A DNA stretch of 64,000 bases from an uncultured Acidobacteriia bacterium. Its GTDB lineage: Bacteria; Acidobacteriota; Terriglobia; Bryobacterales; Bryobacteraceae. This document shows, piece by piece, positions 1 to 64,000 of this stretch (positions are counted from its first letter, which is position 1; each line of letters opens with the position of its first letter). A program made the translations under genes and the position numbers. The notes under the pieces are model-generated. The model was not told where the DNA came from and searched no databases. It saw only the letters and a program-made list of their open reading frames with translations. Where the stretch lies: assembly GCA_903925975.1 (NCBI GenBank), contig CAIYHG010000086.1, positions 1 through 64,000 on the forward strand. Reading direction: 5' to 3'.

Positions 1-243
1 ACTGGTTTGTTGATACATGACTCGCGTCGCCTGGATTTGAGTTCGGGAAACTCCGCGCAGATCGGGGGCGGCATTCTTCGTGAGAACCGAGCCGTGTGCA
101 GCAGAATCAATAGCTTGCCTCTTATTTAAGTGGCATTGGGCTATCCTGCCGCCGGAGTTTCTACATTTCAGCGCGAGCAGACCTGGATTGAGGTGGGGCA
201 GGCGGACGCGCGCACTGTACTCGCGTCTTCTTCCGGCCGCGGC
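1..243. other. No gene seen at left edge
   Basis: Only short overlapping frames with no ribosome-binding site and no recognisable product are present. The stretch lies downstream of the minus-strand methyltransferase-like gene and may hold its 3' untranslated region or the regulatory region of a gene beyond the edge. I see no clear hairpin terminator or promoter. Confidence 0.5.
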
Positions 244-930
244 TCAGTGCTTCTTGAGGGTGATGAGCATCCCTCCGCCCTCGCGATAGGGGAGAGTTTC
301 GAGCGCCGGGTTCGAGGTCACAAGCTTCTGGTAATCCGGCGCCATGCTGTCGTTATGAGCGATGATCAAGCCGCCGGGGCGAACCAGGGGCAGCAGGCGG
401 TTCAGGTAATCCACGTAGCCTTCTTTATCTGCGTCGATGAACAGGATGTCGATCGGGTCCTTGAGCCGGGAGATGGTCTTGTGCGCATCGCCGTCCACCA
501 CCGTGACAAGCTGATCGACGCCGGCCTTCGTGAAATGCTTCCGCGCCGTGGCTGCCCGGCCCGCATCGTACTCAAAGGTGGTCAGCTTGCCGCCCGTTTT
601 CTGGAGCGCCATACAAAACCAAAGCCCGGATAGCCCTGTGGAAGTGCCCAGTTCCACGACGTTCTTCGCGTCGGTGGATTCCGTCAGTAGGCGCAGCATC
701 CGGGCGTCCGCAACCGGCGCATTCTCGAACATCGCTCCGGATTTCTGGGCCTCGTCCACCACGGCCAAGATCTTCTTTTCGGCGTCGGAATTACCCTGGG
801 GCAGGCTTTCCACGCGGGCACCGCCGCGTCCGCCGCGCATATTGCCTCCCACGTTGCGCTGGCCAAACGTGGAAAAGACAAGGGTCAGGACGAGCAACAG
901 CAGAACCGGGACGGCGATTCGCAGCTTCAT
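244..930 (-). CDS. Secreted class I SAM-dependent O-methyltransferase-like protein
   Basis: The 228-residue protein matches the catechol/caffeoyl-CoA O-methyltransferase type (Methyltransf_3/24). The glycine-rich SAM loop VVELGTSTGLSG lies near residue 90 and the acidic motif DILFIDADKEGYVDYL near residue 160, where family members hold metal and substrate. The family transfers methyl from SAM to a hydroxyl group. The N terminus is odd: a hydrophobic segment (VPVLLLLVLTLVFSTFG) looks like a signal peptide or anchor, and a Gly/Arg-rich linker follows. That would place a SAM-dependent enzyme outside the cytoplasm. A GGAGAT ribosome-binding site lies about 8 bases before the ATG. The fold is clear; substrate and location are inferred. 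Confidence 0.75.
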   Translation of the reverse strand: MKLRIAVPVLLLLVLTLVFSTFGQRNVGGNMRGGRGGARVESLPQGNSDAEKKILAVVDEAQKSGAMFENAPVADARMLRLLTESTDAKNVVELGTSTGLSGLWFCMALQKTGGKLTTFEYDAGRAATARKHFTKAGVDQLVTVVDGDAHKTISRLKDPIDILFIDADKEGYVDYLNRLLPLVRPGGLIIAHNDSMAPDYQKLVTSNPALETLPYREGGGMLITLKKH

Positions 931-1096
931 GTGGGCTATCTCCTTCGCTCAGCAAATGGCGGAACGGGGCACGGCCTCGAAGCAACCAGGGCAGACCGTT
1001 CTCATCACTTGTTCCCGCCCGCGCCCGGATTAGTTCCAATTTGGGCGCAGGGGCGTCAAGAAGAGGAGTCCGGCGTCAGGGACGCCGGGCATGGGC

Positions 1097-2122
1097 TTAG
1101 TACGCCAGCGGGGCGAAGACGGTTCTTGGAGCGTCCGACACGCGCGCGCGCCTGGCGCGGGATTGGGCAGTCACGGCAGCAGCCGAGGTTGTTGTGACCG
1201 CGACGTCGTAGCCCACCTGCAGGGCCGTAGCGGAAGCGCCATTGAACTGGAGAACCGCTACCGCACAGGAACTTGAGCCTCCATCGATATGGATCTTGAA
1301 TATTCCCGGCGGCAGGGCCGGGATCACGTCCCTCAGCAGCGCGCCGTACGTGCCGCCTTCTCCGTAGGAGCCATTGCTCAACTTGGGAACGGGCGGAATG
1401 ATCGGGGTCGTGCCGATGCCGGCAAGCGCTCCGGTGCTGTCATAGACCCGTATCGTGTAGCCCGCTGGCGCCAAGCTCTCGTTATAGACCACGAATGACA
1501 CCAGGTGAGAGCCCCCGTCGTCGATACCCTGCGCGGACCACTCGTACCATTCCGAGCCGTCCCAGGTAATCGGGACGCTCAGCGACCACGGATGTGACGG
1601 CAGGTTCGAATAGATGAGCTGCGGAAGCACATCCAGACACGCTACCTGGTTCGGGCAGTAGAACACGGCGTATACCGATCCCGTCGTCGTGGAACCGTAG
1701 TTCGGCGCATTGCTGGTGGCGCCCAACAGAGTCACATCCACGGGCTGGTTCGCGTACAGCGCGAAGCTCACGCCGCTTCCGGATTGCGCCGCGTTGGAGT
1801 TGATTTGCGTGTCCATGTTCTGGCTGTTCCCGTCCCCGTCGTAGAACATGTAATCAACGCCGACAGCGCCCGAAGCGGGGGCTGCCACGCGAATCGAGGT
1901 TCCCCAGCCTCCGCCGGCGGCAAGCCACGGAAACGTTCCGGCGACCGCGCAGGAATAGCCGAGAAGGGCTCCGGAAGAGTTCGTAATTTTGTAGGGGCCG
2001 CTCACGCTGGTGCAAGTCGGAACCGTGGTGGACCAATACTTTGCCCCGTCGGTGGGTTGGCCGTACATCGCCGCCGCTGCCAGGCTAACCAGCCCAAGAA
2101 CCTGAAGTAATCTTGCCCGCAT
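1097..2122 (-). CDS. Secreted protein of unknown function
   Basis: The protein has about 341 residues and a clear signal peptide (LLQVLGLVSLAAAAMYGQ). The mature part is rich in Ser, Thr, Gly and Tyr, has a few cysteines (for example CTSVSG and CPNQVACLD) and looks like an all-beta extracellular protein. I recognise no catalytic motif or named family. Two ATGs are adjacent. GGAGG sits one base before the first (2125) and four before the second (2122), so the second is preferred. The C-terminal tail is Arg/Ala-rich and probably disordered. A surface or adhesin role would be a guess from composition only. Confidence 0.6.
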   Translation of the reverse strand: MRARLLQVLGLVSLAAAAMYGQPTDGAKYWSTTVPTCTSVSGPYKITNSSGALLGYSCAVAGTFPWLAAGGGWGTSIRVAAPASGAVGVDYMFYDGDGNSQNMDTQINSNAAQSGSGVSFALYANQPVDVTLLGATSNAPNYGSTTTGSVYAVFYCPNQVACLDVLPQLIYSNLPSHPWSLSVPITWDGSEWYEWSAQGIDDGGSHLVSFVVYNESLAPAGYTIRVYDSTGALAGIGTTPIIPPVPKLSNGSYGEGGTYGALLRDVIPALPPGIFKIHIDGGSSSCAVAVLQFNGASATALQVGYDVAVTTTSAAAVTAQSRARRARVSDAPRTVFAPLAY

Positions 2123-2335
2123 CATTCCTCCAATTAACGTTCCACTAGGGGCCCAAAACCATCAGACGCGACAGGTGGCGTTCCGGTTCACGCTTTTCCG
2201 AAGCCGGTCGCAGAAGCCGCGTGTACTAGAACGCGCACGTTTGGCTCTTTTCGGGCCACGGCGAGACGGATTTGCTTCAGGGCCGGCGGATAAAGGGGCG
2301 GTAGGCGGGGCGAGACTGCAGGGCGGGCGCATTCA

Positions 2336-2371
2336 GCCGGCAGGCTCCGGGTATGCCCGTAGCCTGCCGGC
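2336..2371 (-). terminator. Strong hairpin after eno-gpmA operon
   Basis: A perfect 11-bp inverted repeat (GCCGGCAGGCT / AGCCTGCCGGC) has a 14-base loop that can itself form CGGG-tatg-CCCG. It begins 9 bases past the gpmA stop codon. No U-tract follows on the minus strand, so it may protect the 3' end or act with Rho rather than as a classic intrinsic terminator. Confidence 0.55.
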
Positions 2372-2379
2372 GAACGCAT

Positions 2380-3126
2380 TTACTTCTTCTTCCCTTGCGA
2401 AGCGACGGCGTCCATCGCTGCCTTCACCTTCTCGGGGTCGCCGAGGTAGTAACGGTTCAGCGGCTTTAGGTTGTCGTCGAGTTCGTAGACCAGGGGCATC
2501 CCGGTGGGGATATTGAGTTCCACGATCTCCGCTTCGGAAATGTTGTCCAGATACTTCACCAGGGCGCGCAGGCTATTGCCGTGAGCGGCAATCAGGACTT
2601 TGCTTCCCTTTTGGATTTCGGGAGCGATGGTATCCGTCCAAAGCGGCAGGAAGCGGGCCACCGTGTCTTTCAAACATTCGGTGAGCGGAAGTTCCTGGGG
2701 GCTGAGGCCGCGGTAACGCGGGTCATGGCCGGGAAACCGCTCATCGTCCTGGGTCAGCGCGGGCGGCGGGATATCGTAGCTGCGGCGCCAGATCTTGACT
2801 TGATCTTCGCCGAACTTCGCCGCTGTTTCGGACTTGTTCAGTCCCTGAAGTGCCCCGTAGTGCCGCTCGTTGAGCCGCCAGGAGCGGTGCACTGGAATCC
2901 ACATCAGGTCCATTTCGTCGAGCACGCTCCAGAGCGTCCGGATGGCCCGCTTCAGCACCGAGGTGTAAGCCACGTCGAAGGTGTAGCCTTCGGCCTTGAG
3001 AACCCTTCCGCCGTCGCGCGCTTCCACGCGGCCTTTTTCGGAAAGGTCCACATCCGTCCAGCCGGTGAAGCGGTTCTCGCGGTTCCAATCGCTTTCGCCG
3101 TGGCGCACAAGTACTAGTTTCGTCAT
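2380..3126 (-). CDS. gpmA: 2,3-bisphosphoglycerate-dependent phosphoglycerate mutase
   Basis: This glycolytic enzyme interconverts 3- and 2-phosphoglycerate through a phosphohistidine in the cytoplasm. The phosphohistidine motif [10 protein letters not shown] is at the N terminus (His9), followed by the family-typical [29 protein letters not shown] supplies the catalytic Glu, and the second histidine is in [10 protein letters not shown]. The length of 248 residues is normal for dPGM. The gene starts 9 bases after the enolase stop, and its ribosome-binding site (AGAGGA) overlaps that gap. The two consecutive steps of lower glycolysis are therefore almost certainly co-transcribed. Confidence 0.96.
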
Positions 3127-3135
3127 TGATCCTCT

Positions 3136-4776
<1,641 letters not shown>

Positions 4777-4804
4777 TTGACTTTATTCCGCAACCACCTA
4801 TGAT
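4777..4804 (+). promoter_or_regulatory. Sigma70-type promoter of rpsU
   Basis: TTGACT (4777-4782) and TATGAT (4799-4804) are separated by 16 bases. Each is one mismatch from consensus. Transcription would start near 4811, leaving a leader of about 98 bases before the S21 start codon. Confidence 0.6.
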
Positions 4805-4908
4805 ATCAGTACCTTCCGTTCGAAGCGCACGGTATTTTTGCCGGTTTTGGCCGGTGATTTTCCGGGCGCCGCTCGGGAAACTCGGTCGAGTTGGGAGGTG
4901 TATTTCGT

Positions 4909-5106
4909 TTGGCTGAAGTCAGGCTTCAAGAGGGCGAGACTTTGGAAAATGCCCTCGGCCGCTTCAAGAGGAAGGTGCAGCAGGATGAAGTTATTAAAGA
5001 GGCTAAGCGCCATTCCTTCTATTTGAAGCCTGGTGAGAAGTTCCGTGCCAAGCAGGCTTTGGCGCGGAAGCGCAATCGAAAGAAGACACGCCGGGAAGTG
5101 GAGTAA
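4909..5106 (+). CDS. rpsU: 30S ribosomal protein S21
   Basis: This small basic ribosomal protein of the 30S platform takes part in initiation. The 65-residue sequence AEVRLQEGETLENALGRFKR, then KFRAKQALARKRNRKK, is characteristic of S21, including the basic C-terminal tail. The start is set at TTG 4909 because GGGAGG (4893-4898) lies ten bases before it. The in-frame TTG at 4891 would put the ribosome-binding site inside the coding sequence and add six residues not found in the family. The zinc-ribbon gene begins 65 bases after the stop and probably shares the promoter at 4777. Confidence 0.93.
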   Translation: MAEVRLQEGETLENALGRFKRKVQQDEVIKEAKRHSFYLKPGEKFRAKQALARKRNRKKTRREVE

Positions 5107-5171
5107 ATTTCGCGGTGGGGTATGCCCCGCCGCTATCCGCAACTGTTCAGGTTAATACGGGGCAAGGAACC

Positions 5172-5486
5172 ATGCCGGATTTCCAGGACCGCGTTCTAAA
5201 GTGCGTAGACTGCGGAGCAGATTTCGTATTCACAGCGGGAGAACAGCACTTCTTCCACGACAAGAATTTCAAGAACGAGCCCAAGCGCTGCAAGAACTGC
5301 AAGACCAAGCGCCAGGGAGGTTCGGGCCCAGGCTTTAGCAAGACGGAGACCATGACCACCTGCTCCCAGTGTGGCCGGGAAACCACGGTACCCTTCAAGC
5401 CGACCCAGGGGCGTCCCGTATTCTGCCGCGAGTGTTTCTTGAGCCGCAAGGGCTCAGCGGCAACGGCTGTTGCGGGCAACCGATAG
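5172..5486 (+). CDS. Double zinc-ribbon protein
   Basis: The 104-residue protein has two metal-binding knuckle pairs. The first is CVDCGADFVFTAGEQHFF with a second CKNCK pair, matching the probable zinc-ribbon family (zf-trcl). The second is CSQCGRETTVPFKPTQGRPV with a CRECF pair, a motif often found at the ends of such proteins. A longer frame begins at 5115, but the ATG at 5172 has AAGGA just upstream and starts right before the first ribbon. The tail is Ala/Gly-rich. The function is unknown; nucleic-acid binding is an inference, supported weakly by the neighbouring ribosomal protein gene. Confidence 0.8.
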   Translation: MPDFQDRVLKCVDCGADFVFTAGEQHFFHDKNFKNEPKRCKNCKTKRQGGSGPGFSKTETMTTCSQCGRETTVPFKPTQGRPVFCRECFLSRKGSAATAVAGNR

Positions 5487-5498
5487 CCGTATCATCCG

Positions 5499-5527
5499 GG
5501 CAGGCGCGCCTAGTAAGGTGGCCTGCC
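5499..5527. terminator. GC hairpin between convergent genes
   Basis: GGCAGGC and GCCTGCC form a 7-bp stem around a 15-base loop. It lies between the stop of the zinc-ribbon gene and the 3' end of the convergent SYLF gene. No U-tract is present on either strand, so its role in termination is uncertain. Confidence 0.35.
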
Positions 5528-5563
5528 TTCAGTGTTTCCGGGTCCTCTGTTCCCAACCTCTGC

Positions 5564-6253
5564 CTAATTGGTCTTCCGCGGCGAATACTTGCTCAATATT
5601 GAAATCAACTGAGCGGCCATCTCGGGCGGTTTGACCCCGGTGGTCAGCACCTGCTTGTTCTCCCAAGGCTGGCCGTACATCGCCTTGTTCGAGTCGAGAT
5701 CGTTCCGCAGCGTGGCGCCTTCGAGCGAAACGCCGGCGAACAGCCCGCGGGAGCGCGACCACGATAGGATTTCGGCGCTGAGGAACGCGTCGGTCTGGGC
5801 CGAAGCGTGGCGGCCCACGGGACCCGCGGCCACGCTGGCGTCCCCGCCGAGAGTGAATTTGCTGGTAGTGAGGCGCTTCATGCCGCGCTCATTCATCACC
5901 AACAGGATCACATCGCTCGAAGAAACGCCGATTTGGAAACCGAAACTGCCTCCCTCGATGCGCACGGCTCCGGGGGCGCCCCAACCGTTGCCGCTCGCGG
6001 CGCGGCATACGGCGAATCCGCGGCCGTATTTCCCGCCGAGTCCCAAGGCCGCTTTCTTCATCCCCGGAACGAGAACGACGCAGGCGGATTTATCGAGCAA
6101 TTCCTGTGGGATGGCCTTATCCGGCGCCGCCATCACTTCCGAAAAGAGGGCCGTGGAATCGGACAAGCGCTCCACCGTATCGGTCTTGTCGTCAGCCGCA
6201 AATACAGGCGCGCTGGAAAGCGCCATCAACAGCGTCAAAGTAGTGAACCGCAT
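5564..6253 (-). CDS. SYLF-domain (Ysc84-like) lipid-binding protein
   Basis: The 229-residue protein has a signal peptide (LTLLMALSSAPVFA) followed by a SYLF domain. Visible family features are the helical lead IPQELLDKSACVVLVPGMKK, the glycine-rich segment LGLGGKYGRGFAVCR and the strand pattern GGSFGFQIGVSSSDVILLVMN, ending in FAGVSLEGATLRNDLDSNKA. Bacterial SYLF proteins are periplasmic or surface proteins thought to bind phosphoinositide-like lipids; the exact role here is unknown. It is the last gene of the minus-strand block, 158 bases after the small zinc protein, and may have its own promoter. Confidence 0.87.
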   Translation of the reverse strand: MRFTTLTLLMALSSAPVFAADDKTDTVERLSDSTALFSEVMAAPDKAIPQELLDKSACVVLVPGMKKAALGLGGKYGRGFAVCRAASGNGWGAPGAVRIEGGSFGFQIGVSSSDVILLVMNERGMKRLTTSKFTLGGDASVAAGPVGRHASAQTDAFLSAEILSWSRSRGLFAGVSLEGATLRNDLDSNKAMYGQPWENKQVLTTGVKPPEMAAQLISILSKYSPRKTN

Positions 6254-6411
6254 GGCCTAATGGTAGCGCGAAGGGACGGAACCGGAGCCCCGCAATTGGG
6301 GCAACCTGACCCATATCGATAGCGGGAGTACGTTAGACCGGCCCGCGGACGCCGCACGCGCCGATACTCCGTGCGAAGGCTTGGCGCCATGACCCGCGGC
6401 GGGCGGGCGCG

Positions 6412-6585
6412 CTAGCCCCGGGGTGTGGGTTTCTCGTCTTCTTCCACCAGTTCCCATTGGCCGCGGCCGCACATGTTCGAGCACTCGGGAAACTGCTGGC
6501 CGGAGGCGAAGCGTTCCGGCAACTTGCAGACCGTACACCAATAGATTCCCGTCTTCGGGGCGGTAACGCCGGGGCGATAAGTCAT
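6412..6585 (-). CDS. Small Cys-rich zinc-binding-like protein
   Basis: The 57-residue protein begins TYRPGVTAPKTGIYWCTVCK and later has CSNMC, so two cysteine pairs could form a small zinc knuckle. The opening RPGxxAPxxGIY resembles the YjzC-like small-protein family. The ATG at 6585 overlaps the TGA of the phosphatase gene (ATGA) and has AGGAG seven to eight bases upstream, so this start is preferred over an upstream in-frame one at 6615. The tail is acidic (ELVEEDE). Translational coupling to the phosphatase is likely; the function is not known. Confidence 0.7.
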   Translation of the reverse strand: MTYRPGVTAPKTGIYWCTVCKLPERFASGQQFPECSNMCGRGQWELVEEDEKPTPRG

Positions 6586-7247
6586 TTGCTGTCTCCTTTT
6601 ATGTCGAGAGCCCAATCCGCGAGTTGTTCCATGCGGTCTATGAGGATGTCGGGCGCCGGATCGTTGAGCGTTTCCGGCTGGAATCCGTAGGTGACGCCGC
6701 AGGCTCGCACTCGGGCGTTGCGGGCGGTCTGGATATCCACCCCGCTATCGCCGACCATGACCGTGCGTTCCCGTTCCACTCCAGTTTCGGCGCGGAGCGT
6801 GTCCACGCCTATCGGATGCGGCTTCTTGAATTCAAAACTGTTGCCGCCGTACACCTGAATGAAGCGCGGGCCGACGCCAAGCCCCTCCATAATCGCGCGG
6901 CTGATCCGGACGGGCTTATTCGTGAGCACGGCGAGCCGCTTACCGGCTGACCAAAGCCGGTCGAGCGTATCGCGCACCCCCGGATACAGAGTGGTATTGT
7001 CGAGCGCGTGCGCGCCGTAGTACTCCAGGAAGAATTCGAGGGCTTCCTGAATCTCAGCCTCGGCGGCCCGCTCGCCGAGCGCCCGCCGGATGAGCGCCGG
7101 AGCGCCGTTGCCGACGTACGAGTAGACGCGCTCGTTCTCGATGGGCGCCATGCGCATATGGGCGCGCGCCGCATTCACGGCGTGGGCGAGGTCGAGCCGG
7201 GAATCGATGAGCGTGCCGTCCAGGTCGAAGATGAGGAGGTCCATCAA
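6582..7247 (-). CDS. gph: HAD hydrolase, phosphoglycolate phosphatase-like
   Basis: The 221-residue enzyme belongs to HAD subfamily IA. Motif I (LLIFDLDGTLIDSR) supplies the nucleophile Asp and the acid/base Asp. A helical cap follows, then motif II near LAVLTNKPVRI, the motif III lysine in FEFKKPHP, and motif IV in VMVGDSGVDIQTARNA. This set fits Gph, which removes phosphate from 2-phosphoglycolate made during DNA repair or oxygenase reactions. HAD enzymes often accept several substrates, so the symbol is tentative. It sits 86 bases after the Fis-like gene and overlaps the small zinc protein by ATGA. Confidence 0.83.
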   Translation of the reverse strand: MMDLLIFDLDGTLIDSRLDLAHAVNAARAHMRMAPIENERVYSYVGNGAPALIRRALGERAAEAEIQEALEFFLEYYGAHALDNTTLYPGVRDTLDRLWSAGKRLAVLTNKPVRISRAIMEGLGVGPRFIQVYGGNSFEFKKPHPIGVDTLRAETGVERERTVMVGDSGVDIQTARNARVRACGVTYGFQPETLNDPAPDILIDRMEQLADWALDIKGDSK

Positions 7248-7333
7248 ACCAAGTTCGATCTTAGCAGTAACGTTTCGCGGTTCAGCCGGGGCCGCAGTTG
7301 GAGAAGCGGGCGGCCGGGCGGCGAAAGGCGGCG

Positions 7334-7603
7334 CTAGGCTGTCTTTTTCTTCCGCTTGCGCACCAAAGTGGCCCTGGCGGCGGGCTTGCGGCGGGGCCGA
7401 CCGTTGCCGAGCGCGTACTCCACCATCTTCCGCTGCAGCGTGTTCCGGTGAATGCCAAGGCGCTTGCTGGCGGCGGACTGATTCCCGCCCGAAGCCTTCA
7501 AAGCGCCATCGATCATGGCCATTTCCAGAACTTCGACCGCTTGCTCCAGGAAGATCCCTCCGGATAGCAGGTGCTGCACGAGCCCGTCAAATTTCTCGTT
7601 CAT
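7334..7603 (-). CDS. Fis-type helix-turn-helix DNA-binding protein
   Basis: The 89-residue protein has a C-terminal Fis-like helix-turn-helix (ALKASGGNQSAASKRLGIHR, then NTLQRKM), the same module that ends NtrC-type activators. An N-terminal helical part may dimerise, and a Lys/Arg-rich tail (RKRKKKTA) follows. The start ATG at 7603 lies inside the end of cvpA, a 17-base overlap, so coupling is likely. No receiver or AAA+ domain is present, so it acts alone as a nucleoid-associated or small regulatory protein. Its targets are unknown. Confidence 0.78.
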   Translation of the reverse strand: MNEKFDGLVQHLLSGGIFLEQAVEVLEMAMIDGALKASGGNQSAASKRLGIHRNTLQRKMVEYALGNGRPRRKPAARATLVRKRKKKTA

Positions 7604-8186
7604 TTTTCCCGTTTTTGTCCCTCTGCGCGCCGGGCGCACTTTCGATCCCTCGTTCGACGGCCTTCCCCCAAGCCGCCTTCACCTGCTGGTACCTCTTGCG
7701 GAAACCTTCCTTCAATTCATATGGCGCCATCGACGAGAGAAGACGCGACGCGTCCATGACGTAAGGCGCCGCTCGCGAGCGCACAACCGCGCTGGGCGGA
7801 TCTTCTCCGGGGGAGAACGCCATCACCGCCATCACGATCACCACGGCCACCAGCAGGCCGCGCGCCAAGCCGAACAGCGCTCCCAGCGCGTGATCGACAA
7901 TCGAAAGGCCGGTCACCTTCAAGAACTTTCCCAGGATAAAGCCGATCAGCGAGCCGATCAATATCACGCCGAGAAAAATCGCAAAAAAACCGACGAGATT
8001 CGACGCCGGCCGCGAACTAACGTAAGGCGTGACGAACGACCCGGCGGCGCCGTAGAACCAAATTCCGAGAATTAGTCCCAGCACTACCGAAACCAAGCCG
8101 ATGATTTCGCGAGTCAGACCCTTCCGGAAACTCGCCACCACGGACCACGCGAGAACGATGACCAGGACTATGTCCAGCCAGTTCAT
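7587..8186 (-). CDS. cvpA: CvpA-family inner-membrane protein
   Basis: The 199-residue protein has about four membrane segments (WLDIVLVIVLAWSVVASF, IIGLVSVVLGLILGIWFYG, LVGFFAIFLGVILIGSLIGF, LFGLARGLLVAVVIVMAVMA), with the family-typical HALGALFGLARGLL before the last helix. CvpA proteins are needed for colicin V export in E. coli and for envelope integrity in other bacteria. In E. coli cvpA precedes purF; here it follows purC and overlaps it by ATGA, so the link to purine genes is kept. The C-terminal region is soluble and charged. Confidence 0.88.
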   Translation of the reverse strand: MNWLDIVLVIVLAWSVVASFRKGLTREIIGLVSVVLGLILGIWFYGAAGSFVTPYVSSRPASNLVGFFAIFLGVILIGSLIGFILGKFLKVTGLSIVDHALGALFGLARGLLVAVVIVMAVMAFSPGEDPPSAVVRSRAAPYVMDASRLLSSMAPYELKEGFRKRYQQVKAAWGKAVERGIESAPGAQRDKNGKNEREI

Positions 8187-9082
8187 AGTTCGCGGCCGGT
8201 GATTATGCTGTATGCCTGCCTGTACTTGTCGGCGGTCTTGGCCGCGATTTCGTCCGGGAGCGAAGGAGCCGGCGGCTGCTTGTTCCAGCGGATCGACTCC
8301 AGATAGTCTCGGACGAATTGCTTGTCGAAGGATGCTTGCGGTCCGCCGGGCGCGTAGGTATCGGCCGGCCAGAAACGCGAGGAATCCGGCGTGAGCACCT
8401 CATCGCCGAGGGTCAATTCGTCGCCCACGAAACCGAACTCGAATTTCGTATCGGCGATGATGATGCCCTTGGTGGAGGCGTAGCGCGAAGCGCGGCTATA
8501 GATGTCAAGCGTGAGATCGCGCAAACGCGAGGCCAAGTCCTTGCCGATCATCGAGCAGACCGTCTCGAACGAAACGTTTTCGTCGTGGCCCGATTGCGCC
8601 TTCGTGGAGGGGGTGAAGATCGGCTCCGGCAACTGGCTGCTTTCCGTCAGACCGGCCGGCAGCTTGATGCCGCACACCGTGCCGCTCTGCCGGTATTCCT
8701 TCCAGCCGGACCCGGAAAGGTAGCCGCGCGCAACGCACTCCACGTCAACCATGCGGGCACGTTTCACGAGCATCGACCGGCCTTCCAACTGATCCCGGAA
8801 ATTGGCCAGCGGCGCGGGATATTCGTCCACATTCGCGGTCAGGAAGTGAGTCGGCACGACTCCCTTCAGAAAATCGAACCAGAAAATGGAAAGCTGGTTC
8901 AGCACCTTTCCTTTGTCGGGGATGCCGGTGCCCAGGATGTAGTCGAACGCGGAGATGCGGTCCGTGGCGATGATCAGCAGGCGGTCGCCCGCGCTGTATA
9001 CATCGCGAACCTTCCCGCGGGCGTGGCGTTCAAAGCCTGGGAGATCAGTTTCCAGAATGACCTGCTTCACAGTGGGGTTCAC
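8183..9082 (-). CDS. purC: SAICAR synthetase (purine biosynthesis)
   Basis: The enzyme joins CAIR and aspartate using ATP to make SAICAR in de novo purine synthesis. Signature segments are GKVRDVY at the N terminus, IIATDRISAFDYILGTGIPD, ECVARGYLSGSGWKEY, and IIIADTKFEFGF for the ATP/Mg site. The 299-residue length is typical of the longer, non-fused type. The start is GTG 9082 with GAGGA directly before it; a second GTG at 9067 is possible. An open frame continues to 9655, but that part is antisense to rnr and unlike the family. cvpA overlaps the stop by ATGA. Confidence 0.95.
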   Translation of the reverse strand: MNPTVKQVILETDLPGFERHARGKVRDVYSAGDRLLIIATDRISAFDYILGTGIPDKGKVLNQLSIFWFDFLKGVVPTHFLTANVDEYPAPLANFRDQLEGRSMLVKRARMVDVECVARGYLSGSGWKEYRQSGTVCGIKLPAGLTESSQLPEPIFTPSTKAQSGHDENVSFETVCSMIGKDLASRLRDLTLDIYSRASRYASTKGIIIADTKFEFGFVGDELTLGDEVLTPDSSRFWPADTYAPGGPQASFDKQFVRDYLESIRWNKQPPAPSLPDEIAAKTADKYRQAYSIITGREL

Positions 9083-9179
9083 GGTTCCTCGGGTTTTCAA
9101 TCGGGGGAGTAAACCAAATGATAACCCGTTCAGCGCCGAAGTCAATCGCGTTTGAAGCGGCGCACAGTAGAATCGGTGT

Positions 9180-11477
9180 ATGACCGACCGCGCCCTGCTG
9201 GAACACATCACCGGCTCGCCCCACGCGCGCGCGAATTTCAAGCAACTGGTACGGGAACTCGGCACGAAAGGCCCGGCGAGGGAAGAACTTGAGGCTGCGC
9301 TTTCGCGCCTCACGGACCGCGGCGAGCTTATTGAGACGCGCTCCGGGTATTTCACCGTGACCGCCCGCAGCCGGGAGTTCGCCATCGGGCGGCTGAACAT
9401 GCACCGAGACGGGTACGGATTCGTGATCCCGGAACGCCCGGTGGAGGGCCTGGCGGGCGACGTGTTCATTCCGCCCAACTCGGCCGAAAAGGCCATGCAT
9501 GGCGACCGTGTGCTGGTGCGGATGGGACGCATCGAGGCCGACGGGCGCGCGGACGGCGAAATCCTGCGCATTATCAACCGGGCACATCCGACAGTGGTAG
9601 GGGAATTCCGGATCGGCCGGCGCGGACAATTCGTCGTGCCGCACGACACGCGCATTCAGCAGTGGATCGAGATTCCCGCCGGGCTGGAATTTCCGCGCGA
9701 GGGTCCGGTAATTGATCGCATCGGCGTGGAGCCGCCCAAGGTTTCGTCCGTTGCGGAACTCAACGGGATGATCGTGAACGTGGAATTGTTGGAATTCCCG
9801 GAGCACGGCGCGGGCGCGGTGGGGCGCGTGGTCGAGATCCTGGGCCACCCCGACGATTTCGGCGTGGACGTGGAGGTGGTGATTCGCAAGCACCACCTGC
9901 CGCACCGGTTTCCCCCCGAGGTGGTGGCGCAGGCCGAGGGAGTGCCGAGCGCGATCTCACCCGAGGAACTCGAAGGCCGGCGCGACTTCCGCGGGATGGA
10001 CGTGGTTACCATCGACGGCGAAACGGCGCGCGATTTCGACGATGCCGTGTGGGTAGACCAGCTTCCGAACGGCAATTTCGCGCTGCACGTGCATATCGCC
10101 GACGTGAGCCACTACGTGCGCCCCGGAACGCCCATCGACGCGGAGGCGCGGCTGCGCGGAACGAGTGTGTATTTCCCCGACCGCGCAGTGCCCATGCTGC
10201 CGTTCGAGTTATCCACCAACATCTGTTCGCTGGTCCCGAAGGCGGACCGGCTGGTGCTCTCGGCGCTGCTCGAGATCGACCGGCAAGGCGATATCGCGGC
10301 CCAGGAGTTCACCCCTGGGGTGATCCGAAGCGTGGAGCGGATGACGTACACCAGCGTGCACCTCCTGCTGGAGGGCGATGCGGCAATGCGCGAACGCTAC
10401 CAGCCGCTAGTGCCGCGCTTCGAAATGATGCGCGAACTGGCGCTGCTGCTCAACCGCAAGCGCGTGCGCCGCGGGTCCATCGATTTCGACCTACCCGAAC
10501 CGCTGATCGAATTCGACGAGTGGGGCGAGATGATTGGAGTGAAACGCGCGCCGCGCAATTTCGCCCACCGCCTGATCGAAGAGTTCATGCTGGCCGCGAA
10601 CGAGGCCGTGGCTTCGCATCTGGAGCACACGGAGCTCGATTCGATCTTCCGCATCCACGAGAAGCCCGACCCCAAGCGCGTGATGGAATTCGAAGAAGTG
10701 GCCGCGCATTACGGGTATTCGCTGGGCGTGGGCGCGATCCCCGTGAAGAAGTTCGGCATCACGGACCGGCGGCGCGATGGCAGCAAGAAACGCCGCGACG
10801 TGGTTTTGCCCACGGGCGGCATGAACCTCTCGTCGCATCAATATCAGCGCCTGGTGGCCAAGATCGAGGGCAAGCCGGAGGAGCGGATTCTGAGCTACCT
10901 GATGCTGCGCTCGCTCAAGCAGGCGCGCTACAGCACGGAGAACGCCGGGCACTTCGCGCTGGCGGCGGAAACATATACGCACTTCACGTCACCCATAAGG
11001 CGATACCCGGATCTGATGATTCACCGGCTGCTGCGGGCGGCGCTGGCGGGCGATGTGGGGCGGTTGCCGCAAGGCGCCGCGCTCACCGCCATCGCCGAAG
11101 ACTGTTCGCAATCGGAGCGCCGCGCGGCAGATGCCGAGCGCGAGTTAGTGGAGTGGAAGAAAGTGCGCTTCATGTCCGATCGCGTGGGCGAGGATTTCGA
11201 TGCGCTCGTGATCAGCACCGCAAAATACGGCCTGTTCGTGGAGCTGGCGGACCTGTTCATCGAAGGACTCGTGCCGATCGACACGCTACCCGGCGACGAG
11301 TACGCGTATCAGGAGAACGTTCGTAAGGTGGTGGGGAAGCGCACGCGGCGCCAGTTCTCCATCGGGGACCGCGTGCGAGTGGTGCTGGACCGCGTGGACG
11401 CCAACGAACGCAAGTTGCAGTTTTCGCTGATGGAAGAGAACCGCGGCGCTCCACATCGCCGAAAGCTGCGCCGCTAA
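9180..11477 (+). CDS. rnr: Ribonuclease R
   Basis: This processive 3'-5' exoribonuclease degrades structured RNA and takes part in rRNA and tmRNA quality control. Its order is an N-terminal winged-helix-like region (residues 1-70), cold-shock RNA-binding domains, the RNB catalytic domain and a C-terminal S1 domain (about residues 670-750, YGLFVELADLFIEGLVPIDTL). The catalytic acidic cluster is in TIDGETARDFDDAV near residue 280. HFTSPIRRYPDLMIHRLL is the RNB signature. The 765 residues lie between RNase II and E. coli RNase R. It diverges from purC across 97 bases. The C terminus is basic (RRKLRR), as in other RNase R proteins. Confidence 0.95.
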   Translation: MTDRALLEHITGSPHARANFKQLVRELGTKGPAREELEAALSRLTDRGELIETRSGYFTVTARSREFAIGRLNMHRDGYGFVIPERPVEGLAGDVFIPPNSAEKAMHGDRVLVRMGRIEADGRADGEILRIINRAHPTVVGEFRIGRRGQFVVPHDTRIQQWIEIPAGLEFPREGPVIDRIGVEPPKVSSVAELNGMIVNVELLEFPEHGAGAVGRVVEILGHPDDFGVDVEVVIRKHHLPHRFPPEVVAQAEGVPSAISPEELEGRRDFRGMDVVTIDGETARDFDDAVWVDQLPNGNFALHVHIADVSHYVRPGTPIDAEARLRGTSVYFPDRAVPMLPFELSTNICSLVPKADRLVLSALLEIDRQGDIAAQEFTPGVIRSVERMTYTSVHLLLEGDAAMRERYQPLVPRFEMMRELALLLNRKRVRRGSIDFDLPEPLIEFDEWGEMIGVKRAPRNFAHRLIEEFMLAANEAVASHLEHTELDSIFRIHEKPDPKRVMEFEEVAAHYGYSLGVGAIPVKKFGITDRRRDGSKKRRDVVLPTGGMNLSSHQYQRLVAKIEGKPEERILSYLMLRSLKQARYSTENAGHFALAAETYTHFTSPIRRYPDLMIHRLLRAALAGDVGRLPQGAALTAIAEDCSQSERRAADAERELVEWKKVRFMSDRVGEDFDALVISTAKYGLFVELADLFIEGLVPIDTLPGDEYAYQENVRKVVGKRTRRQFSIGDRVRVVLDRVDANERKLQFSLMEENRGAPHRRKLRR

Positions 11478-11543
11478 GGGAATCGGGATCAATACCATGG
11501 CGTCTGGGTGGGAGAGCTTGCGCTGCGGCGGCGTTCAAACACA

Positions 11544-11565
11544 GGGCAGGCCAGGAGCCCTGCCC
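11544..11565. repeat. GC hairpin downstream of rnr
   Basis: GGGCAGG and CCTGCCC form a perfect 7-bp stem with an 8-base loop, 66 bases after the rnr stop. No U-tract follows. It shares the GGCAGG/CCTGCC core with the hairpins at 2336 and 5499, which suggests a dispersed intergenic element. Confidence 0.4.
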
Positions 11566-11705
11566 CACTGGGCGCCGATCGAGTGGAGACGGTTTTGCGA
11601 ACCCAAAGCGGGTTCGCGCCATGTGCTGAAATAAGCTTGTACGGAACAGCCACAGGATTCCGCCCGCAAGCGCGTTGCCAGGCGCCGCAGGGATAGCGCG
11701 GTAAG

Positions 11706-14165
11706 ATGATCGCCTCCAGAACACCCCGGACGATTTGGGTCGAACTGACATCGAAGTGTCCTCTGGATTGCGTATTCTGCTCGCGCAAGACACGGCGCGG
11801 TGTGGGCGATCACATGCCCTACGAACTCTTCGAGTCCCTGGTGAGTCAGGTTTCCGATCCCCGCACCTTTCTGTTGAACTACTCGGGCGAATCCACGGTC
11901 TACCCCGAGTTGATCCCGGCAATCCGGTTGGCGCGCTCGACGGGCGCATTCGTCGAACTGGTTTCCGCGCTGGTGAATGTGCCCGAAGCGGCAAGCCGCG
12001 AGTTGTCTTCGAGCGGGTTGAACCGGCTGACCGTGTCGCTGCACACCACGAATGCCGCGCGGTACCGCGACATCTACCGCTACGGAAGTTTCGAGGAACT
12101 GCGCGCGCGACTGAGCTTATTGCTGGAGTCAAGGCACCGCAGCGACACGCCCTTGGCAGTGGACCTGGCGTTCGTGGCCATGGATCGAAACCTGGAGGAT
12201 CTGCCCAGTGTTGCAGCTTTCGCGGCGTCGATGGGACTGCGGAGCATCTCCGTCTTTCCGGTTTTGCGGCGCGACCAGATTCCAGAACGGTTCCCCAGCG
12301 AACTGACGGAACTTGGCGTCGCCCGGCCGGGGTTTCAGGAGAGGGTCGCGGCGGCAGTTAAAGCCGCGGCGAGCCACAGCCCGGAAGTTTCCATCCGCAT
12401 CTGCGATCCGTCATTCACTGTCACCGGCGCCACATTAGGAGAATCGCCCATCCCGTACCCCGGACCGCTGCCAGATGGCGCCAGCATTCATTCCTGCGAA
12501 CAGAACCCCTGGGAAACCGCCCATGTGCTGGCCAACGGCGACGTGGTGGCCTGCGAGCAACTGGACAAGATTCCTCTCGGAAATCTGGCCCGGCAATCGC
12601 TGTCGGAGATCTGGCGTGGCGAGGCGTACCGCGCATTCCGGGAGCAGTACGCGCGCGGCGCCACGCCCGAATGCCGTGCATGCCCTTGGAAGCTGGCGTA
12701 TCGCCCCGGCGCCGTGCAGAGTGAGATCATCGGCTCACGCGGCAGGAACGCGCAACTATGGCACGGCTGGCACGCGCCTGACGGCGAAGCGCACGTTTGG
12801 GCCAGCCAGCAGGCGTTGGCCGTAATCGCGCCGAGGGAGGGCTCGCGCGCGCTACGCCTCTCCGGCATGCTGCCTCCCGGGCCCCCGGGCAGTCCCAATG
12901 AGTTGGCGATCTCGTGCAATGGAGCGGAGGCCGCGCGAGTTGGGAACTCAGGCACGGACGTATCGCCTTTTGCGCTTGAGTTGCCGGTTTCTCCCAACGG
13001 AAACGGGCCGTGGAGGGTCGAGTTCCGAACGCGCCACATGTACCGCCCGAGCGAGCGCGGCGATGGGCCCGATCAGCGCGATCTGGGGTTTGCGCTGGGC
13101 CTGCTCGCCTCCCAGCCTTTCGTGGATCCGGAAGAAGTGGCGCGCCGGGAAAAGCTGCTGCGCCCGCTGCCTTACATCGTGCGTGGGATCGATGCGGCCG
13201 GCCGCGCGGCGGCGCGCTGCCTGCGGCACGGGCGGGCCGACGGCGGCAGACGGTTTGCTCCGGGGCTCTCCGTACTGATTCCCGAGCGTGACAATGCGGC
13301 GGAGTTGGCGGAGTGCCTGGCGAGCGTGCGCCAAGCCGCCGCCCGGCTGAGCGAACCAACTGAGGTGATCGTGCTGGTGAACGGTTCGCCCCCGTTCGAT
13401 TATGAGATGCTGCGCGCGCGTCACCCGGAAGCCCGATGGCGCTTCTTCAAAAAGCCTCTCGGGTTCGGCGGCGCGGTAAGGGCAGGATTGCGAGCTGTCC
13501 GCCACGACTGGACGTACCTGCTCAACAGCGACGTGGCGCTCGATGCGGAAGCGTTGGCCCAGTCCGCAGTTCACCGGCATGCCGGAATCTTTTCCATCGC
13601 GTCACGAATCCGGCTCAAAGACCCGACGAAATTTCAGGATGAAACCAACTGGACAAAGCTATTCATCGATGACGGCCTGGTGACCATTCACGATTGCATC
13701 GCGGATTTCGATGAGACGGTTCCGGGGTTCTATGCGGGGGGCGGAGCATCCCTGTTTCAGACGCGCCTGCTGCGGCAGTTCGCCCGCGTCTCCGCCTACG
13801 ACCCGTTCTACTGGGAGGACGTGGAATGGGGCTGGCGCGCGCGAAAGCTCGGCTACGGTTCGCTGTTCTGCCCCACGTCAGTTGCGCATCACACCCGCCG
13901 CTCGACGATCTCGCGAGCATACCCGCCCGAAGAAATCGAACGCATCTGGGCGCGTAACCGCTTGCTGTTTCAGTTACGCAATTTCACTGAGGCGGGGTCG
14001 CTCAGGCGAGTCGGAGAGGAACTGGCGCGCTCCGCAGGGATGCCCGCCCTGAATCTCTCCACGTTGTGGAAGATCGCGAACGGGCGTTTATGGAACCATC
14101 TCGCACCGGTTCCCGATAGCGGTGTGCTGGCGGTCTTGAACTCAGCCTTGAGCGCGCCGCGCTAG
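11706..14165 (+). CDS. Radical SAM / SPASM protein fused to a family 2 glycosyltransferase
   Basis: The 819-residue protein has three parts. Residues 1-330 form a radical SAM enzyme: CPLDCVFC (Cys18, 22, 25) binds the 4Fe-4S cluster, NYSGEST follows, and a SPASM-like cysteine set comes later (Cys near 264 and 281, CRACPW near 321). Residues 340-465 look like a beta-sandwich ending in MYRPSERGDGPDQRDLGF, a pattern seen in surface-polysaccharide enzymes. Residues 520-819 are a GT2 transferase with SVLIPERDNAAEL, LLNSDVALD and DPFYWEDVEWGWRARKLGYG. Known families suggest radical chemistry plus sugar transfer, perhaps on one cell-surface glycan or peptide; this is inference. Its stop codon shares a CTAG palindrome with the convergent gene. 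Confidence 0.82.
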   Translation: MIASRTPRTIWVELTSKCPLDCVFCSRKTRRGVGDHMPYELFESLVSQVSDPRTFLLNYSGESTVYPELIPAIRLARSTGAFVELVSALVNVPEAASRELSSSGLNRLTVSLHTTNAARYRDIYRYGSFEELRARLSLLLESRHRSDTPLAVDLAFVAMDRNLEDLPSVAAFAASMGLRSISVFPVLRRDQIPERFPSELTELGVARPGFQERVAAAVKAAASHSPEVSIRICDPSFTVTGATLGESPIPYPGPLPDGASIHSCEQNPWETAHVLANGDVVACEQLDKIPLGNLARQSLSEIWRGEAYRAFREQYARGATPECRACPWKLAYRPGAVQSEIIGSRGRNAQLWHGWHAPDGEAHVWASQQALAVIAPREGSRALRLSGMLPPGPPGSPNELAISCNGAEAARVGNSGTDVSPFALELPVSPNGNGPWRVEFRTRHMYRPSERGDGPDQRDLGFALGLLASQPFVDPEEVARREKLLRPLPYIVRGIDAAGRAAARCLRHGRADGGRRFAPGLSVLIPERDNAAELAECLASVRQAAARLSEPTEVIVLVNGSPPFDYEMLRARHPEARWRFFKKPLGFGGAVRAGLRAVRHDWTYLLNSDVALDAEALAQSAVHRHAGIFSIASRIRLKDPTKFQDETNWTKLFIDDGLVTIHDCIADFDETVPGFYAGGGASLFQTRLLRQFARVSAYDPFYWEDVEWGWRARKLGYGSLFCPTSVAHHTRRSTISRAYPPEEIERIWARNRLLFQLRNFTEAGSLRRVGEELARSAGMPALNLSTLWKIANGRLWNHLAPVPDSGVLAVLNSALSAPR

Positions 14166-14773
14166 AACGTAATCCCCAGCAGAAACTCAGCCTGGCTCTT
14201 GTTGCCTTGCACCATGCTCACCGGGTCCACAAACTTGCCCGAGCCCCAGCGCGTGTAACGAACCTCCGGCGAGATGTGGAGGACTACCGCATGGATATCC
14301 AAACCGGCCCCCATCACAAAGCCTTTTGTCGTGTTGGAAGTTGTGGGCGAGTTGGTCAGATTCAGAGCAGAGCGGACGGATTGCGTGAGTCCGCTGATGT
14401 GGTCCCACGCGACACCGGCGTCCACGAACGGTTTGACTCCGGGCGTCGGGAAGCGGAACTTGGCCAGCAGCGGAAACTCCAAGGCGCCGCCGGTGGCCGT
14501 GATGGCGACGGGCACGCCGTTCACGGTTCCGACGGAGACATAATTCAACCGGCGGTAGAGCGCGTCAAACTCTATCGCGAGGCCGGCAGGCAGCTTCAAC
14601 TCAACCGTCGGCCCCGCGACATACCGCTTCGTGCCGGAATTGAACCCGAAGTTCGAGCTCTGTATCCGGTCGGTGAAATCGGTCAGGGGCACCCCGGCCT
14701 TCACGCCAAGCGTCAGGGGCGATACCGCGAATGCCGAAGCGGCGGCGAACAGGAACAAGAAGAGCGGTTTCAT
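14162..14773 (-). CDS. Outer-membrane beta-barrel protein
   Basis: The 203-residue protein starts with a signal peptide (PLFLFLFAAASAFA) and then shows alternating amphipathic strands (for example LTLGVKAGVPLTDF, GPTVELKLPAGLAIEFDALY). It ends in phenylalanine (LLGITF), the usual barrel-assembly signal. It fits the small OmpA/OmpW-like barrel families. The ATG at 14773 has AGGAG six bases upstream; the in-frame extension to 14860 lacks such a site. The pore or receptor role is not evident. It sits 84 bases after lptB on the same strand. Confidence 0.8.
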   Translation of the reverse strand: MKPLFLFLFAAASAFAVSPLTLGVKAGVPLTDFTDRIQSSNFGFNSGTKRYVAGPTVELKLPAGLAIEFDALYRRLNYVSVGTVNGVPVAITATGGALEFPLLAKFRFPTPGVKPFVDAGVAWDHISGLTQSVRSALNLTNSPTTSNTTKGFVMGAGLDIHAVVLHISPEVRYTRWGSGKFVDPVSMVQGNKSQAEFLLGITF

Positions 14774-14856
14774 ATCATCTCCTACGAACAAGCCAGCACA
14801 TTGGTTTCCAGTGTGGTGGAAATCACGCGACGCCAAATGGCCCCGGCGCCGCAGCC

Positions 14857-15594
14857 TCACACCCTCAGGGTAAACGTTTCTCCCAGGTAAACGCGCCTCA
14901 CTTCCGGGTCGCGCGCCAGCGCTTCGGGCGTACCGGCACGGAAAATCTCTCCGTTGCTGATGATATACGCACGGTCCGTAACCGCCAGTGTTTCGCTCAC
15001 GTTGTGATCCGTTACCAGTATCCCGATGCCCTGGCGCTTCAGGTCGAAGATGATGCGCTGCAATTCGAGCACCTGGATCGGATCGATCCCCGAGAAGGGT
15101 TCGTCGAGCAGCAGGAAGCGCGGGTCGATCACCAGGGAGCGGGCGATTTCGACGCGCCGCCGTTCGCCGCCGGAAAGCATGTAACCCTGATTCCGCCGCA
15201 CCTTTTCGAGACCAAGCTGGTCGATGAGCTGATCCATCTTCTCGCGCCGCTTCCGCGCGCGCAGAGGCAGCGTTTCGAGAATGGCCATCAGGTTTTCTTC
15301 GACGGTGAGCTTGCGGAAAACCGAAGCCTCCTGCGGCAGGTAGCTGACGCCGCGCCGGGCGCGCTGGTACATCGCCAGATGGGTGATGTCCTCTCCATCG
15401 ACTTCCACCGTGCCCGAATCGGGGCTAATCAGGCCCACAATCATGTAAAAGGAGGTGGTCTTGCCGGCGCCGTTGGGCCCGAGCAGGCCTACTACTTTGC
15501 CCTGCTCCACGGAAACCGAGACGTCGTGGACCACGTGGCGGCCGCGGTAGGCTTTGGAGAGGTTCTTGGTTTCGAGCGCGCTCATCAGGCTCAC
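14857..15594 (-). CDS. lptB: LPS export ABC transporter ATPase LptB
   Basis: The 245-residue ATP-binding subunit powers extraction of lipopolysaccharide from the inner membrane. Walker A is GPNGAGKTT, the signature is [15 protein letters not shown], Walker B is [15 protein letters not shown] and the switch histidine is in [10 protein letters not shown]; all are typical of LptB. The GTG at 15594 overlaps the stop of the upstream LptC/LptA gene (GTGA); an ATG three codons later is an alternative. The permeases LptF and LptG are not in the window. Confidence 0.94.
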
Positions 15595-17849
15595 TTGTGG
15601 TCGCGGTTGACGCGGCTCTTGACGGGGTCGCCTGGGGCGCCGCTCCCCAGCAGCCTATCATCGTTAGCGTAGTAGGTCAATTCCGCGCCTTCGGAAGAAC
15701 CTTTGACGCTATCGACAAGCTTCGCGTTGCCTCCGCGCAGCACGATCTTCTGATTAGCGGAGTAATATTCGGCGTGATCTCCGGTGCCCGTCCGCCTGCG
15801 CGCGGGGGCGTCCTGCACGATGCGGACGTTGCCATCGGCGAACGCCTTTTCGAGTTGAGAACCGCCGCCCTGGCCCAGATTGGCGCGCAGGTCGCGCGAA
15901 TCCACGGCCAGCCCCGGGCGGACCAGTTTCACGCCTCCGGTGTAAACCGCCAACCGGTCCGCGTCGGTATAGACCATCTTCTGGGCACGCACCACCGTCA
16001 GCACGGGCGCGGCGGCGGGCTTGGCGGCCGCCGGCTGTTCCCATAGGTTCGTAATCACATTGCCCGAGGCCGTCAGGATACGCTTCTCCCGGTCGATATC
16101 GAGGGTGTCGCCCTGTATTCGGTTGGCTCCCTGCCACATGACCGCATCGCCTTCGTAGTGTATGGAGCGGTTTCGGTTGGTGGATTGCATCTTGCGCGCC
16201 TGGGCCTGGATGGGGTCTTCGCCGGCCAGCATCTGCGGACTCTGCTTATCGGCGAGCCGGCTGGACCGCACCTGCCCTTCCGCGGAAAAATCGCCCGTGG
16301 TTTGATTCAGGCGGATCAGGTCCGCGGCGGTGGACCCGGTAGAATCCCATACGCGCGCCGACGTGCGCAGAACGATGACGTCCTGCGCGGCGTCAAGCGT
16401 TGCCTGGGCGGCCCGTGCGCGGCGGTCGGCTTCGTCATAGCTGAAGTCGCCCGATTGCTCCATCGAGGTCATCCGCCCCGTGGCCAGGTCGAAGCGCACC
16501 ACAAGTTCGCGGCTGCGGGTGATGGCCAGAGCGCGGTTGCGCTTGCGCTCGTCCTCGGTGGGGTCGGTCTGCGTCTTCGCATCCGTGGCGCGGAACGATT
16601 CGATGGCGTTTCGCGGCCCGTAGGCGATGGCCAGATTATTGCCGTCTAAGGTGCGATGGCGTTGCGAGGGCGCGTTGGGGAAGAACTCGAGCGTGCCGGG
16701 GCCGCGCGTAACCAGGCTTTCCATTTCGCGCCCGCCGGCGCGCATCTTCATATCCACGTCGTTCGAGCGTAGAACGCGCGTTTCGGCCGGCTGCGCGCCC
16801 GCTATGGGCAGCGGCTTGGAAGTAACCACGGCGTTGCCGGTGGCTGCGATGCGGTCGAGCGCGCTTTCATCGGCCTGGGTCGAGAAAGTCATGGCCACCA
16901 CATCGGAACGCACGCTGGTCTCGCCGGTTGGCGAGGAGGAGGTCATCTGCGCTCCGCCATTCCCGCGCACCGTCTGAATGGCGCCCTCGTCGTTGAAATC
17001 CACCTGGAGTTGCGCGGCGTTGTAGGCCAGCTTTCGATTGGGATAAGCGTCGGTTCCGGTGGCTTGGGCAGCCGTGATCTGCTGAATTGCGTGGCTCGAT
17101 CCGCCGGGGCCGTCGACTTGCTTGAGGCGGACTACGGCGTCGCGGCCCTCGATCACGGCAGCGCCGCGCTTCAACCGGCCCCACGGGCGCAGCCGGATCT
17201 CGGATTCCAGTTCGAGATACGTCAGGCTTTCGGCCTCGATGGTCATGGGCTCGGCTCCCGGCTTGGGGGACCGCCAGTTGAGATGCACGTCCTTCTTCAT
17301 TTCGAGCACGCGCGAGGCGGGGTCGTAGGACGCCCCGGTGGCGCTGCCCTCGCCGTTCTGAAAAACGAAGGTGGAAGGCCGGTCGGTATCGGCCTTTCCG
17401 GTGGCCGGGTCCAGAGCGATGCCGGCCGATTTGATGGATACCAGCGAATGCGCGGGAGAACCGTCGGCGGGGGCGCCGATGGTGATTTCAACGTCGCCAT
17501 CGGAATAGAACCGGTTATCGGTGGTAGACAGCGTGGCCGCCGCGCTGGTGATGAGGTCGTAGGTGCCGGCATCCTCGCTGAAGAGCTTCAGGCGCACTCC
17601 CCGCAGATCCACCCGCGAGGAATCCTTGGACTGGCGGTAGTCCTCCGCTTCAAGATCGAAAACCTTTCTGTTTCCAATGGATTGCGAGATCTTATAGTGT
17701 TCCGCCGAGGAACTGAGCCCGGGCGGCAGGGGCTGGGGTGCGGGGGCGGCGTTGTCGCGCAGGGTTTTGCGCTGGGCGCGATAGGCAATCAGCGCGCCGC
17801 CGAGGATCGCGGCTATTGCCAGCAATAGAAGCCACCGCGCGCCTCTCAT
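15591..17849 (-). CDS. LptC-LptA (OstA) fusion for LPS transport
   Basis: The 752-residue protein starts with one membrane helix ([18 protein letters not shown]). A periplasmic region follows that is made of repeated beta-jellyroll units. The first unit is LptC-like ([15 protein letters not shown], then LYSEDG-type strands). Later ones are LptA/OstA-like (for example [20 protein letters not shown] and [20 protein letters not shown]). LptC and LptA form the bridge that carries LPS from LptB2FG to LptD; here both appear in one polypeptide overlapping lptB. ATG 17849 is preferred because the hydrophobic helix begins right after it. The frame extends to 17984, but that part crosses the divergent asparaginase start. 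Confidence 0.86.
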
Positions 17850-17916
17850 GGGGATAGAACCACTATAACAGTGTGCCATGCGCCGGACTCCGCGGCTTTG
17901 TGTAAGGATGGATCGC

Positions 17917-18432
17917 ATGGGTTCCGAACGCATCCGGATACTGGCTACCGGGGGAACGTTTGACAAGGAATACGACGAACTCACCGGCGAACTCTACTTC
18001 AAGGATTCCCACCTGCGCGACATGCTGCGTCTGGGGCGGTGCCACCTGGAGGTGGACGTCCGCACGCTGATGATGATCGACAGCCTGCAGATGACCGACG
18101 ACGACCGCCGGATGATTCTGGAGCACTGCCAGCGCTGCGAGGAGCGCCGCATCGTGATCACCCACGGCACGGACTCCATGGAGCAGACTGCCGCCGTGCT
18201 GGGCCGCGCGATTTCGGACAAGACCGTCGTGCTCACAGGGGCCATGGTCCCCTACACCTTCGGCAGTTCGGACGGCATGTTCAACCTAGGCACCGCGCTG
18301 GCCTTCGTGCAGACTCTCCCGCCGGGAGTCTACGTGGCCATGAACGGACGCGTGTTCTTATGGCACTCGGTGCGGAAGAACCGGGAGCGCGGGGTGTTCG
18401 AGGACGCTGTGGACGCACGCAAGCAAGGTTGA
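17917..18432 (+). CDS. Single-domain asparaginase-like protein
   Basis: The 171-residue protein corresponds to the N-terminal domain of L-asparaginase, which is normally about 330 residues. The catalytic set of the family can be aligned: Thr14 (LATGGTFD), Thr85-Asp86 (THGTDSME) and a lysine at 154 (SVRKN) in the place of E. coli AnsB Lys162. The whole C-terminal domain, which in the classic tetramer helps form the active site, is missing. The frame ends normally at TGA after a Lys-rich tail, with no matching downstream remainder. AAGGA lies eight bases before ATG 17917. It could be a genuine short amidohydrolase family or an old truncation; the intact residues favour the former. Confidence 0.78.
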   Translation: MGSERIRILATGGTFDKEYDELTGELYFKDSHLRDMLRLGRCHLEVDVRTLMMIDSLQMTDDDRRMILEHCQRCEERRIVITHGTDSMEQTAAVLGRAISDKTVVLTGAMVPYTFGSSDGMFNLGTALAFVQTLPPGVYVAMNGRVFLWHSVRKNRERGVFEDAVDARKQG

Positions 18433-18488
18433 GCCTCTCCTTGTCAACTACAGGAACTACTTACACTTCATCAACTTACAAGCAAATC

Positions 18489-18515
18489 TTGTCACTCCAG
18501 CCAATCGTGTGCTAA
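18489..18515 (+). promoter_or_regulatory. CIRCE-like HrcA operator before groES
   Basis: TTGTCACTC and GTGTGCTAA are separated by exactly nine bases. The CIRCE consensus is TTAGCACTC-N9-GAGTGCTAA, so the two arms carry two and one mismatches. It lies 80 bases before the groES start, where HrcA repression would be expected. TTGTCA and TAATAA, 18 bases apart, could be overlapping promoter boxes. Confidence 0.6.
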
Positions 18516-18595
18516 TAATATTGAACGGAAGCCAGCCATAGCCGCTGGATTCCATTCGTAAATCAGATTCAATCTCATCGCAGGAGGCAGTATCA

Positions 18596-18898
18596 ATGAA
18601 TATCCGTCCGCTCTATGACCGCATCGTGGTCAAACGGATCGAGCAGCAAGAGGAAAAGGTTGGCGGCCTGTTCATTCCGGACAGCGCAAAAGAGAAGCCC
18701 CAGGAAGCCGAAGTAGTAGCTACCGGCAAGGGCAAGCGCCTGGAAGACGGCAGCGTGGTCGCGTTGGACGTTCAAGTTGGCGACCGCATCCTGTTCGGCA
18801 AGTACTCTGGCAGCGAAATCAAGATCGACGGCCAGGAGTACATCATCATGCGCGAGGACGAGGTTCTCGGCGTATTGGAAGGCGCGGCGAAGAAGTAA
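18596..18898 (+). CDS. groS: Co-chaperonin GroES
   Basis: The 100-residue protein forms the heptameric lid of the chaperonin. Family motifs are NIRPLYDRIVVKRIEQQEEK at the start, the mobile-loop region KVGGLFIPDSAKEKPQEAEV, then VQVGDRILFGKYSGSEIKIDG and the ending MREDEVLGVLE. AGGAGG lies about nine bases upstream of ATG. groEL follows 18 bases after the stop. Heat-shock control through the CIRCE-like site at 18489 is likely. Confidence 0.97.
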   Translation: MNIRPLYDRIVVKRIEQQEEKVGGLFIPDSAKEKPQEAEVVATGKGKRLEDGSVVALDVQVGDRILFGKYSGSEIKIDGQEYIIMREDEVLGVLEGAAKK

Positions 18899-20536
<1,638 letters not shown>

Positions 20537-20561
20537 GCACTACCGCAGCAACGATAAGAAG

Positions 20562-20596
20562 CCGCGCTCCCGGTTACGCCGGGGGCGCGGTTTTTT
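20562..20596 (+). terminator. Intrinsic terminator of groES-groEL
   Basis: A 12-bp stem (CCGCGCTCCCGG / CCGGGGGCGCGG, with one G-T pair) has a 5-base loop and is followed by six T residues. It begins 25 bases after the groEL stop. Confidence 0.93.
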
Positions 20597-20781
20597 ATTG
20601 GTGGGCTCGCGGTCGATATGCCAAGATTTCTGGCGCGTTAAGAAGCCGGCCCGGACTGCGCCCGCCTTCGCCACGGCGCCGGACGGGCGGAAGCGGAAAG
20701 CTTCGGCAGACCCCAGCCTTCAGGGCCTCAAACCTTGAGGATGCGGCCCCTGGGCTGCTATCATCGCGCGCAGAGGCGCGC

Positions 20782-21306
20782 GTGCGGGGACGCAACGAGT
20801 GTTTTGCTGCGATTGATTTCGAAACCGCGGATTACGGCCGCGATAGCGCCTGCGCCGTTGCGCTTGTTAAGGTGGAGCGCGACTGCATCGTCGACCGCAT
20901 CTACAGCCTGATTCGCCCGCCACGCAGCGAATTCGTTTTCTCGTATCTTCACGGCATCACGTGGGACATGGTGCGGGACGCTCCCACGTTCGGGGACCTG
21001 TGGCCGCGGTTGGACCGCTGGCTGGAGGGCGTCGATTTTTTGGCCGCCCACAACGCCAGCTTCGACCGCGGCGTATTGGAAGCCTGCTGCCGCGCGGCCG
21101 GTCTTCCCGTTCCCCCGCACCGGTTCGAGTGCACCGTGCAGATGGCCCGGCAAGTGTTCGGGATCTATCCGACAAAACTGGATCGCGTCTGCGGCGTCCT
21201 CGGGATTCCTCTGGTGCATCACCAAGCCGATTCCGATGCGGAGGCGTGCGCGCAAATCGTGCTCTCCGCCAGGAGGGCGGGCGCACGCAAAGCCCCCAGG
21301 ATATAG
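20782..21306 (+). CDS. DEDDh 3'-5' exonuclease (DNA polymerase III epsilon-like)
   Basis: The protein has about 174 residues with the three exonuclease motifs: Exo I AAIDFET (Asp12, Glu14), Exo II LAAHNASFDRGVLE, and Exo III HHQADSDAEACA with His and Asp near 147-152. The fold matches the epsilon/DnaQ family; small stand-alone members act in repair or RNA processing. The frame is open from 20245, but the first part is antisense-like groEL sequence. GTG 20782, just before the first strand, is the best start; no strong ribosome-binding site is visible. The same frame continues open after the TAG (see 21307). Confidence 0.8.
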   Translation: MRGRNECFAAIDFETADYGRDSACAVALVKVERDCIVDRIYSLIRPPRSEFVFSYLHGITWDMVRDAPTFGDLWPRLDRWLEGVDFLAAHNASFDRGVLEACCRAAGLPVPPHRFECTVQMARQVFGIYPTKLDRVCGVLGIPLVHHQADSDAEACAQIVLSARRAGARKAPRI

Positions 21307-21537
21307 CCGGCTCCAGACCCCTACGGCGCGTCACAAACCGAGGCAAAGGACAAGAAGCTGAAGCTGCTCTACCTCGCCTACGGAACCGAATACCCCTGCC
21401 TTCCATTCCAGACCAAGGTCGTGGAGGAACCGCGCGGCAAGAGGATCGCGCTCGCCTTCAAGAGCTACCCGGGGCGCACGAATGGAGGGTGTGGCGCAGT
21501 TCTCTGGCCGATCTCGCCCCCCCTGCTCTTCCGTTAG
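21307..21537 (+). pseudogene. Possible gene remnant in frame after the exonuclease
   Basis: After the exonuclease TAG the same frame stays open for about 76 codons. It reads as protein-like sequence (KLKLLYLAYGTEYPCLPFQT, VVEEPRGKRIALAFKSYPG) before a stop at 21535. No start codon with a ribosome-binding site is present. I do not recognise the family. It may be the 3' end of a decayed gene, or the tail of the exonuclease if TAG arose by mutation. The last 20 codons look non-coding. Confidence 0.3.
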
Positions 21538-21669
21538 CAGCCGGAAGCCGGTTCAACTAAAGCAGTATCATGTTCGTAGTGGCGCCGGGCCACCTGCGGC
21601 GGTTCCGCGATTGTCCGCGGGCCCGGTAACCGGCGAGGCTTGCCGGCCGCCGGACTCGAAGGGGGAGAC

Positions 21670-22515
21670 ATGAAGTTACGAATCGCTGGTGGGGTCGCGG
21701 TAGTTCTGGCGATTGCCGGCATTGCGCTCGCTCAGCGTGGTGGCTTCGGTGGCGGAGGAGGCCGGTTCCGCAGCGGTCCTCCCGAGTATTCCGGCCCTCC
21801 CATTCCTGTCCGCGCTGCGGAGTTTCATTTCATTCGCATGGAGTATCGGGACTTGCAGCGCCGCGGCTACGGCTTCGTTTCCCGCGGGGGCATGAGCCAA
21901 GGCTGGTGGTCGCAGGATTGGCCCGACGCCGAGAACCATTTCACTACCGGGCTCCAACGCCTGACCCGGATCGATATCGGCGATCCGCGCCATCTGCCGC
22001 TGACCGACGAGCATATCTTCGATTACCCCTGGATGTATTCCACGCAAGTCGGATACTGGGACCTAAGCGACAAAGAGATTGCGCAACTGCGCGAATACCT
22101 GTTACGCGGCGGGTTCCTGATGGTGGACGATATGTGGGGCGCGCCCGAGTGGGAGGCCTTCCGCCGCAGCATGGCGCGCGTGTTCCCCGACAAGCCCATC
22201 ACCGATATCGCGCTCACCGACCCGGTGATGCACGTGCTCTACGATATCGGCCCGAATGACCTGACGTTCATCCCCGGTTCGCGCCACCTCCGGGTGACGG
22301 GCCCCAGCAGCGCGCAGATCGTTCAGCCGGCCGGCACGGCTCCGGCTTGGAGAACGGTCAACGACGACAAGAACCGCATGGCCGTTGCCGTCAATTTCGA
22401 TACGGATATCGGCGACGCCTGGGAGTTTGCCGACGTGCCGTACTATCCCGAGAAGATGACCGCGCTGGCCTATCGCTACGGCATCAATTACATCATCTAT
22501 TCGATGACTCACTAA
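21670..22515 (+). CDS. DUF4159 secreted protein
   Basis: The 281-residue protein has a signal peptide (RIAGGVAVVLAIAGIALAQ), a Gly/Arg-rich linker and a DUF4159 domain. Domain features include FHFIRMEYRDLQ, WWSQDWPDAENHFTTGLQRL, the segment YPWMYSTQVGYWDLSDKEIA and LREYLLRGGFLMVDDMWG, a flavodoxin/GATase-like core pattern. DUF4159 proteins are widespread in Acidobacteria, Planctomycetes and Myxococcota, often beside MoxR ATPase and DUF58 genes, which are absent here. The biochemical role is unknown. GGGGGAG lies three bases before ATG 21670; an in-frame TTG at 21640 is less likely. Confidence 0.82.
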   Translation: MKLRIAGGVAVVLAIAGIALAQRGGFGGGGGRFRSGPPEYSGPPIPVRAAEFHFIRMEYRDLQRRGYGFVSRGGMSQGWWSQDWPDAENHFTTGLQRLTRIDIGDPRHLPLTDEHIFDYPWMYSTQVGYWDLSDKEIAQLREYLLRGGFLMVDDMWGAPEWEAFRRSMARVFPDKPITDIALTDPVMHVLYDIGPNDLTFIPGSRHLRVTGPSSAQIVQPAGTAPAWRTVNDDKNRMAVAVNFDTDIGDAWEFADVPYYPEKMTALAYRYGINYIIYSMTH

Positions 22516-22522
22516 AGCCCGT

Positions 22523-22987
22523 TCAGCGCCGGCTCTCTTTGGATTTCGATTCGATCAGGCGCTTGGTCAGGAGGACCATACCCAGAAGCTGGGTCCACTC
22601 CGAGACGATGTTCCCCACTACCTGCCCCCATTTCCCCTCGGAATCCATACGCACGTAAGCCACTATCCACAGCCCCAGGGTAAACAGCAGGATGATGGTC
22701 AACGAATGGTCGCGCAGGAACTCCTCCACGCGGTTCGGTAGTATCCCGTGCGGCTGCCGGCTTTCGGCGGAGCCGATTTCGTAGAAGTATTTTGTGGCAA
22801 TCACCGTCACCACCACGCCCGTCCAATCCGCTATGGCGTTCCCGAAGAACGAGCCCAGATGCGTGGCGGGGTTGGCACGCGAATAGAGCGCGATCCAAAG
22901 CAGCACCACCGCAATCGAGACAATGCTCAAAGAGTGGTGTTTCAGAAAACCGTGTTTGCGGTGGTGGCTACGATGCGGCGAATCCAT
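22523..22987 (-). CDS. Four-helix membrane protein with a duplicated module
   Basis: The 154-residue protein consists of two equal 64-residue units (about 14-77 and 90-153) that align without gaps. Each has a His-Ser-Leu lead, a membrane helix with LWIxxYxR, a loop containing GN and WT, a second helix ending in TK, and a closing ESR. About 25 positions are identical. The basic N terminus (DSPHRSHHRKHG) probably stays in the cytoplasm. The shared polar positions inside and next to the helices suggest a pseudo-symmetric channel or scaffold, but I recognise no family. It is convergent with the DUF4159 gene, with stops 7 bases apart. Confidence 0.68.
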   Translation of the reverse strand: MDSPHRSHHRKHGFLKHHSLSIVSIAVVLLWIALYSRANPATHLGSFFGNAIADWTGVVVTVIATKYFYEIGSAESRQPHGILPNRVEEFLRDHSLTIILLFTLGLWIVAYVRMDSEGKWGQVVGNIVSEWTQLLGMVLLTKRLIESKSKESRR

Positions 22988-23181
22988 GACCACAAGTATG
23001 GCGCCTGCCGCGGCGCGGCGAACTCCCATTCGGCCCGGGCCGGAAGACGGACCGGTCGGCCGAATTCCACATGATTTTCGAGCGAGGACCGCTGCGTATT
23101 ACGCGGGAGAAAATGCGCTCGATCGCCCGGAGGAATCGGTTTCGACCAGCGCATTCCCCGGAACAGGGCTACAATACCCGT

Positions 23182-24144
23182 TTGAAACTCGCGCTGATTG
23201 GCTACGGAAACGTTGGGCGGGCGCTGATGCGCCTGCTGATTCGGAAGCGGCGGGAATTCCCGTTCACGGTCACGGGCATCCACACGCGCAGCCACGGAAC
23301 GGCACTGCGCGCGGCCGGGCTGGGCGCGAACCCCGCGTTCGGGCCGCCGGCCGCATCCATCGGCGAATTCCTGGATGCCGCCGACGCGGATACGGCGGTT
23401 GAGTTGACCACGCTCGACCCCTCGACGGGCGAACCCGCGATCTCACACATTCGCGCGGCGTTCGCGCGCGGCATGCACGCGGTTACGGCGAACAAAGGCC
23501 CTATCGCGCATGCGTTCGCATCGCTCTCCGAACAGGCCGAGAACGCCGGCGTGGGTTTCCGCTTCGAATCCACGGTAATGGATGGCACCCCGATCTTCAG
23601 CGTCTGGCGCCACAATCTGCCCGGCGTGGAGGTGATGGGCTTTACCGGCGCGTTGAACTCCACTTCCAAGATTGTGGTGGAAACGATGGAGCGCGGCGGG
23701 TCATTCGAAGAAGGCCTTGCCGCCGCCCGCGCCATGGGCATCACCGAAGGCGACGGCGCGTTCGACATAGAAGGCTGGGATTCCGCGGCCAAGACGGCCG
23801 CTCTGGCCAACGTGCTGCTGGACGCGCGCACGACGCCGCAGCAGGTCTCAACGCGAGGCATCGGACATCTCACCCCCGAGCGCATCGCGGAGATCAACCG
23901 CGCGGGCAAGACGGTTCGCCTGATCAGCCGCGGCCGCCGCACTGCGAAAGGCGTTTCGCTGCGCGTGCGCGCGGAGGTGCTTGACCGCAGCGACATCCTG
24001 GCCTGCACGCCGGGGACGTCGAACCTTATCCTCTTCGATACGGACTTGATGGGCACGTTCGGCACGGTTTCGATAGAGCCGCGCGTGGAGCAAACCGCCT
24101 ACGGCGTCTTCAGCGACCTGGTAGATCTGTGGCGCCATTTGTAG
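23182..24144 (+). CDS. hom: Homoserine dehydrogenase (short form without ACT domain)
   Basis: The enzyme reduces aspartate semialdehyde to homoserine on the way to threonine and methionine. The Rossmann motif LALIGYGNVGRALMRLL is N-terminal, then TANKGPIAHAF (catalytic region), FESTVMDGTPIFSVW and the substrate/active-site part GALNSTSKIVVETMERGGSF with DIEGWDSAAKTAALAN. At about 320 residues it lacks the regulatory ACT domain, so feedback by threonine through that domain is not expected. TTG 23182, just before the Rossmann strand, is the likely start. The frame extends to 23071, but the added residues are basic and not family-like. Confidence 0.87.
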   Translation: MKLALIGYGNVGRALMRLLIRKRREFPFTVTGIHTRSHGTALRAAGLGANPAFGPPAASIGEFLDAADADTAVELTTLDPSTGEPAISHIRAAFARGMHAVTANKGPIAHAFASLSEQAENAGVGFRFESTVMDGTPIFSVWRHNLPGVEVMGFTGALNSTSKIVVETMERGGSFEEGLAAARAMGITEGDGAFDIEGWDSAAKTAALANVLLDARTTPQQVSTRGIGHLTPERIAEINRAGKTVRLISRGRRTAKGVSLRVRAEVLDRSDILACTPGTSNLILFDTDLMGTFGTVSIEPRVEQTAYGVFSDLVDLWRHL

Positions 24145-24217
24145 CGGCATAGCCGGAGCTATCGGAGCGCCGGCTCTCCGCCGCCTGCTGTTGGGGTGCG
24201 CAAAGGGACGGCACGAC

Positions 24218-24233
24218 CACGGCTCAAGCCGTG
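24218..24233. repeat. Palindromic hairpin between convergent genes
   Basis: CACGGCT and AGCCGTG form a 7-bp stem with a 2-base loop. An alternative pairing joins GGCACG (24210-24215) to CGTGCC (24230-24235). It lies between hom and the convergent LGFP-repeat gene in a 250-base gap with no other feature, so it may serve as a two-way transcription barrier. No U-tract is present. Confidence 0.45.
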
Positions 24234-24396
24234 CCCTGATGCGAAGCGCAAGCGATGCGAGAAATGCCGGGTAGCCAGCCGTGGCGAGTTTCGAAGGATA
24301 CGAGATTGGCGACTACTGGCTTCGGCAAGAGAACGGCGCGCCACGTTCGCCAAGCGGCGCCGGTGGACCGCTGCGCCTGACGCGCGCCCGGCGGCA

Positions 24397-27300
24397 TCAC
24401 TCAATCGACACTGTGACTGTGTTGCTGAGCGTATCCTTCTGCCGGAGATATAGCGGAAGAAACAGGCCTGGCGGAATGGTGGAGGGCAGGGTCACGTTCA
24501 CCTGAACGACGCCTGGCGATGCCGGAATCAGAGTGGCGGACGCCGCGGGGATTTCCGTCCCACCGATTACCACGGTCACGGGAGCGAGCGGGGCGCCGTC
24601 GCCGGACACGGCTCCGAGACCTGTCGCGCCTATGGCAATCGCGCTGCCCCGAGGGGCCGGGTTGGATGGACCATTGAGGCCGTTGTCCTGGTTCGAGATC
24701 GCCGCTTGGCCGGGGGCGGCGGAGAAGATCGCGGGCGCAACATCGAGAATCGCGATAGTCTGGCGCACCGTCCCCGCCTCGGCCTGAACGCTCAAATCGG
24801 CAGGGCCCGGGACTGCGTTGAAGGGAACCAGCGCGTTCACCTGGAACGGGAATGCGGCTATAACCGTTGCTTCCTCCCCATTGATCTGCACCGTCGTCTT
24901 GGAGTTCGCACTCGCGAATCCGGCGCCGTAGATGGAAATGAGGCTTCCCGGCGCAATCTGGCTAGTCAGCGTGGCGGCATTGACCACGTCTCCCGCGATG
25001 ATGGCGGCGGGCGTGAGCAAGCGAAATTGCCCGCCGCTACGGACGATTTGGTAGGAGGGCGCGGCGGAGCCCGTCATGAAGAGGCGTCCCCCGTTGGGAG
25101 CGAGATCGGTGAGGGTCAAGTCGTACGAGCCTTGCGTATCCAGATCGAGTTGATAGAGGCTGCCCGAATCGCCGCACGGATGGAAGTAGAGCATGCCGGG
25201 CGGATTCGCCGGCGTTGCCCCAGGCACTGCCGCAAAACCGGGGAATGCGAACGTTCGGCCACACGCGCCGGCAGCCGAGGAAACGGCCGGCGGAGCGCTG
25301 GCTGCCACCAGAAACGGCTGCGAATCCGGCGCACGCGGCAGCAGACGGACCGCGCCGGAGAGCGTACCTACAACCGTCTTCCCGCCCCCGGTGAAGCCGT
25401 TCAGGTAGCTACTGAGATCGGTCTGCGCGAAACCGGGATTGGGATCGGCGATCAAGAAACTTCCGTCGGCGGCGATGCCGGTGGCTACAACGAAGTGAGA
25501 GCCGAAAGCGCCGAGCGACAGCCCCAGGATGACGGGCGATCCGGCCGCCACCATATCGCGCAGAGAGCTGGAATCGAGTGACTCCACGCTCACTTCGACC
25601 CCGTGGCCGGCGAACGCGCCCGCCCGCCAGAGGTTCACGATCTGCTTGCCGTCGGGCCCGAGCGAGACGAAGCCGTCGCAGATTTGATTGCCTTGGGCGT
25701 CGGGAGTGCAGAAGGATTGCAGGAACGCGTTCAGGCGCACGGGGTCAGCCAAGCCGTTGGGCTGGCCCAAATCGCCGAGGGACTGGTAGTAGCGCAGAAC
25801 CGACGCCGCAGCGGTGAGAAGCGCGCCCTGATCTGCTATGGTGTCCGAGCGGCCGCCAAGTAACCCACTCACGGCTTGCGAGAGGGCCGGAAAGTTGGAG
25901 AGAGAGAAGGCGGCGGATCTCGCGCTGAAGGTAGCTACCTGCCGCCCTGTCTGCGCCGTGGCCAGGGAGATGCCTTCCGAGAGGGGCAGGCGCATTCTGG
26001 CGCTGGCCCGGCCGGAGGCATCGGTCGTCACGGAAGCCGGGAAAATCTGCGCTCCCGGCGAGGCGGAGAAAGCGACTGTCTGCGCAGGCAGTGGATTGCC
26101 TTCCAAATCCCGCACGAGCGCAACCAGCGGCAGCGCCAACTGCGCTCCAGGCGCGCCTAGCTGCTGATCGCCGCTGTCAACGGAAATAGTCACTGAACCG
26201 CCGGCAGATCCGGCCACGGTATAGGAACCCTTCGCGGACGCGCCACTGCCGGTATCGACGGCTTTGACGACGACGGTCCCCCCCGCGGCCTCGACGGGTA
26301 TCCTGACGTCCCAGGAATATGTTCCGGTGGCCATCGTGACGACGAAATCGGGTTGCCCCGTTTGCGAGACCCGCACGCCGGCGCCGTTGCGGAAGCCGCC
26401 GGCGGTCAGGTGAACGAGCGCGCCCGGCGGCGCCAGAGAGGGCACAGCGGAAACCGCCGGTTGCCTTTCCGTGGCGTGAACCGCAGCCGATGAATCGCCT
26501 GGAGCGTAGTCGATATATCCGCCTTCGAAATCCTGCCGGTTCAGCCCCGCGGCAAGCCGCACGTCTCCAGTGGGCGATCCCAAGTCGCCGCCCGGGCCCC
26601 CCACTGCGCTGTAGCTTGCCAGGACCGGTCCAGTCACGAAGAATGTCCGCCCGGCAAGGACGCCGGACGCCGGCGCCAGAATCTCACCGCTCCGAAACAC
26701 CTGCAATGCGCCGGTGGTGCCGAGGAAGGTCTGGAATGGCGCGGACGCGGACACCGGCGGCCCCGCGCTCCCGGTTTCATAACCCAGGGACTTCCACTTC
26801 GAGAGAATCCCGCCGGCCACCACCTGTAGCGGATCGCCCGCCAGAGCCCCGTTCTCAAAGGTCTGCCGGCCGCCGGCCGTCGCGTCCGTGAGCGGATAAC
26901 CAAGCGCGCCCGATGGCCCACCCAGCCCGAGATAGCGGGAGAGAAGGGAGCCTGCAACCACGTAGCCTTGGCCAACGCTGTCGGCCACTCCCACCAGATA
27001 CGGTGAGGCCGCGGGGCCCAAGCCAACCAGTTGCTGCACATAGCCATTCCCGGCCCGCACAACGCCGGCGGCGGGCAATTGCACCACGAGTTTATTCCGC
27101 GTCACCGCGTCCTGAAAAAGGCGCCGGATGAACTCGGTGGGGGCGCCCTCGCCCACCTGGCAGCAGGGAGCCGTGGTGACCGAGATGTTCAGGACCGGAC
27201 TGGCTTGTCCTTCGGCGGCCACTCCTACGGTGGCGACGCCAAGACCGCGGGCCTTGAGCGTGATGGCCTTGCCGCTGCCCAGAATCTGCACCACCTTGGC

Positions 27301-28263
27301 GTTCGACGAACTCCACGTGACGGGCCGGTCGGCGATCGAGGAGCCATCCGCCGCGAAGATAGCGACCTGCGCCGGAAGCATGTCGTCCGGATGCATCTGG
27401 ATGGAACTGTCGGGCGTTAGCGCCAGCGACGCGATGGCGGGCCGCGCTACCGCAACCAAAGTAGCCGGATTATACTCGATTGCTCCGCGCTCGAAGGCCT
27501 GCTGGCGCATCCCGCCGCTTATGATCCTCACGCCGCCCGTGGGAAGCCCCATTGCGCCCGCTTCGGCTCCGTTGGCCAGGTAGAGAGCGTAAACCGGCTC
27601 CTGGACCGTAACCAACTGCGCGTTGACGGGACCGGCGGTGATGTTGTACATCGCGCCGCGGTCGAAATTCTGCATGGCGGCCTGGGAGTAATAGGGGCTG
27701 GTCACCTGCGCTTCGGCGGATCTGGCCGGGCCAAGAGCCGCGGTCCCACCCAGCGCGCGCCACTGCGTGTAGAAGGGGTCGCGGACGGCTAGGTTCGAGA
27801 CGCCGCCTACAGGCTTGGAGAACGCGAAGAGCGCGTAGTTGGCGCTGAACTGCTGCCACTGGCACGAGATGGCCGTATTGCCCGGGAACTTCAGAGCGGG
27901 GCAGTCGCGGGTATCGGCCGACGGAAAGCCGACGACCGCCGGAGTCATAGTGCGGTAGTAAGTGTATAGCGCAGGCTGCATCTGCCAAACGTTCTGCGTC
28001 GTGGTGGTATCGGGTTTAACCAGGGCAAACGTCAGACTAGCGTTGGTGGCGCCCGGAAAGCGTTGAATCAGGCCACCGGTCCCCCATGCCGCCACGTTGT
28101 CGAGCGGCGACCCAACCTGCGTGTCGAAGGCGCCGCGCTGCCACCCAATGGTGAAGGCCAAGGCGATCTCGGGCGTGGTCCCGCCGCCCACGGCGTAGAC
28201 GACCGCTGCCGCCGCACACACGCATGCCAGCGCCATCCAGCATAAGAACCGCCGCACCGCCAT
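24397..28263 (-). CDS. Giant secreted LGFP-repeat protein with Ig-like, C39-like and TIGR03437 domains
   Basis: The 1288-residue protein opens with a signal peptide (FLCWMALACVCAAAAVVYA). LGFP-type repeats follow (for example GAMGLPTGGVRIISGGMRQQ and LGYPLTDATAGGRQTFENG), interrupted by a Big_2-like domain. Later come a Big_1-like domain (LVRDLEGNPLPAQTVAFSAS), a papain-fold C39_2-like domain (about residues 795-960) and a C-terminal TIGR03437 domain (VNAATLTSQIAPGSLISIYG onwards). In the C39-like part the position of the catalytic Cys reads DQGALL instead of the usual GCxL, while the His (GSHFVVATG) and Asp (IADPNPG) regions remain. It is probably a surface binding protein with a dead peptidase domain. 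The start is set at ATG 28263 by the signal peptide. Confidence 0.82.
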   Translation of the reverse strand: MAVRRFLCWMALACVCAAAAVVYAVGGGTTPEIALAFTIGWQRGAFDTQVGSPLDNVAAWGTGGLIQRFPGATNASLTFALVKPDTTTTQNVWQMQPALYTYYRTMTPAVVGFPSADTRDCPALKFPGNTAISCQWQQFSANYALFAFSKPVGGVSNLAVRDPFYTQWRALGGTAALGPARSAEAQVTSPYYSQAAMQNFDRGAMYNITAGPVNAQLVTVQEPVYALYLANGAEAGAMGLPTGGVRIISGGMRQQAFERGAIEYNPATLVAVARPAIASLALTPDSSIQMHPDDMLPAQVAIFAADGSSIADRPVTWSSSNAKVVQILGSGKAITLKARGLGVATVGVAAEGQASPVLNISVTTAPCCQVGEGAPTEFIRRLFQDAVTRNKLVVQLPAAGVVRAGNGYVQQLVGLGPAASPYLVGVADSVGQGYVVAGSLLSRYLGLGGPSGALGYPLTDATAGGRQTFENGALAGDPLQVVAGGILSKWKSLGYETGSAGPPVSASAPFQTFLGTTGALQVFRSGEILAPASGVLAGRTFFVTGPVLASYSAVGGPGGDLGSPTGDVRLAAGLNRQDFEGGYIDYAPGDSSAAVHATERQPAVSAVPSLAPPGALVHLTAGGFRNGAGVRVSQTGQPDFVVTMATGTYSWDVRIPVEAAGGTVVVKAVDTGSGASAKGSYTVAGSAGGSVTISVDSGDQQLGAPGAQLALPLVALVRDLEGNPLPAQTVAFSASPGAQIFPASVTTDASGRASARMRLPLSEGISLATAQTGRQVATFSARSAAFSLSNFPALSQAVSGLLGGRSDTIADQGALLTAAASVLRYYQSLGDLGQPNGLADPVRLNAFLQSFCTPDAQGNQICDGFVSLGPDGKQIVNLWRAGAFAGHGVEVSVESLDSSSLRDMVAAGSPVILGLSLGAFGSHFVVATGIAADGSFLIADPNPGFAQTDLSSYLNGFTGGGKTVVGTLSGAVRLLPRAPDSQPFLVAASAPPAVSSAAGACGRTFAFPGFAAVPGATPANPPGMLYFHPCGDSGSLYQLDLDTQGSYDLTLTDLAPNGGRLFMTGSAAPSYQIVRSGGQFRLLTPAAIIAGDVVNAATLTSQIAPGSLISIYGAGFASANSKTTVQINGEEATVIAAFPFQVNALVPFNAVPGPADLSVQAEAGTVRQTIAILDVAPAIFSAAPGQAAISNQDNGLNGPSNPAPRGSAIAIGATGLGAVSGDGAPLAPVTVVIGGTEIPAASATLIPASPGVVQVNVTLPSTIPPGLFLPLYLRQKDTLSNTVTVSIE

Positions 28264-28359
28264 AGCGCCGATTATAGGTGACGGATCACCCGCGTACAAG
28301 CGGATTCCGAGGTAAAATGACCTTCAATCCCGCGCTTGCCGGTGGGGTAAGGAGAGGAA

Positions 28360-29685
28360 TTGGGGAGCGACATCCGTCCGCCATCGCCGCGAATCACAGG
28401 GCGCGCCGCCGACCGCATCTTCGAGCTCAAGAGCGCGATCCACCGCAAGCTGATTGGGACGCTGGACCCGGAGCGCGTATCTTCGCTTCCCCGCGACCGC
28501 GTGCGGGCCGGGATCCGCGACGTGGTTGAGCGCCTGCTGGCGGACGAGCGGGTGCCGATGACCACGGCCGAGCAGAACAGGATTATCGAGGAAGTCCTCG
28601 ATGAAACGCTGGGATTGGGACCATTGGAGCCGCTCCTCAAGGAGCCGTCGATTTCCGACATCCTTGTCAACCGCTTCGACCAGGTGTATATCGAGCGCGC
28701 GGGCAAGCTCTCGCTGACGCCCGTCCGGTTCAAGGACAACGCCCACCTGCTGCACATCATCGACAAGATCGTCTCGCAGGTGGGCCGGCGCATCGACGAG
28801 GCGCAGCCCATCGTGGATGCGCGCCTGCTTGACGGATCGCGCGTCAACGCCATCATTCCGCCGCTGGCGCTGGACGGGCCCGCGCTATCCATCCGCCGTT
28901 TCGGACACCACGTCATCACCTCGGAAGAGATGCTGGCTAATCATACCGTGACGCCCGGCATACTCCGCTTCATGGCGGCGTGCGTGCAGGCCAAGACCAA
29001 TGTCCTCATCTCCGGCGGAACCGGGTCGGGCAAGACGACCATGCTCAATGCGCTTTCGCGCTTTGTTCCCGAAGACGAGCGCATCGTCACCATCGAAGAC
29101 ACGGCCGAACTGCAGCTCCAGCAGCGCCATGTCGTGAAATTCGAGACGCGTCCGGCGAACCTCAGCAAGTCCGGCGGCGTCAACCAGCGGCAACTGTTGC
29201 GCACCGCTCTGCGCATGAGACCGGACCGGATCATTGTGGGCGAGTGCCGCGGCGCCGAGGCCCTGGAGATGTTGCAGGCCATGAACACCGGGGTGGAAGG
29301 ATCCATGAGCACGGTACACGCGAACTCGCCCCGCGACGCTTTCTCGCGCCTGGAGGCGATGGTGCTGATGTCAGACCTTCAGGTTCCGTCGCGCGTCATT
29401 CTCCAGCAACTGGCCAGCGCCATCCGCATCGTGGTCCAGGTGAGCCGGCTACAGGACGGGACGCGCAAGGTTTCGAGCATTGCCGAGGTGTGCGGCGTGA
29501 AGGATGATCGGGTGGAGACGCGAGAGATATTCCAGTTCGAGCGCCTGGGCGTGACAGCCGCGGGGAAGGTCCAAGGCCGCTTCCGGGGTTCGGGCGAAAC
29601 CCCGAAGATCGTCGAGCGCCTGAAGATCAGCGGAATCGAGATTCCGCCCTCGATCTTCAACGAAGTGGTGGATATAAACCCGTAG
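28360..29685 (+). CDS. CpaF/TadA-type secretion ATPase, orphan copy
   Basis: The 441-residue protein is a close paralogue of the Tad ATPase at 45059. The N-terminal helical part (SAIHRKLIGTLDPERV) is followed by the GSPII_E core: Walker A SGGTGSGKTTMLNAL near residue 220, the Asp box VTIEDTAELQL, Walker B RPDRIIVGECRGAEAL and the His box STVHANSPRDAFSRLE. It starts with TTG at 28360, backed by AAGGAG five bases upstream. No TadB/TadC partners lie beside it; the neighbours are giant surface proteins on the opposite strand. It may serve a second pilus or assist the tad locus 17 kb away. Confidence 0.9.
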   Translation: MGSDIRPPSPRITGRAADRIFELKSAIHRKLIGTLDPERVSSLPRDRVRAGIRDVVERLLADERVPMTTAEQNRIIEEVLDETLGLGPLEPLLKEPSISDILVNRFDQVYIERAGKLSLTPVRFKDNAHLLHIIDKIVSQVGRRIDEAQPIVDARLLDGSRVNAIIPPLALDGPALSIRRFGHHVITSEEMLANHTVTPGILRFMAACVQAKTNVLISGGTGSGKTTMLNALSRFVPEDERIVTIEDTAELQLQQRHVVKFETRPANLSKSGGVNQRQLLRTALRMRPDRIIVGECRGAEALEMLQAMNTGVEGSMSTVHANSPRDAFSRLEAMVLMSDLQVPSRVILQQLASAIRIVVQVSRLQDGTRKVSSIAEVCGVKDDRVETREIFQFERLGVTAAGKVQGRFRGSGETPKIVERLKISGIEIPPSIFNEVVDINP

Positions 29686-29979
29686 GGCCGGCCGTAGCGC
29701 ATGCTCGAGCGCGCCCCGGTGCGCCTCAGCCCAGGGGTCTGGCGGTCGCCCTGGCTCCTCTGGCGATGCCGGGATGAAAGTTCGCCATGCTACGCGAATC
29801 GGGCGCTTGCCGGGCACAAGCAACGCGCTTCCCAGCTCGCCGTTTTGCAGCCGCGAGCGCCCTAGGTCCGGTTCCGTGCCTGCGCGGTCAAGGAATTGAT
29901 GCCGCCTAACCAGCGGCTGGGGCATCTTCGGCGCAGGGTCCCGGGCTCACCCGGCCGCGCGGGCGCTTCGCATGCCGCG

Positions 29980-30099
29980 TCAGAATTCGTCTTCTTCTTT
30001 GTCGCTTACTTTCTTCTTCTTCCTGCGCAGCACTACGGCGGCGAGCACGACCAACAGCAGCAACGCCGCAGCGAGCCTGACGATTGTTTCCGACGACAT
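29980..30099 (-). CDS. 39-residue single-pass membrane microprotein
   Basis: This short frame has ATG 30099 with AAGGAG six bases upstream and a TGA stop at 29980. The product has one hydrophobic helix (LAAALLLLVVLAAVVL), then a strongly basic stop-transfer patch (RRKKKK) and an acidic tail (SDKEEDEF). The layout is that of a small N-out/C-in membrane protein. It lies 74 bases after the YVTN-propeller gene on the same strand and may be its last cistron. I do not recognise a family; the strong ribosome-binding site and membrane topology support a real gene. Confidence 0.62.
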   Translation of the reverse strand: MSSETIVRLAAALLLLVVLAAVVLRRKKKKVSDKEEDEF

Positions 30100-30173
30100 G
30101 GGCTTCTCCTTTTCCCGGCCAACACCGGAGTATAAACAACGGCGCGGGCCGCCGCCACCCGAGCCTCGGCTCC

Positions 30174-33100
30174 CTAACGCACCGATACTAGCGGAAGCAC
30201 CGGGCCGGTGGTTGGGCTGTCCACGTTACTGACGCGCAGCATGACGGGCAGGCCTTCGCCGCTGATGTGGAAGCCTGGAACACGCAGCTTGAGTTCGTAA
30301 ATGCCGACCATTCCGGGCGCCAGTCCGCTCCAATCGACGATTATCCCGGCCTGTTTCCAGAGCGGGTTTCCAAAGAACACTTCCACTTTCCCGGTCAGCG
30401 CCTCGGGGCTGGCGGGCGTTGCGGCGCCGGCAGTTATGGTCGCGCCCGTGGTGGGCCCGAGGCCGGCCGCATACATCGTCAATGTTTCGTCGCGCTTGGC
30501 CGGATAGTATTTGGTCACCAAGCGGCCATCGGCGTGCGTCATCGCAATCTGTCCGCCGGCATCCACCAGCACGGTCGGGGCATACCTCGAAACCGTGACG
30601 GTCCGCGATTGCGAGGCCGCCTGTTTCGCGATGGACCGCACCACTAGCGGGTACGCGCCCGCCGCGAGACCCGGCGGGATCTGCGCGTTGATCTGAGACG
30701 AACTGGTCATGAACAGCGGCAGCGGGGCATTGTTGAGCGTTACGCACACTCCGCCCAGGAAGCTGGGAAGCGGCGCGGATGTGGTGGCATCAGCCGCCAG
30801 ATTCTGTCCCATGATCGAGAGCAAACCGTTGGCGGCCACTGCGGTCTGGAGGCTGATGGTATTCACGGCGCTTTTCATTTGCGGCACGTCCGCGGCCGCT
30901 ACCGGCGTCAGGGGGATGACGCTGAGCCCGCTGGCGGTAATGGCATAGGCTGTGGCGCCGGCGGCGTCGATCACCATGGTGCGCCCGCTGATCGCGCCTC
31001 GCCCGGTGGTGACCTGCGTCAGCGGCCCCTCCAGGGCGTTCGCCTGCAATGCAACAGCGCCGCTCTTGACGTCGAGAATCTGCACTGCCGGCACGCCCGT
31101 TCCGGCAGACGGCGGGGAGAAGACCGCGAAATTGGAATTGCCGGCGGCCGCCACGGCCGAAGCCAAACCCGCGGCGCGGCCGCCAGCCGGCACAAGCTGC
31201 AGGTTTACGGCAGTCCCGTTCACCACGAAATACTGGCCTCCCGCGCCCGCAGCCACGGGGCCGATGTAGCCGGTTTGCGTGGCCGTAAACAACTGGCGTC
31301 CGGCCACCCAGTCGTCGGCCAGGGAATCGTAAAGGTAAACCATCCCGGTGTTGGCGGCTAGCAGGATGTATTCGCCGCCCGGCGTCGCAGCCAGCGAACT
31401 GGGAACGGGCATCCTGACGGGGAGGCCCGCAGCCGTCTGTCCCAGCAGTTTGCTCACGCCCCGCGGCGTAGCCATGGAGCCTTCGACGCTCCACAGCGTG
31501 CCATCGCTCGTGAGAATCATGGGGCCGCTCACTCCCGCGGCGATTACCGCCGGCTTGGCCAGCGCCAGGTTGGAGTTGAACGGAATGGGCGGGAAGCTCA
31601 GGTGGCCTATGGCCTGCATCAGTTCCGGATCCACCACTGTGACATTCTCGCCTCCGAAATTCGCCACGTACAGAGTGTTGCCGTCCGGAGAGAGCGCCAT
31701 GGATGTCGGCAACTGGCCCACCTTGATGGGCGCGAGTAAACGCTGCTGCCGGGTGTCGTAGACCTCGACCCGGTTGAATCCGGCATTGGCGATGTAGAGC
31801 CGCTGGCGAGCGGAATCGAAAATCAGATCGGGAAGCGTTTGAGTCACCGTTGGGCCGGCCGGGATCGGTATGATGGTCCCCCTGGCTTCAGCGTCCCGGC
31901 TGTTCTCGAAGACGCGCACACGGTTCGGGATATTGATGGCTTCCGGCGATTGAATCAGGAAATCGTGCGGCGGAACGATCGTGCCCAGCGGCCTGGTTGC
32001 GGCGGAATTGAAGCCGAACGTGATCTGCGGAGATCCGGCGGCGTTCCGCGACGCTGTAGCCGACGGCGCGGTAGCGGCGTTGGACTGGTTGGCCTGGCCC
32101 GTGTAGCGCAGGAGTTGCGCCGTGGCAGTCAACTGGCCTTTGCCCGCGTTGCCGATGATGACTGTCGCCGAACGCCCTTGGGTCACGCCGCACTGGTCCC
32201 ATGTAAGCAACACCGCCTGGGGGCTGGGCACGGCAAGCGGACTTTGAGAGATGCTCCCCACGGGCAGCGCGATGAAGCCCGAGTCCGACAACGCGTAAGC
32301 ATTCGCTCCATCCGAGGAGACAACCATCTTGCCGGACAGGTTCTCGGGCAACTGAATGCCCATCTGGATGAGCAAATTGTCCGGATCGTTCAACATCAAC
32401 TGGCTGGAGTTGGCCGGCGCCGCCGGAATCTGCACAGGGGAAATATCGAAAGCGGAGTATAGGACGCTCCCATCCGGCGAAAACGCGCCGCCACCCTGGT
32501 TCGACTGCAGGTTGAAGTTCACCGTTGGGTCGAGCGGATACGGCGCGTTTGCGACGTTCTGTTGCGCGAGCACCTCCAGCGTCCGCGCATCGAACAAGTT
32601 CGGGCCGCAGAGGATGCGGGAGCCATCGTTGGAGACGGACAACGTGGTGGACGATCCGGCGACGATGCGGGCGCGCAGCACGGTGGCCGACGCGGTCTCG
32701 TAGACGAACAGCGTGGGCGTTCCCGTACCACTCACATTAATGCCGGCGATCATGGAACCATCGCGCGTGGCGGCCAACTGGCTGTGCCCCGCCAGAAAGG
32801 GGCGTCCGGAGGGCGGAGGAAACGTGGGAGGCGTTGGGGCGGGCGGCGTCACCGTGATGGCGTCCAGCGCTACCGCGGCCGTGGGTGAAGGGTCGTACAG
32901 CACAAGCACGTTGGCGGCCGATCCGGCGCCGCTGCCAATGGTCGAAACCAGCACGCGCCCGTCCTTACCCACCGCCACGCCTTCCGGTTGGGCCGGGAGA
33001 CTGATGCGGGCGCTTACCGAAAGAGAAGTCAGGTCCACCACATTGAGCGACCGGCCGTCGTAGCAGGTAACGTAAAGGCTCTTCCCATCGCGCGACAGGG

Positions 33101-33344
33101 CCGCCCCGACCGGCGTTTGGTCCACTGCGATCGGGCTCAGAAACGCCTGCCTCTTCAGGGAGTAGACCTGCACCAGGTTCTGCAAACTCTGCGTAAGGTA
33201 GATCTGGCCGCGGGCCTCGTCCAGCACGATATCCGAAGCGCCGCCCACTAACGGGACGATTCGGCCGAAATTCGCTCCCCAGGCGGCGGAGGCGCACATT
33301 AGCACGGCTAGTAACAATCGCGGTTTAGTCATGGCGCCTTTCAT
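30174..33344 (-). CDS. Secreted YVTN beta-propeller protein with TIGR03437 domain
   Basis: The 1056-residue protein has a signal peptide (PRLLLAVLMCASAAWG) and two sets of YVTN/NHL-like blades. One is near residues 30-350 (SDIVLDEARGQIYLT, LSRDGKSLYVTCYDG); the second is near 490-700 (FNRVEVYDTRQQRLLAPIKV, LSPDGNTLYVANFGGENVTV). The C-terminal 230 residues form a TIGR03437 module (VNTISLQTAVAANGLLSIMG, FMTSSSQINAQIPPGLAAG, then the second half up to the end). Such proteins are probably surface-displayed and bind ligands or partners; no enzyme motif is seen. GAGG lies six bases before ATG 33344. The next gene upstream is a tandem paralogue. Confidence 0.82.
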   Translation of the reverse strand: MKGAMTKPRLLLAVLMCASAAWGANFGRIVPLVGGASDIVLDEARGQIYLTQSLQNLVQVYSLKRQAFLSPIAVDQTPVGAALSRDGKSLYVTCYDGRSLNVVDLTSLSVSARISLPAQPEGVAVGKDGRVLVSTIGSGAGSAANVLVLYDPSPTAAVALDAITVTPPAPTPPTFPPPSGRPFLAGHSQLAATRDGSMIAGINVSGTGTPTLFVYETASATVLRARIVAGSSTTLSVSNDGSRILCGPNLFDARTLEVLAQQNVANAPYPLDPTVNFNLQSNQGGGAFSPDGSVLYSAFDISPVQIPAAPANSSQLMLNDPDNLLIQMGIQLPENLSGKMVVSSDGANAYALSDSGFIALPVGSISQSPLAVPSPQAVLLTWDQCGVTQGRSATVIIGNAGKGQLTATAQLLRYTGQANQSNAATAPSATASRNAAGSPQITFGFNSAATRPLGTIVPPHDFLIQSPEAINIPNRVRVFENSRDAEARGTIIPIPAGPTVTQTLPDLIFDSARQRLYIANAGFNRVEVYDTRQQRLLAPIKVGQLPTSMALSPDGNTLYVANFGGENVTVVDPELMQAIGHLSFPPIPFNSNLALAKPAVIAAGVSGPMILTSDGTLWSVEGSMATPRGVSKLLGQTAAGLPVRMPVPSSLAATPGGEYILLAANTGMVYLYDSLADDWVAGRQLFTATQTGYIGPVAAGAGGQYFVVNGTAVNLQLVPAGGRAAGLASAVAAAGNSNFAVFSPPSAGTGVPAVQILDVKSGAVALQANALEGPLTQVTTGRGAISGRTMVIDAAGATAYAITASGLSVIPLTPVAAADVPQMKSAVNTISLQTAVAANGLLSIMGQNLAADATTSAPLPSFLGGVCVTLNNAPLPLFMTSSSQINAQIPPGLAAGAYPLVVRSIAKQAASQSRTVTVSRYAPTVLVDAGGQIAMTHADGRLVTKYYPAKRDETLTMYAAGLGPTTGATITAGAATPASPEALTGKVEVFFGNPLWKQAGIIVDWSGLAPGMVGIYELKLRVPGFHISGEGLPVMLRVSNVDSPTTGPVLPLVSVR

Positions 33345-33372
33345 TTGGAGCCTCATGGCCCGACTCGGGACG

Positions 33373-36285
33373 CTACGGCCTCTGGACGGTAATCGACATC
33401 GGAGCGCTGCGCTGCGCCGTCGCCAGAGAGCGGATCTGGAGTACATTCACGCCCGAACGGACACTCGCGGGGATCTGAGCCGAGATCTGGGTTGGCGACG
33501 TCGCAATCAACGGAATCGCTACGCCGTCGATCAGCGCGCACGAGCCGCCTAACACGTCCGGGGGCGGCAGCGTTGCCGCAGTCGCGACCGATGCGAGGCT
33601 CGTCCCGCTTATGCTGATGAACGAACCCGGGGCGAAAGACGCCCTGCCGGTATTGGCATTCACGACTCCGCCCGCCTTGATCATGGGTTGAGTGGACGAG
33701 TTCGCCGGAGTCAGCGGCGCCACGCTCAACCCGGAGATCGTCAGCGCGTAGACCACGCCACTCGAATCGACCACCATCTGGCGCGCGGGCGCCGGCGTGC
33801 GCGTGGTGCCGAATAGGCTGAACGGCGGATTCTCAGGCATTCGGGCTGCCACCGCCGTCGCTCCCGTCCGTGTGTCGACGGCTTCGAGGGTTGTATGGAC
33901 GTCGTCGGTGATCGTGGCGGTGACCGATCCGCGGACGGGGGTGGTCAAGCGAAGGAACAGGTTCTGGTCCACCGGGGCGACCGCGGCTACGTTGCGCAAT
34001 GGAGACTGGATCGCATTGGCCGGAGGCTGGCCCGGAACGGTCGGGGGAGCGGTGGTAACCTGGCCCGGGCTGGCAGCCCCACCGATCGTGGTGAGCGAAT
34101 TGTTCACCACTAACCCGTTAGCCAGCATAAACCCCAGGTTCTTGGCCACGCCCAAGGGGCCGTAGTAGCCGATGATCGGCGTAAAGAAGAGTTGCCTCCC
34201 GTTAACATACTGGTCGGAAAGGGCGTCGTACCGGTATGCCATGCCGCCGCCGCCGAGAAGCAGGATGGACGAACCATCGTCGGCGGCCAGCATGCTGCGC
34301 GTGGGCCCGGCGATGGCAACTTGCGCTCCCGCGCTAGTGACGCCCGTAATGTAGCTTCCCTGGCGCGGCGTGGCACTCGTACCCAACACGGTCCAAAGGT
34401 TGCCGTTGCTCGTCAGCATCTGGAGCCCGCTCAACCCGGCGGCCATCGCGCTCACCGACGTTATCGCCGTGTTGGCATTCATCGGAAGAGGCGGGAATAC
34501 GATTCTATCGACGACCCTCCGGGCATCCAGGTCCACCAATTCCACCGTCTCGCTGCCTGTGGTTGCCACGTACAAGGTGTAACCGTCAAGCCCCATCGCC
34601 ATCTGATGCGGCAACTGGCCCACCGGGATAGGGGATTGAAACTCCAGCTTCTGGGTGTCGAACACCTCGATTCGGTTGTAACCCGGGTTGCTGATATAGA
34701 GGAGATGGCGCGGCTCATCGAGCACAATGTCCTGCAATCCCTGGTTGGCCGCAACCGTGGAATTCGGAACGGTTGGAACGGGGTAGATGATCCCCCGCAT
34801 GCTGGAATCCCGGTAATTCATGAAGATGCGAATGGCGGGCGGGACGTTAATCGCATTGGGAGAAACCAACTGGAGGTTCACCACTGTGCCGCTATTGGAC
34901 GCTCCACCGCCTGAATAAAGGTTTGTCCCTGGCACGCGGACGACGCCCGAGCGTCCCGGGTCCATCGTGAAAGTAACCGTGGAGGGCGCAAGGCCGCTGG
35001 TGGTGGACACAACCAGGGCCGCCGCTCCGCCGGGGATCGTTTGGGGCACGGCGAAGGTGAGGGTCCCGCCGCCGGCGTTGCTGATTTTCAATGGCACTTG
35101 TACGATGCCCGGATGGCAGTCGTCCTGCGCCAGGAAAACGGTGGTGGACTCCGGCATGAGGATCGGGTAATCGTACAGATTGGCGAGCGGCAGGTGCGTC
35201 AAACCCGACAGGGAAAGGCACCAGGCCTGCGCGCCGTCGGAAGTAACTACAATCTGGCCCACAATGCTCTCAGGCAGGTTGATGCCCAGGCGGATACCCA
35301 GGCTGTTCGCGTCGGAGATCAGCAGGGTGGATGCTTGCGGTTTGGGCGGCGGAGTAGTGAGGGCCGCGGTGTTGAAGGCGCTATAAAGCGTCTTGCCGTC
35401 GGGCGAGTACGCGCTGCCTCCCACGTTGTTGTTGGCGGCGAAACTGCTCGACATAACGAACGGCGCGTTGGCCGTATTCTGTTGCCCGATCACGTTCAGC
35501 GTCGCGATATCGTAGTGGGTGAAGCCCGCCATGAAACTCGCCGAGTCGGGCGCCACGGAAAGCGTGCTCGATTGCCCGACGGCGATGCGACTGCGGAGCA
35601 CGGTCGAAGAAACCGACTCGTAGACATAGACCACCGTCGACGTGTTGTTAGTGATTGAACTCACCCCCACTATGTAGGCGCCGTCCGGCGTTCTCTTGAG
35701 CCTGCCGTTGATGGTGGTCGCGGGTCTGGCCACGATAGGCGCAAGCGACGGCGGCGTGGGAGGGGGAGGGGGAAACACGACGGCCTCAAGCCCGCCCGAC
35801 CCGGAAGGATCGTAAACCAGCAGCGTGTTTGAGAGGCTTGAGGTCCCCGTGCCGTCGGTGCAGATCAGAACTCGCCCGTCGAGGGTGGTCTCGACGCCTT
35901 GAGGGCGCGCCGGCAGCGATACCGTGGACGCCACGCTGCCGAAGCCGAAAGATCCCAGTGCGACGACCGTGAGGGAGGAGCTGTCGTGATTGGCAACGTA
36001 GAGGTAGTCGTGGCGCGGAGATAGCGCGGCGCCCAAAGGCCGCAGACCAACGCCGACCGAACCCAGGAGGCTCTTGGCGGCGTAGTCGTATACATCGACG
36101 GTGTTGGCGGCGGTGTTCACAAGGTACAGCCGCTGCCTGCCCTCATCGAGAACAATGTCGCTCGGGATGCTTCCGAGGGCGATCACATCGCCGAAAGTAG
36201 CGGCGCTCTGCGCGCGAATTCCAGGGGCCGTTACAGCGCACAGGAGCACGCCCAGCAACGCGGAGAGACTAACTTGCACTCGCAT
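33373..36285 (-). CDS. Tandem paralogue: secreted YVTN beta-propeller protein, shortened C terminus
   Basis: The 970-residue protein has a signal peptide (LSALLGVLLCAVTAPGIRAQ) and two propeller regions like the downstream gene (SDIVLDEGRQRLYLV, LSPRHDYLYVANHDSSSLTV; later YNRIEVFDTQKLEFQSPIPV). The C-terminal part matches only the first half of the TIGR03437 module (VVNANTGRASFAPGSFISIS, TSPTQISAQIPASV) and stops about 120 residues earlier than its neighbour. It lies 28 bases upstream of the second gene, so both are likely co-transcribed after a tandem duplication. ATG 36285 is chosen from the signal peptide; ATG 36312 is an alternative, and neither has a strong ribosome-binding site. Confidence 0.78.
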   Translation of the reverse strand: MRVQVSLSALLGVLLCAVTAPGIRAQSAATFGDVIALGSIPSDIVLDEGRQRLYLVNTAANTVDVYDYAAKSLLGSVGVGLRPLGAALSPRHDYLYVANHDSSSLTVVALGSFGFGSVASTVSLPARPQGVETTLDGRVLICTDGTGTSSLSNTLLVYDPSGSGGLEAVVFPPPPPTPPSLAPIVARPATTINGRLKRTPDGAYIVGVSSITNNTSTVVYVYESVSSTVLRSRIAVGQSSTLSVAPDSASFMAGFTHYDIATLNVIGQQNTANAPFVMSSSFAANNNVGGSAYSPDGKTLYSAFNTAALTTPPPKPQASTLLISDANSLGIRLGINLPESIVGQIVVTSDGAQAWCLSLSGLTHLPLANLYDYPILMPESTTVFLAQDDCHPGIVQVPLKISNAGGGTLTFAVPQTIPGGAAALVVSTTSGLAPSTVTFTMDPGRSGVVRVPGTNLYSGGGASNSGTVVNLQLVSPNAINVPPAIRIFMNYRDSSMRGIIYPVPTVPNSTVAANQGLQDIVLDEPRHLLYISNPGYNRIEVFDTQKLEFQSPIPVGQLPHQMAMGLDGYTLYVATTGSETVELVDLDARRVVDRIVFPPLPMNANTAITSVSAMAAGLSGLQMLTSNGNLWTVLGTSATPRQGSYITGVTSAGAQVAIAGPTRSMLAADDGSSILLLGGGGMAYRYDALSDQYVNGRQLFFTPIIGYYGPLGVAKNLGFMLANGLVVNNSLTTIGGAASPGQVTTAPPTVPGQPPANAIQSPLRNVAAVAPVDQNLFLRLTTPVRGSVTATITDDVHTTLEAVDTRTGATAVAARMPENPPFSLFGTTRTPAPARQMVVDSSGVVYALTISGLSVAPLTPANSSTQPMIKAGGVVNANTGRASFAPGSFISISGTSLASVATAATLPPPDVLGGSCALIDGVAIPLIATSPTQISAQIPASVRSGVNVLQIRSLATAQRSAPMSITVQRP

Positions 36286-36464
36286 TAGGATTAATGATAC
36301 AGTAATCCACATTTCAGTCAAGAAGGCCGACGGATATTCGGGCCCGGAATCGCCCCTGACCGGATCGAAGCGCATAAGCGCGCTGCGCTTCCCCAAAGAC
36401 GCGGCGTCCGAGTGGGCATAGGTTTGCGCGGTTCCGGCGCGGAGAGATGAGTAACGGGGATCCT

Positions 36465-37538
36465 ATGACGACCAACACAGCGCGAAATGCGTCCGCCATG
36501 CTGGTCTGCGCCCTGATATGCTCGTCTTGCCTGCGCCAGGAGCGCATAATCAATTTCCCGGTTTCCAGTAGGTCAACCTCGCCCGCGATGGCCAGCCGCG
36601 TAACCAACGCAGTTGACGCCGGCGAAGGCGACATTGAACTGCGTGCTTTACGGCAGCGCCTTGCGACCGACGCGAAAGATCTGGATGCGCGCGTTCTGCT
36701 GGCGCGTCGCTACATGGAACTGGGCGTACCGGATCTCGCCTTGGAGCATTATCGTCTGGCATCGGCCCTATTCCCGGATTCCGCCGTAGCCGCTTTGGGC
36801 CTAGCCAAGACTCTCCGGCAGATGGGAGCGCGCGAAGAGGCTCTTAAAGCGTTGGAGGGATATTTGGCGGGGCGCCCGGACGGAGGTTGGGAACCGCTCA
36901 CGCTCAAGGGAATTCTGCTCGACGAACTAAACCGCTTGCCGGCGGGCGAAGCGGCGCATCGCGCCGCGCTGGCGCTCGACGGGAACCGGAGCGCGCTGCA
37001 CAACAACCTCGGGTACAATCTGTTCTTGCAGGGTAAGCTCGATGCCGCCGTGGACGAACTGCGGCGCGCCGTGGAACTCGATCCGAAGTCGGGAACCGCG
37101 CACAACAACCTCGGGACGGCGCTGGCCGCGCGGGAGCAATCGCCCGCCGAAGAAGTCTTCTCGGAGTGGCGGCAGTCGGCCGACCCGGCAGTGGCGCACA
37201 ACAACATGGCAGCCGTGCTGATGGAGCAGGGACGCTACGCCGCGGCGCGCCCGGAGATCGAGGCGGCGCTCGCGCTTCGCCCCGGTCTTCCAGCCGCGCT
37301 GGTGAACATGAAACTGGCCGTGGAAGCCGGCGGTCCGTCTGCCGCGGCGCCGGCGGCTTCGCAAACCGTGAGCTGGCCGAAACGGCTTGCGGCGCGCTGG
37401 ACTAGGATTTTCGGAAGCAAGCCCGCAAACAAGCCGGGCGAGTCCGGCAGTGAAAAGGGCGCCCCCGCGGAAAGCTCGGCGGCGCTTGGGGCAAGGATTG
37501 CTAATCCAGGTCCCGCGGATATCGCCGAAAGAAAATGA
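36465..37538 (+). CDS. TPR-repeat protein of the tad locus (TadD-like)
   Basis: The 357-residue protein begins with a hydrophobic segment (AMLVCALICSSC) that looks like a lipoprotein or secretion signal, although the lipobox is imperfect. At least five tetratricopeptide repeats follow (for example LHNNLGYNLFLQGKLDAAVD, AHNNLGTALAAREQSPAEEV, PEIEAALALRPGLPAALVN). The tail is disordered and Ser/Ala-rich. In Tad systems the TPR lipoprotein TadD helps secretin assembly, and the position as first gene before flp fits. ATG 36465 has GGGGA five bases upstream; ATG 36447 is also possible. Confidence 0.78.
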   Translation: MTTNTARNASAMLVCALICSSCLRQERIINFPVSSRSTSPAMASRVTNAVDAGEGDIELRALRQRLATDAKDLDARVLLARRYMELGVPDLALEHYRLASALFPDSAVAALGLAKTLRQMGAREEALKALEGYLAGRPDGGWEPLTLKGILLDELNRLPAGEAAHRAALALDGNRSALHNNLGYNLFLQGKLDAAVDELRRAVELDPKSGTAHNNLGTALAAREQSPAEEVFSEWRQSADPAVAHNNMAAVLMEQGRYAAARPEIEAALALRPGLPAALVNMKLAVEAGGPSAAAPAASQTVSWPKRLAARWTRIFGSKPANKPGESGSEKGAPAESSAALGARIANPGPADIAERK

Positions 37539-37545
37539 GGCCGTC

Positions 37546-37731
37546 ATGAAGAAGTTCGCGATCCGATTCATTCGGGATGTGCAAGGTCAGGATTTGGTGG
37601 AATACGCTCTGATCGTAGCCGCGGTCGGCCTTGCTCTGATCGTTACCGTGAAAGAGTTATCCGGCGCAATTGTCAGCGTATACTCAAGCATCACTCAGGG
37701 CCTGACCACCATTGGCGTCAGTGGCCAATAA
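37546..37731 (+). CDS. flp: Flp-type IVb pilin
   Basis: The 61-residue prepilin has a basic leader (KKFAIRFIRDVQG) and a cleavage site G/QDLVEYALIVAAVG. Glu5 and Tyr6 of the mature form are the hallmark of Flp pilins. One long hydrophobic helix and a short C-terminal part follow. It is the major subunit of the Tad pilus after processing by a prepilin peptidase, which is not encoded in this window. It starts 7 bases after the TPR gene, and the next gene begins inside its 3' end. Confidence 0.93.
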   Translation: MKKFAIRFIRDVQGQDLVEYALIVAAVGLALIVTVKELSGAIVSVYSSITQGLTTIGVSGQ

Positions 37732-39280
37732 GCCCAATACGGATTTGAAGTCCAAACCGGCGGGTCGAGATCTGCCCAGGCTCATGCTGCCGGACTTGGC
37801 GGCTATGCTGGCGGCCGCGACGCTTGCCTATGTGCTTTTCTTATTTGGCGCCGGCGAGAAGTTTTTTCGAGACTCGGATTCGGGCTGGCATATCCGGAAC
37901 GGGGAAAGCATTCTCGCTCGCCGCGTTTTGCCCGCCGCAGACCCGTACTCGTTTTCGAAGGGTGGGCTGCCGTGGTGCGCATGGGAATGGGGTTCGGATG
38001 TTCTCATGGCGCTGGCGGTTCGCGCCGGCGGCCTTCCCGCTTTGACAGCCGTATTCGCTCTTGCCGTTGGCGCCTGTTCGTGGATGTGGACGCGCCTGAC
38101 GTTCGCCGCGGGCGGCGACTTCCTCATCACGGGCGCATTGGCGCCGTTGATGGTCACCATAACGAGCGCCCACTGGCTCGCCCGGCCGCACGTTTTCAGT
38201 TGGCTCTTGCTGCTTGGCGCGCTCTGGTACGCGGAGCGGGCGCCTGCGAGTTTCGGGCCGCGGCAAGCGGCGGCGGTGGTGGGAGCGTCGGCGTTGTGGG
38301 CCAACCTGCATGCCAGTTTCCTGCTGGCCCCGCTCATCGCGCTGGTCTACGCAGCGGCGCATATAGTGCGGCCGCTGCTCTGGCCTCTCGACTCGCGAGC
38401 CGAGATGTCCCGGGCGCGCTGGTTCCTGAGGGCGGCGCTCGCGGCATTTGCCGGAAGCCTGCTGAACCCCTACGGGTGGCGGTTACATGCGCATGTGGTA
38501 TCGTTCCTGCTCGACGACAGACTCACATCCCGGATTGCCGAGTTCCAGTCCTTCAATTTCCATGCCGACGGCGCGGCGCAGGCTGCGTTGGCGATGTGCC
38601 TGGCGGCGGCCGGTGGTGTGGCGGCCTTGAGTCAGAAGAAACTGGCGCACTTCCTGCTGGCGGCGATGTTCCTGTTGGGGGCGCTGCGTTCCGCCCGTAT
38701 GGTTCCGATAGCGGCGCTCGCGATTTTGCCGCTGGCGAACAGCGCTTTCGCCGAGGCGCTACGCGGCGCTCATGGCTTGAGACAACCGATCCGGCAAGCG
38801 CTCGACGCGGCGCTTGGGTACTCGGCCCGCCTGCGTTCGATCGACCTGCGGCTGAGCGGCCACGCTTTTTCCGCGGTGGCCATTCCGCTCATGCTGCTGG
38901 CGCTGCGAACGCCGGCGTACTCGAGTCACATCGGGTTCTCGCCAGCAATTTACCCGGTTGCCGCATGCCACGTGGTGGAGGCGCTTCCCGCGGATGCGCG
39001 CATCCTCGCCCCCGACAAGTACGGTGGATACCTGATTTACCGGTTTAACGGGACCCGCAAAGTTTTCTTCGATGGCCGAAGCGATTTCTACGGCGCCGGG
39101 TTTATAGAGCAGTATCTTGCGTTGATTGAAGTCCGGCCAGGATGGAGCGAGACCGTACGCTCGTTCCGGTTCAGTCATGCCCTGCTGCCCAGCGCGGCGC
39201 CGTTGAACGGCGCCCTGCGGCAAGCAGGGTGGAACACCCTGTACGCGGATGACGTTTCGACTCTGCTGGAGGCTCCGTAG
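37712..39280 (+). CDS. Polytopic membrane protein inserted in the tad operon
   Basis: The protein has about 522 residues with roughly ten hydrophobic helices (for example LAAMLAAATLAYVLFLFG, VFSWLLLLGALWYA, FLLAPLIALVYAAAHIV). A soluble C-terminal part contains ILAPDKYGGYLIYRFNG and KVFFDGRSDFYG. The layout recalls integral-membrane glycosyltransferases of the GT-C type: an acidic RDSDSGWH motif follows the first helix. No family can be named with certainty. The start is TTG 37712 or GTG 37721; both overlap the end of flp. The stop touches the cpaB start. Its place between pilin and assembly genes suggests pilin modification or assembly, which is inference. Confidence 0.72.
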   Translation: MASVANKPNTDLKSKPAGRDLPRLMLPDLAAMLAAATLAYVLFLFGAGEKFFRDSDSGWHIRNGESILARRVLPAADPYSFSKGGLPWCAWEWGSDVLMALAVRAGGLPALTAVFALAVGACSWMWTRLTFAAGGDFLITGALAPLMVTITSAHWLARPHVFSWLLLLGALWYAERAPASFGPRQAAAVVGASALWANLHASFLLAPLIALVYAAAHIVRPLLWPLDSRAEMSRARWFLRAALAAFAGSLLNPYGWRLHAHVVSFLLDDRLTSRIAEFQSFNFHADGAAQAALAMCLAAAGGVAALSQKKLAHFLLAAMFLLGALRSARMVPIAALAILPLANSAFAEALRGAHGLRQPIRQALDAALGYSARLRSIDLRLSGHAFSAVAIPLMLLALRTPAYSSHIGFSPAIYPVAACHVVEALPADARILAPDKYGGYLIYRFNGTRKVFFDGRSDFYGAGFIEQYLALIEVRPGWSETVRSFRFSHALLPSAAPLNGALRQAGWNTLYADDVSTLLEAP

Positions 39281-40129
39281 ATGGAACGCCGAACGGTGGT
39301 GCTGATCTTGGCCGCGGCTTGGGTTTCGGCGGCGGCGCTCACGTGGTTCCTGTATCTTTCGACCAAGGCTCCGCGCGTCGAGAAGACCGTGGCCGTATGG
39401 GCAGCCGCGCACGACATGCCCGCCGGCACGCTGTTGCGGAAGGGCGACCTGAAGACGGTGCGCTTTCCGGAACCCGACGTGCCGAGCCAGGCGATTCTAG
39501 ACGAGACGTTGGCGCTCGACCGGCCCCTGCTGTACCCGGTGAGCGCGAATGAGCCGGTCATGGCTTCGAAAGTCGCCGGTGTGAAGGGGGTGGAAGGGCT
39601 TCCGGCCACTATTGAGATTGGCATGCGCGCCATCGCCGTGCCCGTTACCGACGCCAGCGGCGTGGCGGGGCTGATCCAACCGCGCGCCCATGTCGACGTG
39701 CTATTTACGAGGGCCGGCCCAATGTCCGAAGCCTTAACCACAACGATTTTGAAGGACGTGGTCGTCCTGGCGATCGGACGCACCACGGAGACCGTGAGTT
39801 CCGCCACCGCGGCGGGCGCGGCGGCCGCGGCCCAATCCGCGACGCGGCCTTCGGCCCAGTCCGCCACTCTGCTGGTTGACCCGGAACAGGCGCAGATGAT
39901 CGAGTTGGCGAAGAACCTGGGCAAGCTCAGCCTGGCCCTTCGCAATCCTCTTGACCGGACCGTCGGCGGCGGCGACAGCGCGACGAAGCCCGGGGACATC
40001 GACCGCGGCATGACGCCTCCCCCGCGGCCCGCGATTATCAAGCCTGCGGCGCCGCCGCCAAAGCCGGCTGAGCAGAAGAACGTGGAGATATTCCGCGGTA
40101 GTGAGCACGTTCAGAGAAGCTTCGAATGA
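39281..40129 (+). CDS. cpaB: Flp pilus assembly protein CpaB/RcpC
   Basis: The 282-residue protein has an N-terminal membrane helix (VVLILAAAWVSAAALTWFLY) and a SAF/AFP-like domain (VWAAAHDMPAGTLLRKGDLK, then PVSANEPVMASKVAG). RcpC/SpoIVB-type strands follow (AIAVPVTDASGVAGLIQPRA with HVDVLFT). CpaB is a periplasmic part of the Tad channel next to the secretin. The C-terminal tail is Pro/Lys-rich and probably flexible. ATG follows the previous stop directly, and the cpaC start overlaps its stop by ATGA. Confidence 0.92.
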   Translation: MERRTVVLILAAAWVSAAALTWFLYLSTKAPRVEKTVAVWAAAHDMPAGTLLRKGDLKTVRFPEPDVPSQAILDETLALDRPLLYPVSANEPVMASKVAGVKGVEGLPATIEIGMRAIAVPVTDASGVAGLIQPRAHVDVLFTRAGPMSEALTTTILKDVVVLAIGRTTETVSSATAAGAAAAAQSATRPSAQSATLLVDPEQAQMIELAKNLGKLSLALRNPLDRTVGGGDSATKPGDIDRGMTPPPRPAIIKPAAPPPKPAEQKNVEIFRGSEHVQRSFE

Positions 40130-41538
40130 GAACTTACGTAGCGCTGTTGGCTTTTGCCGTGTCATGTAGCGCCTTCCAAACCCCGGACGCGCCGTCGGGG
40201 CGAGCCCTGTCTCTGGTTGTGGGTACGGGTGAGCTGCTGCGTTTCGATCAAGATGTCTCTAACGTGGCGATCGCCGAGCCCAAGATCGCCGATGCCGTCG
40301 TAATTTCTCCGCACGACGTGATGGTTAACGCCAAGGGCCCGGGGCGTACCACGCTGGTGATCTGGGTGACAGGCGCGGAGCCGGCGCGCTATGACATCGC
40401 CGTGGTTCCGGACGACACCGAAACCGCCGTTTGGCGCGCCGCTCTCGCCGCCGACTTTCATTCCGCGCTGCCCGATGCCGCCATCGAGTTCAGCGGCAAT
40501 GCGGACGCCATAGTGCTCGGGGGCAAGGTGGCCGACGCCGATCTCTCCCGGCGCGCCGAGGCGATCGCATCGGCGCACGCGAAGAAGGTGGTGAACATGC
40601 TCCAGGTGGCCGAGGCGCGCCAGATCATGCTGCAGGTCAAGTTCGCCAGCGTCAACCGAACCGCCCTGTCGCAGTTCGGCTTCAACCTGCTCAGCCGGAA
40701 CGATAAGACTCTGGGAGCGACCTCCACCGGCCAATATCAAGGGCCGCTCTTCTCCCAACTCGTGTTCCAGGATAACAGTCTGACGAACACGAACCTCAAT
40801 CTTTCCACCCTGCTCAACCTATTCGTGTTTCGCCCCGATCTGAACATCGGCGCCACCATACAGGCGCTGCAGGAGCGCAACCTACTGGAGATCCTCGCGG
40901 AGCCCAACCTGATCGTGAAGGAGGGCGCCGATGCCAGCTTCCTCGCCGGTGGAGAATTTCCTTTTCCATCGATCACTTCCACGTCGGCCAGCGGCGGCAC
41001 GGCGCCCGTCGTGACTGTACAGTTCAAGAAGTTTGGGGTGCAGCTCAATTTCACGCCGGTTCGGACCGCGTCCGGCGCCATCGATTTGAAGGTGCGGCCG
41101 GAGGTCAGCGCGCTCGATTACAGCAACGCCGTTACGCTTCAAGGGTTCCTCATTCCAGCCATCTCGACGCGCGTCGCCGAGACGGAAGTGGTACTCAAGG
41201 ATGGCGAGAGTTTCGCCATCGCCGGGCTGATCGACAACCGTGTCACGCAGCTTGTCAGCAAGATATGGGGCCTCGGTGACATCCCCGTTCTGGGCAAGTT
41301 GTTCCGCAGCCACAGCACCCAGAAATCGGCCGACGAGCTTCTCGTCGTGGTCACGCCACGATTAGTCCAGCCGCTGGCTCCGGGAGAAAAGGCGCAACTG
41401 CCCCAAACCGTCGTTCCGTTCCTTGGGCCGGCGACTCCGGCGAAGGAGGACCAGGGCAAGAACGCCAAACCGGACTCCGGCAGCGACGACAAGAAACCGG
41501 CTTTCATGGGACCGCGGGGATATGAGTTGCCAAAGTAG
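40126..41538 (+). CDS. cpaC: Tad pilus secretin CpaC/RcpA
   Basis: The 470-residue outer-membrane channel has a short signal peptide (YVALLAFAVSCSAFQ). The pilus-secretin N domain follows (LSLVVGTGELLRFDQDVSNV, the common VMVNAKGPGRTTLVIW segment), then a BON-like unit and the secretin barrel domain. Marker segments are LLEILAEPNLIVKEGADASF, GGEFPFPS and the ending LGDIPVLGKLFRSHSTQKSA with ELLVVVTPRLV. The C terminus is charged and disordered. It overlaps cpaB by four bases and the TadG-like gene by 17. Confidence 0.95.
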   Translation: MRTYVALLAFAVSCSAFQTPDAPSGRALSLVVGTGELLRFDQDVSNVAIAEPKIADAVVISPHDVMVNAKGPGRTTLVIWVTGAEPARYDIAVVPDDTETAVWRAALAADFHSALPDAAIEFSGNADAIVLGGKVADADLSRRAEAIASAHAKKVVNMLQVAEARQIMLQVKFASVNRTALSQFGFNLLSRNDKTLGATSTGQYQGPLFSQLVFQDNSLTNTNLNLSTLLNLFVFRPDLNIGATIQALQERNLLEILAEPNLIVKEGADASFLAGGEFPFPSITSTSASGGTAPVVTVQFKKFGVQLNFTPVRTASGAIDLKVRPEVSALDYSNAVTLQGFLIPAISTRVAETEVVLKDGESFAIAGLIDNRVTQLVSKIWGLGDIPVLGKLFRSHSTQKSADELLVVVTPRLVQPLAPGEKAQLPQTVVPFLGPATPAKEDQGKNAKPDSGSDDKKPAFMGPRGYELPK

Positions 41539-42817
41539 CGGCGCCGGAGCGGCTCGCCGCCGGGAGCGAGGCGCGGCCGCCGTTTGGCTCATGATCATTC
41601 TCGTTCCCGTGCTGTTCGGGCTAATCGGCTTCGCTGTCGATCTCGGCATCCTGTACTCGGTGAAAGGGGAACTCAAGACAGCCGCGAACGCCATGGCGCT
41701 GGCGGCGGCCCAACGCCTGATCGGAACGGATGCCTCCGCGCCCGCCGCTTCGGCCGAAGCGCTGCTAACCGTGGAGAGTTCGAGCGGCTTCGGCAACCGG
41801 TACTACTTCCATGCCGTGCCCATCGGGCAAGACTCGGGCGGGGTTGTCAGCGAACTTGCGGCTCCGGCCTTTTACGCGACCGCGGCCGACGCCATTTCGA
41901 GCGGCGTCTCGCCTGGAAGCGAAGTCCCCAGCGCTCAAGCGAAGTACGTCCGCGTGACGGTCACGGGACAAACGCGGCTGCTGTTCTGGAGCTTCCTGCC
42001 AATCGTGAGCGACCGCAACCTGCCCGTGTTGGCGACGGCGGTGGGGGGAATCAGCGCGCCGCTCTGCCAGGCTTGTGGCATAGAGCCATTTTCCGTGGGA
42101 GCGGTGGATGCCAACGAGTTGACCGACTTCGGCTTCTTGCCCGGCACAGTGTACTCGTTGTACTACCTATGCACGACCGGGGCCGGGGCCGTGACTCCTC
42201 CGACGCTGGCCGGCGCCACGGCATCCGTGGGTTATCTCTTATTGAATCGCTTCGATGCGAACGCTCTCGTCTTGCCCGACGAAAGCTCGCAGGCTTTTCG
42301 CGACGGGGCCGGCGGTCTTCCCGGAAACGCCAACTCCGCCCAGGCCTGTTTCACGGTCAACAACCCGGAAACCCTCTGGCCCAGCGCCACCGTGGCACGA
42401 TGCGGCGCTACCGTGGCGGCGACCGTCACCGCGGCGCTCTGCGGGCTTGACGCGCGCTTCGAGACTACCGCGCCTTCGGCCTGCGCCAACATCGGCAACA
42501 TCGATACTCTATCGTCGATTTATCAGCCCGACACTGACCCGGCCAGTTACGACATCTACACGGACTACGCCGGAAACGGACGCCGGATCGTCACCGTTCC
42601 CGTGGTGGATGCGCTCAGCGGGACGGCCGCAATGACGCCGCTGGGGTTCCGGCAGTTCCTGCTGGAGCCGGCGCAGGGCGCTACGGGTCTCGACCCCGCC
42701 GATTCCTACGGGCGCTTCCGGGCGATGTACATCGGCAGCGTGGCGCCGCTGAAGCAAGGGAGTTTCGCCGGCTGCACGCAAGCCGCCGGTCCGGGGAAAG
42801 TGGTATTGCACCAATGA
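41522..42817 (+). CDS. TadG-like pilus-associated protein
   Basis: The 431-residue protein starts with a basic stretch (AARRRERGAAAVWL) and one membrane helix (MIILVPVLFGLIGFAVDLGI), then YSVKGELKTAANAMALAAAQ. This is the TadE/TadG-like N-terminal signature (Tad_N family). The extracytoplasmic part has several cysteines and no von Willebrand domain that I can see. Family members are minor pseudopilins or anchors of the Tad machine. ATG 41522 lies inside the end of cpaC, and the next gene overlaps the stop by ATGA. Confidence 0.83.
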   Translation: MSCQSSGAGAARRRERGAAAVWLMIILVPVLFGLIGFAVDLGILYSVKGELKTAANAMALAAAQRLIGTDASAPAASAEALLTVESSSGFGNRYYFHAVPIGQDSGGVVSELAAPAFYATAADAISSGVSPGSEVPSAQAKYVRVTVTGQTRLLFWSFLPIVSDRNLPVLATAVGGISAPLCQACGIEPFSVGAVDANELTDFGFLPGTVYSLYYLCTTGAGAVTPPTLAGATASVGYLLLNRFDANALVLPDESSQAFRDGAGGLPGNANSAQACFTVNNPETLWPSATVARCGATVAATVTAALCGLDARFETTAPSACANIGNIDTLSSIYQPDTDPASYDIYTDYAGNGRRIVTVPVVDALSGTAAMTPLGFRQFLLEPAQGATGLDPADSYGRFRAMYIGSVAPLKQGSFAGCTQAAGPGKVVLHQ

Positions 42818-43311
42818 GGCGGCGCAACGGAAGCGCATTGCTCGAGGCGGCCTTGTTCATGCCAATTCTGCTTGCCCTGCTGATCGGCACGGAGGAACTG
42901 GCGCGCGTCACCTACACGTATTACATGCTTGAAAAGGTGATGTATAACCTGGCGCGCTACGTGGGAACGCAGCAGGGCATCAACTTCTGCGACACGCTGG
43001 ACCCGGCGCTTACTTCAGCCATCAACTTCGCAGTAACCGGCACGTCCGACGGCACCGGCGCTCCAGTTGTGGCGGGACTGACGCCGGCCATGGTGCAGGT
43101 GCGCGTGGAGCGCTACGATCCAATCGCCCAGCAGATGACGGTCTGCGATTGCTCGGCCGCGGGCTGCGACGCCAGCCAGGGAGGCCTCGCGCCCGGCTAC
43201 ATCGTGGTCTCTCTGACGGATGGATACCCTGTGCACCCCTTGTTCTGGGGTTTAGACGTCGCCCCATTTTCTCTTCGTCCCAGCGTGAGGGCTCCTTATG
43301 GCGGAACGTAG
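42814..43311 (+). CDS. TadE-like pseudopilin, first copy
   Basis: The 165-residue protein has the TadE pattern: a short basic start, then NGSALLEAALFMPILLALLI with the conserved Glu after the processing-site-like Gly, and a following amphipathic helix (YYMLEKVMYNLARYVG). The outer part has a cysteine cluster (CDCSAAGC). TadE proteins are processed like pilins and are needed for fibre formation. It overlaps the gene before by four bases and the one after by 14. Confidence 0.84.
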   Translation: MRRRNGSALLEAALFMPILLALLIGTEELARVTYTYYMLEKVMYNLARYVGTQQGINFCDTLDPALTSAINFAVTGTSDGTGAPVVAGLTPAMVQVRVERYDPIAQQMTVCDCSAAGCDASQGGLAPGYIVVSLTDGYPVHPLFWGLDVAPFSLRPSVRAPYGGT

Positions 43312-43852
43312 GCAGGCCACCCGCGCATCAGGGGCCGGCGCGCGGCGGCATAGTGGGAGCCGCGTTCGCGGGCAGGTGAGCATTGAGTTCGCCCTGGTTT
43401 TCGCGGGCTTGCTGATTCCCGCCACCTTCGGCATCATTTTCACTTCGCAGTTGCTGTGGGTCTGGCACAGCGTCAACGATTTCACGCGCCAGGGCGCGGG
43501 CTACGCAGCGACGCACTGCTGGCAGAGCTCGGCGAGCAATGTGGTCGATTTTATGCGCGCCAACGTTCCATTGATGCTCAACCGCGACCAATTCGCCAAT
43601 GGTCCGGTGGAAATCCACGTGTCTTACTTCACGAAGGACCCCGACTCCGGCCAGATGGTTCCGTTCCAATGCGATGGCGATTGCTCGACCGTTTGCATTC
43701 CCGACTCCGTTACGGTCAGCGTGACGGGTTTCGAATTTCGGGCCTTTGTTGCGTCCATGGGACTGCCGCCGATCGCGCTACCCGATTTTCAGACTTCGCT
43801 GCCGATCGAGAGCGCCGGGTGCGATCCGGAGCAGGGAGTGTGCTTGCCTTAG
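43298..43852 (+). CDS. TadE-like pseudopilin, second copy
   Basis: The 184-residue protein has a longer basic leader (AERRQATRASGAGARRHSGS) followed by GQVSIEFALVFAGLLIPATF. The conserved Glu is five residues after Gly, as in TadE and TadF. A second helical stretch (VNDFTRQGAGYAATHC) and a Cys-containing outer region (CDGDCSTVC) follow. Together with the previous gene it provides a TadE/TadF-like pair. It is followed after 15 bases by the CpaE/TadZ gene. Confidence 0.83.
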   Translation: MAERRQATRASGAGARRHSGSRVRGQVSIEFALVFAGLLIPATFGIIFTSQLLWVWHSVNDFTRQGAGYAATHCWQSSASNVVDFMRANVPLMLNRDQFANGPVEIHVSYFTKDPDSGQMVPFQCDGDCSTVCIPDSVTVSVTGFEFRAFVASMGLPPIALPDFQTSLPIESAGCDPEQGVCLP

Positions 43853-43867
43853 AATGGAGCATCGTCT

Positions 43868-45037
43868 ATGCCGATTTCTCTTTTAGTAGCTTCCTCCGAC
43901 GAGCACTTTCGAGAGACCATTCGCGACAGCCTGGTGAACGTGGCCGGCGGCAAGGTTGCCTCGGAATACCCCGAGGTCTCGTCCAATCTGTATATCCGCG
44001 TCTTGCAGGACTTGGAGCGCTACCCCGAGGCCGCGCTGATAGTCGATCTATCGGAAGATCCCGAAGGTGCGCTGAAGGCCGTCGAAAAAGTCAAACAGGC
44101 CGCTCCGGATCTCTACGTAATCGCCTCCAACTACCACGCTGACGGCGAGACGGTGATCGCCGGCGTGCGCGCCGGCTGCAGCGATTTCCTGGTGCAGCCG
44201 GTAAAGCGCCTGGAATTTCGCGAGGCTATAGCGCGTTTGGAACGCGCCCCCCGGCGCTCGTCGGGAAGCGAGAGCCGCCTCGGCAAGCTCTACGCCTTTC
44301 TGGGCGTCAAGGGCGGCGTCGGAACCACGACTCTGGCCGTAAATTTCGCGGGCGTTCTGGCGCAGCGCAAACAGCGGACAGTCCTGGTGGATTTGGACTT
44401 TACCGGCAATGATTGCGCCATGCAGACAGGTTGCGCGCCCCAACATACGCTGATCGAAGTCGGCGAGAATCTGTCGCGTATGGAACCGGCGCTGTTCGAA
44501 GGTTTGGCCGTCCGCGACCCGCTGGGGTTCCTGCTGATGGGCCCTCCCGACCAGATGGAGCGCCGCGCCGCCTTCACGGAGCCGATGTTCCGCGAGTTTG
44601 CCGGCTTCCTGGTGGAGAAGTACGAATCGGTAGTGGTAGACGCCGGCCGCTGGATCGGGGACGACGTCGTTCTGGCCGCGCTACAGAGTTCCAGCTCGAT
44701 CTTCCTGGTAATCACTCAGCAGTTCCCGGCCGTTCGCAACGCGCAGCGCTACATCGCCGCCTTGATGCGCATGGGGTTCAACCAGGACCAACTCAAGATC
44801 GTGGTGAACGCATACCAGAAGAAGCCGGCGGCTAGTCTGGCCACGCTCGATCAGATCCGCCAGACGCTGAACCAGCCGGTGTTTTACGGCATCCCGGCCT
44901 CGCCTGCCGCGCTGGCGGCGGTGAATCGCGGACGCCCCTTTGTGGCCGACCGCGCCGCCGCGGGGGACCTCGACCGCGCGTTTCGCGCGTTCGCCGACAA
45001 GGCCGCGGGCAAACCGCTTGCCGCGAAGCAGGAATAA
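43868..45037 (+). CDS. cpaE: CpaE/TadZ pilus-localisation ATPase
   Basis: The 389-residue protein has an atypical receiver-like N-terminal domain (residues 1-125: LLVASSDEHFRETIRDSLVN, ALIVDLSEDPEGALKAVEK). A ParA/MinD-like ATPase follows, with the deviant Walker A GVKGGVGTTTLAVNFAG near residue 140, DLDFTGNDCAM and the later SIFLVITQQFPAVRNAQRY. TadZ proteins place the Tad machine at the cell pole. The receiver-like part has Asp58 in LIVDLSED, the usual phosphorylation position, but whether it is phosphorylated is unknown. It precedes the CpaF gene by 21 bases. Confidence 0.92.
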   Translation: MPISLLVASSDEHFRETIRDSLVNVAGGKVASEYPEVSSNLYIRVLQDLERYPEAALIVDLSEDPEGALKAVEKVKQAAPDLYVIASNYHADGETVIAGVRAGCSDFLVQPVKRLEFREAIARLERAPRRSSGSESRLGKLYAFLGVKGGVGTTTLAVNFAGVLAQRKQRTVLVDLDFTGNDCAMQTGCAPQHTLIEVGENLSRMEPALFEGLAVRDPLGFLLMGPPDQMERRAAFTEPMFREFAGFLVEKYESVVVDAGRWIGDDVVLAALQSSSSIFLVITQQFPAVRNAQRYIAALMRMGFNQDQLKIVVNAYQKKPAASLATLDQIRQTLNQPVFYGIPASPAALAAVNRGRPFVADRAAAGDLDRAFRAFADKAAGKPLAAKQE

Positions 45038-45058
45038 CGGGAGGAATCGGGATATCTC

Positions 45059-46375
45059 ATGGCATCACGCACGCTTCCAGGCGCCAGCGGAGCCGGCGAC
45101 CGGTGGTTCGAGACTAAGTCCCGAATCCACGCCAGGCTGATCAACTCGCTGAGCCCTGAGCAGCTCAAATCGCTGAGCAAGGACGGCGTTCGCGGCGAGG
45201 TCGGCAACGCCGTGGAACGGCTCATCGCCGACGACCAGATCCCCATGACGCTGGCCGAGCGGGACCGCCTCATCGAGGAGGTCCTCGACGAAGTGTTCGG
45301 CCTCGGCCCCCTGGAACCGCTGCTTAAGGACCCCACCATCAGCGATATCCTGGTGAACGCCTTCGACAACGTCTACGTGGAGCGCGGCGGCAGGCTCGTC
45401 GAAACCAACGTCCGCTTCAGGGACCAGGCACACTTGCGCACGATCATCGATCGCATCGTCGCCAACGTCGGGCGGCGGCTCGATGATTCCTCGCCCATCG
45501 TGGACGCGCGCCTGAATGACGGCTCGCGCGTCTGCGCGGTGATTCCGCCGCTCTCCCTGCTCGGCCCGGTGCTGTCTATCCGCCGCTTCGGAAACAAACT
45601 GCTCTCTACAAGCGACCTGCTGAAGAATGAAACGCTGACCTCAGGCATGCTCGATTTTCTGGGCGGCTGCGTGGAGGCGCGGCTCAATATCCTGATATCC
45701 GGCGGCTCGGGTTCCGGCAAGACCACCTTGCTCAACACGCTGTCGCGATTCATTCCCGAGGAGGAACGCCTGGTCACCATCGAAGATACGGCTGAGCTGC
45801 AATTGCAGCAGCCGCACGTGATCCGGCTGGAGACTCGGCCCATGAACATCGAGGGCGCCGGCGCCATCACGCAGCGCGACCTGGTCATCAATGCGCTGCG
45901 CATGCGCCCCGACCGGATCGTCGTCGGCGAGTGCCGGGGGCCGGAGGCGTTCGACATGATGCAGGCTATGAACACGGGCCACGACGGCTCCATGACCACT
46001 ACGCACGCCAACTCCCCGCGCGATGCGTTCTCGCGGCTGGAGACATTGGTGATGATGGTGAGCCAGCAGGTGCCCGACGCGGTGATCCGCCACATGCTCG
46101 CCTCAGCGATTCAGATTGTAGTCCACTGCGCGCGGCTGACCGACGGCTCCCGCAAAGTGACCGCTATCTGCGAGGTGGCGGGCGTCGAGCGCGAACACGT
46201 GGAAATGCGCGACATTTTTACGCTGGAGCGGACCGGTGTGGGCAGGCGGGGCCGGGTGCTCGGCAGTTTTGCGGCCACGGGGACGCGGCCCCAGTGCCTG
46301 GGTCGCCTGGAGTCGTACGGCGTTCATCTTGCCGCTTCGATTTTCTCCGGGGCGCAGGAACTCAAGGACAGGTGA
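45059..46375 (+). CDS. cpaF: Tad secretion ATPase CpaF/TadA
   Basis: The 438-residue motor ATPase drives Flp pilus assembly. It has the helical N-terminal part (RIHARLINSLSPEQLKSLSK) and FGLGPLEPLLKDPTISDILV. The GSPII_E core shows Walker A SGGSGSGKTTLLNTL near residue 220, VTIEDTAELQL, Walker B RPDRIVVGECRGPEAF and the His box TTTHANSPRDAFSRLE. It is very similar to the orphan at 28360. tadB starts five bases after the stop codon. Confidence 0.95.
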   Translation: MASRTLPGASGAGDRWFETKSRIHARLINSLSPEQLKSLSKDGVRGEVGNAVERLIADDQIPMTLAERDRLIEEVLDEVFGLGPLEPLLKDPTISDILVNAFDNVYVERGGRLVETNVRFRDQAHLRTIIDRIVANVGRRLDDSSPIVDARLNDGSRVCAVIPPLSLLGPVLSIRRFGNKLLSTSDLLKNETLTSGMLDFLGGCVEARLNILISGGSGSGKTTLLNTLSRFIPEEERLVTIEDTAELQLQQPHVIRLETRPMNIEGAGAITQRDLVINALRMRPDRIVVGECRGPEAFDMMQAMNTGHDGSMTTTHANSPRDAFSRLETLVMMVSQQVPDAVIRHMLASAIQIVVHCARLTDGSRKVTAICEVAGVEREHVEMRDIFTLERTGVGRRGRVLGSFAATGTRPQCLGRLESYGVHLAASIFSGAQELKDR

Positions 46376-46379
46376 ACCA

Positions 46380-47348
46380 TTGTTCCTCTTCATTGCCTTC
46401 CTGATCTTTTCCGCCGCCCTGGGGTCGGCGGCGTATTACATCTGGAGCGTGCCCAGGCAGCGAATGCACGGCGCCTTGGCCGGGCGCCTGCGCGAATTGC
46501 GTACCGTGGGTGGACAGCACGCCCGGGCCTCGAACGACTTGATCCGGCGCGAACAACGCGGCGGGTTGGCCGCTCTTTGGGAAGGCTTGGCATGGGCGGG
46601 CCCCTTGCGCCGCCTTCAGGAGTACATCGACCAGGCCAAGATCAAACGCCGGGCAACTGAGGTGGTAGGAGCGTGCCTGGCAATTGGCATAGTCGTGTGG
46701 CTAGCGTGCGGCCTGCTGGGTCTGAGGCTGTTCGTCTTCCGCGCGGGCCTCGCCGCCGGTTTAGGCGCTCTTCCGCTGGCCTACGTCGTGCAGGTCCGCA
46801 AGCGCCGCTTGAGTAAGTTCGAGGAAGGCTTGCCCGACGCGATCGACCTGTTCAACCGCTCCATGAAAGCGGGCCACAACATTCACGCCGGGTTGGCGAG
46901 TATCGCGCAGGAGAGCTTCGACCCGGTGCGCGAGGAGTTTCGCAAAGTCATCGAGGAACTGGCGCTCGGCGCCCCGCTCGAAGAGACCTTGTATGGCCTT
47001 GGGCGGCGCGTTCCACTGATCGACCTCAGGTTCTTTGTCATTGGTCTCATACTCCAGCGCCAGACGGGAGCCGATCTGGCCCAAGTGTTGGAGAACCTGG
47101 CGCTGCTGGTGCGCGAACGACTCACCCTGGCCGCCAAGATGAAAGCCGCCACCGCGCAGCAGCGCCTCTCGGCGCGCCTCTTGTGCTCATTGCCTCTGGT
47201 GGTAGCCCTCGGATTCTGGTTCGTGAAGCCCGAATACATCCGCCTGCTCTTCGTCGACGCCACAGGCAAGAAGTTCCTTACCTATGCCGTGATTTCCGAA
47301 ATCATAGGCATTTTCGCGATCCGTAAGATCGCGAATCCGAGGTTCTGA
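46380..47348 (+). CDS. tadB: Tad inner-membrane platform protein TadB
   Basis: The 322-residue protein has an N-terminal helix (FLFIAFLIFSAALGSAAYYI), central helices near residues 95-140 and a T2SSF domain (LPDAIDLFNRSMKAGHNIHA, LGAPLEETLYGLGRRVPLID, LRFFVIGLILQRQTGADLAQ) before two C-terminal helices. It partners TadC and the ATPase. The start is TTG 46380, just after the cpaF stop. The longer frame from 46236 would lie inside cpaF and lacks family similarity. The tadC ATG overlaps its stop by one base. Confidence 0.91.
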   Translation: MFLFIAFLIFSAALGSAAYYIWSVPRQRMHGALAGRLRELRTVGGQHARASNDLIRREQRGGLAALWEGLAWAGPLRRLQEYIDQAKIKRRATEVVGACLAIGIVVWLACGLLGLRLFVFRAGLAAGLGALPLAYVVQVRKRRLSKFEEGLPDAIDLFNRSMKAGHNIHAGLASIAQESFDPVREEFRKVIEELALGAPLEETLYGLGRRVPLIDLRFFVIGLILQRQTGADLAQVLENLALLVRERLTLAAKMKAATAQQRLSARLLCSLPLVVALGFWFVKPEYIRLLFVDATGKKFLTYAVISEIIGIFAIRKIANPRF

Positions 47349-48280
47349 TGCTGATAACGGCCCTCTTCTTTTGCCTCGCTTTCGCCACCGTGGCCGCCCT
47401 GCTCTGGTCTGGCCTGACGGTGATCAGAAGTAGGGAAGATCCTCTTGCCAGCCGGTTGGACGAGTTACAGGCCTACGCCATGGCGACGGTGGCGGGCAAG
47501 CCGCGGCGGCGCCGTAGCGGGGGCATCGAAGATAGCGCCCTCGCACTGATAGGCCTGTTCCCAGGCGGAGACGACTGGGTCCGCGGCGCAGAAGACGAAC
47601 TGGCGCATGCGGGTATCCGCCACAAGGGAGCCCTCGGCATTTATGCCTTTTTTCAGTTGGTTTTCCTGGTCGCCACGTGCGTCGGAATGGAGTACCTGCA
47701 GCGCGACAACGATCTGACGGCGAAGTTCGCGGGGCTGATTTCGGGAGTTATTCTCGGATGGCTCCTGCCCCGGCAAGGCTTGCACTATATGGTGCGGCGC
47801 TACCGCCGGAAGCTGCAAGACGCGCTGCCCGACACGGTCGATCTGCTTGGCGTAGTGCTCGGAACGGGACTCGCGCTCGACCAGGCCATGCTGCGCGTCA
47901 GCGAGGAGATGGAGTTCATCTATCCGGAACTCGCCTCCGAGTTCTCCACCGTCGTCATGCAGGTGAAAGCGGGCCAGGAGCGCAGCAAGGCGTTCCGGCA
48001 GCTTGTGTGGCGGACTGGACTTGAGGACATTAAGGCGCTCTCGGCGATGATCGTTCAGAGCGAGCGTTTCGGCACCAGCCTTGCCCAGACGCTAAAGGTT
48101 TATGCTGATTCACTGCGCACGCGCCGCCGCCTGCGCGCCGAAACGGCGGTCGCAAAGGCTGGGATCAAGATGCTATTCCCAATCGTGCTGTTTATCCTGC
48201 CGGCCCTTTTCGTTGTTACCCTCGTTCCCGGCATCCTAAGCGTGTTGCAGGACCTGGGTAACATGGGCTCCTCGCGATAG
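47348..48280 (+). CDS. tadC: Tad inner-membrane platform protein TadC
   Basis: The 310-residue protein has helices at the N terminus (LITALFFCLAFATVAALLWS), in the middle (FFQLVFLVATCVGMEYL, GLISGVILGWLLP) and at the end (MLFPIVLFILPALFVVTLVP). The T2SSF domain is marked by LPDTVDLLGVVLGTGLALDQ, then MLRVSEEMEF and SAMIVQSERFGTSLAQTLKV. The C-terminal KAGIKMLFPIVLFILPALF segment is diagnostic for TadC. It is the last gene of the operon; no U-tract hairpin follows on the plus strand, and 213 bases separate it from the tRNA terminator. Confidence 0.93.
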   Translation: MLITALFFCLAFATVAALLWSGLTVIRSREDPLASRLDELQAYAMATVAGKPRRRRSGGIEDSALALIGLFPGGDDWVRGAEDELAHAGIRHKGALGIYAFFQLVFLVATCVGMEYLQRDNDLTAKFAGLISGVILGWLLPRQGLHYMVRRYRRKLQDALPDTVDLLGVVLGTGLALDQAMLRVSEEMEFIYPELASEFSTVVMQVKAGQERSKAFRQLVWRTGLEDIKALSAMIVQSERFGTSLAQTLKVYADSLRTRRRLRAETAVAKAGIKMLFPIVLFILPALFVVTLVPGILSVLQDLGNMGSSR

Positions 48281-48483
48281 CGCAAGGCTGCCGCAGCATC
48301 TGGAGGTGGCCGGCGCGTTCGATCTGGGCGTACCGTTCGGGCGCGTGGCTTCATCGGGCGAAAGGTGATCCGACACCTTCTCGGGACGAAGTTCCCTACC
48401 GCCATCAACGGCGCCAACGGGCGCGGAAAGGTCCGATTGTACCCTGGGTGCTCGGTGCCTACGTGAGGTCTAGAATCAGGTCC

Positions 48484-48523
48484 AAAATCAAAACGGCGAC
48501 CACCCGATTTCGGATGATCGCCG
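48484..48523 (-). terminator. Intrinsic terminator of tRNA-Leu
   Basis: On the minus strand a 14-bp stem (48494-48523, closed by CGGCGA / TCGCCG, with two G-U pairs) is followed by TTTTGATTTT. On the plus strand the same positions would be C-A mismatches, so the structure is made for minus-strand RNA. It begins 17 bases past the tRNA CCA end. Confidence 0.85.
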
Positions 48524-48539
48524 CTAAGTTATTGAATCA

Positions 48540-48626
48540 TGGTGCGGAGAGGGGGACTTGAACCCCCACGAGATTGCTCCCGCTAGCACCTCAAGCTAGT
48601 GCGTCTGCCAATTCCGCCACCTCCGC
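48540..48626 (-). tRNA. leuU: tRNA-Leu (anticodon GAG)
   Basis: The 87-base tRNA has acceptor stem GCGGAGG / TCTCCGC with discriminator A and encoded CCA. The anticodon stem CTAGC / GCTAG encloses loop TTGAGGT, giving anticodon GAG, which reads CUC and CUU. A class II long variable arm and the T-arm GGGGG-TTCAAGT-CCCCC follow. It lies 16 bases behind secG, the same order as secG-leuU in E. coli, and is probably cut from the same transcript. A terminator follows at 48523-48484. Confidence 0.95.
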
Positions 48627-48642
48627 GTTGGTGACTAAAACC

Positions 48643-49032
48643 TTATTTCGGTGGCGCCGGGGCCGGAGCCTGCTGGCCTACCGGCGGGAGCGGGAACGTC
48701 TGCCCGCCGCTCGATGGGGCCTGCGCCGGAGCTGCCGGCTTCGCGGGCTGGCTCTGGGTTTGAGCCGGCGCCGTCTGCAGTACCGTCGAGCCCAAGCCCG
48801 CGTTACGCGTCGCCAGAATCGAGAGCGTCAGCGACGTGACCATGAAGAGCACCGCCGACACGGTGGTCGCTTTCGAAAGCAGCGTCGCCGAACCGCGGGG
48901 GCCAAATGCCGTCTGCGAGCCCATTCCGCCGAACGCGCCTGCAAGGTCCGCCGCCTTCCCGCTCTGCAGCAGGACCACGACGATCAGGAAGAGACAGACC
49001 AGTATGTGAACGATCAAGACCGCTATATACAT
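48643..49032 (-). CDS. secG: Preprotein translocase subunit SecG
   Basis: The 129-residue protein has two membrane helices ([20 protein letters not shown] and [20 protein letters not shown]). The SecG signature lies between them: [27 protein letters not shown], of which the GKxxxLAGAFGG part is diagnostic. SecG helps SecYE and SecA move proteins across the membrane. The C-terminal 50 residues are a low-complexity Pro/Ala/Gln tail, longer than in E. coli. tRNA-Leu follows 16 bases downstream, and mqnA ends 91 bases upstream. Confidence 0.94.
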
Positions 49033-49123
49033 CTTTTTGTTTCCAGAGGGAATCTCCAGTATAGGGGAGCAATGATGCCCCCGTCAAACCTACCTGCGGC
49101 GAGCCACCAGCGGCCGGGCGGCG

Positions 49124-49924
49124 CTACGGACGGCCGGGCGCAGGCGCGGCCGCGGCTTCCTTGGCGTACTTCAGAAACAGGTTCATGCCCTGGTATTCGC
49201 GCGGGCCGAGCGCGTGCACAACACACTGCGTCAGGTAATCGCGGACAAATTCCGGGGCGAAGCCGAGGCGCCCGGATTCGGCGGCGACTATGTCGTCCAT
49301 GTGCGCGGCGCCGTAGAGGTACGATTCCCGGAAAGCTCCCACCACTTCCGGCGTAACTACGGCCGCGCGTCCCGCCCATACGGCAAACACCATCGGGAGG
49401 CCGGTCATCTCCACCCATTCCCTACCCAAGTCATAGACGTGATAGGGCAAAGCGCCCGGATCGATCCGCAGGGCCGGATCCCCAATCACCAGCGCGGCAT
49501 CGGCCGTCGAGAGCATCGCCTCTAAATCGGGCGCGTGCGAAGTCAGCGTAGGCCTCGCGCCGAAGCGGCGTTCGAGGATCACCCGGGCCAGTTGCACCGA
49601 AGTGCGCGAACTGGAATCGGCGGCCACGGTTCGGATTTCTCCCGCGGGACGCTTCGAAACCAGCAAGATGCTGCGCACCGGTCCCTGGCAGGCAATTCCC
49701 GTTCCGGGCAGGATGGCCAAATCCTGTTTTGTCAGCTCAAACGTGGGCACGATGCCGATATCAGCCGCACCCGACGCCAGCCGGTCGGCACACATGGCGG
49801 GCACCTGAAAATCCAGATCGAAGAGGCCGTGCTGGGGGCCGTGCAGCATGCCCCATACTAGAGGCGTGGTGTTGAGGTAACTTACCGCGCAGACGCGGAT
49901 GCGGGAGCCGTGAGCGGAGTTCAA
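49124..49924 (-). CDS. mqnA: Chorismate dehydratase MqnA (futalosine menaquinone pathway)
   Basis: The 266-residue protein belongs to the MqnA/MqnD family. It begins RVCAVSYLNTTPLVWGMLHG and has VPAMCADRLASGAADIGIVP, then SILLVSKRP, TSVQLARVILERRFG, AALVIGDPALRI and WVEMTGLPMVFAVWAGR. MqnA turns chorismate into 3-enolpyruvylbenzoate, the first step of menaquinone synthesis via futalosine. The arrangement SYLNTxPL...GxVP...GLPMVFAVWAxR fits MqnA better than MqnD. The start is TTG 49924 with no strong ribosome-binding site; no other start codon precedes the first strand. Confidence 0.9.
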   Translation of the reverse strand: MNSAHGSRIRVCAVSYLNTTPLVWGMLHGPQHGLFDLDFQVPAMCADRLASGAADIGIVPTFELTKQDLAILPGTGIACQGPVRSILLVSKRPAGEIRTVAADSSSRTSVQLARVILERRFGARPTLTSHAPDLEAMLSTADAALVIGDPALRIDPGALPYHVYDLGREWVEMTGLPMVFAVWAGRAAVVTPEVVGAFRESYLYGAAHMDDIVAAESGRLGFAPEFVRDYLTQCVVHALGPREYQGMNLFLKYAKEAAAAPAPGRP

Positions 49925-50091
49925 CTTCTATTTTAACAGGAGCCCCAAGGGCGCCCCACGGGGCCGTGGATAATCCATAAGCCAACTTAACCGCAACTAC
50001 ATCCCTCGTATCCCGGGACTATGTTTTTAGGTGTGGAGGTCTGGTATTCTCAGATGGAGCGGTTTTCCACTCGCGCCCGCTGGGAGACTGA

Positions 50092-53000
50092 ATGAATAGA
50101 TTTCGCGTTTTCTTCCCTTTTCTTGCCCTATTTAGCGCTTCGGTCGTCCACTCCCAAATCGGTTTGAATACGGTTCCATCGCGGACCGCGGGCCACCCCA
50201 AGACGACGTTGCCCGAGCAGAATTCACTGTATTCGGCGAGTCCGAACCTGGTGGAGGGACGCGAGTTGTACCATCCGCTGGGTATGGCGCTCGATAACTC
50301 CGTGACTCCGCCCGCGCTGTACGTGAGCGACACCGGGAATAACCGGGTTCTGGGCTGGAAGAACGCATCGGACTTCAAGAACGGTCAAATCGCGGATATC
50401 GTTATTGGGCAGAACGATTTCTTCACTACGTGGCCGGCCGGCCCGACGACGACGCCGCGGGCGCCGAATGCATCCGCGCCGCAGCAATCCGGGTTAACGA
50501 GTCCGACCGGACTGGCGGTGCGCAACGGGGACCTGTACGTGGTGGACAGTGGCAACAACCGCGTGCTGCGGTATCCAAGGCCGTTCGAGAACGCGGATCA
50601 CATCCCCAATTTGGTGATCGGGCAACCCAGCCTGAACGTGACCTCGGCCAATTTCACCGGTGACGTAAGCGCGCAGGGGGTCTATTTTTCGTCGAGCACG
50701 GTAGCTTTCGCCGAATCGATTGCGTTTGATGACAGCGGAAACTTGTGGCTGACGGACCCGGGCAACCGGCGCGTGCTGGAGTTCGCCGCGGCGGATGTGG
50801 CCCGCCCGGGCGGGGCTGGCCTGACCGCGATTTGCGTCCTGGGGCAACTGGATTTTGGGACGACGCGCACGAATCTCAGCGTGACCGTGGCGAACCTGAA
50901 GGTCGCGGACCAGTTCGCCATTCCCAGCGCGCTAGCATTCGACAGCAAGGGCAGGCTGTTCGTAGCCGATTACGACGCCAGCGCGTCCACATTCAGCCGG
51001 GTGCTGGCTTTCGTGCCGCCGTTTTCGACGGCCATGTCCGCATCGCGCATCATGGGGGTCGTGGCCGCAACTCAGAATCTGACCAAGCCGCAGCAGTATG
51101 CCACAATCTTCAACTCTCCGAGTGCGCTCTTCATCCTGCAACCAAATGACACGGTGGGGGTTGTGGATACGGGCTACAGCCGCGTGCTGCTCTTCCCGGC
51201 CTTTGACGCGTGGCCCAAGGACGATGTTCAGTTTTCTCCCCAAGCCGCAGTTGTGGTGGGGCACCCCGATTTCACGAGCTTCCTGGCGAACGACACCCCG
51301 GTCACGCAGACGTACTCCTCGCCGCCCAGTGCGACAGTGTTCTCCCAGCCCGCTGCGGCGGCCGTGGGCAATGGCGAGCTGTTCATAGCCGACGCCGGGA
51401 ACAACCGCGTTCTCGCACTGCCGATAGCGAACACCGCCGTATCGCCGGCCACGCGGGTGCTCGGGCAGGAGCGGATGGACACGGGATCGGTAAACCTGGT
51501 GGAAAGCCGCGGGCTGCAGTTCATGCCCGCGAGTTCGTTCCGCGATGCCGGACTGGCGATCGACTCAACAGGTTCCACGCCGCACCTCTACGTGGCGGAT
51601 ACATATAACAACCGCGTGCTGGGCTACAAGGATATGCGCAAGGTGGTTGCCGGAGCGCCGGCCGATCTGGTGATCGGGCAAGCCGACTTCGCGAGCTCGT
51701 TGTGCAACTCGACGGGAAACCCCGCGGCGCCCACCGATTCCAGCCTGTGCGGGCCGGTGGGGCTGCTGGTGGATTCGGCAGCCAACCTGTGGGTGGCCGA
51801 CCGCGGAAACGGACGCGTGCTGCGGTTCCCGGCTCCCTTCGCTCAAACGGGGCAACCAAAGGCTGACCTGGTTCTGGGGCAGGCCTCGTTCACGGGTTCG
51901 AGAGTAACCAACGCCACCCAATCCACCATGGCCTCACCCAGCGGGCTGGCGATGACGGTGAGCGGCTACCTGGCGGTATCGGACCAGTCGCATGACCGCA
52001 TACTGGTGTTCGCGCCTGCTAACGGCGCGTTCCAAAACGGCCAGTCGGCCGTCAAGGTGATCGGCCAATACGACTTCCGAAGCACTGCGTCGGGGACGGA
52101 TATGGCGTCCCTGAATGCGCCCCGGCATCTCGCCGCCGATAAGGACGGGCGACTGTACGTGGCCGATGCCGGCAACAACCGCGTGCTGATCTACGACTCG
52201 GTAGAGGGCCTGTTCTTCCCAACATCCGGCGGGAGCGCGGCCAAAGCCATCACCGGATTGAGCACGCCGCTAGGGGTATACGTAAATCCAGGAACCGGCG
52301 AGATCTGGATTGCGGAGGCGAACACGGGCAAGTTCCTCCGCTACCCCAGCTATGCCGCCCTGCTGACCAGCCCAACCTCCCTGGGCTCGATCGCATCGCC
52401 GGGCTATGCGCTCACCATGGCGCAGGATCTGTACGGCGCGCTGGTAACGGCGGACAGCACGAACCGGATTGCGTTCTATTTCCCCGGATTAAAGACACAG
52501 AACCTGGCCAATATGGTGGACGGCCGTCCGTTGGCTCCGGGCATGATCGCGTCCGTACTCCCCGTAAATACGACCAACCCGTTCGGCGCGGATACGGTGG
52601 ACTTCGGGGGCCACCTTGCGCTGCCGAAGATCCTCGGAGGCATCCAAGTACTGGTCGATGGTAAGGAAGCGTCGCTGTATATGGTTTCGCCGCTGCAGAT
52701 CAATTTTCAGGTGCCGCTCTCGACTCGCACGAGCGGCTATGCCGATCTTCAGGTGGTGAACCAGATTACCGGGCAGGTCTACGCGGCAGGGGCGTCGCTG
52801 ACGAGCGCGGTGTCGCCGGGGCTCTTTCTATCTCCGCCGACCCAATCGGGCGCCTACCGGCAGGCGGCGGTGATCAACTGGGACACGCATACGGCGAACA
52901 CCGCCAGCAACAAGGCGAAACGGGGATCGTACATCGAAATCTACGGCACGGGCTTTGGTTTCGTCCCGGGCGGGCCGAATGACGGAACCCCGCCGGACGG

Positions 53001-53259
53001 ACCGGTTTGGACAAACGTCAAGCCGCAGGTGCTCATCAACGGTATCGACGTGAATGACTCCGCCAAGTACAACGAAGCCTGGGAACACGTAACGTATTGG
53101 GGCCTGGCGCCGGGGCTGGTCGGCGTATGGCAGATCAACATTCAGATTCCGAAGACGGTGGTCCCGTCCAGCACCGCCACTACTGATTTGGTGATTGTAG
53201 TCAACAGCATGCCGTCTTACGACTACACCCAGTACAGGACGTTTATCAGCGTCGAGTAG
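50092..53259 (+). CDS. Secreted NHL-repeat protein with TIGR03437 domain
   Basis: The 1055-residue protein has a signal peptide (FRVFFPFLALFSASVVHS). Many NHL-type blades follow with the recurring pattern LYVxDTGNNRVLxW/Y and xxVIGQxDF (for example ALYVSDTGNNRVLGWKN, ADIVIGQNDFFTT, LYVADAGNNRVLIYDS). The final 240 residues form a TIGR03437 module (GGIQVLVDGKEASLYMVSPL, QINFQVPLSTR, later GSYIEIYGTGFGF and VWQINIQIPK). It is a surface or periplasmic propeller protein of unknown ligand. GGGAG lies seven bases before ATG. It is convergent with the diguanylate cyclase gene, 9 bases apart. Confidence 0.85.
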   Translation: MNRFRVFFPFLALFSASVVHSQIGLNTVPSRTAGHPKTTLPEQNSLYSASPNLVEGRELYHPLGMALDNSVTPPALYVSDTGNNRVLGWKNASDFKNGQIADIVIGQNDFFTTWPAGPTTTPRAPNASAPQQSGLTSPTGLAVRNGDLYVVDSGNNRVLRYPRPFENADHIPNLVIGQPSLNVTSANFTGDVSAQGVYFSSSTVAFAESIAFDDSGNLWLTDPGNRRVLEFAAADVARPGGAGLTAICVLGQLDFGTTRTNLSVTVANLKVADQFAIPSALAFDSKGRLFVADYDASASTFSRVLAFVPPFSTAMSASRIMGVVAATQNLTKPQQYATIFNSPSALFILQPNDTVGVVDTGYSRVLLFPAFDAWPKDDVQFSPQAAVVVGHPDFTSFLANDTPVTQTYSSPPSATVFSQPAAAAVGNGELFIADAGNNRVLALPIANTAVSPATRVLGQERMDTGSVNLVESRGLQFMPASSFRDAGLAIDSTGSTPHLYVADTYNNRVLGYKDMRKVVAGAPADLVIGQADFASSLCNSTGNPAAPTDSSLCGPVGLLVDSAANLWVADRGNGRVLRFPAPFAQTGQPKADLVLGQASFTGSRVTNATQSTMASPSGLAMTVSGYLAVSDQSHDRILVFAPANGAFQNGQSAVKVIGQYDFRSTASGTDMASLNAPRHLAADKDGRLYVADAGNNRVLIYDSVEGLFFPTSGGSAAKAITGLSTPLGVYVNPGTGEIWIAEANTGKFLRYPSYAALLTSPTSLGSIASPGYALTMAQDLYGALVTADSTNRIAFYFPGLKTQNLANMVDGRPLAPGMIASVLPVNTTNPFGADTVDFGGHLALPKILGGIQVLVDGKEASLYMVSPLQINFQVPLSTRTSGYADLQVVNQITGQVYAAGASLTSAVSPGLFLSPPTQSGAYRQAAVINWDTHTANTASNKAKRGSYIEIYGTGFGFVPGGPNDGTPPDGPVWTNVKPQVLINGIDVNDSAKYNEAWEHVTYWGLAPGLVGVWQINIQIPKTVVPSSTATTDLVIVVNSMPSYDYTQYRTFISVE

Positions 53260-53268
53260 GCTTCCGGA

Positions 53269-54468
53269 CTACGCTACGGGCGGGCGCTGTTGGGCAGCGC
53301 CCGCCGCGCGCGTGCGCTTCATCCGGTACATCATCAGGTCCGCATCTTCCAGGGCCTCGCGCAAGCCGCGGCCGCTCGAATCGGCCGTACCCCAGCTAAA
53401 CGAAATCGGCAGCGCGCCGTAGCCGCGCACGCGGAAGTCGTGCAGGCGGGCTTCGATTTCGGCCATGCGGTTACGCGCCACGTTCGAATGCTGATCTTGG
53501 AAGAGAATCACGAATTCGTCTCCGCCCCAGCGGAAAGCCTCATCCTCGTGGCGAATGGAGGCCGTCAGCAAGTGGCCGATATTGCGTAGAATCTCGTCGC
53601 CTACCAAATGGCCGTAGCTATCGTTGACGTCCTTGAAATTGTCCATGTCGCAGACCGCGACCACTCCCTGGAACAACGGACCGCCCGGCTCCATCCGGCG
53701 GGCAAGAGCCGCCTGGTTGAGCAACCCGGTAAGGTGGTCAAGATCGATCTCACGGGCGTTATCCCGGCGGGCGCGATCCAATTCCGCGCCCAAGTCACGG
53801 ACCCGGTCGATCTGGCTTTCACTCCACGTTGCCATTGCGGCAAAGGCCATCAGGCAGTGCAGGGCCAGCAGCACGGCTCCGGCATACGAGTGATAAGGGC
53901 GCAGGTAGCTGGCCCAACCCGCGGGGGAACCGCGCAGAGCAGAGAAGCCGACTGCCGCCTCGGCGGCGTTGGCTGCCGCGGCGGCAAGCACGGCCAGACG
54001 GAACACGCGGGCGCCCCAGCCGGCGTTGCGGCGTAACGTCGCGTAGTTGAACGCATAACCGCAGCAGAGGGCCACTTCGTACGCCGGCTCATAGGCCCGT
54101 AACCGGCCGAACCAGAGCCCCAAGGCCCAAACCAGTGCGACGAATATGGGCAGAATGGCGATCAGCCGCAGCACGCTGCGCCAGTCGCCGGCGGCGCCGG
54201 CGAAACCTACGCGCGCAGCCGCAATCAGGATGATCGCGAACCCGAACTGAAAGACCGCATACGGCGCAAGCCACGCCGGGTTGGACGACCGCAACAGCTC
54301 GAAGCCAAGCGGGTGAGCCACCACCTGCGTGGCCGCCGCCGCGGCCCACAAGCCGAAGTAAACGGCGCCAGACTGGCGCCAGAGGAACAAAAAGACCGCA
54401 CCAAACAGCAACCATCCAGCTTCCTGGAGAAAGAAGACTGCAGGATCGGCTAGCGGCAGGGCGTCCAT
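53269..54468 (-). CDS. Membrane-bound diguanylate cyclase (GGDEF)
   Basis: The protein has about 399 residues. Roughly seven hydrophobic helices (residues 1-210) form a sensor region of unknown type. A GGDEF domain follows, with DLDHLTGLLNQAALARRM, CDMDNFKDVNDSYGHLVGDE and the active-site FRWGGDEFVILFQ near residue 312. It should make cyclic di-GMP. An RxxD inhibitory site is not obvious. ATG 54468 has GGAG ten bases upstream, inside the end of ymdB; TTG 54477 would overlap the ymdB stop (TTGA) but is too close to that site. There is no EAL domain. Confidence 0.9.
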   Translation of the reverse strand: MDALPLADPAVFFLQEAGWLLFGAVFLFLWRQSGAVYFGLWAAAAATQVVAHPLGFELLRSSNPAWLAPYAVFQFGFAIILIAAARVGFAGAAGDWRSVLRLIAILPIFVALVWALGLWFGRLRAYEPAYEVALCCGYAFNYATLRRNAGWGARVFRLAVLAAAAANAAEAAVGFSALRGSPAGWASYLRPYHSYAGAVLLALHCLMAFAAMATWSESQIDRVRDLGAELDRARRDNAREIDLDHLTGLLNQAALARRMEPGGPLFQGVVAVCDMDNFKDVNDSYGHLVGDEILRNIGHLLTASIRHEDEAFRWGGDEFVILFQDQHSNVARNRMAEIEARLHDFRVRGYGALPISFSWGTADSSGRGLREALEDADLMMYRMKRTRAAGAAQQRPPVA

Positions 54469-54473
54469 TGCGC

Positions 54474-55253
54474 TCAATCTCCGTTTATAGCGTGGCGGCG
54501 TATGGCCCGTGCGCGGCCGGTAGCCTCATCCACGTCCACGATTACGGCGTGCAACTCCGGCTCCTTGCTCGATGCCTCCATGCGCACCGGAAGCGCGGTT
54601 AGAAAGCGGCGGATGATGATATCCGTATCCACGCCGATGACCGATTCGTACGGCCCCGTCATTCCGCAATCGGTCTGATAGGCGCAGCCTTGCGGAAGAA
54701 TGCGCGAATCGGCGGTAGGCACGTGCGTGTGCGTGCCGACCACGGCCGAGACGCGGCCGTCCAAGTACCAGCCCATGGCGATCTTCTCGCTCGTTACCTC
54801 GGCGTGAAAATCGAGGAAGCGAACCTTCACGGCCGGGTCCAGGCTGGCCAGGATTCGATCGGCCGTGCGGAAGGGGCAATCGGTATGGGGCATGTAGACG
54901 CGGCCCTGAAGGTTCAGCACGGCGCAGTCAACGCCGTTGCGCGCCTTCACCACTGCCAGGCCGGAGCCCGGAGCGTCAGGGTAGTTGGCTGGACGAAGCA
55001 GGCGCGGCTGGCGGTTCAGGTAATCGTAGATTTCGCGCTTATCCCAGATGTGGTTTCCGCTAGTCAGAACGTCCAGTCCAAAGGAGAAGAGTTCTTCGGC
55101 GATGGCGGGCGTGACGCCGAAGCCGCCGGCGGCGTTCTCGGCATTGGCAATCGCCAGATCGATGCTGTTCGACGCAATAATGTCCTGCAAATGGTCGGAC
55201 ACAATGCGCCGTCCCGCGGAAGCGAAAATGTCGCCTACGAACAGAATGTTCAT
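54474..55253 (-). CDS. ymdB: YmdB-family metallophosphoesterase
   Basis: The 259-residue protein belongs to the TIGR00282/YmdB family: ILFVGDIFASAGRRIV at the start, AIANAENAAGGFGVTP, LTSGNHIWDKREIYDYL, RFLDFHAEVTSEKIAMGWYL, and VGTHTHVPTADSRILP give the metal ligands (Asp8, the NAEN pair, GNH, HAE and THTH). In Bacillus the homologue cleaves 2',3'-cyclic nucleotides and affects biofilm and nanotube formation. It lies 43 bases after the permease and overlaps the cyclase gene. The two nucleotide-signalling genes are therefore probably expressed together. Confidence 0.92.
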   Translation of the reverse strand: MNILFVGDIFASAGRRIVSDHLQDIIASNSIDLAIANAENAAGGFGVTPAIAEELFSFGLDVLTSGNHIWDKREIYDYLNRQPRLLRPANYPDAPGSGLAVVKARNGVDCAVLNLQGRVYMPHTDCPFRTADRILASLDPAVKVRFLDFHAEVTSEKIAMGWYLDGRVSAVVGTHTHVPTADSRILPQGCAYQTDCGMTGPYESVIGVDTDIIIRRFLTALPVRMEASSKEPELHAVIVDVDEATGRARAIRRHAINGD

Positions 55254-55296
55254 TCCAGGACTTCAAGTTAACATGCCGGACGCGCCGACGCCCGTC

Positions 55297-56796
55297 CTAT
55301 TCCCGCGCCTTGGCCAGGGCGCTGCGCTTGCGCCCAAACGGGAAGTAGATGGCGAGGCCGATGAAAAGCCACACGAAGAACCGCACCCAGGTTTCGAGCG
55401 GCAGCGCCAGCATCAGCCCCACGCAGAAGAGGATGGAGATCATCGGGAGCCAGGGCGAACCGGGCACGCGGAAAACGCGCGGCCTGTCCGGCTGCGTCTT
55501 CCGGAGCACGATCACGCCCAGGGAGACGATCACGAAGGCGAACAGTGTGCCGATATTGGCCAGGTCGGCAAACGTTCCAATATCCCAAATGCCGGCTGGA
55601 ATGCCGACAACCAGACCGGCGACCCAGGTACTCACATGCGGCGTTTTGTAGCGCGGATGCACCTTGGAGAACGCGGCGGGCAACAGGCCGTCGCGCGACA
55701 TGGCGAACCAGATGCGCGCCTGCCCGTACTGGAAAACCAGCAGCGAGGAGACCATGCCCACCAGGGCGCCCAGGCTCACCCACTTCCGCACGCCGTTGTA
55801 GCCCAGCCGCTTAAGTGCCTCCGCGACGGGCGCCGCGCCGTTAAGCGTCTTCCATGGCGCAATCCCCGTAAGCACCAGCGCCACGGCAATGTAGAGCACG
55901 GCGCACACCACCAGCGTCATGATGATGCCGAAGGGCAGGTCGCGCTGCGGGCGGCGGCACTCTTCGGCGGCCGTGGATACCGAATCGAACCCAATGTAGG
56001 TGAAGAAGACTATGGCCGCACCCGTGAACACCCCGGGATAGCCGTTCGGCATGAAGGGATGCCAGTTGGCTGTGTTCACCGCGCGCGCGGCGCCGAAGAC
56101 GAAGATCAGGATGGCGGCGATCTTCACCACCACCATGGCATTGTTCGCGCCGGCGCTCTCCCGCACGCCGAGGACCAGGATATAGGTGAGGATGAGGAGC
56201 ACGATCAGAGCCGGCAGATTGAACCATGCCCCCGTGAAGACGCCGCCGACTATCGGCGGCCCGGCGAGCTTGGCGGGCAAATGCCAGCCGAAGACGTTAT
56301 CGAGCAAGTCGTTCAGGTATCCCGAAAAGCCCACCGCCACGGCCATGTTCGAAACGGCGTACTCCAGGATCAGGTCCCACCCGATAATCCACGCCACGAT
56401 CTCTCCGAGCGTGGCGTAGGCGTAGGTGTAGGCGCTGCCCGCGATGGGAATCATCGAGGCGAGCTCCGCGTAGCAGAGCGCCGCGAAGCTGCACGCCAGC
56501 GCGGTCAGCAGAAACGAAAGGGAGATGGCCGGCCCGGCTCCGGGCCGCCCGATAGTCGAAACCGCGCTCGATCCGTGGAGCATGAGATCGAGGACCGGGG
56601 CGTGCAGGATGGATTTGAACGTGAGCGTCTCGCCGGCGGCGGCAGTCCCCGTGAGGATGAAAATGCCGGAGCCGATGACCGCGCCGATTCCGAATGCCGC
56701 CAGGCTCCACGGGCCCAGAGTACGCCGGAGGCGCCGCTCCGGATCTTCGGAAGCGGCGATCAGCGCGTCAATGCTCTGGGTGCGGAAGAGGCTCAC
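55297..56796 (-). CDS. APC-family amino-acid permease (cationic type)
   Basis: The 499-residue transporter has about 12-13 helices. It begins with LRRTLGPWSLAAFGIGAVIG, then SGIFILTGTAAA, the classic APC first helix with the broken GIGAVIGSGIF substrate site. Further markers are LCYAELASMIPIAGSAYTYA, then TLGEIVAWIIGWDLILEYA, and FFTYIGFDSVSTAAEECRRP. The layout fits the CAT/YfnA group that imports amino acids with protons; the substrate is not clear. The start is GTG 56796 with no strong ribosome-binding site. It is the first gene of a possible permease-ymdB-cyclase operon. Confidence 0.9.
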   Translation of the reverse strand: MSLFRTQSIDALIAASEDPERRLRRTLGPWSLAAFGIGAVIGSGIFILTGTAAAGETLTFKSILHAPVLDLMLHGSSAVSTIGRPGAGPAISLSFLLTALACSFAALCYAELASMIPIAGSAYTYAYATLGEIVAWIIGWDLILEYAVSNMAVAVGFSGYLNDLLDNVFGWHLPAKLAGPPIVGGVFTGAWFNLPALIVLLILTYILVLGVRESAGANNAMVVVKIAAILIFVFGAARAVNTANWHPFMPNGYPGVFTGAAIVFFTYIGFDSVSTAAEECRRPQRDLPFGIIMTLVVCAVLYIAVALVLTGIAPWKTLNGAAPVAEALKRLGYNGVRKWVSLGALVGMVSSLLVFQYGQARIWFAMSRDGLLPAAFSKVHPRYKTPHVSTWVAGLVVGIPAGIWDIGTFADLANIGTLFAFVIVSLGVIVLRKTQPDRPRVFRVPGSPWLPMISILFCVGLMLALPLETWVRFFVWLFIGLAIYFPFGRKRSALAKARE

Positions 56797-56907
56797 GCGT
56801 TAGAAATGGGCGCATTGGCGCCGTGATCCAATTGAGAGCGACAGACGGGTCCCTCGTGGGGCGGGTCCCCTAGCGTTCCTTCAAACTACAACGCCGTTCG
56901 GGACGAG

Positions 56908-56942
56908 CCGGACCGGGGTCCGGCGCGGACGAGGGCGTCCGC
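56908..56942 (-). terminator. Two back-to-back GC hairpins after pcrA block
   Basis: CCGGACC-gg-GGTCCGG (56908-56923) is directly followed by GCGGACG-aggg-CGTCCGC (56925-56942). Both stems are perfect 7-bp repeats. They begin 19 bases past the stop of the 52-residue gene on the minus strand. No U-tract follows. Two copies of CGGGTCCC also occur nearby (near 56846 and 56862). Confidence 0.4.
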
Positions 56943-56960
56943 CCCACTCGATGCCGCGAG

Positions 56961-57118
56961 CTAGCGTTTGCGCTGGCCTTGCGCCTGGTGACGAATCTTC
57001 TTCTTCATGGAACCGCGGGCCACGCCGGCCGCGCGCTTCGCCTTGGCAGGCGCCGCTTTTCGCGCCGCGCGCTTTGCTGTCTTGCGTTCCGCTTTGTCTT
57101 CAATGTTCTTCGTGTTCA

Positions 57119-57119
<1 letters not shown>
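56961..57119 (-). CDS. 52-residue Lys/Arg-rich basic protein
   Basis: ATG 57119 overlaps the pcrA stop (TGATG) and the frame ends with TAG at 56961. The product (starting NTKNIEDKAERKTAKRAARK, ending KKKIRHQAQGQRKR) is almost only Lys, Arg and Ala with no hydrophobic core. It resembles the AK-rich histone-like tails or small RNA/DNA-binding proteins found in several bacteria. Translational coupling to the helicase suggests nucleic-acid binding, which is inference. I recognise no named family. Codon use matches that of its neighbours. Confidence 0.68.
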
Positions 57120-59497
<2,378 letters not shown>

Positions 59498-59645
59498 GCG
59501 CGCTCAGCGGCTTGCGGCGTTCGGGCGGGCGCCTCACGGGCAGGCGGCGCGGGGGATTGCCGGGTGTTCGCCGCTTACGCGCGGTGACCGGGCGCCGCAG
59601 CCAAATCCGGGTGCGCCGGAAAGCTAAACGATTTCAGCCATGTTG

Positions 59646-59651
59646 TATAAT
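59646..59651 (+). promoter_or_regulatory. -10 element of the cold-shock gene
   Basis: A perfect TATAAT, preceded by TG, lies 144 bases before the csp start codon. No good -35 box is seen 16-18 bases upstream, so it may be TG-extended. Transcription would start near 59658. Confidence 0.5.
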
Positions 59652-59688
59652 GGGGTGGCATCCGACTCTTGATTTCCGCTTTCTGACC

Positions 59689-59725
59689 AAAGGGGGTTGC
59701 GTGAGTCATCCGCGCCCCCTTTTTT
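59689..59725 (+). terminator. Attenuator-like hairpin in the csp leader
   Basis: AAAGGGGG pairs with CCCCCTTT, extended by GCG / CGC around a 9-base loop, and a run of T residues follows (59720-59725). It lies about 30 bases after the predicted transcription start and 65 bases before the csp coding sequence. It would give either a small RNA of about 65 bases or conditional read-through into csp. Confidence 0.65.
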
Positions 59726-59789
59726 GGTTTGGGGACGGGCTTAAGAGAGACGCATTTTGCAGTGAATGAACTCGAAGGAACATAGTCAG

Positions 59790-59993
59790 ATGAAAGAAAA
59801 AGGAACGGTGAAGTGGTTTAACGCAGCCAAGGGCTACGGCTTTATCCAGCGTGAAAACGGAGAAGATGTCTTTGTGCATTTCTCGGCAATTCAGTCCCAG
59901 GGCTATCGCAGCCTGGAAGAAGGCTCCCGAGTTGAGTTTGAGGTGACGAAGGGCCCCAAGGGCCTGCAAGCCACCAACGTCACGGCTGCCTGA
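59790..59993 (+). CDS. csp: Cold-shock protein (CSD, CspA family)
   Basis: The 67-residue protein is a single OB-fold that binds single-stranded RNA and [23 protein letters not shown] holds RNP1 (KGYGFI), and DVFVHFSAI is RNP2. The ending [18 protein letters not shown] is typical of the family. ATG 59790 is preferred because the family starts right there and AAGGA lies about ten bases upstream; ATG 59766 would add eight residues. The leader holds a terminator-like hairpin, and infA follows 52 bases later. Confidence 0.95.
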
Positions 59994-60045
59994 TAATCCC
60001 GCGGGCCGGGGCCCCGCGCGTTCCGGCCCGCATACACGGAGGTTT

Positions 60046-60264
60046 ATGAGCAAAGAGGACAGCATAGAAGTAACAGGAACGGTCCTGGAGAAGTTTCCCA
60101 GCGGTTTGTTCAGCGTTCAACTGGAGCACGAGCGCGTCGTTCTGGCGCATCTGGCCGGCAGATTGCGGAGAAACCGCATCCGCGTGCTGGCTGGCGACAA
60201 AGTCACCCTCGAACTGTCGCCCTACGATCTGACGAAGGGCAGAATCACCTTCAGACACAGGTAA
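60046..60264 (+). CDS. infA: Translation initiation factor IF-1
   Basis: The 72-residue OB-fold protein binds the 30S A site during initiation. [20 protein letters not shown] and [20 protein letters not shown] then [20 protein letters not shown] match IF-1 along its whole length. GGAGG lies five bases before ATG. Next to csp and away from the ribosomal-protein cluster it may be a second copy; only the rest of the genome can show that. Several usually acidic or Lys positions are Arg here, so it is more basic than common IF-1. Confidence 0.93.
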
Positions 60265-60444
60265 ACTGCGTCTTCCACCATTCGGCACTCCCGAGGGGCA
60301 GTTTGTGTATAGCATCACACATTCCCGTCCCCATCCCGTGATACAAATTCTGATAGACCGGCATTCACATCAGAGGGGTAGTATTTTCACGTGGCTCCGA
60401 CCAGCGCCGGTAACTCACTAGCGTGAAACCGTTTAGGTCATTTT

Positions 60445-61977
60445 ATGAGAGAGCCGAATCGCCCGGAAGAAAAGCGCCGTAGCCGTGCGCGAAGCACCGC
60501 CGCGACTATAATCAAGTCGGAGAGCGGGGTGGAAAAAACGAGAAACAGCCAGGGGAGGGCGAAGAAACCAGCCCAAGACGCAGTGGAGGACTTGGTAGCG
60601 GTTCTGTCGCAGAAGGTAGTGGGGCAGCCCGCGGCAACCCGCGTGATCGTGCCTTATATCCAGATGTTTCAGGCCGGGCTCGCGCCTGAAGGCCGCCCGG
60701 TTGGGGTGTTCCTGCTGCTGGGACCCACCGGAACGGGCAAGACCAAGACGGTGGAGGCCTTGGCCGAGGTGCTCCACGGCAGCGAGAAGAACGTGCTCAA
60801 GGTGGATTGCGGGGAGTTCCAGATGGAGCACGAGGTAGCCAAGCTCATCGGGGCGCCACCGGGATACCTGGGCCATCGCGAAACCCAGCCGATGCTTACG
60901 CAGCAGAAGCTGAACTCGGTGACCAGCGAAAAGTGCAGCCTCTCGCTGGTTCTGTTCGACGAGATCGAGAAGGCCGCCCCTTCGATGACGCGGCTGCTTC
61001 TGGGCGTGCTGGATAAGGGCGTGCTCCGGCTGGGCGACAATTCCACGGTCAACTTCGAGAAGAGCCTGGTCTTTCTTACCAGCAATCTGGGCGCGCGCGA
61101 AATGATGCGCGAGATCAACCCGGATTTCGGTTTCCAATCGGTTAGGACGCCGGACCGGACCGATCTTACCAACAAGTTGCAGAACATCGCCCTGGTATCG
61201 GTGCGGAAACGCTTCTCGCCGGAGTTCGTGAACCGGATCGATTGCATCATCACGTATCAGCCACTCACGGCCGAATCGCTCTCTGCCATCCTGGACCAGC
61301 AGATCACGGATCTGCAAAACCACGTGAATACGCGGCTCGGCAACCGCTCCTTCACGCTGGAGGTGCCGTTTGAGGCGCGGCAGTTCCTGCTGCGAAAGGG
61401 CACCAGCTCCGAATACGGCGCGCGCGAATTGAACCGCACGATTCACAGGCACCTGACGCAACCGCTGGCGACTTTGGTGGCCACCAACCAGATCAACGCG
61501 GGCGCTACGCTTCGAGTGGAGGCGCCCGAAGGGGCTGAGAAGCTCACGCTGCACACTATCGAGGGAGAGGCCGTGCGGGCGCCGGCGCACCCCACAGTGT
61601 TGCTGGTGGACGATAACCGCGACCTGCTGCACTTCCTGGAGCGGCTCATGGCGGACGCAGGCTGGCGGCTGCTGACGGCGGAATCGGCCACGGAGGCGCG
61701 TAAGCTGGTGGCCGAGAACAAGGTGAACGCCGCCCTGCTCGATTACATGCTGCCCGACGGCAACGGCGTGGAACTGGGCGTGGAGATTCTAACTTCTTCG
61801 CCAAAGGGGCTGGTGATCATCATGACGGGAACTATTCTTCCGCCGGAGGAAGAAGCGCTCTGCGAAGAGCACAATTTCCCGGTGTTGCGAAAACCGTTCC
61901 TCGCCTCGGACGTGATGAACCAGATCCGCAGCCGGCTCGTACCAGCGGGCAAGATAGCCAGGGCGGAGACTCGATAG
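60445..61977 (+). CDS. Clp-type AAA+ ATPase fused to a receiver domain
   Basis: The 510-residue protein has one Clp/Hsp100 D2-type AAA+ module and a C-terminal response-regulator receiver. After a basic N terminus come VVGQPAATRVIV, Walker A LLGPTGTGKTKTVEAL (residues 93-100), the pore-side GAPPGYLGH, Walker B LVLFDEIEKAAPSM, sensor 1 FLTSNLGAR, the Arg finger RFSPEFVNRID and sensor 2 SEYGARELNRTI. From about 382 the receiver has VDDN (Asp389, 390), phospho-acceptor Asp433 (LLDYMLPDGNG), MTGT and LRKPF, so it should be phosphorylatable. DFGFQ near residue 228 sits where ClpA/ClpX carry the ClpP-binding loop. No Clp N domain or D1 ring is present. Unfolding controlled by phosphorylation is inference. 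Confidence 0.85.
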   Translation: MREPNRPEEKRRSRARSTAATIIKSESGVEKTRNSQGRAKKPAQDAVEDLVAVLSQKVVGQPAATRVIVPYIQMFQAGLAPEGRPVGVFLLLGPTGTGKTKTVEALAEVLHGSEKNVLKVDCGEFQMEHEVAKLIGAPPGYLGHRETQPMLTQQKLNSVTSEKCSLSLVLFDEIEKAAPSMTRLLLGVLDKGVLRLGDNSTVNFEKSLVFLTSNLGAREMMREINPDFGFQSVRTPDRTDLTNKLQNIALVSVRKRFSPEFVNRIDCIITYQPLTAESLSAILDQQITDLQNHVNTRLGNRSFTLEVPFEARQFLLRKGTSSEYGARELNRTIHRHLTQPLATLVATNQINAGATLRVEAPEGAEKLTLHTIEGEAVRAPAHPTVLLVDDNRDLLHFLERLMADAGWRLLTAESATEARKLVAENKVNAALLDYMLPDGNGVELGVEILTSSPKGLVIIMTGTILPPEEEALCEEHNFPVLRKPFLASDVMNQIRSRLVPAGKIARAETR

Positions 61978-62050
61978 CCGCGCGAACGCTCTCATACGGC
62001 CTGCGCCTGCCCCCGTTTCCCTTCATCGGATTCAATATCCAACAAGAAAA

Positions 62051-62066
62051 CCGGCCTAGAGGCCGG
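62051..62066 (+). terminator. Short hairpin after the Clp/receiver gene
   Basis: CCGGCCT and AGGCCGG form a 7-bp stem with only two bases between, 73 bases past the stop. The A-run before it gives a short U-tract on the minus strand only, so it may end transcription from the right as well. Confidence 0.35.
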
Positions 62067-62098
62067 CTTGCGGGCACAAACATTCGCCGTACAGGAAC

Positions 62099-62123
62099 AA
62101 AAAAAGGGGGCCCGAAGGCCCCC
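62099..62123 (-). terminator. Intrinsic terminator of the outer-membrane protein gene
   Basis: On the minus strand GGGGGCC-TTCG-GGCCCCC is a 7-bp stem closed by a stable UUCG tetraloop and followed by seven U residues. It lies 27 bases past the stop codon of the TonB-dependent-type gene. Confidence 0.93.
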
Positions 62124-62149
62124 TCTCAGTTGGTTCTTCTTTCCAGTAG

Positions 62150-64000
62150 TTAGAACTGGAACTTGATGCCGAAGCGGCCCTGGAAGCCAGTGCTAAAGCT
62201 GTCCGGTTTCCCGAACCGCGGATCCTTGGCGCCCCAGGTCTTAGTGGCATCCTGAGTCCCAGCCACCATCGACTGCCAATTATAGCCGGCCTTCAAATCG
62301 ACGGCAGACATAGAAATCGCGGAGCTGGCCACCCGGTACCGATTGTAGTAGGGGTAGACGTACTGCGCGATGCTCTGGTTAAACAGGTTCTGCGCATTGA
62401 ACTCGAAGTGCAACACCTTGCTCGACTCCCCAAACTTTACTTCGTGCGTGAGGAGTAAGTCGGTGTTCGACATGACAGGCGACCGCCCCATGTCCCCGCG
62501 GCCGTTCACAAAGAGCGGAATCCGCTGCGTATCCATCACCCAGGTGCTCATTGGCACGCCGCTAGTCACGCGGAAGTTCAGTCCGATCTGAGTCTCGCCG
62601 AGCTTCGACGGAATCATGTAGGAGCCATAGAGTTTCAGAGCATTCGGACGGTCCGAGCCGAGGCGGCCGGTTAGGTCGTAGTTGCCCTTCGAATCCCACA
62701 TGTAGTAATCGAGGTCATAGGCGCGAGTCGCCGAGCTGCCCGGACGATAGGCGGTACCAGCGGACTGCTGCGCGTTGGCGCTGCTGGTGCCCAGCGAACG
62801 AGGAGTGATTTCGTCGGAGTTCTGCAACCCGGCGTAATCGCCCCACAGGCGGCTCAACACGTAGCTGCCGCTCGCGAACCAGCGGTTGGCGAACCGGCGG
62901 CTGAACGAAAGCTCGAGAGCGTCGTAAACGCGCTTCGGCTTGGGGATCTCCATCGACGGCGTTTTTGTGGCCGGCGAGGTCATCTTGGCCAAACCTTCAC
63001 CCGGGTTTCCGTAAATGTACACTTCGCTGCCGTCGATCATGGTGCCGATATCTTCGATCGTGGTGCGCAGCGAGTTGTGCGTGTAGCGGAGGGCGACCAT
63101 CACTTTCGGTCCCACCTGATACTCGACGCCGGCGTTGCCGAGCCACGAGCTCATAGGCCGGATGTTGGGGTCAACCGAGTCGGAACCGAAGGCCGGGACG
63201 CGCCAATCCTGGAATGCATTTACCCAGAGATTGGTGCCCGGCATGTTCGTGCCGCTCAGGCCGAGGATGTAGCTCTTGTCGAGAGAATCGAGCGAACGGT
63301 AGTAGGTGCGCCAGGTGTCGCCGCCGAAGGTGCCGCGCGCGAGTTCATACTTCACCCAGTCGTAATACCGGCCCCAGCTTCCGTAGACCTTCATCTTGCC
63401 GTCGCCGAACACGTCGAAGCTGCCGCCGACACGGGGAGCAACCTTGGAGCCCCAGCCGAACTCGAACGCGTACGGCTTGATGTCGCGACGGAATGAGGGA
63501 ATCACTTCCTTCTCGAGGCGGAGGCCGATGTCCAGGCTCAGCCGCTTGCCGATTCTCCAGCGATCCTGGAAGTACAGGTCGTCGATAGTGCCGCCCGTGG
63601 AACCGATAGTTCCCTGGTCGTCAACCTGGTAGTAGCCGTACTTGCCGCTGACTTTGCTGCCGTTCGGCAGCGTGAGTTGGCTGTTCCAGTTGATGGTGAC
63701 GTAACCGCCGCCCGGATAAGCCTTAATCACCTTGTTGACGTTCTTCTGGCGGCCGTAGCCAAACTTGAAGTCGTGCTGTCCAGCGAAGCTGACGAACTTG
63801 CTGAGGTCGGCCTGCAGAACGTTACGGGTGGCCAAGTCATACAGGGTGGTGGTGGTGCGCGGGATGGTCGTATAGCCCTTAGGCTGTTGCAACGAGGCAT
63901 CGAGGCCGACAATTCCCACGGAGGGCACGCCCCACTCGATTGCGCTCTGGTTGATAACGCCCAATGCCTTGTAGTTATCCCAGAAGCGGGCAGCCTTAAA
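62150..64000 (-). CDS. TonB-dependent-receptor-type outer-membrane barrel (5' end missing)
   Basis: The visible 616 residues form the C-terminal part of a large beta-barrel, with the gene still open at the right edge (FWDNYKALGVINQS at the edge). Strands alternate throughout: LSKFVSFAGQHDFKFGYG, RLSLDIGLRLEKEV, KMKVYGSWGRYYDWVKYELA, LELSFSRRFANRWFASGSYV. It ends GRFGIKFQF with the terminal Phe of barrel proteins. It fits the Oar-like CarboxypepD_reg/TonB group that is abundant in Solibacteres. The plug and signal peptide lie outside the window. The substrate is not evident. A UUCG terminator follows. Confidence 0.85.
   Translation of the reverse strand, partial: FKAARFWDNYKALGVINQSAIEWGVPSVGIVGLDASLQQPKGYTTIPRTTTTLYDLATRNVLQADLSKFVSFAGQHDFKFGYGRQKNVNKVIKAYPGGGYVTINWNSQLTLPNGSKVSGKYGYYQVDDQGTIGSTGGTIDDLYFQDRWRIGKRLSLDIGLRLEKEVIPSFRRDIKPYAFEFGWGSKVAPRVGGSFDVFGDGKMKVYGSWGRYYDWVKYELARGTFGGDTWRTYYRSLDSLDKSYILGLSGTNMPGTNLWVNAFQDWRVPAFGSDSVDPNIRPMSSWLGNAGVEYQVGPKVMVALRYTHNSLRTTIEDIGTMIDGSEVYIYGNPGEGLAKMTSPATKTPSMEIPKPKRVYDALELSFSRRFANRWFASGSYVLSRLWGDYAGLQNSDEITPRSLGTSSANAQQSAGTAYRPGSSATRAYDLDYYMWDSKGNYDLTGRLGSDRPNALKLYGSYMIPSKLGETQIGLNFRVTSGVPMSTWVMDTQRIPLFVNGRGDMGRSPVMSNTDLLLTHEVKFGESSKVLHFEFNAQNLFNQSIAQYVYPYYNRYRVASSAISMSAVDLKAGYNWQSMVAGTQDATKTWGAKDPRFGKPDSFSTGFQGRFGIKFQF

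Follow-up and report, generated by a model that had tools for sequence, protein, structure and literature searches.

What would a bacterium make with a radical SAM (rSAM) enzyme, a beta-sandwich and a family 2 glycosyltransferase (GT2) joined in one chain? A gene for such a protein lies in the window, the whole 64,000-nucleotide stretch of Acidobacteriia DNA analysed here. An earlier note on this sequence described the chain and proposed that radical modification and sugar transfer happen on the same product, a surface glycan or a peptide. Two questions follow: whether the fusion is genuine, and what its substrate may be. We find that the fusion is genuine. As to substrate, we lean towards a glycan-tailoring protein, probably a bifunctional enzyme pair in one chain, supplying an altered sugar for a cell-surface glycan.

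Three domains in one reading frame

The 819-aa frame at 11706-14165 (+) is unbroken throughout; an in-frame stop lies ~3 codons upstream of the ATG, and the open frame is 822 aa. A ribonuclease R-like gene (its name reads from sequence) flanks it on one side, and on the other is a convergent gene whose product reads as an outer-membrane barrel protein. The features of the gene are as follows.

11706..14165 (+): whole gene, rSAM-twitch / beta-sandwich / GT2 fusion, 819 aa (P0001; ORF list)
11706..12410 (+): radical SAM core, residues 1-235 (PF04055, AF2, VIA-align)
11757..11780 (+): CX3CX2C radical SAM [4Fe-4S] motif, C18/C22/C25, read from the sequence; conserved 25/27, 25/25 and 25/25
11874..11894 (+): LNYSGES motif, residues 57-63, near-invariant among relatives; it sits where the SAM-binding GGE motif would, a position we take from radical SAM enzymes generally
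12477..12740 (+): twitch-type auxiliary Fe-S domain, residues 258-345, predicted ligands C264, C283, C323 and C326 (PF13186; conservation; BtrN match)
12753..13118 (+): beta-sandwich domain, residues 350-471; all-beta in AF2, ending P-x(7)-D-x-R-x-L-G-F-A-L
13119..13259 (+): helical linker, residues 472-518; AF2 helices at 475-506
13260..13910 (+): GT-A glycosyltransferase 2 domain, residues 519-735 (PF13641, PF00535; VIA-align)
13524..13532 (+): DXD-like metal/nucleotide motif N607-S-D609 (LLNSD); N607 and D609 in 26/26
13815..13820 (+): E704-D705 pair (FYWEDVEW); both in 26/26
13926..14153 (+): C-terminal helical region, residues 741-816 (AF2), inside the GT-A structural alignments of 517-816

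Pfam and AF2 agree on this layout. Above the curated Pfam cut-offs are Radical_SAM (13-142, 4.6e-11), SPASM (264-327, 2.2e-15), Glyco_tranf_2_3 (519-735, 1.1e-10) and Glycos_transf_2 (3.3e-10). The AF2 model of the full 819-aa chain has a mean pLDDT of 91.4 and a pTM of 0.82 with an input of 35 homologous rows, against a pLDDT of only 36 with single-sequence input. It places, in order, a radical SAM barrel, an auxiliary domain, the all-beta domain, the helical linker, the GT-A domain from 519 and the C-terminal helices.

The N-terminal half belongs to the radical SAM superfamily: PF04055 scores 43.6 bits against a cut-off of 29.5, and the cluster motif is C18-x3-C22-x2-C25, exactly where the earlier note had placed it (residues 18-25). 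That note also saw SPASM-like cysteines further on. The cysteines are there; the SPASM assignment is not borne out. PF13186 passes at 57.1 bits, and the region it covers is also present in twitch domains. A two-cluster SPASM domain has about seven C-terminal cysteines, whereas a twitch domain is a truncated SPASM with four cysteine ligands and one cluster. In the family alignment C264, C283, C323 and C326 are each present in 26/26, and residues 1-345 hold no further conserved cysteine beyond the seven cluster ligands (the best is C233, 9/26). Because exactly four auxiliary cysteines are conserved, the domain is by sequence a one-cluster, BtrN-like twitch rather than a full SPASM. Indeed, the PDB sequence that best matches the auxiliary region is that of BtrN (E 8e-11), whose single auxiliary cluster sets the twitch type apart from two-cluster SPASM (PMC9012708). 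In VIA-align, residues 1-326 align with SuiB (Z 24.8, rmsd 3.5, 296 aligned), and the radical SAM half with DesII (Z 23.0) and BlsE (Z 22.1). Because these structural neighbours mix RiPP maturases (SkfB, SuiB) with sugar enzymes (DesII, BlsE), the fold by itself cannot name the substrate.

The C-terminal half is a complete GT2 domain with an acidic metal motif, as had been described, and the GT-A fold on which the earlier note staked its reading beforehand (residues 520-819) is present in the AF2 model and in VIA-align. Residues 517-816 align with ppGalNAcT2, a polypeptide GalNAc transferase (Z 24.9, rmsd 3.7, 286 aligned). Fold, DXD-like motif and Pfam score together place the domain in GT2 (GT-A). 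Its motifs N607-x-D609, E646-T and E704-D705 vary little or not at all across 26 rows; E704-D705 likely marks the GT2 catalytic base region, judging from other inverting GT2 enzymes.

Between the two catalytic parts lies the beta-rich segment, which AF2 models as all-beta over 350-471 and which ends in the PSERGDGPDQRDLGF motif reported earlier. No Pfam family matched it in any of 16 members, and a PDB sequence search with its profile returned nothing significant. In VIA-align no chain was listed for the beta domain alone; the matches were taken up by the radical SAM and GT-A parts, and hence this is no evidence of a new fold. A profile of the domain did pick up kin elsewhere, in the C-terminal part of proteins that look embedded in the membrane. 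They occur at L072 (1-1890, +), L073 (1471-3147, −) and L074 (873-2723, −), in proteins with a multi-pass membrane look that gave one weak PMT_2 match and one DUF6311 match. The beta-sandwich is an uncurated module of Acidobacteriota, probably associated with carbohydrates, and its role is probably to hold a glycan or to dock the two catalytic domains.

Fused, split and triple forms

Could the chain be a chance fusion of two unrelated genes, or an assembly artefact? The window assembly is fragmented (200 contigs, 86% complete), and a frameshift joining two separate genes had been named as a worry. Relatives of the gene speak to this. A scan of GTDB contigs found 28 loci: 13 intact rSAM-beta-GT2 fusions, all in assemblies besides the window, 2 fusions with broken frames, 1 truncated locus, 2 adjacent pairs of rSAM-beta and GT2 genes (L052, L058), 7 adjacent pairs of rSAM-beta and GT2-GT4 genes (L047, L055, L056, L057, L059, L061, L064) and 3 single chains with rSAM, GT2 and GT4 (L049, L060 and L062, the last without the beta domain). 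Two of the genomes that carry the fusion intact, G436 (3 contigs) and G576 (2 contigs), are near-complete. In pairs close enough for measurement, the rSAM, beta and GT2 parts have dN/dS values of 0.09-0.36, so each domain is under purifying selection; in the linker the ratio is 0.3-1.1 where measurable, a looser constraint. Because one-frame fusions recur elsewhere, occur in near-complete genomes and are under purifying selection, the fusion is genuine. With the same partners also adjacent in other lineages, an artefact is so improbable that we give it almost no weight.

The split forms tell us how the parts belong together. The two genes of a split pair mostly overlap or sit a few bases apart (9401/9398 in L047, 2789/2796 in L056, 9392/9393 in L058), and the beta domain travels with the rSAM gene, not with the glycosyltransferase gene. 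At L054, a separate GT2-GT4 gene at 5651-7897 (+) lies directly upstream of a frame-broken rSAM-beta-GT2 gene at 7911-10360. On the tree of the rSAM part the two-domain fusion takes three changes, though a single origin is possible, and the triple form takes at least two; judging from these sequences, fusion of rSAM and glycosyltransferase probably arose more than once. Adjacent genes and two- and three-part fusions thus uphold the pairing that the earlier note had proposed. That the radical chemistry and the sugar transfer act on one molecule, the other part of that proposal, we infer.

The gene is rare and patchy. Within the window's family it is found in 28/237 genomes and 21/76 genera, nearly always in single copy, and in a phylum-wide sample in 4/347 genomes. 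Split or rSAM-beta-GT2-GT4 forms are carried by other Acidobacteriota, a few Planctomycetota and a few Pseudomonadota. The records of L062, L059, L061 and L055 are labelled Dichelobacter, Cellvibrio, Lysobacterales and Planctomycetota; such labels suggest horizontal transfer or mis-binned contigs. Scans of viral contigs found no relative.

Gene neighbourhoods and the likely product

Where does the glycosyltransferase come from? Nearly every related genome encodes a GT2-GT4 protein of ~800 residues whose GT2 part is ~30-37% identical to that of the window. In L010 and L013 this protein directly adjoins an ABC ATPase that carries a C-terminal Wzt domain, and Wzt matches occur in several further GT2-GT4 loci. 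On the GT2 tree the rSAM-linked domains form one clade and the Wzt-linked GT2-GT4 group the other (SH-aLRT 100), which places the window's GT2 beside the Wzt-linked surface-polysaccharide clade, as its sister, rather than inside it. Because the clades are sisters and the neighbours are of Wzt type, the rSAM-linked GT2 is a relative of the surface-polysaccharide GT2-GT4 proteins. As a separate observation, GT2-GT4 proteins of ~800 aa are present in almost all sampled Bryobacterales and their kin (L010, L013, L018 and similar), with a Wzt-type ABC ATPase next to them in several loci whose flank is sufficiently long; the two look like a core surface-polysaccharide cluster of Bryobacterales and relatives.

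The earlier note had the gene standing alone. This is so in the window, where none of the partner genes seen in a neighbourhood comparison with relatives lies near it. It is not so for the relatives, around which sugar genes recur. Neighbourhoods of the rSAM gene include GT4 (12, mostly fused to GT2), a family that we call F1 (10), a WecB-type epimerase (7), a class I methyltransferase (7) and an aldo/keto reductase (4). The reductases (62-69% identity) lie upstream of the rSAM gene, either next to it or one gene further off (L057, L058, L063, L097), at loci where rSAM-beta is separate from GT2 or truncated (L063), and at none of the fusion loci. WecB is on the opposite strand in some loci. 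This, the lack of the reductase at fusion loci and the lack of partner genes around the window gene all count against our preferred reading. TylF- and CmcI-type sugar O-methyltransferases stand beside five fusions of the Bryobacterales type (L039, L043, L045, L095, L096). F1 proteins have 350-410 aa (~370), and those members that were run against Pfam and NCBIfam matched neither. They are found at L030 (227-1285, +), L047, L049, L055, L056, L057, L059, L061, L062, L064 and L097 (5967-7076, −), and carry invariant motifs such as DWR....F.FDLAM and RSD..AQ.LR.GC, which suggest a putative alpha/alpha-toroid enzyme.

Is the product a peptide instead? A RiPP route on the model of mycofactocin, with a ribosomal peptide altered by the rSAM domain (as by MftC) and glycosylated by GT2 (as by MftF), would suit the structural nearness of the rSAM half to SkfB, SuiB and PqqE, the weak NCBIfam matches to the mycofactocin rSAM (1.7e-6) and MftF (9.4e-5) models, and a family-F2 methyltransferase with distant likeness to a daptide RiPP methyltransferase. 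All RiPP models, however, score far under their cut-offs (for the mycofactocin equivalogs, 27.5 against 265 bits for the rSAM and 21.4 against 280 for MftF), and the auxiliary cysteines number four, not seven. The core starts near residue 10, and the ~10 residues ahead of it hold no N-terminal RRE. No adjacent precursor peptide gene was found beside the window gene or in the flanks of its relatives, and no small ORF within 800 bp of the gene is conserved across lineages; most small-ORF pairs seen there come from closely related genomes or lie over known genes. The RRE and adjacent precursor that define RiPP radical SAM maturases are thus both missing here, though a precursor gene at a distance is conceivable. 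Because there is no RRE, no cross-lineage small ORF and no RiPP maturase cut-off reached, and with sugar genes around the relatives, the peptide half of the earlier proposal is disfavoured; we regard this route as unlikely.

The remaining alternatives keep the sugar and change its fate. A secreted oligosaccharide or aminocyclitol-like product, with tailoring of the BtrN, AprD4 or DesII kind and a scaffold assembled by GT2, is the least implausible of the rivals, if still doubtful. The closest characterised sugar rSAM enzymes (BtrN, DesII, BlsE) belong to antibiotic pathways, TylF and CmcI are known from such pathways too, and the patchy occurrence in the window's family would fit. However, the surroundings of the gene showed no cassette of antibiotic type and no gene for resistance or export, and the GT2 is kin to the Wzt-linked surface-polysaccharide lineage. 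An rSAM sugar epimerase, changing one stereocentre before transfer with a cysteine as hydrogen donor, would also sit well among the sugar genes of the relatives, and radical SAM epimerases with an auxiliary cluster exist, for example NeoN. Against it, the lack of a conserved cysteine past the seven ligands in residues 1-345 argues against a cysteine donor; a non-cysteine donor is conceivable, and we consider the epimerase a long shot.

Hence we return to the surface glycan, favoured by the sister relation between the GT2 and the Wzt-linked GT2-GT4 proteins and by the sugar genes (WecB, GT4, TylF, CmcI, aldo/keto reductase) near the relatives. That the protein tailors a glycan rather than a peptide is, in our judgment, quite likely. 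How might it work? The twitch-type domain would generate a 5'-deoxyadenosyl radical that abstracts hydrogen from one of the carbons in a nucleotide- or lipid-linked sugar. An electron would then pass to the four-cysteine auxiliary cluster, or a substituent would be expelled, and the sugar would end up in a keto or deoxy form, on the pattern of BtrN or AprD4/AprD3; oxidation specifically of the BtrN kind is a tentative choice. Reduction of the ketone would fall to the aldo/keto reductase whose gene lies upstream in some lineages. The GT-A/GT2 domain, with its metal at N607-x-D609 and its base at E704/D705, would add the altered sugar, or a partner sugar, to a growing surface glycan. The window gene would then be a condensed solo form of a set comprising WecB, F1, aldo/keto reductase, rSAM-beta, GT2-GT4 and methyltransferase. 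Such a system could represent an undescribed class of surface glycan, in which a radical SAM domain rewrites a sugar within the chain that transfers it and a keto, deoxy, branched or cross-linked sugar enters the polysaccharide, with its own multi-gene set including the unclassified F1 and beta-sandwich families; we offer this as a speculation.

What are the implications? Sugar-editing radical SAM enzymes are known mainly from antibiotic pathways, and a conserved pair of rSAM and glycosyltransferase would bring radical chemistry into the assembly of bacterial surface glycans. The single chain is a directly testable enzyme. In addition, two uncurated families, the beta-sandwich and F1, are pointed out in the Acidobacteriota, a major phylum of soils about which little is understood.

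Comparison with known systems

The fused protein resembles several known systems in part. GlfT2, a mycobacterial and nocardial galactofuranosyltransferase, has an N-terminal beta domain, then a GT-A domain and C-terminal helices. It was the top Foldseek match of the full model (E 1.3e-15 over 576 columns), with an identity of 12-14% and a low TM-score of 0.25-0.33. GlfT2 lacks a radical SAM part and its beta domain has no sequence match here; a PDB search with the family profile gave no GlfT2 sequence match. The resemblance is a lead, drawn from the predicted model. The Wzt-linked GT2-GT4 proteins of Acidobacteriota share a homologous GT2 (over ~250 residues, with NND/NSD and REET motifs), but have no radical SAM part and form a separate, fully supported clade.

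Mycofactocin biosynthesis likewise pairs an enzyme of the radical SAM/SPASM kind with a GT2-type glycosyltransferase in one pathway. Its MftC is a two-cluster SPASM enzyme, and the two activities are encoded by separate genes and serve a peptide substrate, MftA. Oligo-glycosylation by MftF is known (PMC7491314).

Among sugar enzymes, the radical SAM diol dehydratase AprD4 of the apramycin pathway has a pseudodisaccharide as its substrate and the reductase AprD3 as its partner (PMC5461906). Some relatives, which have an aldo/keto reductase gene upstream, may follow the same logic of a sugar-editing radical SAM enzyme plus a reductase; in contrast, AprD3 is unfused, no glycosyltransferase is in the chain, and the window gene has no reductase gene next to it. 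BtrN oxidises an aminocyclitol using a four-cysteine auxiliary cluster, which has been proposed as the electron acceptor (PMC9012708). BtrN, a dehydrogenase from butirosin biosynthesis, and the window protein both combine a CX3CX2C motif with a four-cysteine auxiliary domain, and BtrN acts on a cyclitol hydroxyl; it is, however, a stand-alone enzyme of ~250 residues with neither beta-sandwich nor GT2, and the match is essentially to the auxiliary region. In the part of the literature on radical SAM and glycosyltransferase fusions that was covered, no description of the protein or its gene set was found. Neither catalytic domain falls outside the known superfamilies, and sugars are already established as radical SAM substrates; the new part would be the fused chain with its gene set.

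Follow-up and report, generated by a model that had tools for sequence, protein, structure and literature searches.

Can a Clp/Hsp100-type unfoldase be placed under two-component control by a receiver domain carried in its own polypeptide chain? This question is raised by a locus in the window, the 64,000-nucleotide stretch of DNA from an uncultured Acidobacteriia bacterium that was analysed here. At positions 60445–61977 of the plus strand, the coordinates given by the first-pass annotation, a complete open reading frame of 510 amino acids encodes a Clp-type AAA+ unfoldase with a single ring and, in the same chain, a receiver. The receivers known to control Clp proteolysis, CpdR (PMC11519897) and RssB (PMC7226468), act in trans on the Clp protease, and their control passes through separate adaptors. 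No fusion of a receiver with a Clp unfoldase was reported in the open-access literature that we searched, an absence that is not proof.

The fused protein consists of a complete Clp D2-type AAA+ module and a complete receiver. Specifically, three Pfam families match over their curated cut-offs: AAA_2, the large ATPase domain, at residues 84–267 (60694–61245; E = 7.9e-36, supported by the fold match), ClpB_D2-small, which contains the sensor 2 arginine, at residues 274–358 (61264–61518; E = 9.4e-16), and Response_reg at residues 385–494 (61597–61926; E = 6.5e-14). The AAA+ motifs GPTGTGKT, GYLG, LFDE, TSN (sensor 1), NRID (arginine finger) and GAREL (sensor 2) are all present and conserved, the catalytic residues being essentially invariant among relatives, with the Walker A motif GPTGTGKT at residues 93–100 (60721–60744), pore loop 1 (GYLG) at residues 140–143 (60862–60873) and the Walker B motif LVLFDE at residues 168–173 (60946–60963), each assigned by motif and alignment. 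The corresponding pore motif is PGYL or PGYV in 102/102 single-ring members. The Pfam search matched neither an N domain nor a D1 (first) ring, and the place of both in other Clp proteins is taken by a basic N-terminal tail of mostly low model confidence (residues 1–48; 60445–60588). The start position of the frame is kept among relatives. A 399-amino-acid open reading frame runs antisense to the fusion at window positions 60433–61632, minus strand, and antisense frames recur among relatives; such frames are most probably coding-strand shadows in GC-rich DNA.

An AlphaFold2 monomer model, built from a 55-sequence alignment, has a mean pLDDT of 84, with a well-folded AAA+ core and a classic (beta-alpha)5 receiver. 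Most of residues 1–43 are predicted to be disordered, the pLDDT being below 50 over residues 11–42, and the linker between the small AAA+ domain and the receiver (residues 363–383; 61531–61593) is partly of low confidence, being weak at residues 375–380. The pTM is 0.62, and the placement of ring and receiver relative to each other is therefore unreliable. In a Foldseek search, ClpC of the S. aureus MecA/ClpC/ClpP complex ranks first (E = 1.3e-29), and ClpB NBD2 crystal structures align with a target TM of up to 0.87.

Among NCBIfam profiles, the AAA+ part scores 221, 200 and 195 bits with ClpB, ClpV and ClpA, respectively, all over the D2 region, versus 36 bits with ClpX against a cut-off of 359. 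The full-length cut-offs of the ClpB, ClpV and ClpA profiles are far from reached because the N domain and D1 are missing. The PDB sequence matches of the ATPase are ClpB, ClpC, ClpA, Hsp104 and CLPB; those of the C-terminus are NtrC-type and GGDEF-type receivers. In an AAA+ domain tree, from which ClpX was left out, the single-ring proteins form a clade with 100 percent support, on a long branch apart from the D2 domains of ClpB and ClpC. This clade, which seems undescribed, contains a distant subgroup (L110–L114), a paralogue clade found across Acidobacteriota and an infA-linked subgroup to which the window protein belongs. By domains, motifs and an aromatic-hydrophobic pore loop of the GY[VL]G type, the fusion is a D2-type member of the Clp/Hsp100 superfamily, ATP-driven hexameric unfolding being inferred; it does not qualify for class I Clp (ClpA/B/C/E), given its single ring, disordered N-terminus, separate clade and missed cut-offs. 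Two other assignments were rejected. A ClpX with a receiver is ruled out by the low ClpX score and the lack of a zinc-binding domain, and a sigma54-AAA+ regulator by the Sigma54_activat profile, which gives only a weak overlapping match (6e-7 versus 8e-36 for AAA_2).

An AAA_2 search of the bacterium's own genome returned only five strong matches, namely two double-ring Clp proteins (both with an LGF/FGF loop), ClpX, the fusion and a paralogue of the fusion. No clear ClpB was found in this search, which may reflect a gap in a genome that is 86 percent complete. The paralogue (L131:2045-3298, minus strand, in G000:C113) is receiver-less, shares about 46 percent identity with the fusion, carries a VGF loop and belongs to the same single-ring clade; its orthologues are scattered across Acidobacteriota.

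The C-terminal domain has the acidic pair, the aspartate, the threonine or serine, the lysine and the (beta-alpha)5 fold of a receiver, and its phosphorylation by a cognate histidine kinase is inferred. Across 63 fused receivers, the phospho-acceptor D433 (61741–61743) and the conserved lysine K483 (61891–61893) are kept in all 63, as is the first residue of the acidic pair D389/D390 (61609–61614), the second being kept in 62/63, and the switch residue T461 (61825–61827) is threonine or serine in 59/63. The whole phosphorylation pocket is intact in 59 of the 63. Four loci (L054, L062, L064 and L067) have lost a pocket residue, either the switch threonine or one acidic residue, with the ATPase intact, and their receivers may possibly be phosphorylation-independent now. 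The aromatic switch position, three residues before the conserved lysine, is Val480 in the fusion and V, I or L in 62/63 receivers. An aromatic residue here is classical of CheY-type receivers and is not universal among receivers. Without it, receiver output may use a surface other than that of the usual Thr-Tyr route. Additionally, all fused receivers group together when set against 14 other receivers of the bacterium's own genome, and a single fusion event is therefore favoured.

The ring carries a candidate ClpP-docking loop. The FGF tripeptide at residues 228–230 (61126–61134) lies within a DFGFQ motif between sensor 1 and the arginine finger, at the position of IGL in ClpA and IGF in ClpX, and aligns with the loops of the bacterium's own ClpC (LGF) and ClpX (IGF). 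G229 and F230 are invariant among 55 aligned homologues, and a [FIVM]-G-[FY] tripeptide occurs in 102/102 single-ring members examined (FGF 75, IGF 21, VGF 3, MGF 2, FGY 1); a ClpB-type sequence of the same phylum (L112) has no such tripeptide. FGF thus fits the [LIVMF]-G-[FL]-type tripeptide expected of ClpP-partner unfoldases. This loop is a sequence marker that splits ClpP partners from independent unfoldases (PMC10149685). Because the loop is kept throughout, is such a marker, and the genome encodes one full-length ClpP (E = 2.8e-80), the single-ring unfoldase probably partners ClpP. This partnership is not shown, docking and degradation both being inferred, and the loop could conceivably be retained for other reasons.

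The first-pass annotation, made from the sequence alone, had described a full Clp D2-type AAA+ set followed by a receiver with the expected residues, and this held by Pfam, motifs and alignment. Its statement that N domain and first ring are absent held by Pfam and the disordered N-terminus. It had also placed DFGFQ at the ClpA IGL position and called ClpP binding possible; the position held, and the suggestion of binding is strengthened by the conservation in 102/102 members. It would have been refuted by an ATPase grouping with non-Clp ATPases, or by a receiver without an acidic pocket. Neither is the case: the best scores are with ClpB, ClpV and ClpA D2 and the nearest structures are ClpC D2 and ClpB NBD2, while the pocket residues are present in the alignment and the receiver fold in the model. 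Beyond these claims, the ATPase proved to be a separate single-ring clade, found with and without a receiver at the same infA locus.

A scan for relatives, limited to one genome per species, yielded at least 80 loci, about 62 fused and 18 without a receiver. The relatives are found in Acidobacteriota, mainly in Bryobacteraceae/Bryobacterales and additionally in Blastocatellia/Pyrinomonadaceae. Two labels, Acidimicrobiia for a receiver-less locus (L070) and Nevskia soli for a fused one (L038), possibly stem from mislabelled bins. Within the window's family, 120 of 121 sampled genomes have a match to the single-ring clade, a few only at paralogue-level identity, and roughly 45–50 of them carry the fusion, as counted by eye from open-frame length. 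An order-wide sample (n = 200) contains the infA-type protein in 168 genomes, with every listed match lying within the window's own family. Both halves of the fusion are under strong purifying selection: in 14 pairs the dN/dS of each domain is far below 1, although the more distant pairs approach saturation at synonymous sites. A plasmid or phage origin was rejected: in no record did the match span 80 percent of the fusion protein. In the tree, one protein with a receiver (L093) falls outside the receiver-less group, but a topology test does not reject a tree in which all fused proteins form one clade (p-AU 0.165, from 5000 replicates with a fast search). Gain of the receiver once and gain followed by loss are both compatible with these data, and we cannot choose between receiver-less forms that are ancestral and forms that are secondarily without a receiver.

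The chromosomal setting bears on what the receiver adds. The conserved upstream neighbour infA, encoding IF-1 (60046–60264, plus strand), marks a locus shared with receiver-less orthologues, which sit in the order infA-wecB-AAA-rsmI; the fused genes of the window's lineage are also found at infA. Receiver-less orthologues occupy this infA-linked site too, which indicates that the ring is viable alone and that the receiver is a regulatory addition; the persistence of these orthologues suggests that the ring can probably do its core job without the receiver. Where a genome has both forms, any infA or wecB neighbour seen belongs to the receiver-less copy, the fused copy lying elsewhere. The spacer between infA and the fusion (60265–60444, plus strand) is conserved in length and contains a patchily conserved TGATACAAA-like stretch; it may hold a promoter of its own, a tentative suggestion, and no sigma-70 consensus match was found in it. 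At nine loci (L023:9523-10278 and eight others), a conserved protein of about 250 amino acids is encoded 5–77 bp downstream of the fused gene. It has no Pfam match, its N-terminal half resembles a degenerate receiver by eye, and in part of the lineage it probably shares a transcript with the fusion; it is absent in the window.

The contig that holds the window (C86) has no HATPase_c match, versus about 43 over the cut-off in the whole genome, and infA-linked fused copies have nearby kinases in 5/44 cases, about the background rate. The fused gene is an orphan, without a linked kinase, in the window's lineage. In three Blastocatellia loci (L058, L063 and L065), histidine kinases lie 134–774 bp downstream on the same strand; upstream of the fused gene are LuxR-type response regulators in L063 and L065, and a hybrid kinase, receivers and an Hpt protein in L058. 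These clusters are large, with PAS/GAF kinases around the fused gene. At a fourth Blastocatellia locus (L059) no kinase was seen on a short contig. Two dispersed related copies (in G156 and G228) have a gene for a PAS-kinase-receiver hybrid 65–173 bp away on the opposite strand. The first-pass annotation had proposed switching by a two-component signal and a search for a co-occurring orphan kinase. The search found no linked kinase in the window's lineage and linked kinases in the three Blastocatellia loci; this clustering is the only positional support for two-component switching, which remains an inference.

Taken together, the architecture, the integrity of the motifs, the purifying selection, the single receiver group and the receiver-less orthologues are shown, and we consider that they are best explained by a single-ring, ClpP-partnering unfoldase gated in cis by phosphorylation, a reading to which we give a probability of about 0.55. 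The lack of a linked kinase in the window's lineage, the missing aromatic switch, the four damaged pockets and the chance that the loop is retained for other reasons all speak against it. Hexamer formation, ClpP docking, phosphorylation, the direction of control, the kinase and the substrates are all inferred, without biochemistry. In the proposed mechanism, the Clp/Hsp100-type unfoldase would form a hexamer, thread substrates through its GYLG-lined pore and dock ClpP via its FGF loops, as a ClpX-like single ring but of the ClpA/ClpC D2 type. The receiver fused behind the small AAA+ domain would serve as a switch within the chain. In the window's lineage, D433 would be phosphorylated by a histidine kinase whose gene lies elsewhere in the genome, and this would change how the ring assembles, engages substrates or docks on ClpP. 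If NtrC-type AAA+ proteins are a guide, phosphorylation would more likely relieve inhibition than impose it.

The main rival, which remains possible, would make the receiver an adaptor or docking platform built into the chain, performing in cis the role of CpdR and RssB. It would recruit substrates or localise the ring, and phosphorylation would alter its binders rather than the working of the ring. In its favour, the two best-known Clp-linked receivers act in this way in trans (PMC11519897, PMC7226468), the N domain at which docking usually takes place is missing from the fusion, the receiver lacks the aromatic switch, and receivers with damaged pockets are retained in L054, L062, L064 and L067. 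Against it, the receiver-less orthologues at the same locus do without such a platform, and the pocket, intact in 59/63 receivers, would be superfluous for a simple docking surface.

An unlikely alternative would make the ring a ClpP-independent remodelling or disaggregating enzyme under two-component control, like ClpB or CLPB/SKD3. ClpB is indeed the best single profile and sequence match, and mitochondrial CLPB/SKD3, a ring-forming Clp relative, is a disaggregase that works without ClpP (PMC10090083). However, every one of the 102 single-ring members has the tripeptide that the ClpB-type sequence of the phylum lacks, and it is the presence of this loop that distinguishes ClpP partners from independent unfoldases (PMC10149685). 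That the fusion is an artefact of annotation, assembly or frameshift, or a decaying gene, can be all but excluded: the source genome is fragmented (200 contigs, 86 percent complete), yet about 60 genomes, each assembled on its own, contain the same full-length frame, and both domains show a dN/dS far below 1.

If cis-gating by phosphorylation is correct, the unfoldase itself would take the place of a response regulator's output domain, and the fusion would make it possible to study in one simple protein how an unfolding ring is gated by phosphorylation, with the receiver-less orthologues at the same chromosomal site as a natural control. It suggests that protein destruction may be wired directly to environmental sensing in soil Acidobacteria. 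A bolder reading, which as a joint claim could equally well prove right or wrong, is that the fusion represents a class of bacterial AAA+ proteases whose unfoldase subunit doubles as a response regulator. In such a protease, two-component signals would act on degradation directly within one molecule, without a transcription step or a separate adaptor, and the class would have evolved once in Acidobacteriota on an undescribed single-ring Clp family.

The fusion can be compared with several known systems. With the ClpXP adaptors CpdR and RssB it would share control of a Clp protease by receiver phosphorylation; those are separate proteins acting in trans, whereas the receiver of the fusion lies in cis behind a ring without an N domain. 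The NtrC family likewise combines a receiver and an AAA+ ring, of the sigma54 type, in one chain, and is a functional precedent for a receiver that controls the assembly of a ring. It differs in its N-terminal receiver, its other AAA+ clade and its DNA-binding output, a part that the fusion does not have. The ClpA/ClpC D2 ring with ClpP shares AAA_2 and D2-small, the GYLG-type pore loop, the sensor and arginine-finger residues and the ClpP tripeptide loop, and is the best fold match. Unlike ClpA and ClpC, the fusion lacks the N domain, D1 and M-domain, belongs to a separate single-ring clade and carries a C-terminal receiver. ClpX, too, has only one AAA+ ring, and its ClpP loop is of the IGF type, but the fusion has no zinc-binding domain, and its pore and core are of the ClpA/B/C D2 type. 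Human CLPB/SKD3, among the PDB sequence matches, has the same single Clp D2-type ring; it is a mitochondrial protein with an ankyrin N-terminal part and, unlike the fusion, has no receiver.
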